Source of the DNA: Thelephora terrestris
Taxonomy: Eukaryota; Basidiomycota; Agaricomycetes; Thelephorales; Thelephoraceae
NCBI GenBank assembly: GCA_015956445.1
Contig: WIUZ02000015.1
Location: forward strand, 770,001-834,000
DNA: 64,000 bases
Reading direction: 5' to 3'
In this document: positions 1 through 64,000 of the stretch, one piece after another
Position numbering within the stretch: the stretch's first letter is position 1
Layout of the letters: each line of letters starts with the position of its first letter
Made by a program: the position numbers and the translations under genes
The notes under the pieces: model-generated
Database searches by the model: none
Seen by the model: only the letters and a program-made list of their open reading frames with translations
Told to the model about the DNA's origin: nothing

Positions 1-2000
1 CAGATCGAAAGTGGGAAAGAGGGATGCCAGGTCGAGAGATGAGCAGGATGGAACCTACAAGAAACCGAGGCAGCTGCACGGATGGTTCGGCCATGAGAAT
101 CCGGGGGAGGGATATGCGGAGCTGGAAGACGCCTAGAGCAGAGGCGTGTCAGTGAGAGGTGGATGCTTCTGTACAGATACTCACGAAGCGGGTGATATGG
201 GTTTTCAAGGAGGAAGGGGCTTGGAGGGGAAAGGCGTTCACCATGGAATGCGACAATGGGTGAACGGGTTGTCAGAAAAAAAATGAAACATCGATGGAAG
301 TAAGGTTGTCTGAAAAGAGCACGAAAAGAAACATTGAGAGAAGTAATTTTGCCAAACCGGGGGGTCGGAAGAGCGGATTAAACAAGGGAATTTGGGACGC
401 CAAGCGGCGGAAAAGAGCAGGAGGAGTGTAATCTACACACGCATGGAGAGGTGGAGGCAATCGCACGGATGGTTCGGCCGTGAGAATCAGTGGAGGGGTC
501 TGGAAGGCGAGAAGACGACCGGAACATGGGCGTGTCGGTGAGAGGGGGAAACCGCTGGATGGGTTTTCACGATGAGGACGATAAGAGAGTTTCCGATGAA
601 GAGGGGGGAAACGCACATCACAGAATGCGAAACCAAGTGCGCGTGACGACAGCAATTGGATTGAATCAGGGAGGATTGCTGGAGGCCGTGGCTGGGGATG
701 AAGGGGAGTGCTTGATGGTTCTCACGGGGGGTGGCTCTGCAACACAACAAAATATACCGTCGTCTCTCACGAGATTATCGGACGAACCGCAATAAGTCAT
801 TGCTGTGCAAGACAATCATTAACAACGGTTTCTTGAAGGTTGCTACGCGATGTGTGAAGACAGTAGGATAAAAGAAAAATAGCTGCAGACAAGAATACAG
901 TGCCTATTACACCGGGGACTTGGGAACTGACGACGGAAAATAAGAGCGGTAGGTATATGGGTAAAATCTACAAAATTGAGGCGGTCATGCGGGTGTAACG
1001 GCCGAGAGGACCAGGGGGGGATACAGGAGGCTGGAAGTCGCCTGGGGTGGAGGTGTGTCAGTGAGAGGCAGGAATTGTCAGAAAAGTGCTCACGAGGGCT
1101 GTGATGAAGACATTTTAATGGGGGAGGAGGGGGTTAAGCCGCGGGAGAGCCTTGGGAGCGATACATGTGACAAGGCCTGAACAATGAGTGAACGGGGCGG
1201 AACACGGTTTTCGGAAAAAACGAGATGCCAATTGATGTAGGGCTTCTGGAAAGGAGAACCAAATTGGCATCCCACGAGCAGCGTGATGAGCGAACTGTGC
1301 GGGTGATAAGGTGAAAAAGAGGTAATTACCTGGCCAGGGGGGTAGAAGAGCGGTTTGGACGAAGGCGGGTGGGACGCCGGGCTGGGAGGGGGAATGAGGG
1401 TCAGAAACGGGTGGATATAGGCCAACCAATGTGAGCCAAAGCTTCAAGCATGGAGGGGGAAGAGGACAGCTGTAAAGAGGAGGGTGTCGACAGAAGAACC
1501 GGGAGCACAAGACCTGGAAGGCACGATGAGATGGTGTTCGAGTCAGGGGAGAAAAGGGGGTGAATTACCACAGGGCCAGCATCCATCGACAGTGAGCAGG
1601 CGAGGGGACAACAGAAATTCACCCAGCAAGGGTGCGGAAAGATGGACCAGAAGGTATCTGTCGACCACTTGGAGGTGCTGGGAGAGCGGGGGAAAAGGTA
1701 GGAGTGCGTTGCCATGCCAGGGAGAGGATGGAAGTAAGAGGGGAAGAGGGGAATCTTCCGTCGATTGATCAAAGCGTGGGGCGAATGAGGCGATTGTCAG
1801 GCCAACGCGACCTCTACAGTCCAATAGCACTCTTGCTATCCAAACCTATCACACGTAGGGATCAAACACACAGTTATAACCCTATTGCAAACCCAGGGAT
1901 ATCGGAAGTCTCTTCACAGACTAGATGAAAGAGAGGAGAAAGAAGGAGACAAGGGTCTTCAAGTACTCTTGCTCTAAGCACACAGCAGTAGAGGTCACGG
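1..2000. repeat. degenerate purine-rich repeat region
   Basis: The plus strand is rich in G and A. At least three diverged copies of one segment can be aligned by eye, beginning near 66, 456 and 985. Each carries a 'gcacggatggttcggcc'-like or 'aacggccgag'-like start, then 'ggcgtgtcagtgagagg', then a 'tcacgaag/tcacgagg' part. Short reading frames on both strands show no recognisable domain and change frame between copies. I see no convincing gene here. Similar purine-rich texture recurs at 4.2-5.2 and 7.7-8.7 kb, so this may be one old satellite-like or element-derived class. Confidence 0.45.
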
Positions 2001-2487
2001 AGAGTCTGATGATAACAAATCTAAGGAGTACAGGCTAAACTACTCTGAGTATATATACTACTTAGATTTGTGACGTGACAGTGACATGTAACTATACTAA
2101 TGATACAAACACAGACAAACATGGTCCGTGCACAGCACTGCATGGTCTGTGCGTTACGTGGTGACTAATGCTACAAATTATCAGCTGATAAACGAAAGTG
2201 TGGCGGCCAATAGCAATTTGAGAGCATTATAAAGCAGTTACAAAGCATGACGTATCCTGAGAATGTTCGGAAGGAATGTGGGTACGGCTGACTAACAGCC
2301 AATGGCAAAAGGGGAGCATATGACTAAGAAATAGGGGCATATGATGTCATGTGGGTCATGCGCAGTAAACAATAGAAAGGATGACTCAACTCCTGAGTCG
2401 TGGAAGGGGCGTGGTATTTGGTATATAACCAAAGGGGGTTGGATGACTGGTCTTCCAACAAACCCACCTTTGTTACACACAGCCAAC
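2001..2487. other. spacer and putative upstream region
   Basis: No gene is seen. An 11-bp inverted repeat (acaaatctaag at 2015-2025, its complement at 2061-2071) encloses an AT-rich stretch with 'tatatatact'. The stretch 'catggtccgtgcacagcactg' and 'catggtctgtgcgttacg' (2119-2160) is an imperfect direct repeat. The last 70 bases hold the putative promoter of the next gene. Confidence 0.3.
2421..2430 (+). promoter_or_regulatory. putative TATA box of the 2488 gene
   Basis: The sequence gtatataacc lies about 60 bases upstream of the chosen ATG at 2488, a spacing that suits a core promoter with a short leader. Inference from position and motif only. Confidence 0.35.
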
Positions 2488-3389
2488 ATGCCTCATGCTC
2501 AAACTCGTGTTCCTACTCGCCGCTCTACTTCCTACTCTCCTGTTCAGGAGAGCAACTACAACATCAACCGCTTCTCCCACGCCCGTCGTGACCCATCCCG
2601 CCCTTATCCTACTTTGGGGGCTATTATGGACCGGACCGCCACCGCCGACCCTAAGGAAGGGTTTTCTGACTTAGGTGGGGGCTCTGCTTGTGCGTTCCGG
2701 TTTAGGAAACCAAGCTAACTCCTTTTAGGTTTTAGGGATTTTCTCCAGGCCGCTCGAAGGGTGTCTCGGCGCAAGTTGGCGCGCATTGAAACCAACCCAT
2801 ATGCGAGCGAACTCCTCAATAGGGGTGTCGAGTTCATGACTGAGACCAACGAAACCTTCAACTCCGTGTTGGAGGCCAGCGTTCTTCATACGGGGAACGT
2901 TGGGTCCATGTTAATGGATGAAGTGGCTCACGTCAACGAGCGTATTGATGGTCGTCGCGAGGAGATAGAAGCCTTGGAGAATTGGAAGGAGGATATGCAG
3001 GGAGTTATTCATGGACAGGAGGATAGCGTTGTTCGGCAGGGGGCCGATATCGATTTGCTGAAGGTAAATGTGGGGTCGGGAGATAATTGACTTCTCTAAC
3101 CCAACATTTCCTTTAGGGAGAGGTGACCACTCTTAAAGACCTGGTTTGGGCTCTGGTTACCAAGACCGGAGAATTGGAGGACGATAAGGTAACGAGTAGG
3201 GATAGAAGATGTTTATTATCATTCTAATCCTTCTTGTTTTAGGTTCGCCTTACTCGTCGTATCTCCGAGTTGACCGGAGAAATCCGGGATCTCCAGAGGA
3301 AGTGTAACGAGCCGGAGGTCCGAGTTGAGGAAGAAGAGTTGGAGGTTCCAGAGCGGGCCGAGTCTCCGCCTGCTTGTTTGGTGGTCTAG
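2488..3389 (+). CDS. unrecognised coiled-coil protein, 4 exons
   Basis: Modelled exons are 2488-2674, 2729-3063, 3117-3188 and 3243-3389 (246 codons). The three introns are 53-54 nt, each GT..AG; the first two have CTAAC and the third CTAAT before a T-rich acceptor, and all junctions keep one frame. The N-terminal 60 residues are basic and Ser/Pro rich. Residues about 85-230 are charged, heptad-like and probably coiled coil. The C-terminus is acidic (Glu-rich). I do not recognise the family, and similar short coiled-coil ORFs occur near repeats in mushroom genomes. Coding-like acidic sequence continues to about 3743, so this stop may be a truncation. It could be an accessory ORF of a mobile element rather than a host gene. 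Confidence 0.5.
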
Positions 3390-4200
3390 TACGAGAATAG
3401 GTTGGTTCCTATTGATGATGAAGTCGTTGAGATCCAGGAGGAGGAATTCTACAGGAACGTCGGAGTTGTTCGTAGGGATACTCCTGTTCCTCGTAGAAGA
3501 ATGACTCCTCTGATCACGGTTACGGATACAACTTTGCCGAGGAACTGATGGCCGGCTCTGGAGTTCGATCCATATGCCGAGTTTGTTCCTGATTTGGAAC
3601 CGAACTCTGATACCGAGCTTCCAGATTACGAGGACCTGTCGGACGTGGACCCGAATGAGATCCGGGAGCAGAACTGGGCGAATGAGGAGTTGATGAGGGC
3701 CGCCTTGGAGACAGTACAAAGGATCCGCAGAGATATTGATTAGATAATTCTTTTGTACTGTGACTCCTTGGAAATAATCTTCTTTCTTGTCTATTGCACA
3801 TCATCCATGAGTCGTTAAGCATAATGGTTTTCATAAGTCCAATCCAAGGGTCAGATTAATAAGCCGGTTGACTTCTGCGAGAGGTCAACGCACGACACTT
3901 ATTAATACATCCCTTGTTGTCGGTAGCCTGAATATCTACTAGTCGTCCAGGGGCAACGGAGGGCCAGGTAGGGGGGATCTTCGTATGAAGGTCCGCCAGT
4001 ACATGTTCACGTATTATACCTCGGGTCTTCTGGGGTATCTTGACTAGTAGCACGTTCCACGTATTGGACTTTGAATCGTTAGGCATAGAGCATATGGCAT
4101 AATAAACAGTTTACCGCCGTGTTTAGGGCAGGGCACCAACTGACTTAGTGGTGATGAGGCGTTAAATAAAGGAAATAAAAGGGGGTAAACGGCGAAATCA
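3390..4200. other. 3' flank with residual coding-like sequence
   Basis: Sequence to about 3743 keeps the acidic, Asp/Glu/Pro-rich coding character of the preceding gene. After it comes AT-rich sequence resembling a 3' untranslated region (3745-3830). From 3840 to 4200 I see no gene. Confidence 0.3.
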
Positions 4201-4229
4201 TCACAGCGATAAGGTTTACCGAAACGGGG

Positions 4230-5100
4230 CGGCTCGTGGACATGCAGTGGAGAAGAGAGTGGTGTGCTCAACAGAAGAGGCGATAAGTGGGTAAACGGAC
4301 AAGGAAGGAGGGACGAGTGGATCGGGAGAAGCTGGCATCCATCGACAGCAACGGGAGATCCGGGTGACGTGATAAGTTGACGACGGGTGTGGAAGATGCT
4401 GACAGAATACTCAGCAGGAGAGGCGAAAGGTGAGTACACGGACAAGGAGGGAAGGATGAGCGGGATACTCAGCAGGAGGGGCGACAAGTAAACGGACAGG
4501 GAGGGAGGGGCGAGCGGATCGGGAGAAGTTGGCGTCTGTCAACCAATCAGAAGCAAGGAATCTGGGTGAGGCGATAAGCCAACGACGGGTGTGGAAGATG
4601 CCGCAGGGATACTCACCAGGAGAGGTGATAAGTAGACGGACAGGAAGGAAGGTACAAGCGGATCGGGAGCAGTTGGCGTCCATCAACAGCGGCGGGAGAT
4701 CTAGGTGACGCGATAAGTCGACGACGTGTGTGGAAGATGCCGACGGAATACTTAGCAGGAGAGGCGAAAACCAAATAAATGGACAAAGAGGGAGGGACGA
4801 GTGGAATACTCAGCAGGAGAGGCAACAAGCAAATGGGCAGGGAGGGAGGTACGAGCGGATCGGGAGAAGTTGGCGTCCGTCGACCAATCAGAAGCAGAAA
4901 ATTTGGGTGAGGCGATAAGCCAACGACGGGTGTGGAAGATGCCGCAGGGATACTCACCAGGAGAGGTGATAAGTAAACGGACAGGAAGGGAGGTACGAGC
5001 GGATCGGGAGAAGTTGGCGTCCATTGACCAATCAAAAGGGGAGGATCTGGGGGTCGCGATAAGTGAACAACGGGTGTGGAAGATGCCGCAGGGATAAACG
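4230..5100. repeat. tandem repeat, about 143-bp unit
   Basis: Successive units carry the same ordered motifs: 'gagcggatcgggagaag', 'ttggcgtccatcgacca'-like, 'gcgataag', 'cgacgggtgtggaagatgc', 'ggatactcaccaggag'. The 'ttggcgtc' anchors lie near 4530, 4673, 4870 and 5014, giving spacings of 143-144 with one longer interval of about 197. The period is not a strict multiple of three and both strands have leaky open frames, so the short repeat-rich ORFs are probably not genes. Two further units occur at about 7770-7990. Confidence 0.6.
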
Positions 5101-5695
5101 ACTGCAGGAGGTGGGTTGCCGATCTTGAAGAGAGAGCCGTCCAGAAACAGGTACATTGATTGACCGGTAGACACGATAAGTGAGAAAACGGATAGAATGA
5201 GAAGTGCGTTACCAACTGGGGTGGAACAAAAGGGCTATTTGCGAGGTACCTACCAGCCAGTGATCAGCACGACCACCTGGGAAACGCGAGAAGCGTAGCC
5301 CCTTGGGAGCCGCTGCCTCTCGCGTCCCACCAAAGCTCGAAGAAGGGAGAAGCGGACCGTAAACGCGAGGATGCTCATCAGCTGATCAAACACGAGTGAT
5401 GGGGGACACGTGATAGGATAGAAGGTGTGTCACGAACGCGTGACATAGTGGCTAAGATCACACAGATAATCCAAGACATTGGTCTTATTCGCAGTAATAA
5501 TACAAAGGCAACTAAGAAAAACTACACACTCAAACAAGAACAAACGGGTCCACATCACAAGCACAGTCCTGATCAAACGGACAACGATGAGCGAAGTGGT
5601 GAGGATTATGTACGCTCTGAGGGCAGTACGAGTACACTCGTGTTACCGGATCCTGCCAACACTCCCTGCACCCCAACACGTCATGAAACAAACTA
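5101..5695. other. spacer, no gene supported
   Basis: A short perfect hairpin TGTCACG-AACG-CGTGACA lies at 5428-5445. It could be the tip of an element, but no matching partner end was found. An open frame on the plus strand over 5427-5972 is mostly the antisense of the minus-strand gene that follows. Confidence 0.25.
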
Positions 5696-6424
5696 TCATG
5701 CATCTCCCGCTTCACGTCCGTCAGCGCCGCGCTCACTAATGCGAACCCATAACGGTCCTGGAGACCCGCTACCTCTACCTTCAACTTCATCCGTACCTGC
5801 CGTGACTTGTCGGAGGGACGACAGCGTTGTCCAGTACGAGTCATCGGACTCTTGCGACTCTTCTTCTCGGTCCTCTTCACCAACTGATGACTCGGGACAG
5901 GACTCCAGGGAGGGGACTGAGGAAGAGGAACTCCTCGATCCTGGAGATGGCGGAGGGACGACGGGGGAGTGAGGAGCTGCGTCGGTGCAGTACGCTCCAT
6001 GGCATCGATGACCAAAGTATCGGAGGAGAGATTCCTGGAAGGGTTTCCAATGTTCCAAGGCGAAGTGAGAAAAGTCCTCGTTGAGACTGTTAACGACCAC
6101 ATACATGACGTCCATCCTTTTCTCCAACTTCAAGATCCTGTCCTCCCTCTCGCGTTCCATCGCGTCTTGAAGAGGGGTAACTCCAGGGGCCCATCGCCTA
6201 GTCCTGTTAGGGTCTTCGTATCCGGCCTGCTCCCAGAACTCGGCAGGCGCATTATGAGCAGTTAAGAAGTCCACGGCGACCTGATTGTCGTGGGCGATGT
6301 TGGCGGGGGTATCATAGAGGTGTTGCTCTATGTCGAAGGGGGTATCCGTCTTGAAAGACGGGGAAAGATCAAAGGGGGTGGCAGCCGCATTGAGCAAGGC
6401 GTTGTTGGCAGTGTAAGCAGACAT
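5696..6424 (-). CDS. unrecognised Ser/Glu-rich protein, 242 aa
   Basis: An uninterrupted 242-codon frame starts with ATG at 6424. Residues about 1-90 are mixed polar with repeated Phe/Asp and a short Trp-containing motif. Residues about 90-135 are amphipathic and probably coiled coil. Residues about 145-200 are low-complexity Ser/Pro then Glu/Asp. The composition bias and absence of stops argue for coding, but no family is recognised. Length and style (short helical core plus acidic tail) resemble the 2488 gene without clear sequence match. Introns may exist near the 3' end, and the last 40 codons could belong to an unspliced segment. Confidence 0.45.
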   Translation of the reverse strand: MSAYTANNALLNAAATPFDLSPSFKTDTPFDIEQHLYDTPANIAHDNQVAVDFLTAHNAPAEFWEQAGYEDPNRTRRWAPGVTPLQDAMEREREDRILKLEKRMDVMYVVVNSLNEDFSHFALEHWKPFQESLLRYFGHRCHGAYCTDAAPHSPVVPPPSPGSRSSSSSVPSLESCPESSVGEEDREEESQESDDSYWTTLSSLRQVTAGTDEVEGRGSGSPGPLWVRISERGADGREAGDA

Positions 6425-6600
6425 TGAGTAGAAGGGTGATTTGAGAAGGGAAGTTTAGTGGTGTTGGTGGGAGTGGAAAAGAGACGATGGGAGGAAAAGA
6501 CCAATAAGACACCGAGAAAGGAGAACAATGAGCCATCACTCATTAAAGTCCCAACTAGGATAAACGAACCCTTAGCCCCAATCGCAATCCCATCAAACCC
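6425..6600. other. spacer upstream of the minus-strand ORF
   Basis: AT-richer sequence with no supported gene. It would hold the promoter of the 5696-6424 ORF if that is expressed. Confidence 0.25.
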
Positions 6601-6760
6601 AGAGAAATCCCCATCAATCATGAGAAATCCCCATCACGCTTCTATTGCTACCATTGATCCAGAGAAATCCCCGTCGATCATAAGAAATCCCCATCCCGCT
6701 TCTATTGCTACCATGAAACATCAGAAATCCCCGAATGCTTCCATCAGCTCGTGCCTCTAT
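6601..6760. repeat. 60-bp tandem repeat, two units plus part
   Basis: Positions 6601-6660 and 6661-6720 are two copies of the same 60-bp unit with only a few differences; a partial third follows. Each unit itself contains 'gagaaatccccatc' twice, so there is a nested half-unit near 25-30 bp. The unit is a multiple of three, so it stays open in frame and encodes a Ser/Pro/Asn-rich 20-residue repeat. I see no evidence of a gene around it. Confidence 0.75.
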
Positions 6761-6898
6761 TGTTCCCGCGTTAGTAATTACTCTTTGTCGTTCTAAGTCC
6801 CCTCGATCTGACTCATTTACCCTGCCCTAAATTACGCACAGACCATGTTGACCCTAGTTTGGTTCGCTGTAGAATAGTGACTCCTGTAGAGGACTGGG

Positions 6899-6907
6899 TA
6901 TATAAGG
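6899..6907 (+). promoter_or_regulatory. putative TATA box
   Basis: The sequence tatataagg is followed by a pyrimidine-rich stretch (6920-6970), a typical fungal core-promoter layout, about 150 bases before the ATG at 7053. Inference from motif and context. Confidence 0.35.
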
Positions 6908-7052
6908 AAGAGCGTTCGCTCCTTTCTTTTCCCCATTCTCAATCTCTTCTGTACTTCTCTACCTAACTCTCAATAAACAAGTAAGCTGAGGAATTCTCCC
7001 TACGCCTTACTTCCTTCTGACTCATTCAAAGCAGGAATCCTCCTGCTAGTGT

Positions 7053-7676
7053 ATGTTCAGAGCGCCCAACCCCTTCCCCTCTACTAGTCCTATCCAACGT
7101 CCGGACATACCAGACGCCAGGAGATCTATCTGGGAGTATAAACTCATCAGAAGTCTTCAAGTAAACTGAACTAACGGTTTATTAACCCATTTCCCCTACT
7201 ATCGTCCTTTTGCGGCCCTCGACTCCGGAGTCACTACTCCCCCTTTTCTCTTAGGAGCTGACCATCAGTTCCTTTGGAAATCAGACCTTACTGAGAACGT
7301 CCTAGCGACAGTCTACTTCAGTATAAGTCCAGCCTTCTATTTTCCCAACCCCCGCATTCATCTCACCACTAATATCCATACTCACTCTCCTGCTATCATC
7401 GTCTTGTGGTGGGAAATTCCAACTGAATTACCTTATTCAGTTTTAGAATACCTCGTCAGCTTCGAACGTCTCAGTGATCAAAACTTTGACCCGTTCATTC
7501 AGCAACTGAGTCAGTTCTGTCAAGACTACCACTCAGCTGTCCATCCTTACCAAACCGAATCACCACTCGCCCTTGACATTCCCCCTCCCCTCGTCTCCAC
7601 GCCCGGAACTCCTTTTAACGTTCGACCAGACACACCTTACCCGTCCTCTAATCCTCTAGCGTCCCCTAAACAGTAA
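7053..7676 (+). pseudogene. short spliced coding unit, unrecognised, possibly decayed
   Basis: An ATG at 7053 opens a 36-codon exon ending at a GTAAAC donor near 7161. The following segment has CTAAC, a T-rich tract and TTAG near 7254. From about 7256 to 7676 a frame of about 140 codons is fully open, aromatic- and Pro-rich, and ends Ser/Pro/Lys/Gln. The obvious donor and acceptor do not join the two parts in the same frame, so either another splice pair is used or the unit is damaged. No family is recognised. The TATA-like box at 6899 and strong coding texture suggest it was once expressed. Confidence 0.35.
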
Positions 7677-7689
7677 GCAGGCCCACAAC

Positions 7690-8704
7690 CCTGACAAGGT
7701 GCACGGTATTCACGGGGAAGGAGATAATGACCAGACGCAGATGGTGGGAGGCAGATTACCGAGCAGGGAGGGAGGGATGAGCGGATCGGGAGAAGTTGGT
7801 GTCCCCTGGCCAATCAGGAGCAGGAGATCTGGGTCAGGCGATAAGTCAACGACGGGTGTGGAAGAATCCAGCAGGATACTCAGCAGCGGGGCGATAAGTG
7901 AATGAATGGACAAGGCAGGAGGGACGAGCGGATCGGGAGAAGTTGGCGTCCGTTGACCAATCAAAAGGGGAGGATCTGGGTGACACGATAAATAGGAAAA
8001 CGGATGAGAGGAAACTAGATTACCGTTTGGGACAGAAGCGCGGATCCCGAGATATCCGCTAACGAATCCAAGGCGTGGCAGGAGGATGATGCAACGGGAT
8101 AGAAGGGTACCGGGTGCTAAGTGGGGAACGCAACAGACGAGAAAGCTAGCGAAGGAGAAGGAGAATTACCGAGCTGGAAAATGACCCACTCGAGGAGGGA
8201 CGTGATGAGCGAGGTGGCAGATGAGTGAGAGCGTTGATTACCAATCCAGGAGGGGTTAAAAGCGGAATGGGAAGATGAGAGCGTCCGCCGAGCGATCCGC
8301 ACGCAGAGTAGGAAATCCGAAAGACTCCTGGATGGGAGTCCCGTTTGAAAGAGTCATGGCAAAAGGTTAGATTTGGGCACTGGAAATGAGATTACCTATT
8401 CCTTGGACGCATCCCTCAATTGGGAACGGAATCGGGTGTCCTGGGAGGCACATTAGACCACTTTTGGTGGGCGGGAGAGTCGAACGCTGACGCTGTGTGG
8501 ATCGCGGGGAGGGAAGGACGAGACGGCGAAATGGGCAGGGTGATTACAGTGCATCGGGTGCCGATCAACGAAATCGGGAGCGCGTGAGCCGATGAGTGTG
8601 AGGGATCCTCCTTCTTGCGGCCGCAGCACGTCGGTGAACCCGAGGATTAGTCCCAGGGAGGGAGGAGGAGCATTTCTTGGCTGGAATCGACCTGGAGGCG
8701 CACA
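7690..8704. repeat. degenerate purine-rich repeats, as at 4.2-5.1 kb
   Basis: Two units of the 143-bp-type repeat are seen at about 7770-7990, with the motifs 'gagcggatcgggagaagttgg' and 'gcgataagtcaacgacggg'. The rest is similar GA-rich sequence punctuated by 'gattacc' words at irregular spacing. No gene is supported. Confidence 0.45.
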
Positions 8705-9429
8705 CACTGGGGGCAAGGGGGTACTTACCCAGTAGGTACATTGTGAGTTCATTGTGGGTTTTGAAACCATTTGCCCAGTTGTTACCCACCAGGTACTTTT
8801 GGGGTACTTTTTGAAAGATACCCATCAATTCGCCCGAATTTTACCCACTGGGTACATGGTGGGTACTTTGTAAAAGTACCCACTCAGGAACCCAGTGGGT
8901 ATTTTTTGAGCGAAACCCCTGGGTTCTTTCACAATTCACTTTCCAATGTGCCCATCACAAACCTGAGCCACTCATTGAGAGTTCTTTCATAAAGTACCCA
9001 CCAATCTGATCACAATGTACTCAACCAGATACTCAATGGGTTCCTTGAGAGTTTGCAATGAAACTGAGCCACACTGTGAGTTCTTTGTGAGTTCTTTGAA
9101 AAAAACCCACTGGGTACATTGTGATCAAATTGGTGGTTACTTTATGAAAGAACTATCAATGAGTGGCTCAGGTTTGTGATGGGCACATTGAAAAGTGAAT
9201 TGTGAAAGAACCCAGGGGTTTCGCTCAAAAAATACCCACTGGGTTCCTGAGTGGGTACTTTTACAAAGTACCCACCATGTACCCAGTGAGTAAAATTCGG
9301 GCGAATTGATGGGTATCTTTCAAAAAGTACCCAAAAAGTACCTGGTGGGTAACAACTGGGCAAATGGTTTCAAAACCCACAATGAACTCACAATGTACCT
9401 ACTGGGTAAGTACCCCCTTGCCCCCAGTG
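8705..9429. mobile_element. CACTA-like foldback element, 725 bp, 3-bp target duplication
   Basis: The element is an almost perfect inverted repeat with a short centre near 9030-9110. It begins CACTGGGGGCAAGG and ends with the complement. The trinucleotide ACA flanks both ends (8702-8704 and 9430-9432). CACT termini with a 3-bp target duplication are the known signature of CACTA (EnSpm) transposons. The interior is filled with short repeats built on 'cccactgggta' and 'gtgggtacttt', like the subterminal repeats of that superfamily. It encodes no transposase; the mirror-image 73-codon ORFs on both strands are by-products of the palindrome. Confidence 0.75.
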
Positions 9430-9432
9430 ACA

Positions 9433-9998
9433 TCAGATGCCGGCTCTCGGGGTGTGTCTGATCATGGCCGTACATCGCGCCATCACTTGCGAAGTCCTCG
9501 TTTCGCACGGCTGCGACGCGTCGTTTATTAGGAAGGGGAACAGGAAATCCTATCTAAGTATCAAATCTGTACATATGTAGGGTAGATGTTGCCATCTACG
9601 GCGAGGGAGAGGCCCTATCGGCCTGCGGGAAAGCACGGGAGGGGGTACCGGCAGGGTCGAGAGGCCCTACCCGATTTGGTAATTTGATTTTCGACCGGCT
9701 ATTGATGCTCGTTGTCAAAAGAGTGCCGGAAGAAAGTTATCGCCTCAAACTACACAACGCGGGAGGGCAGTTATCATGTCAAAGCTAACAATGTGGACAA
9801 CCACAGCTGTGCATTGTGTATCTTTTATTATGGACGAAATAACACACATAAGCATCGCGTAACATACCCTAACATACCTCCTCTACGCCGTGGGAATTAG
9901 TTCGACCAGCCACCAACCACGAGGCAACATTAAAATTGTCGTCGTCTACGAATCGTCTACCATCGAGAACACCTGCGCGGGTCATCGGCGGACCTAGG
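9433..9998. other. spacer, no gene seen
   Basis: No repeat or coding signal was recognised on either strand beyond short shadow frames. Confidence 0.3.
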
Positions 9999-10439
9999 AT
10001 GCCTCGACGCCCTGCCCTAGCTTCCGTCATTCATCCCGACAGCCGTTTGGAGCCATCCACCCCACCCAATGCCGCACAATCGTGAGTGATATTGACGTCG
10101 TCTGGTTCCGGGATAGCCTGACGATATCCGTTACATAGGGCGCATCTTCCAATCTCACAGGTAACAACACAGGAGTTCGCGCGATCCAGTGTTTTATCTT
10201 GGGGCTTTCTCCTGAACGGTGTGTTTTCCTTTCCCTATCCACTTCGTTTTCTCATATTTTACACCCTTGTGTTGCTCACGAAAACCCTAATGCGATATTC
10301 TGGGGTCTCGTTGATCGCCCCTCAAGCCCACCCGACTCCACAATTATCGAAGAAAGAAGAGCATTGTGGAATCTACCTGCCTACCGCCCTCCCGCCAAAT
10401 CCCATCTCGTCCCAACCCGTGCATCAGGTCCCACCGACA
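9999..10439 (+). pseudogene. possible 5' part of a gene, interrupted by the 10451 palindrome
   Basis: ATG at 9999 opens 27 codons to a good donor (GTGAGT at 10082). A 57-nt intron ends TTACATAG at 10138. Two downstream frames are open for 80-110 codons, so the exon structure beyond is uncertain. The frame containing 'TDMDKP' (10436-10453) would continue as 'LDKPHF' after the palindrome, because the 11-bp flanking duplication falls in the same codon phase. No family is recognised, and the case that this is a real gene is weak. Confidence 0.3.
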
Positions 10440-10450
10440 TGGACAAACCA
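10440..10450 (+). repeat. target-site duplication, left copy
   Basis: TGGACAAACCA at 10440-10450 is repeated exactly at 14156-14166, on either side of the 3.7-kb palindrome. Confidence 0.75.
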
Positions 10451-11483
10451 ATAGCTGCAGCTGAGAAAATATATTTCTCCTAGTTAACAAGCTACCTCAG
10501 AAATAAATTTCTTCCAGTTAAGCCTAAGATTTACATTTGTTATCTTGTGGCATGCCACAATTGTAAATGTGCAATCCCAACCCAACCTATAGCCCATCGT
10601 CTCGGTCCAGTGACTGAGGTGGATCCGTTGTTTTGGAGAGGGTAGTTCCAAATTGGGCTGGTGCCGACAGTATGGGTCTGCTGAGCATTTGGGCTGCTTA
10701 CATAATAATTGATGGCTTATATAAGGAGGTCATGTGACTTACCAAAAAGGAGATTTTTGATGGCTTACATAAGCAGATCACATGACTGAAAAAAGTGGAT
10801 GTTGCTTATATAATCAGATCATGTGACTGTCCAAAAAGGAAAAGTTTTGATGGCTTACATAAGTGACTCAAAATGATTTTGACATTGAATTTCCTTTTTG
10901 GGAAATTCTGATGGCTGACATAAGCAGGTCATGTGACTGAAAAAAGTGGGTATTGCTTATGTAATCAGGTCATGTGATTGACCAAAAAAGGAAAGTTTTG
11001 ATGGCTTACATAAGCAGCACAAAAATGCTTTTGGCAAAAATTACCAAAAAGGGAAAGTTCCTTTCTAGGAAAGACTTTCCAAAAAAGGAAATTTTGATGG
11101 CTTACATAAGCAACTCAAAATTGCTTTTCGAAAAAATTACCAAAAAGGAAATTATATGCTAAAAAGCTTGGAAAAATCCCAGAAAAATCCCAAAAATAAC
11201 AAGAAAATTCCCAAAATATCGAAAAAATAGTTTTTCTGGCTGGATACATCCGGAAAAATGCCCAAAAATTCCAGAATATGTATAAATATTTTATAAAAAT
11301 TATTTTAATTTTTTTAGTCCATTAAATAGCCCACAATTTCGATATTAATGTATTTTCTGCCCCTAAAAATTCCCAAAAAATAAATGAAAGTTGAAAAATA
11401 AAGATAAATTTATAGTCTTCATTATATCATAAAGTACAGACCTGTTTGTGGTCATAATCTACCCCCAAAACCAGTCATAGAAT

Positions 11484-11862
11484 CAACCTAACCTAACCCT
11501 AACCCTAAACCTAAACCTAAACCTGCCCTAAACCTAACCTAACCCAACCTAACCCTAAACCTGCCCTAACCCTAACCTGCCCTAACCCTAACCTGCCCTA
11601 AACCTAACCTGCCCTAAACCTAACCTGCCCTAAACCTAACCTGCCCTAAACCTAACCTAACCTAACCTAACCTAACCTAACCTAACATAACACAACCCTG
11701 AACCTAAACCTAACATAACACAACCCTGAACCTAAACCTGACCTAGCACAAAGCCTAAATCTAAACCTAACCTGGCCTTATCTTATCTTATCTTATCTTA
11801 TCTTATCTTATCATGTCTTACCCAGCCTAAACCTAACCTAACCTAACCTAGCCTAGCCTAAC
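11484..11862 (+). repeat. telomere-like CCTAAC/CCCTAA array, left arm of P1
   Basis: Irregular runs of CCTAAC, CCCTAAC, CCTAAAC and CCTGCCCTAAAC. A (CTTAT)n microsatellite lies at about 11775-11815. The canonical fungal telomere unit is CCCTAA/TTAGGG; here it is mixed with degenerate units and is interstitial. Confidence 0.8.
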
Positions 11863-12765
11863 ATGACATAGTCCACTTAAATTAGTCCACCACAGATCAC
11901 CCAACCTAACCTGAAGTGGCCCACCTGACCAGTCTGAGGCAACTTGATTTGATCTTACCTAATCAGCTGCTATCTTATCTAACCTTAATTCATATACCCT
12001 AGCTAACCAACATCTAACCCAATCTCACCTGGCTCACCAGCACGTAACTGGGCTACAAGAACACACTGCGAGCTGCACCATCCATATCCTATGTCCAATC
12101 GTCACTCAAGCACAAAAACTGTGGTGGACCTACAAGTCAGTGGACCCATAAGCCCACAGGCCCACATAGACTGCTCACTCAGTGTTGACATCTGTTATCC
12201 AACCTCATCCACATACCACCCTCACCCTGTGTTCTGTACCAGACTGCAACTTCATCACTACTGAAATTCAACCACCTGGCTGAACTTGCAAGCCAGATTG
12301 ATATAGACTACCAGTTATGCATCCATGGATTTGTAGGCCTGAGAGTACATGAGTTCAGCCAGGTGGTTGAACTTGAGTTGTGGTGAGGTTGTAGTCTGGC
12401 ACAGAACACAGGGTGAGGGTGGTATGTGGATGAGGTTGGATAACAGATGTCAACACTGAGTGAGCAGTCTATGTGGGCCTGTGGGCTTATGGGTCCACTG
12501 ACTTGTAGGTCCACCACAGTTTTTGTGCTTGAGTGACGATTGGACATAGGATATGGATGGTGCAGCTCGCAGTGTGTTCTTGTAGCCCAGTTACGTGCTG
12601 GTGAGCCAGGTGAGATTGGGTTAGATGTTGGTTAGCTAGGGTATATGAATGATAAGATAGCAGCTGATTAGGTAAGATCAAATCAAGTTGCCTCAGACTG
12701 GTCAGGTGGGCCACTTCAGGTTAGGTTGGGTGATCTGTGGTGGACTAATTTAAGTGGACTATGTC

Positions 12766-13181
12766 ATGTTAGGCTAGGCTAGGTTAGGTTAGGTTAGGTT
12801 TAGGCTGGGTAAGACATGATAAGATAAGATAAGATAAGATAAGATAAGATAAGGCCAGGTTAGGTTTAGATTTAGGCTTTGTGCTAGGTCAGGTTTAGGT
12901 TCAGGGTTGTGTTATGTTAGGTTTAGGTTCAGGGTTGTGTTATGTTAGGTTAGGTTAGGTTAGGTTAGGTTAGGTTAGGTTTAGGGCAGGTTAGGTTTAG
13001 GGCAGGTTAGGTTTAGGGCAGGTTAGGTTTAGGGCAGGTTAGGTTTAGGGCAGGTTAGGTTTAGGGCAGGTTAGGGTTAGGGCAGGTTAGGGTTAGGGCA
13101 GGTTTAGGGTTAGGTTGGGTTAGGTTAGGTTAGGTTTAGGGCAGGTTTAGGTTTAGGTTTAGGGTTAGGGTTAGGTTAGGT
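12766..13181 (-). repeat. telomere-like TTAGG array, right arm of P1
   Basis: This is the mirror image of the left-arm array, with the same order of variants and a mirrored (ATAAG)n tract at about 12808-12852. It has slightly more copies of the 'ttagggcaggttaggt' unit than the left arm. Confidence 0.8.
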
Positions 13182-14155
13182 TAATTCTATGACTGGTTTT
13201 GGGGGTAGATTATGACCACAAACAGGTCTGTACTTTATGATATAATGAAGACTATAAATTTATCTTTATTTTTCAACTTTCATTTATTTTTTGGGAATTT
13301 TTAGGGGCAGAAAATACATTAATATCGAAATTGTGGGCTATTTAATGGACTAAAAAATTAAAATAATTTTTATAAAATATTTATACATATTCTGGAATTT
13401 TTGGGCATTTTTCCGGATGTATCCAGCCAGAAAAACTATTTTTTCGATATTTTGGGAATTTTCTTGTTATTTTTTGGGATTTTTCTGGGATTTTTCCAAG
13501 CTTTTTAGCATATAATTTCCTTTTTTGGTAATTTTTTCGAAAAGCAATTTTGAGTTGCTTATGTAAGCCATCAAAATTTCCTTTTTTGGAAAGTCTTTCC
13601 TAGAAAGGAACTTTCCCTTTTGGTAATTTTTGCCAAAAGCATTTTTGTGCTGCTTATGTAAGCCATCAAAACTTTCCTTTTTTGGTCAATCACATGACCT
13701 GATTACATAAGCAATACCCACTTTTTTCAGTCACATGACCTGCTTATGTCAGCCATCAGAATTTCCCAAAAAGGAAATTCAATGTCAAAATCATTTTTGA
13801 GTCACTTATGTAAGCCATCAAAACTTTTCCTTTTTGGACAGTCACATGATCTGATTATATAAGCAACATCCACTTTTTTCAGTCATGTGATCTGCTTATG
13901 TAAGCCATCAAAAATCTCCTTTTTGGTAAGTCACATGACCTCCTTATATAAGCCATCAATTATTATGTAAGCAGCCCAAATGCTCAGCAGACCCATACTG
14001 TCGGCACCAGCCCAATTTGGAACTACCCTCTCCAAAACAACGGATCCACCTCAGTCACTGGACCGAGACGATGGGCTATAGGTTGGGTTGAGATTGCACA
14101 TTTACAATTGTGGCATGCCACAAGATAACAAATGTATTTTCTCAGCTGCAGCTGC

Positions 14156-14428
14156 TGGACAAACCACACTTCAAGATACAAAGTATCCGACGCCATCAAG
14201 ACGATCCGTCCGTCCACACCACCCGTCGATACCTCTGGCAAGGACGAGACGTTGCCAGCTGCAGGACAACACCACCCCCAGCCAGAGATTTCTTGCTTTC
14301 CTTCGATTACCACCCACCATGGACAGCATCACTCCAACGCGGTCCTTGGTGCGCACAAAGGTTGGTCACTCCCTTTTCCTTCACCGCATGTGTTCGGCTC
14401 ACTCTTCCTCACCAGGGCAACGAGCTGT
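14156..14428. other. host interval between two foldback elements
   Basis: The first 11 bases are the right copy of the P1 target duplication. The remaining 260 bases have open frames that may continue the 9999 gene, but no domain is recognised. It ends with TGT, the left target duplication of the next element. Confidence 0.35.
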
Positions 14429-15653
14429 CACTGGGGACAAACCCCAGTTTTCCGGCCCGGGACATCATAAATGCATTGTAAGGAAATGGCAAATGTGCCT
14501 GGCAATGACCCACCTGGTACATCATAAATACATTCAAAATGTCCAGGCCAATTTCCTTAGAGTGTTGCCAGCACAGGAAATGCTCAGTACATTCATGGTG
14601 TTCCTGGTCATGTGATCTCAGTGTTCCCATCAGGTAATCCATGGGAACATCATGAATTTTCCCAAAGAAATACCCATGATGTCCCTGAGTGGCTCATTGG
14701 GGGAAAACCCTGAGTGAACCCACAGTTTCCCAGGTCATGTGACCTTGATGTCCTGATTAGGTAATCTGAGGGTAAACCATGAATTTTCCCAAAGAAAGTA
14801 ACCATGGTGTTCCTGAGTGGCTCATTCACAGTGTTCTTTCCAGTGTTCCCAGTGGTGTGATCACGGTGTTCCGAGTCAGTAAAATTCAAATTGAGCCTTA
14901 ACGGTGCGCCGTAAGTATACCAGTGTGGTATATCCTGAAAGTACTAAGGCCTTCGACCATGATGTACCAAAATTCAGCAAACTGTCAGGAAACTGTGGGA
15001 ACACTGAAAGGAAACTGAGAAATTGGGAACATTTTGAATGAGTTTATGATGTTCCCAGTGTCCCCAGTTTCCTTTCAGTGTTCCCACAGTTTCCTGACAG
15101 TTTGCTGAATTTTGGTACATCATGGTCGAAGGCCTTAGTACTTTCAGGATATACCACACTGGTATACTTACGGCGCACCGTTAAGGCTCAATTTGAATTT
15201 TACTGACTCGGAACACCGTGATCACACCACTGGGAACACTGGAAAGAACACTGTGAATGAGCCACTCAGGAACACCATGGTTACTTTCTTTGGGAAAATT
15301 CATGGTTTACCCTCAGATTACCTAATCAGGACATCAAGGTCACATGACCTGGGAAACTGTGGGTTCACTCAGGGTTTTCCCCCAATGAGCCACTCAGGGA
15401 CATCATGGGTATTTCTTTGGGAAAATTCATGATGTTCCCATGGATTACCTGATGGGAACACTGAGATCACATGACCAGGAACACCATGAATGTACTGAGC
15501 ATTTCCTGTGCTGGCAACACTCTAAGGAAATTGGCCTGGACATTTTGAATGTATTTATGATGTACCAGGTGGGTCATTGCCAGGCACATTTTCCATTTCC
15601 TTACAATGTATTTACGATGTCCCGGGCCGGGAAACTGGGGTTTGTTCCCAGTG
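14429..15653. mobile_element. CACTA-like foldback element, 1225 bp, 3-bp target duplication
   Basis: A near-perfect inverted repeat centred near 15040 starts CACTGGGGACAAACCCCAG and ends with the matching CTGGGGTTTGTTCCCAGTG. TGT flanks both ends (14426-14428, 15654-15656). The ends share CACTGGGG with the 8705 element, and both have 3-bp duplications, so they belong to one superfamily (CACTA-like) although their interiors differ. The interior repeats are built on 'cagtgttccca' and 'tcaggaacac'. Mirror ORFs of 77-79 codons within it are palindrome artefacts. Confidence 0.75.
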
Positions 15654-15656
15654 TGT

Positions 15657-16119
15657 TCGTCCCACTCAGCGATGCAGACTCTGTGCCAAGTCTTGGAAGG
15701 CACTCAAACAACCCGTTCTTGGCTTCCATCGTTCCTCGCCCGCCGCAATCCCACCTTCGCTTCACGTCTTTCGATCCTCGCACCCTCTCTCGTGGGCCGA
15801 TCAGGGTGCGTTAACATCCAGGGTTTCCTTCGAGTTGTCTAGTTTTCAATGAATTAAACAATTGTGTCGCCCTCCGTCTTCCTTTGTGTGATATAAGTAT
15901 GACTCGAAACGACTCCCATATTTATGTATTAAAATCTTGAGATCAACCGCCGTCGCAACCTTCAACTCAACTAAAAAATTAATCTACCAGACATCGTCAA
16001 CGACGACCGACACAACGCCGACCCGACCAACAACAGAACCGCAACTCCAACCCCAATAACACCCGATTCATGTTTCAGATGTTATAATCGGTTCGCGATT
16101 TGTGCAGGCCGAACCCGCC
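15657..16119. other. flank after the foldback element
   Basis: With the 1225-bp element and one TGT removed, two frames run open across the empty site to stops near 15816 and 15852, which may be the end of the gene begun upstream. No domain is recognised. The remainder to 16119 shows nothing. Confidence 0.25.
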
Positions 16120-16850
16120 GCGTAAATAGCGGGTACTTTTTAAAATAAATACAAAAAGGAAACCGGTGGGTTTTTCAAATAGTGAATTATGAAAGAAAGC
16201 AGTCCGAAATACCCGGTGTGCAAACAGTGGGGTACTTTTCAAAAGAACCCACGCCGAACAACACGAGTTCCGCCTCGTGGCATTGATGGGTCCTTTGGGA
16301 AAGTGATGCCGAAGTACACCGGCGGTCCCGGGTTGTGTGAATTGCCAGGCACTTTGAGACTGAACACGAGGCGTTCGTTCGCAAAGCGCCCGGCAGGTTC
16401 CTTCCCGAGTACATCGAGATCAATTTAATTATATGATCTTCACGGGCCCACTGGGTTCGGCAGGGTCAAATACGGGGTACTTTGTGATGGTACTCACGGT
16501 GTACACTAGCCGGGCCCGCCGCATTTCTTGGGGGGAAATTAGGGACGTACCTTGTGGGTACTTTGTAAATGTACTTTCAAATTCGGCCAGCAACATACCC
16601 ATTGGGTAATTTGGTGGGTTTTTGGGGGGTATTTTGTAAATGGTACCTACTGGGTTTTTGACTGAGTAAATTGTGAGTACATTAGAAAAGTAACCAAGCC
16701 GGGCCTGTTGGGTCTGTGGGGGGTAAATTGGAGAGTAAATTCTAAAAGTGATCAATATGGACCTGGCGGGTTTGTGCTAGGTACTTAGTTTCAGAACTCA
16801 CGACGAACTCACAATGTACCTGGTGGGTAAATGGGGGTCCGCCCCGGGTG
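16120..16850. mobile_element. decayed copy related to the 8705 foldback element
   Basis: The repeat words of the 8705 element recur here in altered form: 'gtgggtactttgtaaa', 'cccactgggttc', 'cacaatgtacctggtgggtaa'. The arms no longer pair cleanly, many words differ, and neither a clean CACT end nor a target duplication is visible. Interpreted as an old, heavily mutated member of the CACTA-like foldback group. Confidence 0.5.
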
Positions 16851-17461
16851 TCCCGAGGATGACGATGCTGATGCTGGTAGTAAGAGGCGAAGGAAAGGGT
16901 CTCAGCGTGATATCCTTCTGGTCAAGAGCCGTGCGGGAAGTCTACTGAGGAGCTCTAGCCGCGCTGCCTTTCATATGGACCGATATGGGAGGGGCTACAC
17001 TACCAATTCGCCATTCGGCCCCTCACGTGGGCTGTTTCGATCTGCCTCCGCTGAACGCTGCCCTTGCTGCCCCCGAGATGAGCCATAAACACTCGTGACA
17101 GGTGACCCTCGTTCTCGTTGGGTGAATCGTTGCTCGATCCCGGCCCCAGGGATATCAAAGCTTGGACAAAAATCCGGTGAACGTCCGGGAGTTCTTCCAC
17201 GTCTGTTCGAAGAGGGGGATCGAGGCGATGAAGCCCATAGATGAAGAGGGGGGGGTCGTGGTGGACAAGACTCCGACGACTTTGATGCCCGTGCTTTCGT
17301 TTGAGAGGGGCTGGCACGAGGTTGGGGAGAAGAAGGTGGAGAGCGGGTTTGGGATGCTGAGCGGGTGCATTGAGGATATCACCATGTTGCTTATGCTCTC
17401 AAGGGAGGTGGACAACACCATGTTTAGTGAGCTTGAGTCGATGATTTGTGTCGAGTTTTGA
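16851..17461 (+). pseudogene. coding fragment, unrecognised (C-terminal 99 codons clear)
   Basis: The stretch 17162-17461 is open for about 100 codons with balanced composition (Glu, Val, Met-rich helices, one Trp) and ends at a stop. An upstream frame (16851-17088) is Arg/Ser-rich and may be another exon, but no clean splice pair joining them was identified. I do not recognise the family. The right half of the decayed foldback element abuts it, so the 5' part may have been lost to insertion. Confidence 0.35.
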
Positions 17462-17890
17462 TCACCCGTTTTCGTGTTGTATTGTAGTTGTACCTAACGA
17501 GAGGCCGACGGTAACGAATGTTGCTTGTATAAACTGCATTTTTGCTCTTAGAAATAGAGGAGATGTGTCTGTGTTCGCAGCCCAGAACTCACTACGATAT
17601 AAACTGTCATTGAGTTCGTTCATGTAATACCGTCTGTTCGCAACCCTTGTGTCGACAAGATTCTGCCTGCCCGACACTATCCTACCCACCGCTATCCATT
17701 ATCGGCGAAGTTAGTCATGTCCCCATCCCGCACGTCGGGTGCAGTGGCGATCCCCTCGATCTTGTCGTTGCGAACCTTGCACTTTCCATCAGTGTGGGAC
17801 CAAAATGTAACTTATATATTTACAGAACTTTTGAGTGTTAGATTACAGTACTAGCTGGCATTCGTGCATCAATACAGAAGGAAAATGAAC
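17462..17890. other. spacer, no gene seen
   Basis: No supported coding sequence. It contains the 3' flank of the Myb/SANT-like gene on the minus strand. Confidence 0.3.
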
Positions 17891-18996
17891 CTACGGTGAA
17901 CGGTGCAAGAGATGTTTGACATACAAGGTGCGAAACACCTTGTCCCCAATGGCAAGATATGCATCCACAGCATCGGTGGAAGAGGTGAAGAGGTCAATCA
18001 CCAGGATGCCCTCGGGCCCCACGAAGTCCCCATCGGCTTCCATCAGTCTCATAGCCGACGTCTTGCGTTGTTGAATTGATTGTTGAGGATCTTGAATTGG
18101 TGCCGGTTGGAGTGATGAACACAGTTCGTGGATGGCGTCGGTCATTCCAGTGACCAAAGTTTCTGTCTGGTTTTGTTGCTGCTGCCGACGATGCTTTCGT
18201 GATCGGCCTTGCTCAGGGGTACCGGACCTCTTGCGCTTTTTGGTCTCGGTCTCCACCTCTGCCTCGCCGCGATTCGTGGCTGTATCATTTGCCTGTGTTG
18301 GAGTCAACAGGGGGAACGTGTATTGTGATAAATCGATGCGCCGTGTTGAGATCTGAGGGTGTGTGAGGAGTTGCACCCTCCGTTGACTGGGAATTTCCAG
18401 TCCACTCGTTGGAAGACTCGTTGCGAGTGACGGGGTGAGATTTTGGGGGTGAAGGCGGGGCGCCTGCTTGGAACGCGCCAGATCTGGTGGCAACGATTCC
18501 ATCAACGAGGGAAAACATCTCATCATATAGCGGAAATGGCGTCGATTTCCACTTTCTGAACTGCAGATTCTTCTGCGGGCGTCATTAGCACTGATTCTGG
18601 GCAATATATTGATTTTAAACACGCCTTCGCCAACTCTTCCCACTGTTCATCGGCAGCGGTGACGAGTTTCCTTCCATCGTCCCACCCAAAACCCGACATA
18701 TCCCGTAACCTTTTGATCAACACGAAATCACTCTTCAGCTGTCACATGCGGGTCAAATGATAAGCGAGAACTGGAGTATATTATTTACGTACATTGCAAT
18801 AGTGGTCGTTGCATTTGGAAGCAGTCTTCTCTGCTTGGCCATCCGTCGTGACCTTTTTGAGTTCAGCTGCAACGGTGCTCCAAACGATGGTTTTCCACCC
18901 GCTTTGTGCTTGGTTACCGGCAGCTTTTTGTGTGAGCAGCGTCTCAACGAGGATTCGGTCATCCTGTGTGGACCAGCGGCACCGTTTTGGCGGCAT
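17891..18996 (-). CDS. Myb/SANT-like DNA-binding protein
   Basis: Exon 1 (18996-18793) encodes a SANT/Myb-like helical domain starting Met-Pro-Pro-Lys with conserved Trp at 'RWSTQDD' and 'SGWKTIVW'. Exon 2 (18738-18625) carries the typical 'SGFGWDD' motif. Exon 3 starts at 18572 with 'FRKWKSTPFPLYDEMF'. The remaining frame includes a Lys/Arg-rich and Gln-rich linker and a C-terminal helical segment ending near 17891. Intron 1 (54 nt) is GT-AG. Intron 2 (18573-18624, 52 nt) only fits as GC-AG with a CTAAT branch site. A third intron, perhaps G|GTGCAA to ATACAG near 18270-18370, is needed to reach the C-terminal frame. Proteins of this type are common in mushrooms and many derive from Harbinger-like transposons. 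A DNA-binding role is inferred from family. Confidence 0.6.
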
Positions 18997-19017
18997 GGTG
19001 TGCGTTGCGTGAGGATC

Positions 19018-19272
19018 CGTGAATCGTTGAGGTGATCAGGGGCAGAATATATTTATTTGAAATTTACAATGCAAACTAGGCGGGAGGCTACCGAGCGGCA
19101 TTTTTAGCCCACTCCAGGCTAGGCTGTGCGGCACGACGAACAAGCTGCCTTCGTCGTGCCACACAGCCTAGCCTAGAATGGGCTAAAAATGCCGCTCGGT
19201 AGCCTCCCGCCTAGTTTGCATTGTAAATTTCAAATAAATATATTCTGCCCCTGATCACCTCGACGATTCACG
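19018..19272. mobile_element. 255-bp hairpin (MITE-like)
   Basis: Positions 19018-19133 and 19147-19272 are inverted copies around a loop of about 13 bp; only a few bases differ. Both outer ends read cgtgaatcgtYgaggtgatc. It lies 21 bases before the ATG of the Myb/SANT-like gene and at the broken 3' end of the transposase-like gene. No target duplication was recognised, so its family is undetermined. Confidence 0.7.
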
Positions 19273-20504
19273 ACAGCCTCGTTATCCCATGGGTGCCCGT
19301 ACAATGTCCCGGTTTCGTGTGAGGTGGCCTGTCCAACTAAAAGATTGGGTTCCTTGATGACGGCCTCCATGTGACTTTTGATAAGATCGTAGTCGGTACC
19401 GAGATCTAGTCTGTTCAAGGGGAGATCATTTGGGGCGCGGATGTGCTGAATAAAAGGAATGCTGATCGCCTGAGAGTAGAGTGACATAACAGAGAGTTCT
19501 GAGAGCGTGGGAGGGTCGTTGAGACCAGTCAGGACATTCTGTTCGAGGTGATTCAGTTCGCCACGCAGGGATTTTGAGTCAGCCACTTCATGTAAGAAAG
19601 AGAGGTAGAGATCTCGGTGGTGGAGAATTTCGGTTGCGGCAAAGCCATGACTTTGATATCGATTGTTGCTCGTGTCCGGGAATTGAATTGGCTGTGACGT
19701 GTCGAGAAACTTCATCGAGAATGCCCGAAAACGTTCCTGGTGGCCTTTCTTTGTCTCCCTGTGTTTGACGAGTGCACCTAGAAGGCCTGTCAGCTTTGCT
19801 CCTCCCCTATCTCCAGTTGCAGCCAGCGATTCCTCTGGAAGTGAGCCAGAATCTGCAGCGATTGCCTTGAACTTGTTCATCAACACAACTGGAGCAGTTC
19901 CATCACCATGTTCCTTCCACCAGCTTGCCATCCGGTTAACCCCGCCTTTCATCGCATTCAGATCCTTGTGCATCGCACACCCGGACCAGACCCAGTAATC
20001 TATGGCTGCCTTCTCGTCGGGTGGCAACCGTTGATATACCTGTTCGCCAAGGCAAATCTGTGCCTCATGGATTAGCCGCTTTGCAAACTGAAGCTGCTCA
20101 CCGAGCGAGAGTGTGTTGTAAAGCTCAGGACCGCCAAGCTCATCAATCATCTCCTTCCCTTTCTCCTTGAACACCTGCTCCCACTCCTCCCTGTACTCGC
20201 CCGAGAGCATCGCAGCTTCCCCTCGGAGTTCTCGATCGCAATCCCGCCGAAAATGCTCCAGCATGCCCGAGAGCTTCTTCTGGTCCGCAGCGTGATCGCT
20301 CAGATACCCTCTCAACTTCTCCCATATCCTAGTCGGGTCGGCAGGGGCAGCATTCCCAATAGGACTTTTGTTGTATGTTCCACACAGGTCCTGTACTGTA
20401 TGTTTCCAACCCTCAAATTGAGTGCTGGTGGTGTGGTTTACCTCGGGGATAACCCCAAGGAAGATGTCCTTCGGGGGGGTGTTGTCTGAAGATATGATTG
20501 TGGC
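19273..20504 (-). pseudogene. transposase-like gene, C-terminal part
   Basis: This is the downstream half of the gene that starts at 25195, separated from it by palindrome P2. Its frame is open for about 410 codons. Visible motifs, in order: 'FLGVIPEVNHTT', 'LSDHAADQKKL', 'GCAMHKDLN', then 'SMKFLDTSQPIQFPDTSNN'. An Asp in 'SGDGTTHK' (upstream part), an Asp in 'SDHAADQ' and the C-x2-H in 'GCAMHK' resemble the order of acidic residues and zinc-like pair in hAT/KDZ-type RNase H-fold transposases; this assignment is inference. Similar proteins are widespread in mushroom genomes as unnamed ORFs. The C-terminus is cut by the hairpin at 19272. Confidence 0.6.
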
Positions 20505-20525
20505 ACAGGTTTCAGCTACTTTTTC

Positions 20526-21935
20526 CCCATGGGTCATGGGCCATACGGCGTGACAAAATCCCATGACCCATGGGCCATACGTCGCCGTACGACAGGTACA
20601 AATCCCCATGACCCATGGACCGTACGATGGTGTGTGGGCCCCATGACCCATGGGTTGTACGGTGCTGTATGACAGTATGGCCTGTCCATGACCCATGGGT
20701 TGTACGATGCCGTACGGTGGTATGCCCTTCCCATGACCCATGGGCCGTACGGTGGTGCTGGACAGCCATCCACCCTGCTCATGACCCATGGGGTGTACGG
20801 CGCCGTACGGTGGTATGCCCTGCCCATGACCCATGGGTCGTACGGCGCCGTATGGGGGTTTGCCCTACCCATGACCCATGGAGCGTACGGCGCCGTACGG
20901 TGGTTTGCCCTACCCATGACCCATGGAGCGTACGGCGCCATACGGTGGTATGCCCTACCCATGACCCATGGAGCGTACGGCGCCGTACGACAGTATGCCC
21001 TACCCATGACCCATGGAGCGTACGGCAGTATGCCCTGCCCATGACCCATGGGTCGTACGGCACCGTACGGTGGTATGCCCTACCCATGACCCATGGGTCG
21101 TACGGCGCCGTATGGGGGTTTGCCCTACCCATGACCCATGGAGCGTACGGCGCCGTACGGTGGTTTGCCCTACCCATGACCCATGGAGCGTACGGCGCCG
21201 TACGGTGGTATGCCCTACCCATGACCCATGGAGCGTACGGCGCCGTACGACAGTATGCCCTACCCATGACCCATGGAGCGTACGGCGCCGTACGGCAGTA
21301 TGCCCTGCCCATGACCCATGGGTCGTACGGCGCCGTACGGTGGTATGCCCTACCCATGACCCATGGGTCGTACGGCGCCGTACGGTGGTATGCCCTACCC
21401 ATGACCCATGGGTCGTACGGCGCCGTATGGGGGTTTGCCCTACCCATGACCCATGGAGCGTACGGCGCCGTACGGTGGTTTGCCCTACCCATGACCCATG
21501 GAGCGTACGGCGCCGTACGGTGGTATGCCCTACCCATGACCCATGGAGCGTACGGCGCCGTACGACAGTATGCCCTACCCATGACCCATGGAGCGTACGG
21601 CGCCGTACGGCAGTATGCCCTGCCCATGACCCATGGGTCGTACGGCGCCATACGGTGGTATGCCCTACCCATGACCCATGGGTCGTACGGCGCCGTATGG
21701 GGGTTTGCCCTACCCATGACCCATGGAGCGTACGGCGCCGTACGGTGGTTTGCCCTACCCATGACCCATGGAGCGTACGGCGCCGTACGACAGTATGCCC
21801 TGCCCATGGCCCATGGGTCGTACGGCGCCGTACGGTGGTATGCCCTGCCCATGACCCATGGACCATACGGCGCTGTACAGTGGAATGCCTTGCCTATGAC
21901 CCATGGGTTGTACAGTGCCATACGGTGGATTACCT
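20526..21935 (+). repeat. 45-bp minisatellite, left arm of P2, about 31 units
   Basis: The unit contains two self-complementary cores, 'acccatgggt' and 'cgtacggcgccgtacg', plus a variable 'ggtggtatgcccta' linker. Variants such as 'gggggtttgccctac' recur near 20850, 21115, 21425 and 21690, showing a higher-order block of 6-7 units (about 265-310 bp) duplicated several times. Confidence 0.9.
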
Positions 21936-21944
21936 CGAAAAGAA

Positions 21945-22145
21945 TATTTAATGGATTACCTAATAAGGAACTATATGATGGATTACCTAAAAAGGAAATA
22001 TTTGATGAATTACCTAAAAAGGAAAGATCTGATGGATCTCCCCAAAAAAGAAATATTTGATGGATTACCTAAAAAGAAAAATTTGCTTGACTGCCTAAAA
22101 GAGAAATAGTTGATGGATTACCTAAAAAGGAAATATCTGATTGAT
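21945..22145 (+). repeat. subterminal short repeats, left arm of P2
   Basis: About seven copies of a 'gatggattacctaaaaagg'-type word with spacers of 20-30 bases. The mirror block lies at about 23405-23640. The words resemble the 'gatggcttacataagc' plus 'aaaaaggaaa' modules of P1. Confidence 0.75.
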
Positions 22146-22264
22146 TCTGGAAAATAGCAACATCCTAACCTAACCTCAAGGCACTGCCAGATCAGGAATC
22201 CATTCACCTCTTGCATTAGTTTTCTGTTTGTAGTCCTGACTAACCCAAAGTGGTTAAGCTAACA

Positions 22265-22350
22265 TCATCCAATCTAACCTAACCTAACCTAACCTAACCC
22301 TAACCTAACCCTAACCTAACCCTCACCTAACCTAACCTAACCTAACCCAA
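22265..22350 (+). repeat. telomere-like array, left arm of P2
   Basis: Short run of CCTAAC and CCCTAAC units; the mirrored TTAGG run is at about 23170-23300 with different copy number. Confidence 0.75.
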
Positions 22351-23169
22351 CCCACCTGAAATAGCCAATCTAACCCATTTCAACCTAACCTAACCTGCAG
22401 TGGTCTATCCAACCTGACTATAGCTTTGCCTAAGCTGACTCATGGCAAACAAGTCCTAACTTAAACTTGACCTTGCCTAGCACACCAACATGTAACATGG
22501 GTTACAGGAATGCAGTGCAAAGTGCATACCCCTTGGGGGACCTCCACCTGTATTTAGCCATAAGCTGGCTATCACTTGAACACACCTACTAAGCTGGACC
22601 TACCAGTTGGTAGACCTGCAAGCCAACAGGTCCATGGACTATATTCCATAAGCTGTGCCTGCCACCCAACTATATTCACCTCTCTTGTACCAGATATTAA
22701 CTTGATGACAAATAAAGCCAATCCACCTGGCTGAACCTATGACCCAGTGGACTCATTAATTCATAAGTCTATAGGTCTGTGGGCCTGTAATGTGGAGGAA
22801 CACACCCAGCTGGATTCTGGGTCTGTTCAGGTAGGTAAATTTGAGTTGTTGCTGAGTTTTGGCCTGGGCAAGAGATGTTTTGTGAATGTGGTTGGTGGTA
22901 ATTGAGTGGCAGGATCTTTTATGGAATACCAGTCCAAGGACCTTTTGGCTTGCAGGTCCACCAACTGGTAGGTCCAGGTTAGTAGGTGTGTTCAAGTGAT
23001 AGCCAGCTTATGGCTAAATACAAGTGGAGGTCCCCCAAGGGGTATGCACTTTGCACTGCATTCCTGTAACCCATGTTACATGTTGGTGTGCTAGGCAAGG
23101 TCAAGTTTAAGTTAGGACTTGTTTGTCATGGGTCAGCTTAAGCAAAGCTATAGTCAGGTTGGATAGACC

Positions 23170-23300
23170 ACTGCAGGTTAGGTTAGGGTGAAATGGGTTA
23201 GATTGGCTGTTTCAGGTTAGGTTAGGTTAGGTTAGGTTAGGTTAGGTTAGGTTAGGTTGGGTTAGGTTGAATTGAGTTAGGTTAGGTTAGAATGGATGAT
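23170..23300 (-). repeat. telomere-like array, right arm of P2
   Basis: Mirror of the left-arm CCTAAC run, read as GGTTA units on the plus strand. Confidence 0.7.
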
Positions 23301-23639
23301 GTTAGCTTAACCACTTTGGGTCAGTCAGGACTACAAACAGAAAACTAATGCAAGAGGTGAATGGATTCCTGATCTGGCAGTGCCTTGAGGTTAGGTTAGG
23401 ATGTTGCTATTTTCCAGAATCAATCAGATATTTCCTTTTTAGGTAATCCATCAACTATTTCTCTTTTAGGCAGTCAAGCAAATTTTTCTTTTTAGGTAAT
23501 CCATCAAATATTTCTTTTTTGGGGAGATCCATCAGATCTTTCCTTTTTAGGTAATTCATCAAATATTTCCTTTTTAGGTAATCCATCATATAGTTCCTTA
23601 TTAGGTAATCCATTAAATATTCTTTTCGAGGTAATCCAC

Positions 23640-24332
23640 CGTATGGCACTGTACAACCCATGGGTCATAGGCAAGGCATTCCACTGTACAGCGCCGTATG
23701 GTCCATGGGTCATGGGCAGGGCATACCACCGTACGGCGCCGTACGACCCATGGGCCATGGGCAGGGCATACTGTCGTACGGTGCCGTACGACCCATGGGT
23801 CATGGGCAGGGCATACTGTCGTATGGCGCCGTACGCTCCATGGGTCATGGGTAGGGCAAACCACCGTACGGCGCCGTACGACCCATGGGTCATGGGTAGG
23901 GCATACCACCATACGGTGCCGTACGACCCATGGGTCATGGGAAGGGCATACCACCGTACGGTGTCGTACGCTCCATGGGTCATGGGCAGGGCATACCACC
24001 GTACGGCGTCGTACGCTCCATGGGTCATGGGCAGGGCATACCACCGTACGGCGCTGTACGCCCCATGGGTCATGGGCAGGGTGGATGGCTGTCCAGCACC
24101 ACCGTACGGCCCATGGGTCATGGGAAGGGCATACCACCGTACGGCATCGTACAACCCATGGGTCATGGACAGGCCATACTGTCATACAGCACCGTACAAC
24201 CCATGGGTCATGGGGCCCACACACCATCGTACGGTCCATGGGTCATGGGGATTTGTACCTGTCGTACGGCGACGTATGGCCCATGGGTCATGGGATTTTG
24301 TCACGCCGTACGGTCCATGGGTCATGGGGAAA
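23640..24332 (-). repeat. 45-bp minisatellite, right arm of P2, about 15 units
   Basis: Same unit as the left arm, inverted, but with about half the copy number and without the internal higher-order duplications. The outermost variants next to the end match those of the left arm, so the difference lies in the inner units. Confidence 0.9.
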
Positions 24333-24350
24333 AAGTAGCTGAATGGGCTC

Positions 24351-25195
24351 ATTGTGGCGTGCCTTGACGAGAATTCAATATTCTTGTGGGTGGTCCCATC
24401 ACCACTGATTGTCATCGCTTGAATAACGAGTGAGTGGCGAGGGTAATCGAAGCATTTGAACTACGAACAAATGCACATCAAAACATATCCCGTTATCATG
24501 AGTCCCGCCGCGATTCCCCCCTCGCGAACTACTCGCCCACTCGTCCGGGTACTCCATTGCCCAATAATCACGATTCCTAGTGCGTCCGCATTTGTTTTCG
24601 TGACGATCCACGTTTTTGATATCGGGACTCCCACATTGACGAGCGTCAAAATCGCCTTGCGCGCCCAGTCTCGAACGATCCCTCGTCGGTCCTTGACATA
24701 CCGTACAATCGGTAGATTCGGGTCAGGGTCGCCATCGGATGTCAAAGCCTTCCGGACCGCGTGGTCGACTCGCAATGGTTCTCGACGGTCGCGAGCGTTG
24801 TGTCTTGCCAGGTCCTTCTTCAGATCCCTGACCTTACCTTGGAGCCCTTCAACTTCGCCTTCACGGGTCACCCTCACCCCTTCCTTTACCCCCTCTTCGA
24901 ACTGAGCCTGTGACTCTTCTTCCAACCTCTTCACCTTCTCGTGCAGGTGTTGTTCTCGTCTCATCGAATTTCGTCGAAACCTTCGGTTTTCATCGCGCTC
25001 CCTTCTAAATCTCTTCTCTGCCTTCGAGAAAAGACGGCGGTCCCTGGGAACAATGATTTCAGGGATGATATCCTCTGCCTCGGAGCTGGTTCCCTCTGCC
25101 TCGTCAGGATGTGACTTAGGCAACCACTGCTGTTTTCCCATTTCGGCGACGTGGGCCTTCTGTTTTCTGGTCCTCTGGTGGCCTTTGAGAGGCAT
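24351..25195 (-). pseudogene. transposase-like gene, N-terminal part (split by P2)
   Basis: ATG at 25195 starts a 727-nt exon to 24469. A 51-nt intron (24418-24468, GTTCGT to TTCAAG) leads to a short exon reading 'SGDGTTHKNIEFSSRHAT' and ending at the P2 insertion. Residues 1-60 are basic, 65-160 form a strongly charged Arg/Glu coiled coil, and 180-240 hold conserved 'VRYVKDRRGIVRDWARK' and 'GVPISKTWIVTKTNA' segments. Together with 19273-20504 this is one gene of about 670 codons. It was intact in frame across the insertion site until P2 landed, so the insertion is probably recent. Confidence 0.6.
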
Positions 25196-25684
25196 TATGT
25201 TCAGTCTTGAGAATAGGATGGGGAGTTCCAAGGTGGTCTTGTCGAGCCTCCTTCTGCACCAGCCTCACATTTGCATTTACCCTCTATTACGTAACTAGCG
25301 TGCAAAACAAAAATGGGAACCGTACCCAGCCCTACCCCTCCCTACCCCCGCCCGACTGAGGATCGCAGCAAACCAACTCAAGTCCCACTAAAACAATCCC
25401 ATTAAAAATAAATAAATAGATATCATTGTCGGATGCAAGGCTGCAATCGACGTGGATGACCACAATTTTTATTCAATAACTCATAAGTCGCCTTTATAGA
25501 AAGCAGATGGGCGAGTCTGCCATAGATTTATCCAGGTTCCCTGTGCATTGAATTATTGTTGATTTTTCTATCTCACGAAAACTTCGATACGTTGTCCTCA
25601 AAGGCTCGCAACTGGTTTTCGGTTGTGGAGGCCATAGGCGCCCGACGATCGGATGGCCCGTGTTGCCGACCACCACAGTCAGGG
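25196..25684. other. spacer upstream of the transposase-like gene
   Basis: No gene seen. The Pro/Ala-coding C-rich tract at 25320-25350 and AT-rich 25390-25430 show no clear terminal repeat for the transposase gene. Confidence 0.3.
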
Positions 25685-25855
25685 CTCGGATCTTTCCACA
25701 TCACATGATCGATTCTCTCGAATTTTAAAAAATCCTGCGATTACATAATTTGGTTTGATGTCAGCTCAGAGTCAGCGGCGCCTCGGATCGCGGGAGCTCA
25801 AACTTACGATCAAAGTAACTCGCCGGAGTCCATCACTCCCTTTCCCCTGGTCCAA

Positions 25856-26300
25856 ATGATTGTCTCTCTGTCGTTTGGCAGTTCTCTGGAATTCGTTGTC
25901 CTCTGTTGTTCTATCCCTGAATGGCGCCGCCGCCGAGCCCGTCGGCGGGTGGTGCTATATCTCGAGGAAGTTCTTGCGTTAGAACGTCGACGCTTGAACT
26001 TCGACAGGGACAATTCTCACCAGGACCAAAACGAGTCCAGAGACCTTGGGGCAATCAAAGGGGCCTGTACCAGGTAGGTTCCACAACATATGTGGTACAC
26101 ATATTAACACAGTTTATAGTATTTCAGGACGCTTGAATGATTATCTGAACAAGACGAGATCGATAACCAATTGGGTTTCATGAACGATTACCACTCGGTC
26201 TTCGCCGACCCCTGTTATGCTCGAAGCGGAACTAGAAGGCATTAACATGCGTTTAACAGGGATGAATCTCCAGCTAAAGGTGAGTGTTCCAGCTCAAGGG
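25856..26300 (+). pseudogene. small coiled-coil protein family member S1, probably decayed
   Basis: ATG at 25856 opens 73 codons (exon 1) with a hydrophobic N-terminus, an Arg-rich patch and a helical end, stopping at an AG|GTAGGT donor near 26075. A CAG acceptor lies at about 26127, and similar sequence resumes with 'LSEQDEIDNQLGF', though the frame is broken soon after. The exon-1 end resembles that of S2-S6 ('...RRR/RIL..F/YEQ...' followed by a donor at a phase-2 Arg). No function is known. Confidence 0.35.
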
Positions 26301-26735
26301 TGTCCATGGATCTCACGAGGCACAGAACCTTGAGGATAACAGAGAGTATCTCAAGCGCCACTTCTGAGGAGAGGCCTTGTAGAAATACATCCTCAATTTT
26401 GCGCTGGGATCTTAGACCTGGTATTAACCTGCCTGGAAAGTGACAATCCCCGTGAACGGAAGTGACTTCTACTCCACGATGCATCAGTAGGCGCAACGGT
26501 CGCTTATCTTCACGGTTATCACAGGTTATCAGGGAATGGAAGTGTTATTGTCTGATAGTCAGTAGTACTGATATTGGAACGAATATAGAATGGTTTGAGA
26601 AATGATTTCGAAGGAAAACAGCGGGATACAGTGTCAGTGGCGTTTACACTGCACGCTTATATTGCGTCCAAATTTCGCGTGGCACATATCGGACTCGGGA
26701 CCGATACCCCATCCAAACCGGAACTGAGTCTTATC
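26300..26735. other. duplicated spacer, no gene seen
   Basis: Matches 36.8-37.4 kb inverted, and part of 43.9-44.1 kb. No supported coding sequence. Confidence 0.35.
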
Positions 26736-26965
26736 TTTGGGCTTCGACGGTCAAGGTGGCTGGCGAGAGCGTCCCCCCCCCCTCCGCATCCTCCTCCCCT
26801 GCTCTGAATTTGAGGATAGACAAGATCTCCACCCGCAAACGTCCTGGTCGCGAAAGACGATTGCGACATCGAGAATTCCTGGAGACGCGACAGAGAGAAA
26901 GCACAGTTTTCGGGTATTCCAGCACTGCGCCCTTCGCATTTGGGAGACTGCGCGTGTCATAAATG
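26735..26965 (-). pseudogene. F-box family relic (exon 3 piece)
   Basis: The minus strand shows the exon-3 landmarks of the F-box family in decayed form: a 'TLETRQ..', 'SPGILDVAIVFRDQDVCGWR' segment. Reading frame is not maintained. Confidence 0.45.
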
Positions 26966-27178
26966 GAGGAGGAGAGAATTCGCTCCTGCGAACGTTCCAG
27001 CGGGAGCCTCAGCGCGATCGAAGGTGACCGGTGAGCGTCTAATCTGGGAACATTTAAACAACACAGAGGGCGATCGATTGATCACCGCGGGTTGCCGGGC
27101 CATCCTCGTGTGTCCAAACTCGGTTCGTTTCCCCTAGTTTGCTCTTCTTCGCCATCTACACATTCCCTGCATCATCCA

Positions 27179-27638
27179 ATGGCTCGCCCCTGGCAAACTA
27201 TTCAGTTTCAACCCGCAATCGACCTTCTAGCCTTGGACTCCATCTCGTGTTTGATACTTGGCTTGGGAACCTGGTTCTTCATATGTTGGCTTTGGCCTAG
27301 GGGCGCAACTCAAGGAGAGGAAGCCAAGTGTCTTGAAGAGCTACGCCATGTACAAAATCGGATCTTGTGGTATGAGCAAGGCATCCCCCCAGGTTTTCCG
27401 GGTCTGGAGAGATCTATGGAACAGATTAAAGCAAGATTTCGCAGGTGGGCATATGGTACTCGGTACACTTGGCGCATTCGTTGACGCAGTCCATAGCTGT
27501 GAATCCCAAATTGTTCTTTGCCAGACCGTCACTTGTGATTCATTTTGGAAGGCTTCAGGTCCAGACATCCGTAAAGAACTTTCCCACATCGACGACGATA
27601 TATATGTGGGTGTCACGTTCAACCTTCAGGCTCAATGA
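27179..27638 (+). CDS. small membrane-anchored coiled-coil protein S2
   Basis: Exons 27179-27444 and 27497-27638 (135 codons). The 52-nt intron is GTGGGC to CATAG; its phase matches that of S3 and S6. Residues about 15-45 form one strong hydrophobic segment ('ISCLILGLGTWFFICWLW'), probably a membrane anchor. Residues 50-90 form an amphipathic helix containing 'EELRHVQNRILWYEQGIPPG'. The C-terminal exon carries 'SCESQIVLCQTVT'. Compared with S6 it ends early, after about 47 codons of exon 2, so it may be truncated. It converges on F-box exon 3 relics at 28.2 kb, mirroring the S3/F1 and S6/F6 pairs. Function unknown. Confidence 0.55.
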
Positions 27639-27639
27639 T

Positions 27640-27982
27640 CTTTGTAGATCTCACAAGGCACAGAAACTGGCAGCCGAAATTGTAGTGGCACTAGATTATG
27701 CACGATGGATGGATGAAAGGTCTGGTAGTGCGATACATGATGACGCCTAGCAACCACAATAATCTGGGTGTGGTTCCCCTCCTAGCCCCATCTGAATCCC
27801 TCCGAACGTCTCTGTCTTTCGACTGGAGATTACAGTAATATACTCTCTGCGTACAACAAAAAGAGAAATCTTACAAAAAAAAAAGCCCGATGAATGACTA
27901 CGACCGTCATCAACTTGGCGACGAACAATCGATACCGAACGACCTGCCGCTGCTGGTCTCGATTAATACTTTGCCTCGCTAT
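27640..27982. other. spacer between S2 and F-box relics
   Basis: Duplicated inverted at 34.65-34.98 kb. Includes an A-rich tract at 27866-27882. No gene seen. Confidence 0.35.
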
Positions 27983-28505
27983 CTAGAAGATTCCAGGAGA
28001 TGCGACAAAGAGTGCAGCTCCCTGCGACTCGGGCGTTGGTGATCGACTCTGCCGTGGTCTCGAGCGTGCGAAGAGCTTGTTCTGTGACGAACCGAAACAG
28101 GTTTTTGCTACAGATCGCTCCGATGAGTCCACCTCCTTTCCTTCACACAAAAAAACCGACCGTATGGATCGTTTGGGTGCGACCCCAGCGTCTCCAGGGT
28201 TTGACATTTACAACGCACTGGCGAGAACCCATTTACCCGTCGCCCCTGCATGATAGTCTTTGGTGCGCGTGCGAATCGTCCGTCTCTCACAAGTGATCGT
28301 GGGCCTGCCGCCGTCGAGGTACTTGAACCCTCCCTTCGCCTCTTCGTTCTTCACCGCCGACTCCGGCAACCGCACACCGGAATCCTCCATGCAACCATAA
28401 ACATCCACGCAAAACTTCAACCTAAACTTCCGTGCGCTGCGCATCTCGTGCCAGAACACCTTCAGTTGCCGTGGGAAATCATCCAGATCTGGTCGAGGGC
28501 TATGG
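27983..28505 (-). pseudogene. F-box family relics (exon 2/3 junction piece and exon 3 end)
   Basis: On the minus strand, 28505-28208 encodes the C-terminal 95 residues of the F-box family ('SARKFRLKFCVDVYGCMED' to 'GKWVLASAL' and stop), nearly identical to F1. Directly after it, 28207-27983 repeats an earlier part ('TLETLGSHPNDPYGR' and intron-like sequence, then the start of exon 3). The order shows two relics in tandem. Homology to F1 is lost at 28505. Confidence 0.6.
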
Positions 28506-29492
28506 CGGAGGTCCTAGGATCCTGTGACAAAGGACGTTCATTGTGGAAAAGATGGCGAGATGTGGAGCCACGTTGAGGTTGCTAGCCTCATCAAAAGAGA
28601 CAACAAAGTGGTAGTACGAGAACGAGAACGTTGAGGAGGTGCGGCCGCCGTGATGAACCGAAAAGATGGGCGACGTGCCAGGGTGCACAGGGTTTTGGGA
28701 TAGTTGAGTAACGAGATTTCGTGCGATGTGTGGCACGCTGTGGGAAGGTGAAAGTGATGCTGCAAAGAATCATTGTCACTGATTGTGGTCGCCAGCCATT
28801 AGGAGATGGTCGTCGATTTCACATCATAGTTGAAAACCCGATCCCCTTCTTCTCTGTCCCTCAACGACGCGGTAAAGTAATTACAGACAAGACTTGTACT
28901 ACGGCTCTTCTGAATAAGTACAGTATAGAACGAGTTGTCGATGACGAAGGAAGAGCTGTCGACGGACACGGACTCATCGGCGCCGGAGACTGAGTACCTG
29001 CCGGCGATGCCGCACGTCGTTGAGGACAACGCCACGGATTCCCCCTCAAAGGCCCGTCGAAGGGCGATGGGAGAACGTCCACCCAACCTGCAATTTTGTG
29101 AGCGTGGCAGGTGTCCTTTTCTATCGCCGTCCAATAACCCCGAATTATAGGTGGCAGTCTGGGGTGATCTTGCGATTGCTGAGATGGACCTCGGCTGGCG
29201 AGGCAAAGAGTTTACAATCCTCGATAATTCTGTAAGCTTTCGCAAAGTACGAGGCGCCAGTGCAGAGCCCAAGCTTAGCGTCTAACCGATTCACGCCCTG
29301 ATATTTTCCTCCCCCAGGCATGGACCTGCTGTAATGGGTAAAACTATCTATTGCCCGTAGGGGTACAACAGATGAGGGCAAATATCGGAAAAGGAACAGG
29401 GCGACACCGGTCAGTTCTATAAGCTGGTGCGAATCTCAACCGTAAACTGTGGCAGGACATACTGCTTTTTGGCCGTTTGATATAGCATCGGT
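28506..29492 (-). pseudogene. unrecognised coding-like segment
   Basis: Several minus-strand frames look protein-like: 28736-28500 (about 78 codons, with 'YYHFVVSFDEASNLNVAPHL'), 29272-28799 (157 codons, Ser-rich, ending 'NYDVKSTTIS') and 29381-29145. I could not find splice sites that join them convincingly, and no family is recognised. They may be exons of one gene or remnants of it. Confidence 0.3.
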
Positions 29493-30988
29493 CTAATCAC
29501 GAACCCTGGTCGATGCTTCGCACTCCAGACTGTGATCAAGGTATCCCCTGATAGATTGGATTTGAAGTTCTTTGGGTGTGGTGTTCCAGGTCACTTCTGC
29601 GTGCGCAAGACATTCCAGAGACTCGTGGTCAGACTGTCCCGACGGCTCAGGCTGCTTTTGCGACGACCCAGGATTGCTCCTGGTCTGTGTAGTTTCAGAA
29701 CTCCAACGGTGTGAGCTGCTCACAGCGCTACTTTGTTCAATTGACGGACCGGCGCACGAGAATAGCAACACACCTGAATAACAGGCGTTTCCTTACACCC
29801 GATTTTGCACCCCAAACGCTAGTCTGAACGGCCACCCACTCCATCTCGAGCTCTGCCTCTGGCTCTTTCGGGAGCTTGTGCTGAGCGAGAACGTCCCGAG
29901 CGGAGGCTTGGGTGGCAGCCTGAGTGTCGAACTCCTTCAGAAAACCTTCACCATTCTGGTAAAGCCGCGACACGGTGTCCCATTGCTCAGGCTTGAGGTT
30001 CAACTTTTTCATATACCTCTATAGACCGACTTGTTAGCTGGACGAGATCAACAATAGGAAAGCGTCAAACCTTGGCCTCCTCCCAGGAGGTGTCACTCGT
30101 CATTTCGCACCCGTGTTGGAGGTATCCCATGATACGTTCGATTCGGGGTGAGTCAGGAGTGTAGATCCAGGTTATGTCTGCGTGTGCGAGACAACCCTGA
30201 GACGCGTGGTTGCCTTTCGTTCGTCGTGCTTGCGAGCTGCTAACAGTGCTTTTCTGTTCAATAGATTGACCTCCGCAGGACGGGGATACATACCACTGGA
30301 ACAACTCGCGTCGCTTTATAGTTTCCCCGAAAGCCCACTCGTTGTGCCAAGGAGACGTCCACTGCGCCAGCTGTGTTATGTTCGGCTCTTTTGGGAGGTT
30401 GTGCTCAGCCAGAATTCCCTGAGCGGAGGCCTGGTTCACCTCCTCAAATTTCGCTAGAAGAGTTTCACCCCTTTCGTAGAGCCGCTCAACGGCCTGCTTT
30501 TGCTCCGGGCTGAGTTTCAATTTCTCCACATACACTTTAGCCCTGGCGACAGTACTTGGAATATTGGGAGGCAGGTACTCTTTTGGATCATCGACGCTCC
30601 TCGTGCTAGTGCTTGGAACGTTGGAGCGCAGGCTCTCCTCGGGATTATGGAGGATCTGGGAGGTGGTGTCACTCGTACGACTCCCGTACGCCTTGGAATA
30701 CGCACCAGATTCAGGTCCATTCTCGGTTGTCAACGTGGGAGACGCGAAGGGGGGACTGTGTGCCTTATGATTCGGCCAGCGATCTATCCAAGCGGCGTAC
30801 AAAAACATAAGCGCCCACTTACTAGACCTCCGTTGACGTGTCCTCTGATCGGTCTCACTTGTGGGCGACCGGTGAAAAATCGATGTGATCTCCGTGGTCG
30901 ACGAGTTCGCTTTCCTTCCATTCTCGCCAGTCGTAGCGACGGCGAAGACGACCTCAACTCCCTTCGAGTTCGAGGTCGTCAAGTCCAT
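29493..30988 (-). CDS. protein with two tandem copies of a novel-looking ~150-residue module
   Basis: Modelled exons: 30988-30294, 30248-30071, 30018-29774, 29727-29493 (450 codons). Both modules have the same plan: an amphipathic start ('VEKLKLSPEQKQAVERLYE' in module 1, 'MKKLNLKPEQWDTVSRLYQ' in module 2), 'LAEHNLPKEP' or 'LAQHKLPKEP', a short intron at the same place, then a Cys/His end 'CLAHADITW' or 'CLAHAEVTW' followed by 'I..I.GYL.H...C'. The C-x2-H...H-x3-C spacing resembles zinc-binding BED/hAT-type fingers; that is inference. The N-terminal 145 residues are Ser/Thr-rich and unstructured. The start at 30988 is the first ATG of the frame, so further 5' exons are possible. Confidence 0.5.
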
Positions 30989-31419
30989 CGGTCCTGGAAG
31001 TCACGCTGCCGTCTGCCGAGTCAGTTGGATCTTGCTCCGTGCCCTTCCCCTTGCCGGAAACCTTTCGTCGATCGGAGGCATCGATTTTCGACAATATCAT
31101 CCCCGGTTGTGAATATGCCGGTTTTCTCATCTAATCGCTATTCCTAAGCAAAATTCCATCTAGTCCCTGCCCACCCACCCGAATGTTGTAACCCTCTGTC
31201 GTAACATCGAAACACCATCCTGCCTCTTTTGCTTCTCGAATCCATTTCCGATTAGGTCCACTGCTATTTCTTGGAATAATCATGTTATCACCGTGCACCA
31301 GGACTCCCCTTCAAGACTCACACTCCATCCGACTATACCGAGCACTTAATTCACCGTCCATCCGGTCCAACTACTCTCGCACGCCCGCTTTCTCCTAGTC
31401 TCTTCCACGTTCACTCAGA
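30989..31419. other. spacer, no gene seen
   Basis: No coding or repeat signal recognised on either strand. Confidence 0.3.
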
Positions 31420-31800
31420 TGTGCCATACTGTCGTGGCCTGCAGTACGACATTAAATCTGAGACCGGTTTTCACCCAAGCACCGAAGGATGGGTCGAGTC
31501 CCAAGGTGGCGGGGAAGAGCGCGAGGTAGTCGTCAAACTCGCATACTTTGGGTTGCAGACCCAACGACGTTGAGTTTGAACGCGATGAACGGAAACAAAT
31601 GGGGTTCGGTAGGCAGGGTGGACAAATTTTCCACCCGCAAAGGCCGCAGATGCGATGAAGCATCACGACGTCAAACGTGCCAGGGGGCGCGACTCATCTC
31701 CAGAACTCGAGTGCCACGTCCCTCGCATCATGATGATCGATTCTGCCGTGGTCTCGAGCGTCCGAAGGGTTTTGTTCTGCCGCAAACTCAGGGATGAGAT
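31420..31800 (-). pseudogene. F-box family relic (exon 3)
   Basis: On the minus strand, decayed exon-3 words of the F-box family appear in order: the Cys-x2-Cys region 'CGWKICPPCLPNPICF' near 31610-31660 and the 'cccttcggacgctcgagaccacggcag' region near 31745-31770. Frame is lost. Confidence 0.45.
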
Positions 31801-32934
31801 CTCGAAACCTTGACCGTCACACACAAAGAATATCCTCTTACGCGCACAACTGTATGTTTATGATCTACTCACATCACAAAGCCCTGGCAAGAACCTGCCT
31901 AACCGTCGCACCCGCACAATAATCTTGATACACGCGCGATATTGACCTAAGGCGACCTGGAAAGACCCGGTGCTCATCGATTCATCGCCTTGGTCAAAAG
32001 TAAGGGGAGTCGGATTCGGAGTTTCGATCGATCTTGTTTGGTCCAACAACACATTGCTTCCGCGCATTGCCTTGATTGCTGCGGCAGTGTAGAGTAGCTT
32101 GTAGGTAGGGTGCTAACGGTTGGGTGGGGTGTAAGCAATGCGAACCGGACTAACCGGCATGCACGAGCCTCGGTACAAGTTTATCCCCTCCTCGTTTTTT
32201 CTCACCGCATTGAGTGGGCCCCTTATGGTCTGGTCTGTAGTTAGAATGGGCGGATGCAGGGCCACATTGTGTGACGCCGTTTAATCTGGACACCCCTTAT
32301 GCTGAAACCAATGGTATCATCTGGATAATGGCATATTACCGCCCCGCATTGAACTGCTCCAGCTAACCGATTAAGGTTGGCGATGGAATCGCCGGGTTGG
32401 TCGGAACGAGGCAGCACTTGGTTTTTGTTTCTACTGTGCCATTACAGTAGTACAAACCGGGCATAGGATGGGCGGTGGAGAGTGTGCGTCAGATGAGTGG
32501 CTCCCTTACCAACATGTGCATTGAACCGTCCTAGGTCCGCCCGGATGAACGTGGGCACCTTGTGAGTGACGACGCCGTGGAAGGTTCAGTGGTAACCGGG
32601 TACATGATCGTCAATGCAGAGTGTATTTTGATCCTAGCTATCGTAGGACCTTGGGAATCCGTCGGAAATGATGACGGATTCCATCGGGAGGAACCTGCCG
32701 GGTGTTACAGAAAACAAAACAAGTCACTGCGCAAAGCTGTGACCGGAATCACGTCATGTTCGGATCCCATTTCCCGATTAAGGTTCGCTAATGGGGTTAA
32801 TAATTTTACTCGCCACGTCTCTCCTTCCCTCCCATCTCCCCAACCCTTTCCACAGCTTCAGCTGAAAACGACTGCCGCAACTGCATCCTCCCCTGAAAGA
32901 ACACATTGTAGCGACAACACCGGTGACAACGATC
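31801..32934. other. spacer upstream of F1
   Basis: No gene seen. The last 120 bases (about 32810-32934) are the leader shared by F1, F2, F3, F4 and F6, with 'cagcttcagctgaaaacgactgccgcaac'-type words. Confidence 0.35.
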
Positions 32935-34425
32935 ATGCTTGCTTTGACAGGTGCTTATCCGATTCGTACCCCTCCGTTGTCGTTTCGCTAACATTGCTGC
33001 AGAGTCTTTCTACCAACTTTGGGGCCCAACGAAAACCAGAATCAAGTCGTTTTTTAGTCCAGATCCCACGAAGGCGATTTTGGGACCGATCCACAAGATG
33101 CCACTGGAACTCGTGGAGGAAGTTCTCTCCTACTTCGTTGAGGACCACCGCACCCTCCTAGCATGCTCCCTGACTTGCCGGACGTGGTACAAAGCTACCG
33201 TCCGTCAGCTTCACTACTCTCTCACAACAGACGACGATTCCTTGGCCCCTACGGACAAGAAGCGCTGGTGGCCCGGGCCGCTCGAAAAAATGTACGAGCT
33301 CGATCTACTCCCGCTTGTCAAACGACTCCGGATCCGCATGTGGCGTCGCAAGGCCTGGTTCACTCCCGATCGGCTCAATGATACCAACATGCGTTACTTT
33401 TCCGCGCTCGAGAACCTCCAGGAACTTGGAATCGATGATCTCGTACTGCGTGACTTCATGCCGGATCCCCGCACGTGCTTCGGACACCTCTCACAGACAC
33501 TTCGGTTCCTCGCTCTCCGACAGCCCATCGGTTCTTCCCGACAGATCGTGTACTTCATTGGACTCTTTCCGAACCTTCAAGACCTCAAGCTCCACTACCC
33601 TGTCCTCAGGGATGAGGAAGAGAATATAGTCGACACAACGCCCAATCCCCTCTCCTCACCCCCATTGCGAGGGCGGTTGACGCTCACGCTATTCACGAGG
33701 GAACAGATCGTGAAGGATATGGTCACACTTTTCGGCCGACTTCAGTTTCGTCAGATGGACCTCTTTGGGGTGAAGTGTCTGCCACTGCTTTTGGAAGAGT
33801 GCGCAGAGACCCTGGAGACATTGAAGTTGTACCCAACCGATCCATACGGTAAGTCTTTATTCATTTTGATGGATAGGATGTGGGCTCATCGCAGCGATCT
33901 GCAGCGAAAATTTTGCGTTTCGACTTGTCGCAGCTCAAGGCCCTTCGGACGTTCGAGACCACGGCAGAGTCGATAGTCAACGCGGGGTGCTCGGCATCCG
34001 AGTTCCTGACAACTGTTCTCTCCTCTGTCGCATCTCCTGGAATGCTCGATGTCGTGGCCATTTATCGCGACCGCGACCTTGGCGGGTGGGCTTTTTGTGG
34101 AACCTGCAAACCGGACCCTGTCTGTTTCCGTCACGGCCCTCGACCAGATCTGGATGATTTCCCACGGCAGCTGAAGGTGTTTCGCGAGATGTACAGCGCA
34201 CGGAAGTTTAGGTTGAAGTTTTGCGTGGATGTTTATGGTTGCATGGAGGATTTCGGTGTGCGGTTGCTGGAGTCGGCGGTGAAGAACGAAGAGGCGAAGG
34301 GAGGATTCAAGTACCTCGACGGCGGCAGGCCCACGATCACTTGTGAGAGACGGACGATTCGCACGCGCACCAAAGACTATCATGCAGGGGCGACGGGTAA
34401 ATGGGTTCTCGCCAGTGCGTTGTAA
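32935..34425 (+). CDS. F-box-like protein F1
   Basis: Exons 32935-32950, 33003-33848 and 33905-34425 give 460 codons in one frame. Exon 1 is only 16 nt (Met-Leu-Ala-Leu-Thr); intron 1 (52 nt) has CTAAC before CTGCAG. Residues about 37-80 look like an F-box ('KMPLELVEEVLSYF' to 'SLTCRTWYKATV'), which would bind Skp1 in an SCF ubiquitin ligase (family knowledge). Residues 100-290 are leucine-patterned with 'NLQELGIDDLVL' and 'NLQDLKLHYPVL', like irregular leucine-rich repeats for substrate recognition. Exon 3 adds a domain with 'GGWAFCGTCKPDPVCF' (Cys-x2-Cys). The same exon plan holds in F2, F3, F4 and F6. Converges with S3. Confidence 0.75.
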
Positions 34426-34429
34426 ATGT

Positions 34430-34655
34430 CAGAGGTCGTACCCAAACGGGCCTTACGGTCGGTTTTTTTTCTTGAAGGAAAGGAGGTGGACTCATCGGAG
34501 TGATCTGTAGCAAAGACCTGCTTCGGTTCGTCACAAAACAAGCCCTTCGGACGCTCGAGACCACGACAGAGTCGATCACCAATGTGGGGAACTCAACACC
34601 TGAGTTGCGGGGAGCTGCACTCTTTGTCGCGTCTCCTGGAATCTTTTAGATAGTG
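34430..34655 (+). pseudogene. F-box relic (exon 2/3 junction piece)
   Basis: Immediately after F1's stop, a decayed copy of the exon 2 end, intron and start of exon 3 ('accaacaccgat'-equivalent, 'ggtcggttttttttcttgaagg', 'acgctcgagaccacgac'). Same arrangement as 28207-27983. Confidence 0.5.
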
Positions 34656-34983
34656 AGGCAAAATATGGATCGAGACCAGCAGCGGCAGGTCGTTCGGTAT
34701 CGATTGTTCGTCGCCAAGTTGATGACGGTCGTAGCCATTCATCGGGCTTTTTTTTTTGTAAGATTTCCCTTTTTGTTGTACGCATAGAGTATTATTGTAA
34801 TACCCAGCAGAAAGACAGACGTTCGGAGGGACTCGGAATGGGCTAGTAGGGGAACTAAAACCAGATTTTTGTTAGGCGTCATCATGTATCGCATTACCAG
34901 ACCTTTCACCCATCCATCGGTCATACTCTCGTGCCACCACAATTTCGGCTGCCAGTTTCTGTGCCTTGTGAGATCTACAAAGA

Positions 34984-35443
34984 TCATTGAGCCTGAAGGT
35001 TGAACGTGACACCCACATATATATCGTCGTCGATGTGGGAAAGTTCTATAAGGACGTCTGAACCTGGGGCCTTCCGAAACGAATCACGAGTGACGTTCTG
35101 GTAAAGAACCATTTGGGATTCACAGCTACGGACTACATCAACGAATGCGCCAAGTACACCGAGTACCGTGTGGTCACCTGCGAAATCTTGCTTTGATCTG
35201 TTCCATAGATCTCTCCAGACCCGGAAAACCTGGGGGGATGCCTTGCTCATACAACATGATCCGATTTTGTAAATAGCGTAACTCTTCAAGACACTTGGCT
35301 TCCTCTCCTTGAGCTGTGCATCTGGGCCAAAGCCAACATACGAAGAACCAAGTTCCCGAGCCAAGTATCAAACACGAGATGGGGTCGAAGCCTAGAAGGT
35401 CGATAGCGGGCTGAAACTGAAGAGTTTTCCAGGGGCGAGCCAT
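34984..35443 (-). CDS. small membrane-anchored coiled-coil protein S3
   Basis: Exons 35443-35178 and 35125-34984 give 135 codons, exactly the size and exon plan of S2, of which it is the inverted duplicate. Hydrophobic anchor at residues 25-45 ('ISCLILGSGTWFFVCWLW'), helix 'EELRYLQNRIMLYEQGIPPG', then 'SCESQMVLYQNVT'. It stops 558 bases from F1's stop in convergent orientation. Function unknown. Confidence 0.55.
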
Positions 35444-35548
35444 TGGATGATGTACCGAGTGTGTAGATGGCGAAGAAGAGCACACGAGGGGAAACGAACT
35501 GAGTTTGTAACGAGGACGGGGCAACCCCTGGCAACCCGCGGTGATCAG

Positions 35549-35598
35549 TCGATCGCCTTCTTTTTTTTTTTTAAATTCTGGAATCGATCGCCTTCTTT
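35549..35598. mobile_element. minute LINE-mediated insertion with 15-bp target duplication
   Basis: TCGATCGCCTTCTTT occurs at 35549-35563 and again at 35584-35598. Between them are 20 bases, a T-run followed by 'aaattctggaa'. The inverted duplicate in arm A (around 27065) lacks the insert and has a single copy of the target. A T-run next to a duplication is the mark of target-primed reverse transcription on the minus strand. Confidence 0.6.
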
Positions 35599-35679
35599 GT
35601 TGTTTTTACTTGAATGTTCCAACGCCCGCCTTCGGTCGCGAGGCTCCCGACTGAAACTCACAGGAGCGGATCCTCTCCT

Positions 35680-36710
35680 CCTCCATTTACGACACGCACA
35701 GTCTCCCAGACGCGAAGGGCGCAGCGCTGAAATCCCCGAAAACCAAGCTTTCCCTCTGTCGCGTCTCCGGGAATTCTTGATGTCGTAATCGTCTATCGCG
35801 ACGGGGACGTTTGCGGGTAGAAATCTTGCCTATCCTCCGAACCAGACCTCAGACAGATCGTGAAGATCTCCCGTGGCATTTGGACCAGAATTGCGCTGCT
35901 GTAAGATCCCGGGCGTTCCTGTCAAGGTTCGTTGACGAGGTCAAAATCCCGCTCGTCACGTCGATTCACCTTCTCTCCCGGCAGCTCATACCACTCTGCA
36001 GTCGAAAATATCTGCCGCTACTGCCTCTCTCTGCGAGGACTCACCGCGGCTTTGAGACTGATCTCCAAGTCGCCGCAGGAACTCATGGAAGAGATTCGCT
36101 ACTACGTTGTTGATGGCATACGCACTCTCCTGGCACGCTTCCTGACCTTTAGGTGGTGGTTACGATGCTACCGTCCGTTATCTCTCCTACTCCCTCCGAC
36201 AACAGACAACGGTCCCTTGGCCCAGACGGACAAGAATTGTTGGTGGCCTGGGCCCCTCGAAGTAAAGTAGGAGTCCAATGCACTCTCATATGCCAAACGA
36301 CTCTGGTTCCTTGCCCTCCGATAGCCATTCGGCTCTTCCCGACAGATCGTGCACTTCATTTGACTCTTTCCGAACCTCCAAGACCTCAAGCTCCACTACC
36401 CTCTCCTCACTCCCACTGTGGGGACGGTTGACATTCGCATAATACTCGAGGGAACAAATTTTGAAGGATCTGATCACGCTTTTCTGGGACTTCGGCTTCA
36501 TCATGGACCTTTTCGTAGTGAAGTACCTGCCACTCCTTTTGAGCTATGTGCAGAGGCCCCCGCTGGAGATGCTGAGGTTGCACCCAACCAATTCATACGG
36601 TCGGTTTTTCTTTTGTAGGATAGGCGGCGGGATCATCGGAGCGATCTGTAGCAAAAATCTTGTTCCAATTTGCGTTTTGATGGACTGCGCTGCCGCCGTA
36701 CACGAAGTGA
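35680..36710 (+). pseudogene. F-box family relics (exon 3 piece, then exon 2 piece)
   Basis: The piece at 35690-35850 is an exon-3 remnant ('ggaattcttgatgtcgtaatcgtctatcgcga'). The piece at 35980-36660 follows exon 2: leader, 'ELMEEIRYYVVDGIRTLLA', 'DKNCWWPGPLE', then later exon-2 sequence and a decayed intron. Large internal deletions and frame changes; arm A lacks this second piece. Confidence 0.55.
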
Positions 36711-37441
36711 GCCAATGATACTTGAGCAGAGGAATTTGAATCAGTTGAATTTGTGGGCGATGCGGAAGAACCCAGTGGCCACCACCAGCCACCGCCTTGA
36801 CCGTCGAAGCGAGAAGGGGATCAGACTGAGTTCCGGTTTGGATGGGGTATCGATCCCGAATCCGATATGTGCCACGCGAAATTTTGACGCAAGATATGCA
36901 CGCAGCGTAAACGGCACTGACACTGTATCTCGCTGTTTTCATTCGAAACCATTCCCCAAACCATTTTCTCTTCGTTCCAATATCAACACTACTAACTATC
37001 AGACAATAACTCTTCCTTGTGTCTACTGATGCATCGTGGAGTAGAAGTCACTTCCGTTCACGGGTATCGCTGCTTCCCAGGCAGGTGAATACCAGGTCTA
37101 AGATCCCAGCGCAAAATTGAGGATGTATTTCAACAAGGCCTCTCCTCAGGAGTAGCGCTTGAGAAGCTCTCTGTTATCCTCAAATTTCTGTGCCTCGTGA
37201 GATTCATGGACACCCTTGAGCTGGAACACTCACCTTTAGCTGGTCATCCATCCCTTTTAAATCCGTGTTAATGACTTTTAGTTCCGCTCCGAGCACAATA
37301 GGATTCGGCGAAGACCGATTGTTAATCGTCCATGAAACCCAATTGGTCATCGATCTCGTCTTGTTCAGATAATCTTTCAAGCGTCCTGAAATACTATAAA
37401 CTACGTTAATATGTGTGCCAAATATGTTGTGGAACCTACCT
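36711..37441. other. duplicated spacer
   Basis: Related to 26.1-26.7 kb (inverted) and to 43.85-44.1 kb (direct). No gene seen. Confidence 0.4.
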
Positions 37442-37660
37442 GGTACAGGCCCCTTTGATTGCCCCGAGGTCTCTGGACTCGATTTGATCCTGGTGAGGAT
37501 TGTCCCTGTCGAAGTTCATGCGTCGACGGTCTAACGCACGAACTTTGACGAGAGATAGCACCACCTGCCGATGAGCTTGGTGGCGGCGGCACCATTCAGG
37601 GATAGAACAACACAGGACAAAGAATTCCAGAGAATTTCCAAACGACAGAGAGACACTCAT
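37442..37660 (-). pseudogene. small coiled-coil family member S4, exon 1
   Basis: A 73-codon exon from ATG at 37660 to an AG|GTAGGT donor at 37441 is the inverted duplicate of S1 with a few substitutions. Later exons are not clearly preserved. Confidence 0.35.
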
Positions 37661-37836
37661 TTGGACCAGGGGAAAGGGGGTGATGGAGGGCGAGTTACTT
37701 TTATCGCTCGACAGGAACTCCCGCGATCCGAGACGCTGAGAGCGCTGACATCAAACCAAATTGATCGCGGGGGTTTTTAAACATAAATTCGAGAAAATCG
37801 ATCGTACTGTATGAGATGTGGAAAGATCCGAGCTTT

Positions 37837-39480
37837 GAACCTTGCTGTCTCGGCCATTTAGAACCCACAGACGAGGGGAATTCGAGCCTCATTTTCAGAC
37901 CGTTGTTGGGTGATAGCCTGACCTCGCTTCTGAAATTTGTTAGGAACACTTGGATGCGAGGCGGCTAGTAGCATGGTAGCGAAACGTACTCGCAATTCGG
38001 TAGGAGTAAGTTTGCAGCGCACACGGCTGCACACGAGTTTCACTTAAGTCTTACCGATAGGGTCGGACTTCTCAAGATGAACTGGCGATGAGAATTGGCG
38101 ACGTGGAGCAGCCTTGTGGACGCAACGTTCACGCTGTATTGCATGATGCCGCTCACTTTGGCATCATCGGACGCCTTTGAATAAAAAACCACTTATCCAG
38201 GTGACAGACAATTAATGGGACCCTTGTTAGCGCATTATTGACAATTATGACCAACCAAGCGAGGTAATCAGCGCTTGAGGGACGCACAGGACTAATTCAG
38301 CCGGCGGTACTTATTTCTGCCATGCCATTTTAATTGGTTCAAAGATCCCACTGCGTGAGCAGTAGAAATACTGCTAGCGACTAGCGGGGTAGCAGGGGCT
38401 GAGTCCAATATGTGCTGGCAGTTGCCACCTTTTCTGACGGCGCAACGGGTAGCGCGGATGTAACCGATGCTGTATCTCACCTTTACCGGCTTTCGTTGAC
38501 GCCACTGTGACAGATTGATCACTTGTCAACGAACCCTTGTGCCAAATGAGAACCAAGATCAATTTTTCGTCCACCTGAGGTGCCACATCTTGGAGGGTGC
38601 GTATGTCGTACATTCACCTTGATTACCACGCTCCCGCTTGGACTCGTGGAGCGGATCGTCTCCTGCACTTACGACGTACGCACTCTCCAAGATATGGCAC
38701 CTAAAGTGAGTTCCTTGATCTGCTTTTATCGTTTGAACTCCGCGACCAGATCCGCGATCCGGGGCACTAGCTGATGTCAATCAATTCAAACGAAATTGAT
38801 TCTGTGGGAGGTGGAGAGATTCAGTGATTCTCAATGCGTTTGAACTCACTCACCCTGCCGTCTCAGCCATTGAACCCAAAAATAAGGGCAACTTGGACTC
38901 AGTTTCACAGCATCGATCCTGACGACAATTCGACTTTGCTTCTGCAAGTTATTGCGATCACTTGGATAGCAGCGATCCGCGCTGACTGAGAATTGGTGAA
39001 TTGGGGCAGCGCTGCGGACGCGGGTTCACGATGCCGCTCACTTTGGAATCCTAGCACGCTGTACATTGAAACCACTTAACTTATCTAGGTGACAGACAAT
39101 TAGTGCGATCCTGGTTAGCATATTTCTGCCAATCATGACCAATAAATGCCGCTTGGAGAACGCACAGGAAGGAGTGAGTCCGATGCGGTACTAGTAATAT
39201 CTGCAATGCAATTCTCATCGGTTTACATAAAGGTCACGCTACATGAGCGGCAGAGACACTTCCTCGGACCGGACCGGTGGCTCTCTAGCACGCCCATGCA
39301 CCGAATTGGTATGGACCCGTCCGCATGTTAGCATATGGGGCTAAGCCTGGCTAAGCATATGGCGAGGCTGTAGAAGGATCAATTATCCGATCGTATCGGG
39401 TGTGTGAGCTAATGAGGTCTTGGGGATTTAAACTCCGCTCGCTACATACGTCTCCCCCTTCTCCATCCCCCAGCTATCCT
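37837..39480. repeat. two diverged copies of an intergenic block
   Basis: The block at about 38050-38390 matches about 45365-45700 closely (shared 'ctcaagatgaactggcgatgagaattgg' type words, 'accaaccaagcgaggtaatcagcgcttgaggg'). A third, more diverged copy is at about 38975-39260. At 38620-38710 a short F-box relic ('LVERIVSCTYDVRTLQDMA') separates the two. No complete gene is seen. Confidence 0.5.
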
Positions 39481-39586
39481 ACCCTACCTGCTCGACCCAG
39501 CCATGCCTCCCTCACCCCCAGCTGAAAAGTACTGCAACCTCCCTCAGACGGAACTTTCTGTAGCGACATCACCGGTGACAACGATC

Positions 39587-41075
39587 ATGCTCGCTTTAAC
39601 AGGTGCTTATCCAATTCGTACCCCTCCATTGTCGTTTTCGCTAACATTCCTGCAGATTCTTTCGGCCTAATCTTTGGACTAACGAAAACGAAAATCAAGT
39701 CTTTTTATAGAAAAGATCCCAAGAAGGGGTATTTGGGACCGATCCACAAGATGCCACTGGAGCTCGTGGAGGAAGTTCTCTCCTACTTCGTTGAGGACCA
39801 CCGCACCCTCCTAGCATGCTCCCTTACTTGTCGGACGTGGTACAAAGCTACCGTCCGTCAGCTTCACTACTCCCTCACAACAGACGACGATTCCTTGGCC
39901 CCGACGGACAAGAAGCGTTGGTGGCCCGGGCCCCTCGAAAAAATGTACGAGCTCGATCTACTCCCACTTGTCAAACGACTCCGGATCCGCATGTGGCGTC
40001 GCAAGGCCTGGTTTACTCCCGATCGGCTCAATGACACCAACATGCGTTATTTCTCCGCGCTCGAGAACCTCCAGGAACTTGGAATCGATGATCTCGTACT
40101 GCGCGACTTCATGCCGGATCCCCAGAAGTGCTTCGGACACCTCTCACAGACACTTCGGTTCCTCGCTCTCCGACAGCCAATTGGCTCTTCCCGACAGATC
40201 GTGTACTTCATTGGACTCTTTCCGAACCTTCAAGACCTCAAGCTCCACTACCCTGTCCTCAGGGACGAAGAAGAGAATACACTCGACACAACGCCCGATC
40301 CCCTCTCCTCACCTCCATTGCGAGGGCGGTTGACGCTCACGCTATTCACGAGGGAACAGATCGTGAAGGATATGGTCACACTTTTCGGCGGACTTCGGTT
40401 TCGGCACATGGACCTCTTCGGGGTGAAGTGTCTGCCACTCCTTTTGGAAGAGTGCGCAGAGACCCTGGAGACGCTGAGGTTGTACCCAACCGATCCATAC
40501 GGTCAGGTGTTTCTTCTGAAGAATGGGATGTAGGCTCATCGTAGCGATCTGCAGCGGCAAGCTTGCGTTTCGATCTGTCACAGAACAAAGCCCTTCGGAC
40601 ACTCGAGACCACGGCAGAGTCGATAGTCAACGCGGGGAACTCGGCACTGGAGTTCCTGAAAACCGTTCTTTCCTCTGCCGCATCTCCTGAAATCCTTGAT
40701 GTGGTAGTCATCTATCGCGACCGCGACCTTGGTGGGTGGGCATTCTGCCCAACCTGCAAACCGGACCCCATTTGTTTCCGCCATGGCCCTCGACCACATC
40801 TGGACGATTTCCCACGGCAGCTGAAGGTGTTTCGCGAGATGTACAGCGCACGGAAGTTTAGGTTGAAGTTTTGCGTGGATGTTTATGGTTGCATGGAAGA
40901 TTTTGGTGTACGGCTGCTGGAGTCTGCAGTGAACAAGGAAGTGGCGGATGGGGGATTCAAGTACCTCGTATGCGGGCCGCCGAAGATTACGTTTGAGAGA
41001 GGGGCGATACGCACGCGCACCAAAGATTATTATGCAGGAGCGACGGATAAATGGGTTCTCGCCAGTGCGCTGTGA
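39587..41075 (+). CDS. F-box-like protein F2
   Basis: Exons 39587-39602, 39656-40501 and 40555-41075 give 460 codons, the same lengths as F1. Residues 30-80 hold the F-box-like stretch ('KMPLELVEEVLSYF'), followed by leucine-patterned repeats and the Cys-x2-Cys-containing exon-3 domain ('WAFCPTCKPDPICF'). Intron 2 is GTCAGG to CTGCAG (53 nt). It is very similar to F1, with differences spread through exon 3 near the C-terminus. A LINE fragment sits 39 bases after the stop. A role as an SCF substrate receptor is inferred from family. Confidence 0.75.
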
Positions 41076-41114
41076 ACGTAAGGTAAAAGACATATTTATA
41101 CAGTATTATTGTTT

Positions 41115-41490
41115 TTTTTTTTTTTTGGTGTAGTGGCGTGCACTTATAGCGACGAGATTTCACCCGTGTAGGGGAGGGAGATGGGAGGCACCAGGGGGAA
41201 ATGCGTTTACGCACTGGCTGCGTCAGCAGCACGGTGTGGGGCTCGTATGGTTACCTTACTCTTACCTTGTTCGTCCAGGCGGACGCTTCGTTACAATACC
41301 CACTAAAACCCCCCTCAATCTGTGCCAGTCTGTTGGCAGGTCTTCTTCGTTAGCGAGACATCCGGACCATGTGGCTTTAATTAATTTTTCGTCAAGTGCT
41401 CTTTTCCCGAATCGCTGTCGGTTCGTCAGCGCTCGGTCTATGGTTAGCCTCTTATTGATTGCGTGTGACCAGCGGTTTGTCGTTTCTTTC
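41115..41490 (-). mobile_element. 5'-truncated LINE (non-LTR retrotransposon) with 15-bp target duplication
   Basis: ACAGTATTATTGTTT lies at 41100-41114 and 41491-41505. The insert begins (plus strand) with a T-run of about 15, which is the poly(A) tail of a minus-strand insertion. The minus strand encodes about 75 residues with 'RLTIDRALTNRQRFGKRAL' and 'TWSGCLANEEDLP', resembling the C-terminal end of fungal LINE reverse-transcriptase proteins (from memory, not searched), then a 3' untranslated region of about 120 bases. The 5' truncation removes almost the whole element. It sits in the 3' flank of F2. Confidence 0.7.
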
Positions 41491-41505
41491 ACAGTATTAT
41501 TGTTT

Positions 41506-42000
41506 GTTTCATGGTTATCTGTTCACTCACAAGTCAGAATTTTGGGATCGGTCCATTGTTGTAGTACTAGTTATATAACGTACCGTGACACCGCTGTATT
41601 GTAATGCAAACCTGGTCGGCTTCTACCTCGTAACGAAAAGACTTAGATAAAATAATTGGGTGAGGGGCGTTCACTCTTGCAAATCTGGAGTTCCCCGTTT
41701 CACTTTTCATGTTTTGAAGTCAATCGTGTAAGGAGGTAACCGACGGCCGTTCTGCCTTGAGATGATGCTAATGATGCAATGGTCCAACTCACCCATCACG
41801 CATCCTTCTTTGCTATTGGTGGTATTGGTCCCACATCACTCCCTGCAGTTCGACCTCTTCCTTCTCTTTGTACCTCTAGTTGAGCTCAGAGGAGAGACTT
41901 TTCTCGGTTTACGCCACTGAAGCTGGGAGGCTCTGCCGTCATCGCACCATCCTTCAGCAAGGACTCACAGCAAGGACGACATCGGTGACGAAGGCGCACG
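41506..42000. other. spacer, no gene seen
   Basis: No coding sequence recognised. Ends with F-box-family leader words near 41860-42000. Confidence 0.3.
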
Positions 42001-43060
42001 TTCTCGTAATTTGCGGTTGTCCACGCTGCGTTTCGTTTGACCTTCGTGTTTCGCTACCACTGCCGCAGCGACCTAGTCGCATGCAAACAAACCCTGGCGC
42101 ACCAAAAAACAAACCTAGATCGGGGCGTGGTTCGGTTTAGATTGTCTATTGTAGGGCCGATAGCTGAGCGGCGACCCCCCTTCCAGGAGCTCGTGGGGGA
42201 TGATCCTCTTCTACTTCGTTGACGACATACGCACTCTCCCAACGTGCTCCCCGACTGGTCGTCCGTGGTGCATCGCTACCGTCCGCCGTCTTCACTTCCC
42301 TTTCGCAACAGACACCGATCCCCTGGCCTCGATGGACGATAAGCACCGGTCGCCTGGGCTGCTCAAAGGAATGTACAAATTCAATCTACTCCTACTAGTC
42401 AAGTTATTCCTGATCCTCTTGCAATTGTGGTGTCATCAGTAACGCCGTGTTCACCCCCGAACGGCTTGGCGCGCGCGACCTGCGCTGCTTTTCTGCGCTC
42501 AGGAACACCCGAGAAGAGAACCTGGGGTAAATGCCAGACTTCCAAGTGACCAGCTTTACGCCAGATCTTCGACAGTATTGCAATTGAACGGATTTTCAAC
42601 AACGCTTCGGTTCCTTGTCCCTCAAACGGTCGAACGGCCCTTTCTTACAGCCCGCGTATTCCATTGGGCTCTCTCCGAACCTTCAATGCCTCAAGCCTCG
42701 CTGTGCTATCCCCACTGAGCACGAAGGTGAGAATACACCAGATATGACGCTTGTTCCCCTCTCCTCACCCTCGCTGCTAGAAGGGTTGACGCTCGCGCTA
42801 TTCACAAGGGATCAAATTCTGGTGAATATGGCCACCCTTTTGGCCATGGGGGACTTCGGTTTCATCACGTGGACCTCTTCGGGGTGAAAGTGCCCGCCAC
42901 TTGTTTTGGAAAAGTGCGCAGAGACCCTGGAGAGACTGAGGTTGTACCTAACCGATTCATGCACTCAGCCAGTTCTCTTTATGTCTTCGGACGCTCTAGA
43001 CGCGCAGCGTCGATCATCAACGTGGGGAACTCAACAACAGAGTTCTGTTGAACTGCATCC
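42000..43060 (+). pseudogene. F-box family relic (most of exons 1-2 plus start of exon 3)
   Basis: Collinear with F1 from the leader to the start of exon 3: 'cgtgggggatgatcctcttctacttcgttgacgacat', 'WCIATVRRLHF', 'GLLKGMYKFNLLLLVK', 'PNLQCLKPRCA', 'GLTLALFTRDQIL'. Many frame changes and gaps. Ends with sequence like that after F1 ('gatcgagaccagcagcggg'). Confidence 0.6.
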
Positions 43061-43720
43061 TGGAATCCATTAAATAGCGAGGCGAATGGTGGATCGAGAC
43101 CAGCAGCGGGTAGACCCAGGTCGTTCGGTGTCGATTGCCCGCCGCCGAATTGATGACTTGCTGAGGTCAAAACCTCGCTCGTCACCCAGATCGATTCATA
43201 ATCGTCACCATCTCTCCCGTCTCTAGCTCCTTCGCCCCAACCTTAGCTGCTCGACCAGGTAAGCTTTCTCAGCTTACACCACTTTGCAGTCGAAAGGATC
43301 CACCGCTACTGCCCCCTCAGCGAAGACTCACCTCGGTGACGACGACAAAAATACATGTCCACGTTGAAAATGGCTTATATGTTGTTTGGCTCACACTCCT
43401 GCAGCGAAGCTCCACTACCCCAGGGGTGAAGAAGAGGATATAGTCGACTCTGCGCCCGTTCTCCCCCGACGGTTGTCCCCTCGCATTCTCTTCGAGGGGA
43501 CACATTTCGAAGGATGTGGTCACGCTTTTCAGGGTATTTCGGTTTCGTCATGGATCTCTTCAGGATGAAGTGCCTGCCACTCCTCTTGAACTATGTACAG
43601 AGGCCCTGGGTGGGGATGCTGTGGTTGTACCCAACCGATCCATTTTTCTCCTGAAGGATGGGCGGTGGGCTCATCGGAGCGATCCGTAGTAAAAAATATT
43701 GTTTCAATTTGCCCCAATGT
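43061..43720 (+). pseudogene. F-box family relic (second, shorter)
   Basis: Leader-like sequence at 43195-43330, then a deletion into late exon 2 ('KLHYPRGEEEDIVDSAP', 'ILFEGTHFEGCGHAF') and the intron 2 region near 43640-43680. Confidence 0.5.
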
Positions 43721-44100
43721 GTCATGAACTGAATTTATAATTGGGAAGGTGACCGAATCTGTGGTCCCAACTACGACTATTTGCGTTTTTGATAGACGAA
43801 CCGCAACTACACTGCCGCCGCACACGAAGTCGGTCGATTATACTTGAGGAGAGGAATTCGAATCAATTGAATTTGTGAAAGATGCGGAGAGACCCGGTGA
43901 CCACCGCCAGCCCACTGCTTTGACCGTCGAAGCCCAAAGATAAGAAGAGGATCAGACTGAGACTGAGTTCCGGTTTGGATGGGGTATTGATCCCAAGTCC
44001 GATACGTGCCACGCGAAAGTTGGACGCAAGATAATCATGCGGGGTAAACGGCACTGACACTGTATCTCGCCGTTTTCGTCTTTCGTTGGTACCGCTGTAA
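43721..44100. other. duplicated spacer
   Basis: Direct copy of about 36720-36960. No gene seen. Confidence 0.4.
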
Positions 44101-44335
44101 CAAATCGATATCTAGGATTTACTGTGGTATCTGAGGGCGTTCCGCGAGATGCACAGTTGACGTTCTCAGTGGACACTTATGGCTGTGTGGTAGGCTCCGG
44201 TGTACAATTGTTGGAGCGGGCTGTAAAGGAAGAGGTGAAGGGAGGGCAGTGTCTGCAGGACGATGACCACCCCATCAATTATGAGCGACCAGGCTATTGT
44301 TGCCCTAGATACGAAACAGAAACGATGAGAATTTG
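44101..44335 (+). pseudogene. F-box family relic (exon 3 end)
   Basis: Plus strand resembles the C-terminal part: 'FREMHS.LTFSVDTYGCVVGSGVQLLERAVKEEVKGG', with frame preserved for about 50 codons, then lost. Confidence 0.5.
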
Positions 44336-44758
44336 TTCAGATGAGACGACAGGGTGAGGCCGATTTGAAGTTGGGGGTCTGGAGATGGTTGATACTCACC
44401 GCGGTGAAAGTTCTTTTGGATTCGGGTCCGGCCAGGCGCTGCCAAGTATCGGGGTGTGTGGCCCACGTATTTGGGGTCTCGGTTTCGTTCGAACTCATTT
44501 TTCAAACCATTTTCTGTTCATTCCGATCACTAACAAACAACATTCTGTAACACGCGACTATAACCTGAGATAATTGTGAAAATAAGAAATCGTCACATTT
44601 ACTGATGACAACGGAGTCGCTTCCGTTCAAGGGGGACAGTATCGATCGTCACTCACCATGCAGGGTTGAAGATGCATTTCGACACCACCTCACTCAGAGG
44701 TACTTGGTAAGGATAAGCGTTCTGAGATCCTCCAGGTGCTGTGTCTCGTGAGATCCAT
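44336..44758. other. spacer, no gene seen
   Basis: Weak similarity to the duplicated spacers; no coding sequence. Confidence 0.25.
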
Positions 44759-45187
44759 GGACGCACTCTCGGAGCCGGAACACTGACCTTTGCCTGTTCG
44801 TTCATCCCTTTCAACTTCGCTTTTATCCCTTCTAGTTCCCCTTCGAAACTAACAGGATCCTGCGAACACCGATTGGTGGTTGTCCATGAGGCTCAACTGT
44901 TCATCGAGCTTGCCTTATTACGATAATCATTCAAAATGACTGCAATACTAGAAACTGCATTGATGCGTGCCCAAATGTGTTGTATATAAGGATGAAATCT
45001 ACCGGTTGCACTCTTCTTTCATACCATTTAGCTCTTTGGTCATAGCCTCGTCTGGGAGAGGACCGTCCTGCTCGAATTGCAAGATTCTAGTCCTTAACTG
45101 ACGGAGGTCTTCCACCGCTTGCCCGTAAGCGTCTTTAGAGGAGACGAAGAAACGGCGTAAAAAATCACGAGTCGGTAGAAAAGACAT
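44759..45187 (-). pseudogene. small coiled-coil family member S5
   Basis: Exon 1 from ATG at 45187 encodes 63 residues ('MSFLPTRDFLRRFFVSSKD', then 'EDLRQLRTRILQFEQDGP') ending at a phase-2 Arg and a GTAGAT donor near 44999. A second exon around 44930-44785 shows 'GELEGIKAKLKGMNEQAK' before a GTCAGT donor, though its frame seems interrupted. Exon-1 end aligns with S2/S3/S6. Confidence 0.4.
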
Positions 45188-46344
45188 CCTAAGAGCGAGG
45201 GGGGACTCGAGTGATGGAGAGTGAGTTGCTTTTATCGCTTGAACTCCCGCGGCCGAATTCACGATCCGAGGCGTTGAGGTGACATCAAACCAGATGCGAT
45301 GAAAAAAGCTCCAAAGACGTTCTCAAAACACATGTATGCAGTGCACACGGCTGTACACGACTTTCACTTACGGATAGGGTCGGACTTCTCAAGCTGAACT
45401 GGCGATGAGAATTGGTGATGTGAAGCAGCGCTGTGGACGCAAGGTTCACGCCGTATCGGATGAGGCCGCTCACTTCGGCATCGTCGGACGCCTTTCTAAT
45501 CAAAATCCACTTATCAGGGTGACAGTCAATTGAAGCAACCATGGTTAGCGCATTACTTACAATTATGACCAACCAAGCGAGGTAATCAGCGCTTGAGGGC
45601 CACACAGGACTGATTCAGTCGGCGGTACTTATTTCTGCCATGCCATTCTACTAGTCGGTTCCAAGATCCCGCTGCATGAGCAGTAAATATACTGCCTCGA
45701 GCCTGTGAGCGCATCGAATTGCTCTGGACCCGTCCGCATGCAAGCCACGAAAAACACAGGCCGGGGGCCGAGCCCCACAAGGCGACGCCGCTCGCAGAAG
45801 GGTCGATTGATGTTGGATCATGTCCGGGTATGTGATGGTGTCTTCCTACTAGCAAGGTCTTTGGGTCCTGGGACCCTATGACGTTCGTTGTAGAAGAAGC
45901 TCTGGTACCACTTGCGGATATTGCTACATTCCACACGAAGTCGGGTATGCCTTGGTCAGCATTGCGGCACTGGGTGATGGGAAATAGTCGAATCCCGTGT
46001 AGAGCGAGTCCTTGCGACTCGGTTAAACCGAGTCGCTGCAGCCAGAAACCGGAATGAATCATTTCTCCGTGACCTGAATCACACCGCCGTAAGACCCTGG
46101 GCGTTCTGCTAAAGGTTTGACGATGGGATTAAAGCCCCGCGCGCCACGTTCACCCAGGTTGATTCATAACTATCACCATCTCCCACAGCTCGAGCCCCTT
46201 CTATGCAACCCTAGTTATACAGTGTTTCTCAATCCAAACAGGCTTTTCCCAGCGTACGCTACTCTGTAGATGAACAGATCTGCCACAGCTGCGTCCTCTC
46301 TTAGCAAGAAATTACGGCGGCAACGACAAAAGTGACGAAAATAC
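45188..46344. repeat. third copy of the intergenic block and F3 upstream region
   Basis: 45365-45700 is the close copy of 38050-38390. 45700-46080 shows no gene. 46130-46344 is F-box family leader. Confidence 0.45.
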
Positions 46345-47848
46345 ATGCCCACGTTCACAAGTGCCTATCCATCTGTATCTACCCATTATCGTGTTTCGCT
46401 AACATTGCTTTAGAAAACCAATCGTTCGTTGGCCGACTTTGGTGCCAACCGGCAGCCGGAATCAGGTCGTTTTTCTGTTTGGGTGCCACGAAGGCGTCCA
46501 TTGCCCGCCCATCCCCGATCGCTAAGCTCCCGGTGGAACTCACGGAGGAGATTTTCTCCTACTTCGCTGACGACATACCCAATCTTTTAACATGCTCCTT
46601 GACTTGTCGATCGTGGTACAAAGCCACCGTTCGACACCTTCACTACTCCCTCACAACCGATGACGATTCGTTGGCCCCGACGGACAAGAAGCGTTGGTGG
46701 CCTGGGCCCCTCGAAAAATCGTACGAGCTCAATCTGCTCCCATACGTCAAACGACTCCAGATCCGCATGTGGCGCCGTAAAGCCTGGTTCACTCCCGAAC
46801 GGCTCAATGAAACCAACCTGCGTTACTTTCTCGCGCTCGAGAACCTCCAGGAACTTGGAATAGATGATCTTGTACTGTGTAAATTCATGCAGGATCTCCC
46901 CAAGTACTTCGGACCCCTCTCACAGACACTTCGGTTCCTCGCTCTCCGACAACCAATCGGCTCCTCCCGAGAGATCGTGTACTTCATTGGATTCTTTCCG
47001 AACCTTCAAGACCTCAAGCTCCACTACCCTGTCCTCAGGGACGAAGAAGAGAATACACTCGACACAACGCCCGATCCCCTCTCCTCGCCTCCATTGCGAG
47101 GGCGGCTTACGCTCACGCTATTCACGAGGGAGCAGATCGTGAAGGATATGATAACACTTTTCGGCGGACTTCGGTTTCGGCACATGGACCTCTTCGGGGT
47201 GAAGTGTCTGCCACTCCTTTTGGAAGAGTGCGCAGAGACCCTGGAGACGCTGAGGTTGTACCCAACCGATCCATATGGTCAGTTTTTTCTTCTGAAGGAT
47301 GGGATGTAGGCTCATCGTAGCGATCTGCAGCGGCAAGCTTGCGTTTCGATCTGTCACAGAACAAAGCCCTTCAGACACTCGAGACCACGGCAGAGTCGAT
47401 AGTCAACGCGGGGAACTCGGCACCGGAGTTCCTGAAAACCGTTCTCTCCTCTGTCGCATCTCCTGGAATGCTTGAAGTCGTAGTCATCTATCGCGACTGC
47501 GACCTCGGCGGGTGGGCATTCTGTCCAACCTGCAAACCGGACCCCATCTGTTTCCGCCATGGCCCTCGATTAGATCTGGATGATTTCCCATCGCAACTGA
47601 AGGTGATTCGCGAGATGCACAGCGCACGGGAGTTCCGGTTGGTTCTCTGTGTAGACGTTTATGGCTGCATGGGAGATTTTGGTATGCGGCGGCTAGATGC
47701 AGCGGTGAAGAGGGAAGAGGCGAACGGAGGATTCGGGTACCTCAAATGCAGTCCTGTGATCACTTGCGAGAGACGGACGATTCGCACGCGCACCAAAGAT
47801 TATCATGCAGGAGCGACGAGTAGATGGGTTCTCGCAAGTGCGTTGTAA
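46345..47848 (+). CDS. F-box-like protein F3
   Basis: Exons 46345-46360, 46414-47277 and 47331-47848 give 465 codons. The N-terminus is longer and more diverged than F1/F2 ('NQSFVGRLW'), but the F-box ('KLPVELTEEIFSYF'), the 'KKRWWPGPLEKSYELNLLP' segment and the exon-3 domain ('WAFCPTCKPDPICF') are all present. Exon 3 resembles F4/F6 near the end ('GATSRWVLASAL'). The late exon-2 part is nearly identical to F2, hinting at gene conversion. Function inferred as SCF receptor. Confidence 0.75.
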
Positions 47849-47924
47849 TGTCCCTCTAGATGGACTTCTTATCGATACAGTAGTTATCGTTTGTTGTACC
47901 ACCACCGTTCCTATTACTACATGG

Positions 47925-48200
47925 GTTTTTCATCCATTGATTCCGGTTTTCGTTTTGGGCGGCCTGCAGAGTTTGTGTACAAGGGATTGATTTGCTACAG
48001 CGTTGTTACCGAAACACGATAACGGAGAGATACGAAGCGGATAAGCACTTATGAACATGGGCATGTATTTTGTCGCCGGTATCGTCGTTACCGTGCGTCC
48101 TTGCTGAGGGAGAAAGGGCTGGTGAAGAAAGTGCGAACCTTTGCGGCGATGGGGCCCGGCGCTTGATCTGGTCTCCTTTTCCGTGCCCCCCACTCGCCAC
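47925..48200 (-). pseudogene. F-box family relic, leader and exon 1 only, head-to-head with F4
   Basis: The minus strand from 48200 to 47930 repeats the family leader, an ATG-containing exon 1 (near 48060), the intron 1 with GGTAAC and the first bases of exon 2, then stops matching. It lies in the promoter region of F4. Confidence 0.5.
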
Positions 48201-49071
48201 GTCTTTTCATTTCTCCCCGCCAGAGCTCCTTCTGTCCAACCTTAGCTTCTTAACCCAGATAAGCTTCCCTCAGCTGCAGTTGAAAAGGATCGCCGCAACT
48301 GCGTCCTCAGAAAGAATCCACGGTATTAATAACGACAACGCCGGTGACCAAGACACATGTCCAAGCTAACAAGTACTTATCTACTCCGCATCTCTCCGTC
48401 ATCGGGTTTCCCTAAGATTGCCGTAGCGCTTTTCGGTAGACTTTGGCGCCAAACAAAAACAAAAACCAAGTCGGTTTTTAGCTCAGATGCCACCGAGGTG
48501 CCTTTCGGACCGATCAACAAGCTGCCTCAGGAACTTGTGGAGGAAATTCTCTCCTACTTCGTTGATGACACACGCACTCTCCAAGCATGTTCATTGACTT
48601 GTCGCTTTTGGTACATTGCTGCCATTCGTCATCTTCACTACTCCCTCACAACAGACGACGATTCCATGACCTCGATGGAAAAAAAGCACTGGTGGCCCGG
48701 GCCGCTCGAAAAAATGTACGAGCTCGATCTGCTCCCACTCGTCAAACGACTCCGGATCCGCATGTGGCGTCGTAAAACCTGGTTCGCTCCCGACCGACTG
48801 GATGAACACAACCTCCGTTACTTTTCCGCGCTCGAGAACCTCCAGGAACTTGGAATAGATAATCTTGTACTGTGCGACTTTATGCCGGATCTTCAGCGAT
48901 GCTTCGGGCACCTCTCACCGACACTTCGGTTCCTTGCCCTCAAGCGGCCGTTTGGCTCTTCCCAACAGATCGTATACTTCATTGGACTTTTTCCAAACCT
49001 ACAAGACCTCAAGCTTCACAACCCTTTCCTCACGGATGAAGAAGAGACTATAGTTGACACAACTCCTGTTC

Positions 49072-49079
49072 CCCTCTCC
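49072..49079 (+). repeat. hAT target-site duplication, left copy
   Basis: CCCTCTCC at 49072-49079 and 52521-52528 flank the element exactly; the unbroken paralogues have a single copy here. Confidence 0.9.
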
Positions 49080-52000
49080 CAGTGTTGGACAATCAACGAC
49101 TCAAACGTCGTCAACAAGTCATGCATCAAATAATCACGGTAATTTAATTATTTGACCTGATTTGACTTTCGGCCTTCGGACTTCTCGGGGATTCTTAGTA
49201 CGTCATAGTCTAGACCACCTCAAGGTCTGCACGAGCTTGCCTGCAGTGCGCCTGCAGGGTTGTGCGCGGTTTTGTCGAGGCCTATTGTATAAAATAACAT
49301 GTTACATCCCAAATTATACATTCCTCTTTCCCCATGCCCCCAAATGCCGCTCGTAGTTGGTGGCGAAACCAATATTATGATCATCCCGGCCGCGCTGCGA
49401 AACTTGAAGAAGCTTGGGTTGTGGGAGGTAGTACGAAAGCCGAAAAGGTGTACTGTATGCCTTGTTTTGATGCTCACATTGCCGAAATCCTTGTAAAGGA
49501 TGAGCTGGATCTTGGTCTTGGCCGACGAAACATTGTTCGCTCCAGGGAGGAGATAATAACATATGGTATGTCATATCTCATGTTCAGAAGCTATTTAACT
49601 GACGATCGGCCGGTGCCAAGTGTGGACGATACAGAAGAGCCTCCGTGGGCTGCCAGTAGATGGGGAATATGGGTTCCTACGCTATGCTAGCTCAACCCTC
49701 GTCAACCACTTAAAGGTATGCAGCAGGCAAAGCGAGGCCACCCGGGCTCACGCGAGGCACATAGTCACGGCTTCGCCAAAGAAGCAAAATCACTCAGACT
49801 CTACTCATTCAAACGTTCAACTTCCATGGTCGCAATTTAGCCCTGGTACTTCCCACCATTCCCCACCACTCCCCCAGATGTTACCCCCATCTATCCCTTC
49901 AACACGAGCATGCTCGCCAGCTGCCTCCATCTCTGGCCTCTCTGCCTTTCCCTCCCCATACGCATTCCTCACAACCCCACCGAATGGTGACATATTGTTC
50001 AGTCCGGCCAGATCCTACGCCAGCCTCCCCACCATTGCAAGATCACGATCCCAATCTATCTTGATCGATGATTCTGGCGTATGGTCCCCCGAATTCCAGC
50101 GAAAATTTGAGGAGAGGATCGCCCGGATCACCGTTGCTGCCGGTCTACCGCTGTCATGGGTTGACAATCCAGAATGGATTGACTTCATCAGCGATTTCCT
50201 CCCTTTTGCCCGATCTCCATCACGAAAGGTCCTCACCAACCGATTGATCCCCACGGCAGCAAAACATCATCGAGAATTAGCCAAAGTTGCAGCAAAAAAC
50301 CAGAACGCTACTCTCCAAGCAGATGGGTGGACAGGAATAAATTTCCATCATTTGCTCGCATTCATGATCTCCTTCAATAAACAGGTTCGTTCAGTTCTAG
50401 ACTCATGACACAAGACGCCTAATAATCAAGCCATCTATTAGACTCATACATTGAATGTTCAGGACACCTCATCTGAACGGAAGACGGCCGAAAACTTTGT
50501 GACACACCTCGAGAACACAATCAAAACTGTGCGGATCGACTATCATGCCTTTCTCATTGCGGTCGTCACCGATGCATTGGGAGAATGTCGCAAGGCCCGC
50601 AAAGACCTAGCACGGAAGTATCCTGACATCATATTTCTTGATTGCTATGCTCATCAGGTACGTACACTTGGCGTCCATTCTGTTCTTGCACTAACATCTA
50701 CTCGACAGATCAATCTTGTTGTCAGAGATTACTTCAAATCTGATGCATCTGTTCTAGAGTTTACTGATCAGGCGACAGATTTGATAACCTGGCTTCGCAG
50801 CAAAACACAAGTCCTCGCATTGTTAAGAGAAGTTCAGGCGAGATTGGGTGAAAATGCGGTCAAGGCGGTGATTCGTGCCGTTCTCACACGATGGAAAGCA
50901 CATTACCAGTCTTACTCCAGGCTCTTGGATCTTCGTTCAGTGCTGGTTGTGGTAGTTGAAATGGATTCCCGTCGGCCGGAGAAGGATAGGTGCGTTGTTG
51001 CTGGGGATGCCAAGGGAAAGAAAAAAGCGAAGGATATGGTCAAGATCATCAAAGATGATGCTTTCTGGAGGGCATTGCTTCGGTCTGGCATTCACTTCTT
51101 ATTGATATTGTGATTTTTATTAACCCAGCAGATATTTAGGATGAAGTTACACTTGCAGCCTCTCGCGATTGCAGCAAATGTCACACAAGCGGCTTTTTGC
51201 CGTCTCGACACTGTCCTTTTGACCTTCGGGTTCCTTGTTATGCAGTATCAGCAGATGGCGGATGAAGTTGATCACGCCGCATCAACTGCAATAGTCTCTA
51301 GTCTCGAGAAACGTTGGGCTGCAGCAGATCAGGACATCTTTGTTGCCACAGTGATCGTTAACCCTTTCTTTCGGGCTGATCCATTTGCCCGCCATCCGAG
51401 GTTCGTTGTCGCAGGAATCATCGAGCTCCTTGGATGCCTCTACACTTGTTTCTTTCAGGAGATCCCCCCATACACGTTCGACACCGAATTGCGTGACTAC
51501 CTCACTGCGGCGGGACAGTATTCGGAATTGCGCGCAACGTGCCACAGGCATATCGCGATGGCGGAACAACGAGTATGTTCAAATTTGCCCTTCATACTCT
51601 GCCTAGAGTTATAACCAATCTACAGGACGTGCCACTAGATCCACTCGAGGTTTATCAGGACTTGAGCTTCTCCTCAGAGGCTCACTCCCCGTTCCATCGC
51701 CTGGCCGCTCGTCTCCTCTCGGTCTCTGCAAACTCTGCCACGTGTGAACGTCTTTTCAGTGTCTTTGGGAACACGCTCACGAAGCTTCGGAATCGAATGG
51801 GAACCTCGACTTTAAGTTCAATCGCAGAGCTAAAGATGCACGTCCACAATGAACACCATCTCAATTCAACGAAGACGCGGATGAAGCGCATGTTTGCATC
51901 TCGCTCGAAAACCACCCCCCCCTGACAAACTATCAGTGCTGCCGCCAGCCGCACAGCCACCAATCCCACAGCCAGAGTCACTGGCAAGCAACGAGGACGT

Positions 52001-52520
52001 CACACTCTGCGAAGACACCGACCGCGCACCACGCTGCCCGACATCAGGGTTTCACGACACCATCTCTGATCATTGCTTCGGGGGTGTTGAAGATGACGAG
52101 CCGCCTCCCTATCCCTCACTTAGCGGAAAGCTGACCCTCGCCCAGCTTTTCAACTTCCAGAACCGCCACTGGGCTGACTTGTTTGAGGAACATGCCAAGA
52201 AAGGTTATGAGGAGGAGCTTGCATTATATGATCTGTTGAACGAAGACTCCGCAACGGCTGACGGTATGGAGGTAGATGTAGATGAAACTACAGCTGACAT
52301 ACTCCTTGGTTGACTATGTGTTATGTTTCTTTTCTTGCCGTATTTAATCATGTCCAATCACATCGAATTTCGTCCTCTCGTATTCTGCGGGAAGGGCGGA
52401 CCGTCCAGCCGGTTTCTCACGCCACTGAGTCGCTCATTGACGAAGCAAATACTCACATCATGACACGAACTTGACAGTGTTACCACTGTCAATGATATAT
52501 CATTGATTGGCACAACACTG
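49080..52520 (+). mobile_element. hAT DNA transposon, 3441 bp, apparently near complete
   Basis: Terminal inverted repeats begin CAGTGTTG at both ends and stay similar for about 20 bases (CAGTGTTGGACAATCAACGA against CAGTGTTGTGCCAATCAATG). The 8-bp target duplication is perfect. The interior encodes a multi-exon transposase. These are the hallmarks of the hAT superfamily. The high quality of ends and duplication suggests a recent jump. Confidence 0.9.
49334..52313 (+). CDS. hAT transposase
   Basis: Catalyses cut-and-paste transposition of its element. ATG at 49334; exons roughly 49334-49573, about 49625-49710 onward to 50391, 50462-50657, 50709-51093, 51131-51570 and 51626 onward. An N-terminal Cys-x2-Cys ('YCMPCFDAHI') and later His-x3-Cys ('NHLKVC') could form a BED-type zinc finger split by an intron. 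The catalytic core has 'LQADGWTGINFHH' (Asp), 'VVTDALGECRKARK' (Asp) and 'FLDCYAHQINLVV' (Cys-x2-His). The C-terminal dimerisation region is 'SANSATCERLFSVFGN'. The reading frame changes at a run of C near 51910; a Pro-rich and helical C-terminus to 52313 follows in another frame, so the tail may be frameshifted or trimmed. Confidence 0.75.
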
Positions 52521-53295
52521 CCCTCTCCTCACCCCCATTACAAGGACGTTTGACGCTCGCATTATTCACGAGGGAACAGGTTGTAAAAGATATGATCCTG
52601 CTTTTTGGAGGGCTTCGGTTCCATCACATGGACCTCTTCGGGGTGAAGTGCCTGCCACTCCTTTTGGAACAATGCACAGAGACCCTGGAGACGCTGCGGT
52701 TGTACCCAACCGATCCATATGGTCAGTTTTCTTTTCTCCTGATGGAGAGGAGGTGGGCTCATCGGAGCGATCTGTAGCGGATAGCGTGTGTTTAGACCTG
52801 TCACAGAACAAGACACTTCGGACACTCGAGACAACGGCAGAGTCGATCACCGGCGCAGGGAACTTGGCACCCGAGTTCCTGAAGTTTGTGCTCTCCTCCG
52901 TCGCATCCCCTGGAATGCTTGACGTTGTAGTCATCTATCACAACCACGACTTTGCCGGGCGGCGATTTTGTCAAACCTGCAGAACAGACCCAATCTGTTT
53001 CTGCCATCCTTTTTACCCACCTCTGTGTCATTTCCTAGAGCAAATGGAGGTGTATCACAAGATGTACAATGCACGGAAGTTTCGGTTGGTGCTCTGCGTG
53101 GAGGTACATCGTTGCATGGAGGATTTTAGTGTGCGGCTGCTGGAATCTGCGGTAAAGAAGAAGAAGGTGAACGGAGGATCCGAGTGCTCCGTCTGCAGGC
53201 CGGTGATCATTTGTGAAAGACGGTCGATTCACACACGTGTCAGAGATTACTATACAGGAGCAACGGGTAAATGGGTTACCGCCAGTGCATTGTGA

Positions 53296-54045
53296 TGTAC
53301 GTCCAGATCAAGGTCTCAAGAACTCATCTATGAAGTAGTTAATTCCTGGACAGTCAACACGATATCTGCCTTATATCCTTCCCTGTACACCTGTCTTCAG
53401 GTAGTTGATAGTTTTGATTCAGAGTAACTGTTGTGATTGCGCCTAAGCATAGGATAGTTGAGTCCCTGACCCGACCTTCTTTGCATGGAGACGTTGGGCA
53501 TCCAGTCTACACCACCCCTCTGGAAAGCTCAGCCGCAACCGCACCATCCTTCAGCAAGACTCACGAGGACGCATGTTCTCGTTATCTAGGCTGTATTTCG
53601 TTAACATTGCCGTAATGAAAAAGTCGTTTGCTGGCCGATTTTTTTACCCAATGAAAACCGAAATTGTTACGCTGTTCGGTTTAAGTACCGCGGGGATGCC
53701 TATCGTACTCTGTGTGGGTAGAATTGGTTAATCTTTTGGGGTCTGTTGGTAAAGGTTAGATTTCTCGGGGTTCATTGGTTAATTCTTAATCAAAGGGTGA
53801 CTTTACCAACGGTTGGTGACTGTACGAAAATTGGTTAATCTTTTGGGACCTGAGGCGAGATTGCCCAACCGTTGGATAAGTTCTCGCAACCGGTAGGAAA
53901 CAAAACTTTCCAACAAGTCCTGGATCTTTTACCAACTTCACCTGCACAGTGGTAGGGTCATATCCGAACACCAAGCTCCTGCGAGAGCTCGCGGAGAAGA
54001 TTCCCTCCAAGACATACGCTGTCGGACATGAGAACAACCATGTCA
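53296..54045 (+). pseudogene. F-box family relic (leader and exon 1-2 start) with internal insertion
   Basis: 53500-53710 follows the family leader, exon 1, intron 1 and start of exon 2 ('LTLP', 'SFAGRF'). 53715-53985 is unrelated sequence with internal direct repeats of 'attggttaatcttttggg' (an old small insertion). 53985-54020 resumes F-box exon 2 ('gagctcgcggagaagattccctccaagacatacgct'). Confidence 0.45.
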
Positions 54046-55378
54046 TTATTTATGATAATTCACCACAACAAGATTAGATTAGATAAGATTAGATTAGATA
54101 AGGACAAGAAACTCATGGAAAGTTACAGAATGTTACAGAAAGTTCAGGAACATCCTAGAATGCGCCGGAACATCCTGGAACTTGCCGGAACGTTCTAGAA
54201 GGTGACGGAACGTCACACCCCATGTGACACCGGTCACGCTTTTGTGACATTTTGTCATGCTTGTGACGTCTGTCACTCCATTAATTACCATAGAATACAG
54301 TAGAAGGCCATAGAACGTTCTAGAATAATCTCACATGAAAAAGTATATAAAGAACTCACCCCCAGTTCTAAGGAAAGGCAACTAACCCATAACCTTTTAC
54401 CCCTCTCTCTCTCTACCCAACAGCTGTTGGCCACTGGCCAGTAGTTGCCCCCTCTATCCCCTCTTCTCTCTATAACCCACCCTCTTTTACTCTACCCCTT
54501 TTCACCAAGACCCTTACCTTGCCTCACCTCCTTAGGCCTGAGTGGTTGAGTGATTTTCAGTAATCACATACCATTTTGAGCCCCACCTCTGTGTGAATAA
54601 GTTCTAAGTTTGGACTTCTGAATAAGCTTAGTACACTTGACTCTGTGACGTAGCAATATCCTTATCTCTGTTAGTGCTGAAGGCAGACCCTTCAGGCAGA
54701 GAGTATTCTACCTCAGACTAGTGACTGACTAGGTGACAGACAGATTTAGTAATAGTACCACATTGGTATCCGACGTATCAGTATCTCAGACATATCAAGA
54801 AGTTTATCTTATCAAGACAGGTTCTCAAGTTTCAGCAGTATCAAGTTATCAGACGTATCTCAGCAGCATTTGGACGTACCTCAGCAGTATATTGACAGAT
54901 CATCAAAAACCACTCAGACATATCAGCACAGCCTCAGAAGTATTAGCACAGCCACCCCCTTAACACAGCCACAGCACAGCCACTTACACAGCCACAGTGC
55001 ACAGCATTCTACACAGCCTTCTTCACAGCCTCATACACAGCCTCGATCGTATCAGTTTCACACATCATTATCTCCATTCCCGATCATCAGCGTAGATCAG
55101 GAACTCCATTCTTATCAAGATCAGCAACCCCCTTTACATTCTTACTAGGTGTTTGAACCAGGGGTTACTGAACCCCTCTGAACACATCTGAAGGACCTAC
55201 AACCTCCTTCAGCGAACTCATCAGGACAAGGAGCCGGAAAGTACGAAACCCCGCCCACCCTGTGGAGTTGATAGTCGGGATAACTGACTTCTCAACCAGC
55301 CTACTTAGTTGTTAACGCTTAGCTTCTAAGTAAACCAAGAAGGACTAGTAAGAGTTCTTATAGACCTCTTCAATACAA
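54046..55378. mobile_element. probable solo LTR (Ty3/Gypsy-like), old insertion
   Basis: About 1.3 kb with no paired partner in the window, inserted into an F-box relic: the relic's exon-2 sequence stops at about 54020 and resumes at about 55380. It begins near TGTCATTATTTATGATAATTC, has a TATA-like 'agtatataaagaactc' (about 54342), pyrimidine-rich and repeated 'cacagcc' stretches, and ends near 'cttcaataca'. A short repeat 'acaacc' lies at both edges, but the exact target duplication is not clean. No coding domains remain. Treated as a fossil. Confidence 0.45.
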
Positions 55379-55565
55379 CCCCAGCCAACTCGACAACGCA
55401 CTCTCCTAACATGCTTCCCAATTGCCGTTCGCAATGCATCGCTACCATCCGCCAATCTTCACTACCCTCCCACAACTGTGTTTTGATCTGCCAAGACTCT
55501 TCGGACGCTTGAGACCGGCAGAGTTGATCACCAACTGGGAGAGTTCCAGAAAGCCATGCTCTTTT
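55379..55565 (+). pseudogene. F-box family relic, right side of the LTR insertion
   Basis: Continues the 53985-54020 relic: 'cgacaacgcactctcctaacatgcttccc', then 'gctaccatccgccaatcttcactaccctcccacaac', then a deletion to exon 3 ('cttcggacgcttgagacc'). Confidence 0.5.
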
Positions 55566-56573
55566 TCCCATCACCAAGAGTGCACCAAGTAGCAAGGCGA
55601 AAAATACATCGAGGCCTGTGGCGGGTCAATCCAGGTCATCTGGAGATGACAGAATACACTTGAAGTTGCGCTTGTCCCCTCAAGTCGACTACTTTCCTGT
55701 TCCTGGTTATTAAATAACATCGTGTTTCGTGTTGGAGTCAACGTTCCATCATGTGAATCCCGTTGCAGCCTTTGGGCTAACATTTGGGAATGTGAGAATG
55801 TTGTCGATGCAGCTAAGCATTTTGTCGCCCCAACGACGTGATTATCTACGGGAAAGAAATCACAGCCAGTTCCGGAGGACCAACCTGAACGATCATCAAG
55901 GTGGGTTGTGACATGTGAACGAGAAACAGACCCGCTTCGAAGTCCTATCCATACATAGTTGGAACGTGTTGGCTATTTACCCTCCTTGAGCCCGTGACTT
56001 CTCAGCCACACCAACGGACCTGGAAACATGTTCAAATTGGGCCGCAAGAGTGTTTGACGCCAAGGAATGGTGACCGCCACCTACCATTGGGGGTCGACAT
56101 TCTGGGCACCTCGAAGCCTGCATTGCACCACCACAGTAGGAAAGCATTATTGATTAAAGAGTGTGTTGTTTGGGTGATATTTGTGTCAGCATGCATCCCG
56201 GTTGCCTCAGCCGGAGCAGGGAGGAGGACAGCATCAACCATCTGTTGCTCTGCCTTCCGGGCCCGCGCCTGGAAGATGACACTCAGAGAGTATTGATCAT
56301 CTCAATCAAAAAGAAACCAAACGCCGGACTGTCCGCGTACCGCACTGGGGCATCGGCCATGGCGTTGATGAGGGGTGAAGACAGCGAGCCAGTCAACAGA
56401 GGCGTTGTCATTCCGGTGCTGTGGGCGAAGACAAACAGAGCCGATCTCGATCAGATTTGGTGACCGGGCTACGTCGACCACTGTCTCTCCTCTTCCATCC
56501 CTCCACGGCTCTCTCGCAGCAACTTATCTGATATACCTCGCCGCAATGTACGCTCTATATACCTCTGAGAGAG
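55566..56573. repeat. duplicated UBR1 upstream region, left copy
   Basis: Collinear with 62245-63317 on the same strand, with shared words such as 'cagcctttgggctaacatYtgggaatgtgagaatgttg' and 'tgaagacagcgagccagtcaac'. A minus-strand frame is partly conserved in both copies ('WIDPPQASMY'), perhaps a divergent gene remnant. The right copy leads to the true UBR1 start. Confidence 0.6.
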
Positions 56574-58585
56574 ATGGTGGCTAAAACACAGGGCTCAGCT
56601 TCACATTTCGCCAACATTTACCACCAGATTATTGACTCCTACCTCCTCGTGGACCGTGAAGCCGAAACCTCTACCAAATACTTCCCCCTCCGACTCTTCA
56701 TGCATCCGTCGATCGCACTCCACATTGTCTGCCAATATCAATCAACTCGCTCAAGGCAAGCGGATCATCTACCCAACCGATCCGACAGCAGAGATCGATG
56801 TGGACGCCTTTCCTTTCGAATCGAATAGGGAGTTTGTCCACTTATTCTCGAAGACCTGCCAACTGTTTATGTGCATCAACCCAAACAAACGGGCAGCCAC
56901 CAGCCATGTAAAATTTGAAACCGATGCGTGGATATCTGTGTTCAACGTTACCCTCTCGCTCTCTCTAGTCAACAAGGTGTACGGAGACGCCTTTTCTCGC
57001 GCATCTCCTGCGGAACTCGTAGCGGCAATAAGCACGGTCATGCACGACATCCTACTCGATTGTGGAATTCAACGTACTAGATGGGTTAGCTTCCACCACT
57101 CATTGCAGTGGCTGTTGGCGTAGTTGTTCAAGTATGCGGATAGTTTGACGGAAGAAAATCTGCAAACGGTTGGGTTGGGGAGCGTGAGGGACATTTGTTT
57201 GAGGCATGCGGGCGAGCAGGCCTTTCTGACGATAATCGACTTCCCACTCAGAGGTGTGTTTTATTCTATGATATTCAACATTGTTTTAACGCGTTCGGAC
57301 TAGTCCTGTCAACGATTGCCCAGATTCGGACAAGCCTGGACAGTTTCGCTATTCGCGGCCAACTCCTTCACTACAGGGACTTTATGCTTCGCGAACTATG
57401 CTACAACCAGGCCCTGTTCGTCCTCCAAATGTCTCTCGTCATCCTAGATCCCAACATTGTCTTTGCCTCTATCCTGGATCGGCTCCAACCGTTGCACTAC
57501 TGCTCCGGGGCAATCATCCATGAAGCATACGAGGGTCCCTATCTGTCGAGCATGGTCGAGGAGCTATTCTGTGTGTTGATCACCATTGTCAGCGAGGAAC
57601 CAAATGCCACGAAGATGCCGCTCCCTGCTCAAGTCACGCTGGGAGATCATTCACGCTCTCGCCATGGGAGCCTGTTCGTACACGGATAACGAAGCGGGTG
57701 GCAGAACGGATGACAGAAGATGTTTGTTTCGAGCGCATGTTGACAAACTTCAAAGCTCCCGAATCTACTGCAGACTTTGGGATGTATGAGCTCAAGGACG
57801 AAGCATATGATGAGGTCAATCCGTTCTACTTCCATTACGCTAGGAACAGAAGAGAGGTGGAAAATGTGCTGAAAGCGAGGTTGAAGAAAAAGAGCCCTTC
57901 CTCACGCCATCCAAGCTCCGATTCTGTCATCGTCCCGGGACCGTGGAAATGTGACGTAGGACCGTTCAAGAACCTGCACACCATTTTCGAGAGCGACGTT
58001 CTACTCCAAATCGTCTTCTACGGGCTCCACAATATCCTCGTCCTCACGAACTCGACGGGAGAGTCGCCACCCTCAGCAGAAGCCATCTTGGACCAGGTGT
58101 TACACCTAATCATGTTGGCCCTCGTAAACCACGGACCGACGTTCAGTCTTCTATCTTCCTCTAAAACCTTCGAACAAATAAATCTCCTTGGCGTGATCTG
58201 CGCGCTGGAGCACCACAAGAAGTTCAAGCCCTACAAAACCCGAGCGCAGTGGATCATTTCCCAGTACCACTCGCACGTCCCTGAGGAGGTCCAATGTCGT
58301 CGGAAAGTCGAAGAAACAGTGCATCTGCAACAGGCAAGTTTTGCGATCAACTTCAATGAGGAGGATGACGAAGACGAGGAGATGCTGGACGAGATGGATG
58401 CTCCCGTGTCATACGGAACGTGTATTGTCTGTCAGGAGGAGCTCAATGATTCGAAGGCGTTTGGGGTCTTGGGACTCCTGCAGCCGAGTAAACCGATCAG
58501 GAAACATCTGGACGGCCACAACCTCTACCTCAACAAAAAACTTTCTTCCCCCCTCTCCTTGGATTGGGGTGGAAAAGTGCATCGG
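56574..58585 (+). pseudogene. UBR1-type ubiquitin ligase fragment, decayed internal region to RING
   Basis: Follows fungal UBR1 proteins in order: 'VDREAETSTKYFPLRLF', 'TCQLFMCINPNKRAATSH', 'ETDAWISVFNVTLSLS', 'RGQLLHYRDFMLRELCYNQ', 'DPNIVFASILDRLQ', 'ADFGMYELKDEAYDEVNPF', and the start of the RING-type Cys region 'GTCIVCQEEL'. The N-terminal UBR box present at 63.6 kb is missing, and several frame changes, deletions and one in-frame stop separate the pieces. The fragment lies behind a copy of the UBR1 promoter region, so it is a partial duplicate of the gene at 63318. Confidence 0.7.
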
Positions 58586-58891
58586 CCCGTAAGTGCATTT
58601 TATGAGCCTACTGTCCTACGGCTACAAAATTCCCAGGACTACATGTCTTCTGGACTTTTGAGGGCCGTCCAACTTTCGGAACCATATCTCCATTCTCCGG
58701 TCGACGACCTCGAGTCCTTCTATTATACCATGCAGTGGGCGGGGGTTAACAACGATGGTTCCGATTCTGGGGGGCATGAAACAGATCATCTGGACGCTTT
58801 GCGGGCTAAGCTTTCCGACTCCGCAGACAACAGGTTCCAGGCCACACTTTTGGACCATAGGATACGTCCAGAGAACCAGGAGGATATCTAG
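58586..58891 (+). pseudogene. fungal-kinase-like (FunK1-type) C-terminal fragment joined to UBR1 fragment
   Basis: After the RING-like region the protein continues with 'YMSSGLLRAVQLSEPYLHS' and 'VDDLESFYYTMQW', which resembles the C-lobe of fungus-specific kinases (FunK1: conserved 'DDLES' and aromatic run). An in-frame 48-51-nt intron-like segment (GTAAGT..CCCAG) lies at 58590-58636. No N-lobe or catalytic Asp motif is present, so it cannot be an active kinase. The UBR1-to-kinase junction is in frame. Confidence 0.55.
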
Positions 58892-59412
58892 AGATTTGGT
58901 GAGTTTCTAGCCAAGGTCGCGCCGGTCTTTAAAGAATGGTATCCGTTGATTCTCGCGCTCATCAAATCCTGGAGGACCGTCAAACCTGGAGTTGATGGAG
59001 CAGGCGATGTTTCTGGATATTATATCTGACACGGCCTCGTTTTTGCCCACTGAGGAGTTGCAGACTACTTGATGATCATTTACAAGCACTGCGAGTCACT
59101 CGGATAGACACATTTGATTTTCACTCTTCAAATTATACTGTGAATTGTATCCAGTTGTAAAGTGGATGTGGCGAGTAGTGTTTTCAGACAGAAATGAGGT
59201 CACATTTCCGCAACTCGCCGGCAGACTGACCAAATGACGACCTCACTCAGGGGCGTCCGCTGAGTCCCAGCTGAAATTCAGAGCCCCCCTCCTCTGCTTT
59301 GTTGAACTTGAGACGGGATTCCAGTATACTACTACAGCCACTCTCCCCAGACATAAATCCAACTTGCCCTCCCCCCTTTTACCACTCTTTCTACTTTGCT
59401 CCTTATCTTCCA
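58892..59412. other. spacer and putative promoter of S6
   Basis: No coding sequence. 59320-59400 is pyrimidine-rich with 'cttgccctcccccc', consistent with a leader. Confidence 0.3.
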
Positions 59413-60225
59413 ATGGTTCCCCCCTCGGAAACCCGACCAACATGTACATGTACAGAAGAAAGACCTTCAGTCCAACGCTGGATCAATCTATTCTTCAACC
59501 CCATTCTGGCCTCCATCTACCCCTGGCTACTTGTATCACAGGTGTGGCGCAAATGCTCGCTTCCAGGAAAGGTAGCCATGTACTGCGACGAAGCAAATGC
59601 ACTATCCCATCAAATCTTTCTCTATGAGAATGCAATCCCTTCGCGAGAGCTAGATCTGATGCAAGAGTTGCAGGATCTCAAATCAAGATTGCACAGGTGG
59701 ATTTCCCTCTTATACCTGGTGTCCTTGGCACACTGGTTGACACTGTCTTTAGGTGTGAAATTCAAGCGATCCCCTATAAGCACTTCGCTCGTGATTGGGT
59801 TTGGAAGATCCTTTATCCAAACACCCGCAAAGAGCTTTTGGGGAGTGATAGGTGTTTGGGCGGCGACGGAAAGCCCCCAAGCATTTTTAAAGACATTTTA
59901 GACATTTATAGAAAGCTTTCAGCCATTCATGAAGACCTTTTGGCCACTCGTATTGCTCTAGAGGTAGGTTTTCTAGTTCAATTGTATTCGTGAAACTCAC
60001 AAGATACAGGATATCCCGAGAAGAATCCATACTGCACGAACTCCCAGAGATGTGAATGGAATACCTGGTCCTTCTAATGCAACACAGAGTGGTGATCACC
60101 AACAGCTACCATCTGATCAATGCCCCACCGCCATAAGCAACCGTTCCATCGCCAGCAGCCACCACCTCACCCAACATGCAGAGGCAGAGGACTCATCTTC
60201 TGTGAACTCTCGGGCTCAAGCGTAA
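59413..60225 (+). CDS. small membrane-anchored coiled-coil protein S6, most complete family member
   Basis: Exons 59413-59696, 59753-59963 and 60010-60225 (236 codons); introns are 56 and 46 nt, GT-AG. Residues about 1-25 are polar. Residues 26-50 ('LFFNPILASIYPWLLVSQV') form a hydrophobic anchor. Residues 55-95 form an amphipathic helix ('ALSHQIFLYENAIPSRELD'). Exon 2 carries 'RCEIQAIPYKHFARDWVWK' and a second helix; exon 3 is Ser/Pro/His-rich with no structure. Its phase-2 Arg at the first junction and exon-1 end match S2, S3 and S5, which lack most of exons 2-3. It ends 131 bases from the stop of F6 in convergent orientation. Function unknown. Confidence 0.6.
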
Positions 60226-60356
60226 CTCAGGAGTGATACCGGGCTTCCCAGATCATGTTAGTTAGGTTGAGCGAGATAAACACACAGGATTGAACCATTC
60301 GAAAGTGCCCTCGTTTCTCAATCTACCTAGACTCCTTATATACTATAGAGTAGACA
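60226..60356. terminator. shared 3' region between two convergent genes
   Basis: The 131 bases between S6 and F6 stops are AT-rich at the F6 side ('tatatactatagagtagac'). A specific terminator motif was not identified. Confidence 0.3.
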
Positions 60357-61842
60357 TTACAACGCACTGGCGAAAACCCATACACGCGTCGCTCCTGCAT
60401 AATGATCTTGGGTGCGCGTGCGAATCGACCGTCTTTCACAAGTGATCACCGGCCTGCAGACGAGGTACTCGAATCCCCCATTCACCTCTTCCTTCTCTAC
60501 CCCAGACTTCAGCATTCGCACGCTAAAATCTTTCATGCAACTATGAACATCCACACAGAATACCAACCGAAACTTCCGTGCGCTGTGCATCTTGCGAAAC
60601 ACTTCCAGTTGCCATGGGAAAGCACCCAGATCTATTCGAGCGCGATGATGGGGACAGAAGGGGTCCGGTTTGCAGGTTCCACAAGATGCCGATCCGCCAA
60701 GGTCGCTGTCGTGATAGATGATTACAACATCAAGCATTCCAGGAAATGCAATAGAGGAGAGCACAGTTTTCAGGAACTGGGGTGCCGAGTTCCCCGCATT
60801 GGTGATTGACTGTGCCGTGGTCTCGAATGTCCGAAGGGTCTTGATCTGTGACAAATCGAAATTCATGTCTTCCGCTACAGATCGCTCCGATGAGCCCACT
60901 CGCTCTCCTTCGGGAAAAAGACTGACCGTGTGGATCGGTTGGGTACAACCGAAGTGTCTCCAGGGTCTCTGCGCACTGTTCCAAAAGCAGTGGCAGGCAC
61001 TTCACCCCGAAGAGGTCCATGTGATGAAACCGAAGTCTCCCAAAAAGCGTGATCATGTCCTTCACAATCTGTTCCCTCGTGAATAGCGTGAGCGTCAACC
61101 GCCCTCGCAATGGGGGTGAGGAGAGTGGATTGGGCGTTGTGTCGAGTGTATTCTCTTCTTCGTCCCTGAGGACAGGGTAGTGGAGCTTGAGGTCTTGAAG
61201 GTTCGGAAAGAGTCCAATGAAGTACACGATCTGTCGGGAAGAGCCAATTGGCTGTAGGAGGGCAAGGAACCGAAGTGTCAGTGAGAGGTGTCCGAAGTAT
61301 CGCTGAAGATCCGGCATAAAGTTGTGCAGTACAAGGTTATCTATTCCAAGTTCCTGGAGGTTCTTGAGCGCGAGAAAGTAACGCAGGTTGTGTCCATCCA
61401 GTCGCTCGGGAGTAAAAAGGTCTTTCCGAAGCATCATGCGGATCCGGAGTCGTTTGACAAGTGGGAGTAGATCGAGCTCGTACATTTTTTCGAGCGGCCT
61501 GGGCCACCAACGATTTTTGCTTGCAGTGAGGGACACGGGATTGTCGTCTGTTGTGAGTGAGTAGTGGAGGTGACGAACGGTGGCGGAGTACCACGACCAA
61601 CAAGTCAGGGAGCATGCTAGGAGGGTGCGTTTGTCGTCAACGAAGTAAGAGAGGATTTCCTCCACGAGTTCCTGTGGCAGCTTGTCTATCAGTCCCAAAG
61701 GCGCCTCTCGACTAAAGAACGACTTGATTCTGGTTTTCGTTTTCGTTTGATCCCAAAGTCTGCCGAAAAATGCTACGGCGATGTTAGCGAAACACGATAA
61801 CGGAGAGATGTGGAGTAAATAAGCACTTCTTAACGTGGGCAT
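60357..61842 (-). CDS. F-box-like protein F6
   Basis: Exons 61842-61827, 61772-60927 and 60874-60357 give 459 codons. F-box at residues about 35-75 ('KLPQELVEEILSYF', 'SLTCWSWYSATV'), then leucine-patterned region, exon-3 domain with 'GSASCGTCKPDPFC' in place of the usual 'GGWAFC', suggesting change in that loop. Intron 2 (52 nt) is GTCAGT to CTGTAG. Resembles F4 in exon 1-2 and F3/F4 at the C-terminus. Convergent with S6. Confidence 0.75.
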
Positions 61843-62244
61843 GTGTCTTGGTCACCGGTGTTGCCGTTACCGTGAGTTCTTTATGAGAATGCAGGTGGGG
61901 TTGTTCTTTCGACTGCGGCTGAGGCTAAAGCTATAGTAAGGGTTGGAGAGAAAGCGTCGTCGACATATCCAGGCACGGCATCGTGATTTCCGCGGCGGAC
62001 TTTAAAAACTCAGGACATACCCGGGACCCCCGACTCCGACCGAGAGAAGGTCGATCCTAGTCTCGGCTTCATCCGGCCCTCACCACGGTCGCTTGCAGGA
62101 TGGGCCCTCAGACCGTCTGGTGAAATTGTAAGTCGAGGACGGGGGGGTGTCAGGGAAGGCGTTCAATCTCGATCTGCTAGATATTCGATTTTTACTTCAT
62201 TTTTGAGACATGCGCTTCGCTCTGAACCATGAAGGCCTCTCTTG
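61843..62244. other. F6 upstream region
   Basis: 61843-61900 is the family leader (minus strand). No gene is seen to 62244. Confidence 0.35.
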
Positions 62245-63317
62245 AGCGAGAAAGGTACATCGAGGCTTGTGGCGGGTCAATCCAGATCATCCAGAGAAAG
62301 CAGAACACACTCGACGTTGTGAGCAACGTCGCCTTCAACACGAGATACGGTGTGATTGAATACCCAGGAACAGGAAAGTAGTCGAATTAGCAGGACAAGA
62401 ACGTGAGCCCCATTGCAGCCTTTGGGCTAACATCTGGGAATGTGAGAATGTTGTTGATACAGCTAAGTATTTTGTCGCCCCGACAACGTAATTATCGACG
62501 GGAAAGAAATCACAGCCAGTTCCGAAGGACCAAGAAGGAGTTGTGAGTGAGAAAAACACACCCACTTCGAGGTCCCTCTCCATACATAGTTGGAACGTGT
62601 TGACTATTTACCCTCCTTGCGCCCGTGGATTCTCGACTACACTACCAGACCTAGAAACTTGTTCAAATTGGGCCGCAAGAGTACGCTAATAGATGGTGAC
62701 CACCACCTACCAGTTGTGCTCGACATTCTGGGCGCATCGAAGCCTGCATGGCACCACCACACTAGGGAAAGCATTATTGATCAAAAAGTCTGTTGTTTGG
62801 GTGATATTTGTGCCAACATGCATCCCGATTTCGTCTCGCCGGAGCAGGGAGGAGGCCGGCATCGACCATCTCTTGCTCTTGTGGGCCCGAGCCTGGGCAT
62901 GCGCAGATGACGCTCGGACCATCTTGATGAGAAAGAAATCAAACACCAAACCGCATTGGGGCATCGACCACGGCATTGACGAGGGGTGAAGACAGCGAGC
63001 CAGTCAACGGAGGTGTTGTCATTGGTGTCGTGGGCGAAGATAAACGGAGCCGATCTCGATCAGATTTGGTGACCGGGGTTGAAGTGACGACCATCTTATG
63101 AACCTTACCAACTGCTTGACCAAAACAAAAGCGTCGACGGATTGAGCGACCCCCTATTATCAATCGGAATGTACGTCGTTTTTTTGGGCAGTCAACCTAG
63201 ACCAAGCTCACGTTCCTCAGACCGCAGCACCCTCCCCGCTGAACAATCACCGAATCGACCACTATCTCCCCTCTTCCATACCTCCACGGCTCCCCCGCAG
63301 CAACTTATCTCGCCGCA
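62245..63317. repeat. UBR1 upstream region, right copy
   Basis: Direct duplicate of 55566-56573, diverged by many substitutions and small gaps. It contains the 5' flank of UBR1. Minus-strand frames partly conserved between the copies (for example 'FSHSQMLAQRLQ') may be a decayed divergent gene. Confidence 0.55.
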
Positions 63318-64000
63318 ATGTCCACCTTCTCATCGTTCTTACCTGCAAAACTGCTCAACATCAACAACCGCGATCGGTCGTCGGACCCATTATCCCGCCT
63401 TAGATTCGCCCTAGAGACCATGCCGGGTTCACGGAAATACGAATTTACCCCTCTCACCCGCACTGAGATCATCACCGAGCTCTATGACGCGTTCTGGGGC
63501 TCGCACGCTAACTACTTCGTGTCGAATTCGAGCGCCAATCTCCCATTACACACATCTCTGCACGAATTACAGCACCGGTTAGGTTTTGGGGGAGCTGGGA
63601 AGGAGAGAAAACCAACCCCGGGTAGGGCGTGTGGCAACATCTTTAGAAAAGGTGAATGCTGTTTTCGGTGTCGGTGAGTGATATCACCTTCTCCAATCGA
63701 CCATCGTCCTGATCCACTCCGACTTCCAGGGATTGCGCCTGGGACGACAGCTGTGTGCTTTGCTCAAGGTGCTTCCACTCTACAAATCATACAGGCCACA
63801 ACGTCAGCTTCTTCATCGCTCAACAGTCCGGAGGTTGTTGTGATTGCGGAGATGCTGAAGCGTGGCGGGTACCGATCGGTTGTCAACACCACCCTCCGGC
63901 GGAGAGCTCAAGCGAAACCCCAAAGGTCATCGCCCGTAACATTACCGGTATTTCAGACCCACAACCAAAGTCGGATCAAGTGGTTCCACTAGAACTCCAG
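63318..64000 (+). CDS. UBR1: UBR1-type N-recognin E3 ubiquitin ligase, 5' end (runs off window)
   Basis: ATG at 63318; exon 1 ends at 63673; a 56-nt intron (63674-63729, GTGAGT to TTCCAG) joins a frame open to 64000. The two exons together give a complete UBR box: 'GRACGNIFRKGECCFRCR', then 'DCAWDDSCVLCSRC', 'HTGHNVSF' and 'CCDCGDAEAW', with the Cys/His pattern that binds three zincs and recognises basic N-degrons (family knowledge). This domain is the substrate-recognition region of UBR1/UBR2; the RING and autoinhibitory regions lie outside the window. The start is chosen because upstream sequence is non-coding and the copy at 56.5 kb shares the same ATG context. Only the N-terminal quarter is seen. 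Confidence 0.85.

Follow-up and report, generated by a model that had tools for sequence, protein, structure and literature searches.

Foldback (FB) elements have long inverted arms made of tandem repeats, with no transposase in known copies, and a Mutator-type origin is assumed for the majority of those described. MITEs are non-autonomous, multi-copy and gene-free, with long inverted repeats. The usual target duplication of hAT transposons is 8 bp.

Tetris of Drosophila virilis, in the available text of its description, has long inverted arms of tandem repeats, target duplications of 8-10 bp and variable forms, with no transposase in the copies known there (PMC4079207). Galileo, a Drosophila element of the P superfamily, carries very long, internally repetitive inverted repeats, in which experiments outlined in the accessible part of the report place extra transposase binding sites (PMC3688188). 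Among Agaricomycotina, Kyakuja elements make 7-bp duplications, have a CA end and lack inverted repeats at their very tips; the portion of the source available describes two Laccaria bicolor families with 7-bp duplications, CA..TG termini and no terminal inverted repeats, together with hAT7 families making 7-bp duplications in rust fungi (PMC12730594). The open-licence literature found on foldbacks and Galileo was, judged by titles, all on animals, and no description of a fungal foldback with tandem-repeat arms was found in open-licence sources (Repbase outside scope); for Thelephora terrestris and transposable elements, one genome paper was found (PMC7550596).

The present study characterised a window of 64,000 nucleotides of Thelephora terrestris DNA, in which a 3847-bp palindrome, E1, splits a transposase gene. 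E1 is very probably a non-autonomous, foldback-like element inserted by cut-and-paste into the transposase gene of an unrelated transposon, duplicating 7 bp. As a nested insertion the case is unremarkable; what is new, within an otherwise known type of element, is a palindrome whose conserved tips are unlike. It provides a fully resolved fungal foldback insertion: ends and duplication are exact, an intact paralogue preserves the empty site, and a single genome supplies a large set of copies.

Insertion site and structure of E1

A first-pass annotation had proposed a 3.8-kb palindromic element flanked by the repeated 8-mer ATTGTGGC. Both are real: the 8-mer lies at 20497-20504 and 24351-24358, and the palindrome, with three inverted arm pairs at 94-97% identity, spans exactly 20504-24350. 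The features are as follows (window coordinates; no strand assigned unless given).

20497..20503, target site duplication, left copy, ATTGTGG, 7 bp; single copy in the uninterrupted paralogue L004
24351..24357, target site duplication, right copy, ATTGTGG
20504-24350, palindromic foldback-like non-autonomous element E1, 3847 bp, from ends, duplication, empty site and end pairs
20504..20531, + strand, E1 end A, 5'-CACAGGTTTCAGCTACTTTTTCCCCATG, from end reads across copies
24323..24350, - strand, E1 end B, reading inward 5'-GAGCCCATTCAGCTACTTTTTCCCCATG, first 7 nt unlike end A
20640..21928, left arm, 45-bp unit repeated in tandem, 28.8 copies (tandem-repeat analysis)
23636..24214, right-arm array, the left arm's 45-bp unit inverted, 12.8 copies (tandem-repeat analysis)
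21926..22146, 27-bp repeat block, left arm
23418..23638, 27-bp repeat block, right arm, inverted
22274..22352, CCTAA-type (telomere-like) tract, left arm
23214..23290, TTAGG-type tract, right arm
22354..23217, core palindrome, 290-nt centre between arms 22354-22640 and 22931-23217 (97%)
24351..25676, - strand, 5' part of the host transposon, terminus TGGTGGTCGGCAAC at 25676, from alignment to L004
19272..20503, - strand, later transposase-gene part of the host transposon, ending at 19272, from homology to intact relatives
19017..19273, 257-bp palindrome where the host transposon is truncated

On its own the 8-mer carries no weight, since its four occurrences in the window are near the 2.2 expected from shuffles; what counts is its position at both ends of the palindrome. 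The duplication, first taken as 8 bp, is the 7-bp ATTGTGG, since all 18 A ends read (18/18) start with C before ACAGG (CACAGG) and the copies repeat 7 bp. The eighth base, C at 20504, is the element's own, and its chance match with the target base produces the apparent 8-bp repeat.

The empty site can be read directly in L004, an uninterrupted paralogue in the same genome that is ~99% identical and carries the target site once. Window positions 24351-25676 correspond to L004 5029-3704 and 19272-20504 to L004 6254-5022; the two flanks (98.8% and 99.0% identity) overlap on L004 by exactly 8 bases and meet there with one target copy. L004 reads SRHATIISSDNTPP across the site, in frame, as anticipated by the claim that removing the element restores the frame, and a second uninterrupted paralogue, L005, shows 74-80% identity. 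Chance repetition of the 8-mer is ruled out by the empty site and the other E1 copies. The lack of other breaks was not confirmed: both halves are open near the site, but homology to intact relatives ends at 19272, next to the 257-bp palindrome. The observation as first described is partly confirmed, and its interpretation is likewise supported in part.

The long inverted arms contain internal tandem repeats, as in foldbacks. Motif counts place CATGACCCATGG and CGTACGGCGCCGTACG in the 45-bp units of the left-arm array, and mirrored arm segments are 96% (21483-22299/23265-24081) and 94% (20511-21026/23828-24343) identical. The inverted repeat starts at nt 8 instead of running to the very tips, which read CACAGGT and GAGCCCA.

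E1 resembles Tetris in its long inverted tandem-repeat arms and missing transposase, and the E1 family resembles it in target duplications and variable forms; the 7-bp duplication differs from the 8-10 bp given in the Tetris text available (PMC4079207). Its fixed, unlike extreme tips and fungal host further separate E1 from Tetris and FB, and the comparison is one of structure. Galileo shares the very long, internally repetitive inverted repeats, as far as its description is available (PMC3688188); the search for a P-type transposase had no match here, but it was uninformative, control genomes being silent too. Like MITEs, E1 is non-autonomous, multi-copy and gene-free with long inverted repeats, but it differs in its kilobase scale, minisatellite arms and unlike tips.

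The interrupted host transposon

The split gene had been called transposase-like, correctly, and it belongs to a DNA transposon different from E1. The part at 24351..25676 (- strand) holds the start of the gene and ends just beyond the GDGTTHK motif; the transposon's 3' part is absent from the window copy, with the homology break at 19272. An intact element measures 4.87 kb and has terminal inverted repeats 12 nt long or a little longer, termini TGGTGGTCGGCA (TGGTGG..CCACCA) and a 7-bp duplication. This duplication is CTTTCAG at L004. At L005, symmetric ends give 7 bp, and moving the end by one base gives 8. The 7-bp length departs from the 8 bp usual for hAT.

The gene encodes a transposase predicted to have a Hermes/hAT-like fold, the DDE fold of the hAT type being Hermes-like in the prediction. 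The protein had no Pfam match above cut-off, hAT sequence models included, and a sequence search of the family against solved structures returned nothing at E up to 1. The Hermes-like predicted fold and 7-bp duplication are shared with hAT and hAT7 elements, from which the host transposon differs in having no Pfam match above cut-off and in its termini. The genome contains 39 matches to the family, merged by hand to 20 places, one being the window copy, and the family occurs in several Agaricomycetes. The split gene reveals a large Agaricomycetes transposase family with a Hermes-like predicted fold, outside Pfam coverage.

The E1 family in the genome

The E1 family comprises two end-sequence subfamilies, with at least 74 pairs of opposite-kind ends (median 4.26 kb) observed in the 40.6-Mb genome; the search counts are lower bounds. 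Both ends were read in 18 pairs, counted after dropping two rows that joined a subfamily-2 A end to a subfamily-1 end. Of these 18 pairs, 14 have exact 7-bp duplications, two have one mismatch and two have none (C8:765527-775885 and C8:853287-855715). By subfamily, the exact duplications number 11 of 14 in subfamily 1 (one with one mismatch, two without) and 3 of 4 in subfamily 2 (one with one mismatch; read by eye). The family is thus mobile and dispersed with target duplications (14/18 exact; at least 74 pairs), as foldbacks are.

Each element carries two fixed, unlike tips, CACAGG and GAGCCC, one of each despite the mirrored arms. The end motif CACAGGNTTCAGC occurs at least 94 times in the genome and its reversed pattern 5 times; for GAGCCCNTTCAGC the corresponding counts are at least 95 and 5. 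The pairing rule required opposite kinds, and the neighbour check is the one independent test of the asymmetry; it found a single same-kind neighbouring pair (C12:1196519-1201219). Tips left unpaired numbered 12 A and 18 B.

Core copies are 87-98% identical among the best 28 matches, the window itself excluded. Left and right arms share 96.6% identity within a copy (16 copies) and 96.7% between copies, while the same arm compared between copies reaches 98.4% and 98.9%. On this sequence evidence, the arms were probably amplified as one unit, the whole palindrome spreading together.

Candidate transposases

No transposase was recognised in the seven long E1-family copies sampled, some in part. 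L057, L058 and L059 all contain a common nested insertion of ~3.3 kb. Ten ORFs from these three loci were compared with Pfam: nine were unmatched, and the two matches of the tenth fell below cut-off. Of the copies sampled in part, L065 has frames that look Helitron-like and L066 a frame resembling a copia polyprotein (both by eye), L064 contains an E2-like palindrome (see below), and L067 consists of arms and centre only. The E1 family appears to be non-autonomous, the sampled long copies holding other elements or arms only, with no recognised transposase. Since no autonomous partner was found, we infer that E1 moves in trans. A cut-and-paste transposase acting in this way would have inserted it into the host gene, in what is predicted to be exon 2, presumably reading the distinct left and right tips plus many copies of the arm motif; binding to that motif and a functional difference between ends A and B would be part of the mechanism.

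The best guess for the mobilising enzyme is Kyakuja or hAT-like. A Kyakuja (KDZ) transposon is a possible, though doubtful, source from which E1 could derive as a non-autonomous form. E1 shares with Kyakuja the 7-bp duplications, one CA end and extreme tips without an inverted repeat. KDZ transposases are abundant in the genome, with 125 matches that manual merging reduced to 60 places. Two KDZ families were sampled, each read at a single end, and their tips are CACCTC.. and ..CTACTG. The termini of E1, however, are CA..TC and not 5'-CA..TG-3', the opposite end being ..GGGCTC, and E1 has long inverted-repeat arms; moreover, none of the 60 KDZ places falls within any of the 74 pairs, although a non-autonomous derivative would also show this. 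For Cryptococcus KDZ elements, the part of the report available gives terminal inverted repeats of 139-241 bp, with duplications of 8 bp or of 4-8 bp (PMC12810828).

It is unlikely that E1 is mobilised by a hAT-fold transposase that makes 7-bp duplications and is related to the family whose gene E1 split. The host family makes 7-bp duplications (L004; 7 or 8 bp at L005) and has a Hermes-like predicted fold, and the rust-fungus hAT7 families, as far as described in the text available, also duplicate 7 bp (PMC12730594), but its termini TGGTGGTCGGCA have nothing in common with CACAGG/GAGCCC, and 0/19 of its other genome places lie within the 74 pairs. The host family itself was rejected as the source of E1's own transposase, L004 and L005 lacking E1-like ends and no member lying within the pairs. 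Likewise, none of three PF05699 (hAT) matches in the genome lies inside the 74 pairs (coordinates compared by eye). The P-type model PF21787 had no genome match, a search that is uninformative because control genomes were likewise silent.

An origin as a Mutator-type foldback is improbable: the long, noncoding inverted arms with internal tandem repeats recall Tetris and other foldbacks, yet exactly 7-bp duplications in 14/18 pairs contrast with the 8-10 bp given for Tetris in the text available (PMC4079207), and the E1 tips are not inverted repeats of one another. A misassembled palindrome with a chance 8-mer is scarcely credible, for although palindromes are prone to misassembly and the 8-mer frequency is about at chance level, many dispersed copies have identical ends and, in those read, mostly 7-bp duplications at different sites, and L004 agrees to the base.

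Shared palindrome cores

The window contains a second palindrome, E2 (10533-14135), whose core is related to the cores of E1 and subfamily 2 and whose ends are unlike those of either. Because homologous cores occur under different ends, the core may be a module that one transposon after another has come to carry between its own ends; tentatively, the E1 transposase might also need two unlike tips, with the arm motifs concentrating it. With unlike tips on elements that are otherwise mirror images, one can test whether a transposase distinguishes left from right, and minisatellite arms as arrays of binding sites are a testable idea. Several giant palindromes of the Thelephora terrestris genome have homologous cores and different ends.

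A nested insertion exact to the base

Features in the window and related loci
20504-24350: E1, 3,847-bp palindromic foldback-like element; arms containing CCTAA-type tracts, 27-bp units and arrays of a 45-bp unit (28.8 copies in the left arm, 12.8 in the right arm)
19017-19273: 257-bp palindrome, exactly at the breakpoint beyond which the host transposon lacks its 3' part
14429-15653 and 8705-9429: two near-perfect palindromes, ends 5'-CACTGGG..CCCAGTG-3'
10533-14135 (provisional limits): E2, giant palindrome with ends unlike those of E1 and a related core
L004:3705-8571 and L005:3311-8161: host transposon family, encoding a transposase, with 7-bp duplications

The first-pass annotation had described a palindromic insertion into a transposase-like gene and inferred that it was recent. 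The nested insertion is real and exact to the base, although the claim of recency is weakened; the event itself is routine, and the E1 family represents foldback-like elements in a novel form. As claimed, ATTGTGGC is present at both 20497 and 24351, and the main arm pairs between these copies are complementary at 94-97%. Counting both orientations, 20504-22000 and 23600-24350 together contain 44 occurrences of CATGACCCATGG, which is absent from the window outside 20400-24400.

A genome search with a 131-base right-flank probe recovered two copies without the interruption, L004 (contig C34) and L005 (contig C3), which are paralogous transposon copies rather than alleles. L004 shares 99.0% identity with the left flank (19272-20504) and 98.8% with the right (24351-25676), the two matches sharing 8 bases, and it crosses the insertion site in a single open frame, SRHATIISSDNTPP, in agreement with the restored frame proposed earlier; L005, at 74-80% identity, likewise lacks the insertion. 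Homology searching of the split gene found 208 proteins; among the 120 matches listed, all matched the left half and 60 matched both, and in 47 of these 60 the match resumed no more than 8 residues away on the far side of the 3.85-kb gap. The host transposon family occupies approximately 20 places in the genome, and its transposase has a predicted Hermes-like fold, with no Pfam model above cut-off.

The duplication, previously read as 8 bp, is 7 bp long, the eighth base being E1's own first base matching the target. At all 18 A ends (the CACAGG tip) read, 16 from subfamily 1, which includes E1, and two from subfamily 2, C precedes ACAGGT or ACAGGG. With CACAGG taken as the element end, exact 7-bp duplications were found in 10 of the first 13 subfamily-1 pairs; of the other three, the C10 pair differs at one base and both C8 pairs lack a duplication. 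GTATGCC at the C18 pair brings the exact total to 11/14. Of the four subfamily-2 pairs, read by eye, three were exact and the fourth had a mismatch.

Tips, arms and spread of the E1 family

In the 40.6-Mb assembly, whose contig C7 contains the window at 770001-834000, the end patterns CACAGGNTTCAGC and GAGCCCNTTCAGC gave 94 and 95 matches, respectively, vs 5 for each reversed control. Longer patterns located 86 ends of kind A and 92 of kind B (GAGCCC read inward), falling into two subfamilies. Joining each end to the nearest of the opposite kind within 13 kb produced 74 elements of 459-12,478 bp (median 4.26 kb), leaving 12 A and 18 B ends without a partner and a single pair of same-kind neighbours. 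Despite their mirror-image arms, the elements therefore end in two constant tip sequences that differ from each other. Three B ends at C12:2532016-2533657, spaced by 807 bases, form a tandem repeat of element ends.

Core identity was 87-98% in the 28 best matches, window copy excluded (40 of 300 candidates scored). Across 20 loci, which supplied 19 left and 17 right arms, left and right arms were 96.6% identical within a copy (16 copies) and 96.7% between copies, while same-side arms across copies reached 98.4-98.9%; no conversion between arms was detectable in this comparison. The palindrome therefore predates its spread and is copied as one unit. Copy L056 of subfamily 2 likewise forms a near-perfect palindrome (arms of 1,967 nt, 95%).

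Candidate mobilising enzymes

Neither KDZ (Kyakuja-type) transposases (0/60 places) nor the host transposase family (0/19 other genome places) lay inside E1-family pairs. Domains for hAT dimerisation are scarce, with three genome matches, one at window 51698-51823. No transposase of their own was recognised in seven sampled long copies (L057, L058 and L059, long subfamily-2 copies read whole, and L064-L067 in part), whose contents were nested elements or arms alone. An insertion of approximately 3.3 kb, common to L057 (5238-8537), L058 (1609-7874, itself broken by further DNA) and L059 (3015-6342), is nested at differing places, its ORFs having no Pfam match above cut-off.

E1 resembles Kyakuja (PMC12730594) in its 7-bp duplication, CA end and tips without inverted repeats, but its other end is TC, where Kyakuja has TG. 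Cryptococcus KDZ elements have long inverted repeats and differ in duplication length (PMC12810828). In Galileo, the repeated arms contain transposase binding sites (PMC3688188); by analogy, the E1 arm arrays may concentrate transposase.

Neighbouring palindromes and shared cores

Near its tips E2 has 342-nt arms with 100% complementarity, and it holds long CCTAA-type tracts. Its limits are provisional because its left flank runs on into sequence that also adjoins the same tip in another locus, L054. With CCTAA-type repeats masked and the best of 300 shuffles as control, E2 scored 59.7 bits against E1 (shuffle best 26.8) and 113 bits against the core of subfamily 2 (shuffle best 28.3), whereas E1 against subfamily 2 directly gave 26.8 bits, not above the shuffle best of 28.3. 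On the boldest reading, related cores under unlike ends suggest that cores were exchanged among elements with different ends.

The 257-bp palindrome has no convincing target duplication in its flanks. The palindromes at 14429-15653 and 8705-9429, which resemble CACTA/EnSpm-type MITEs, have 3-bp direct flanks (TGT, ACA), read by eye. Elsewhere, contig C26 (9313-69596) carries CCTAA-like arrays every ~9.98 kb or multiples thereof (at least five positions), perhaps ribosomal DNA spacer.
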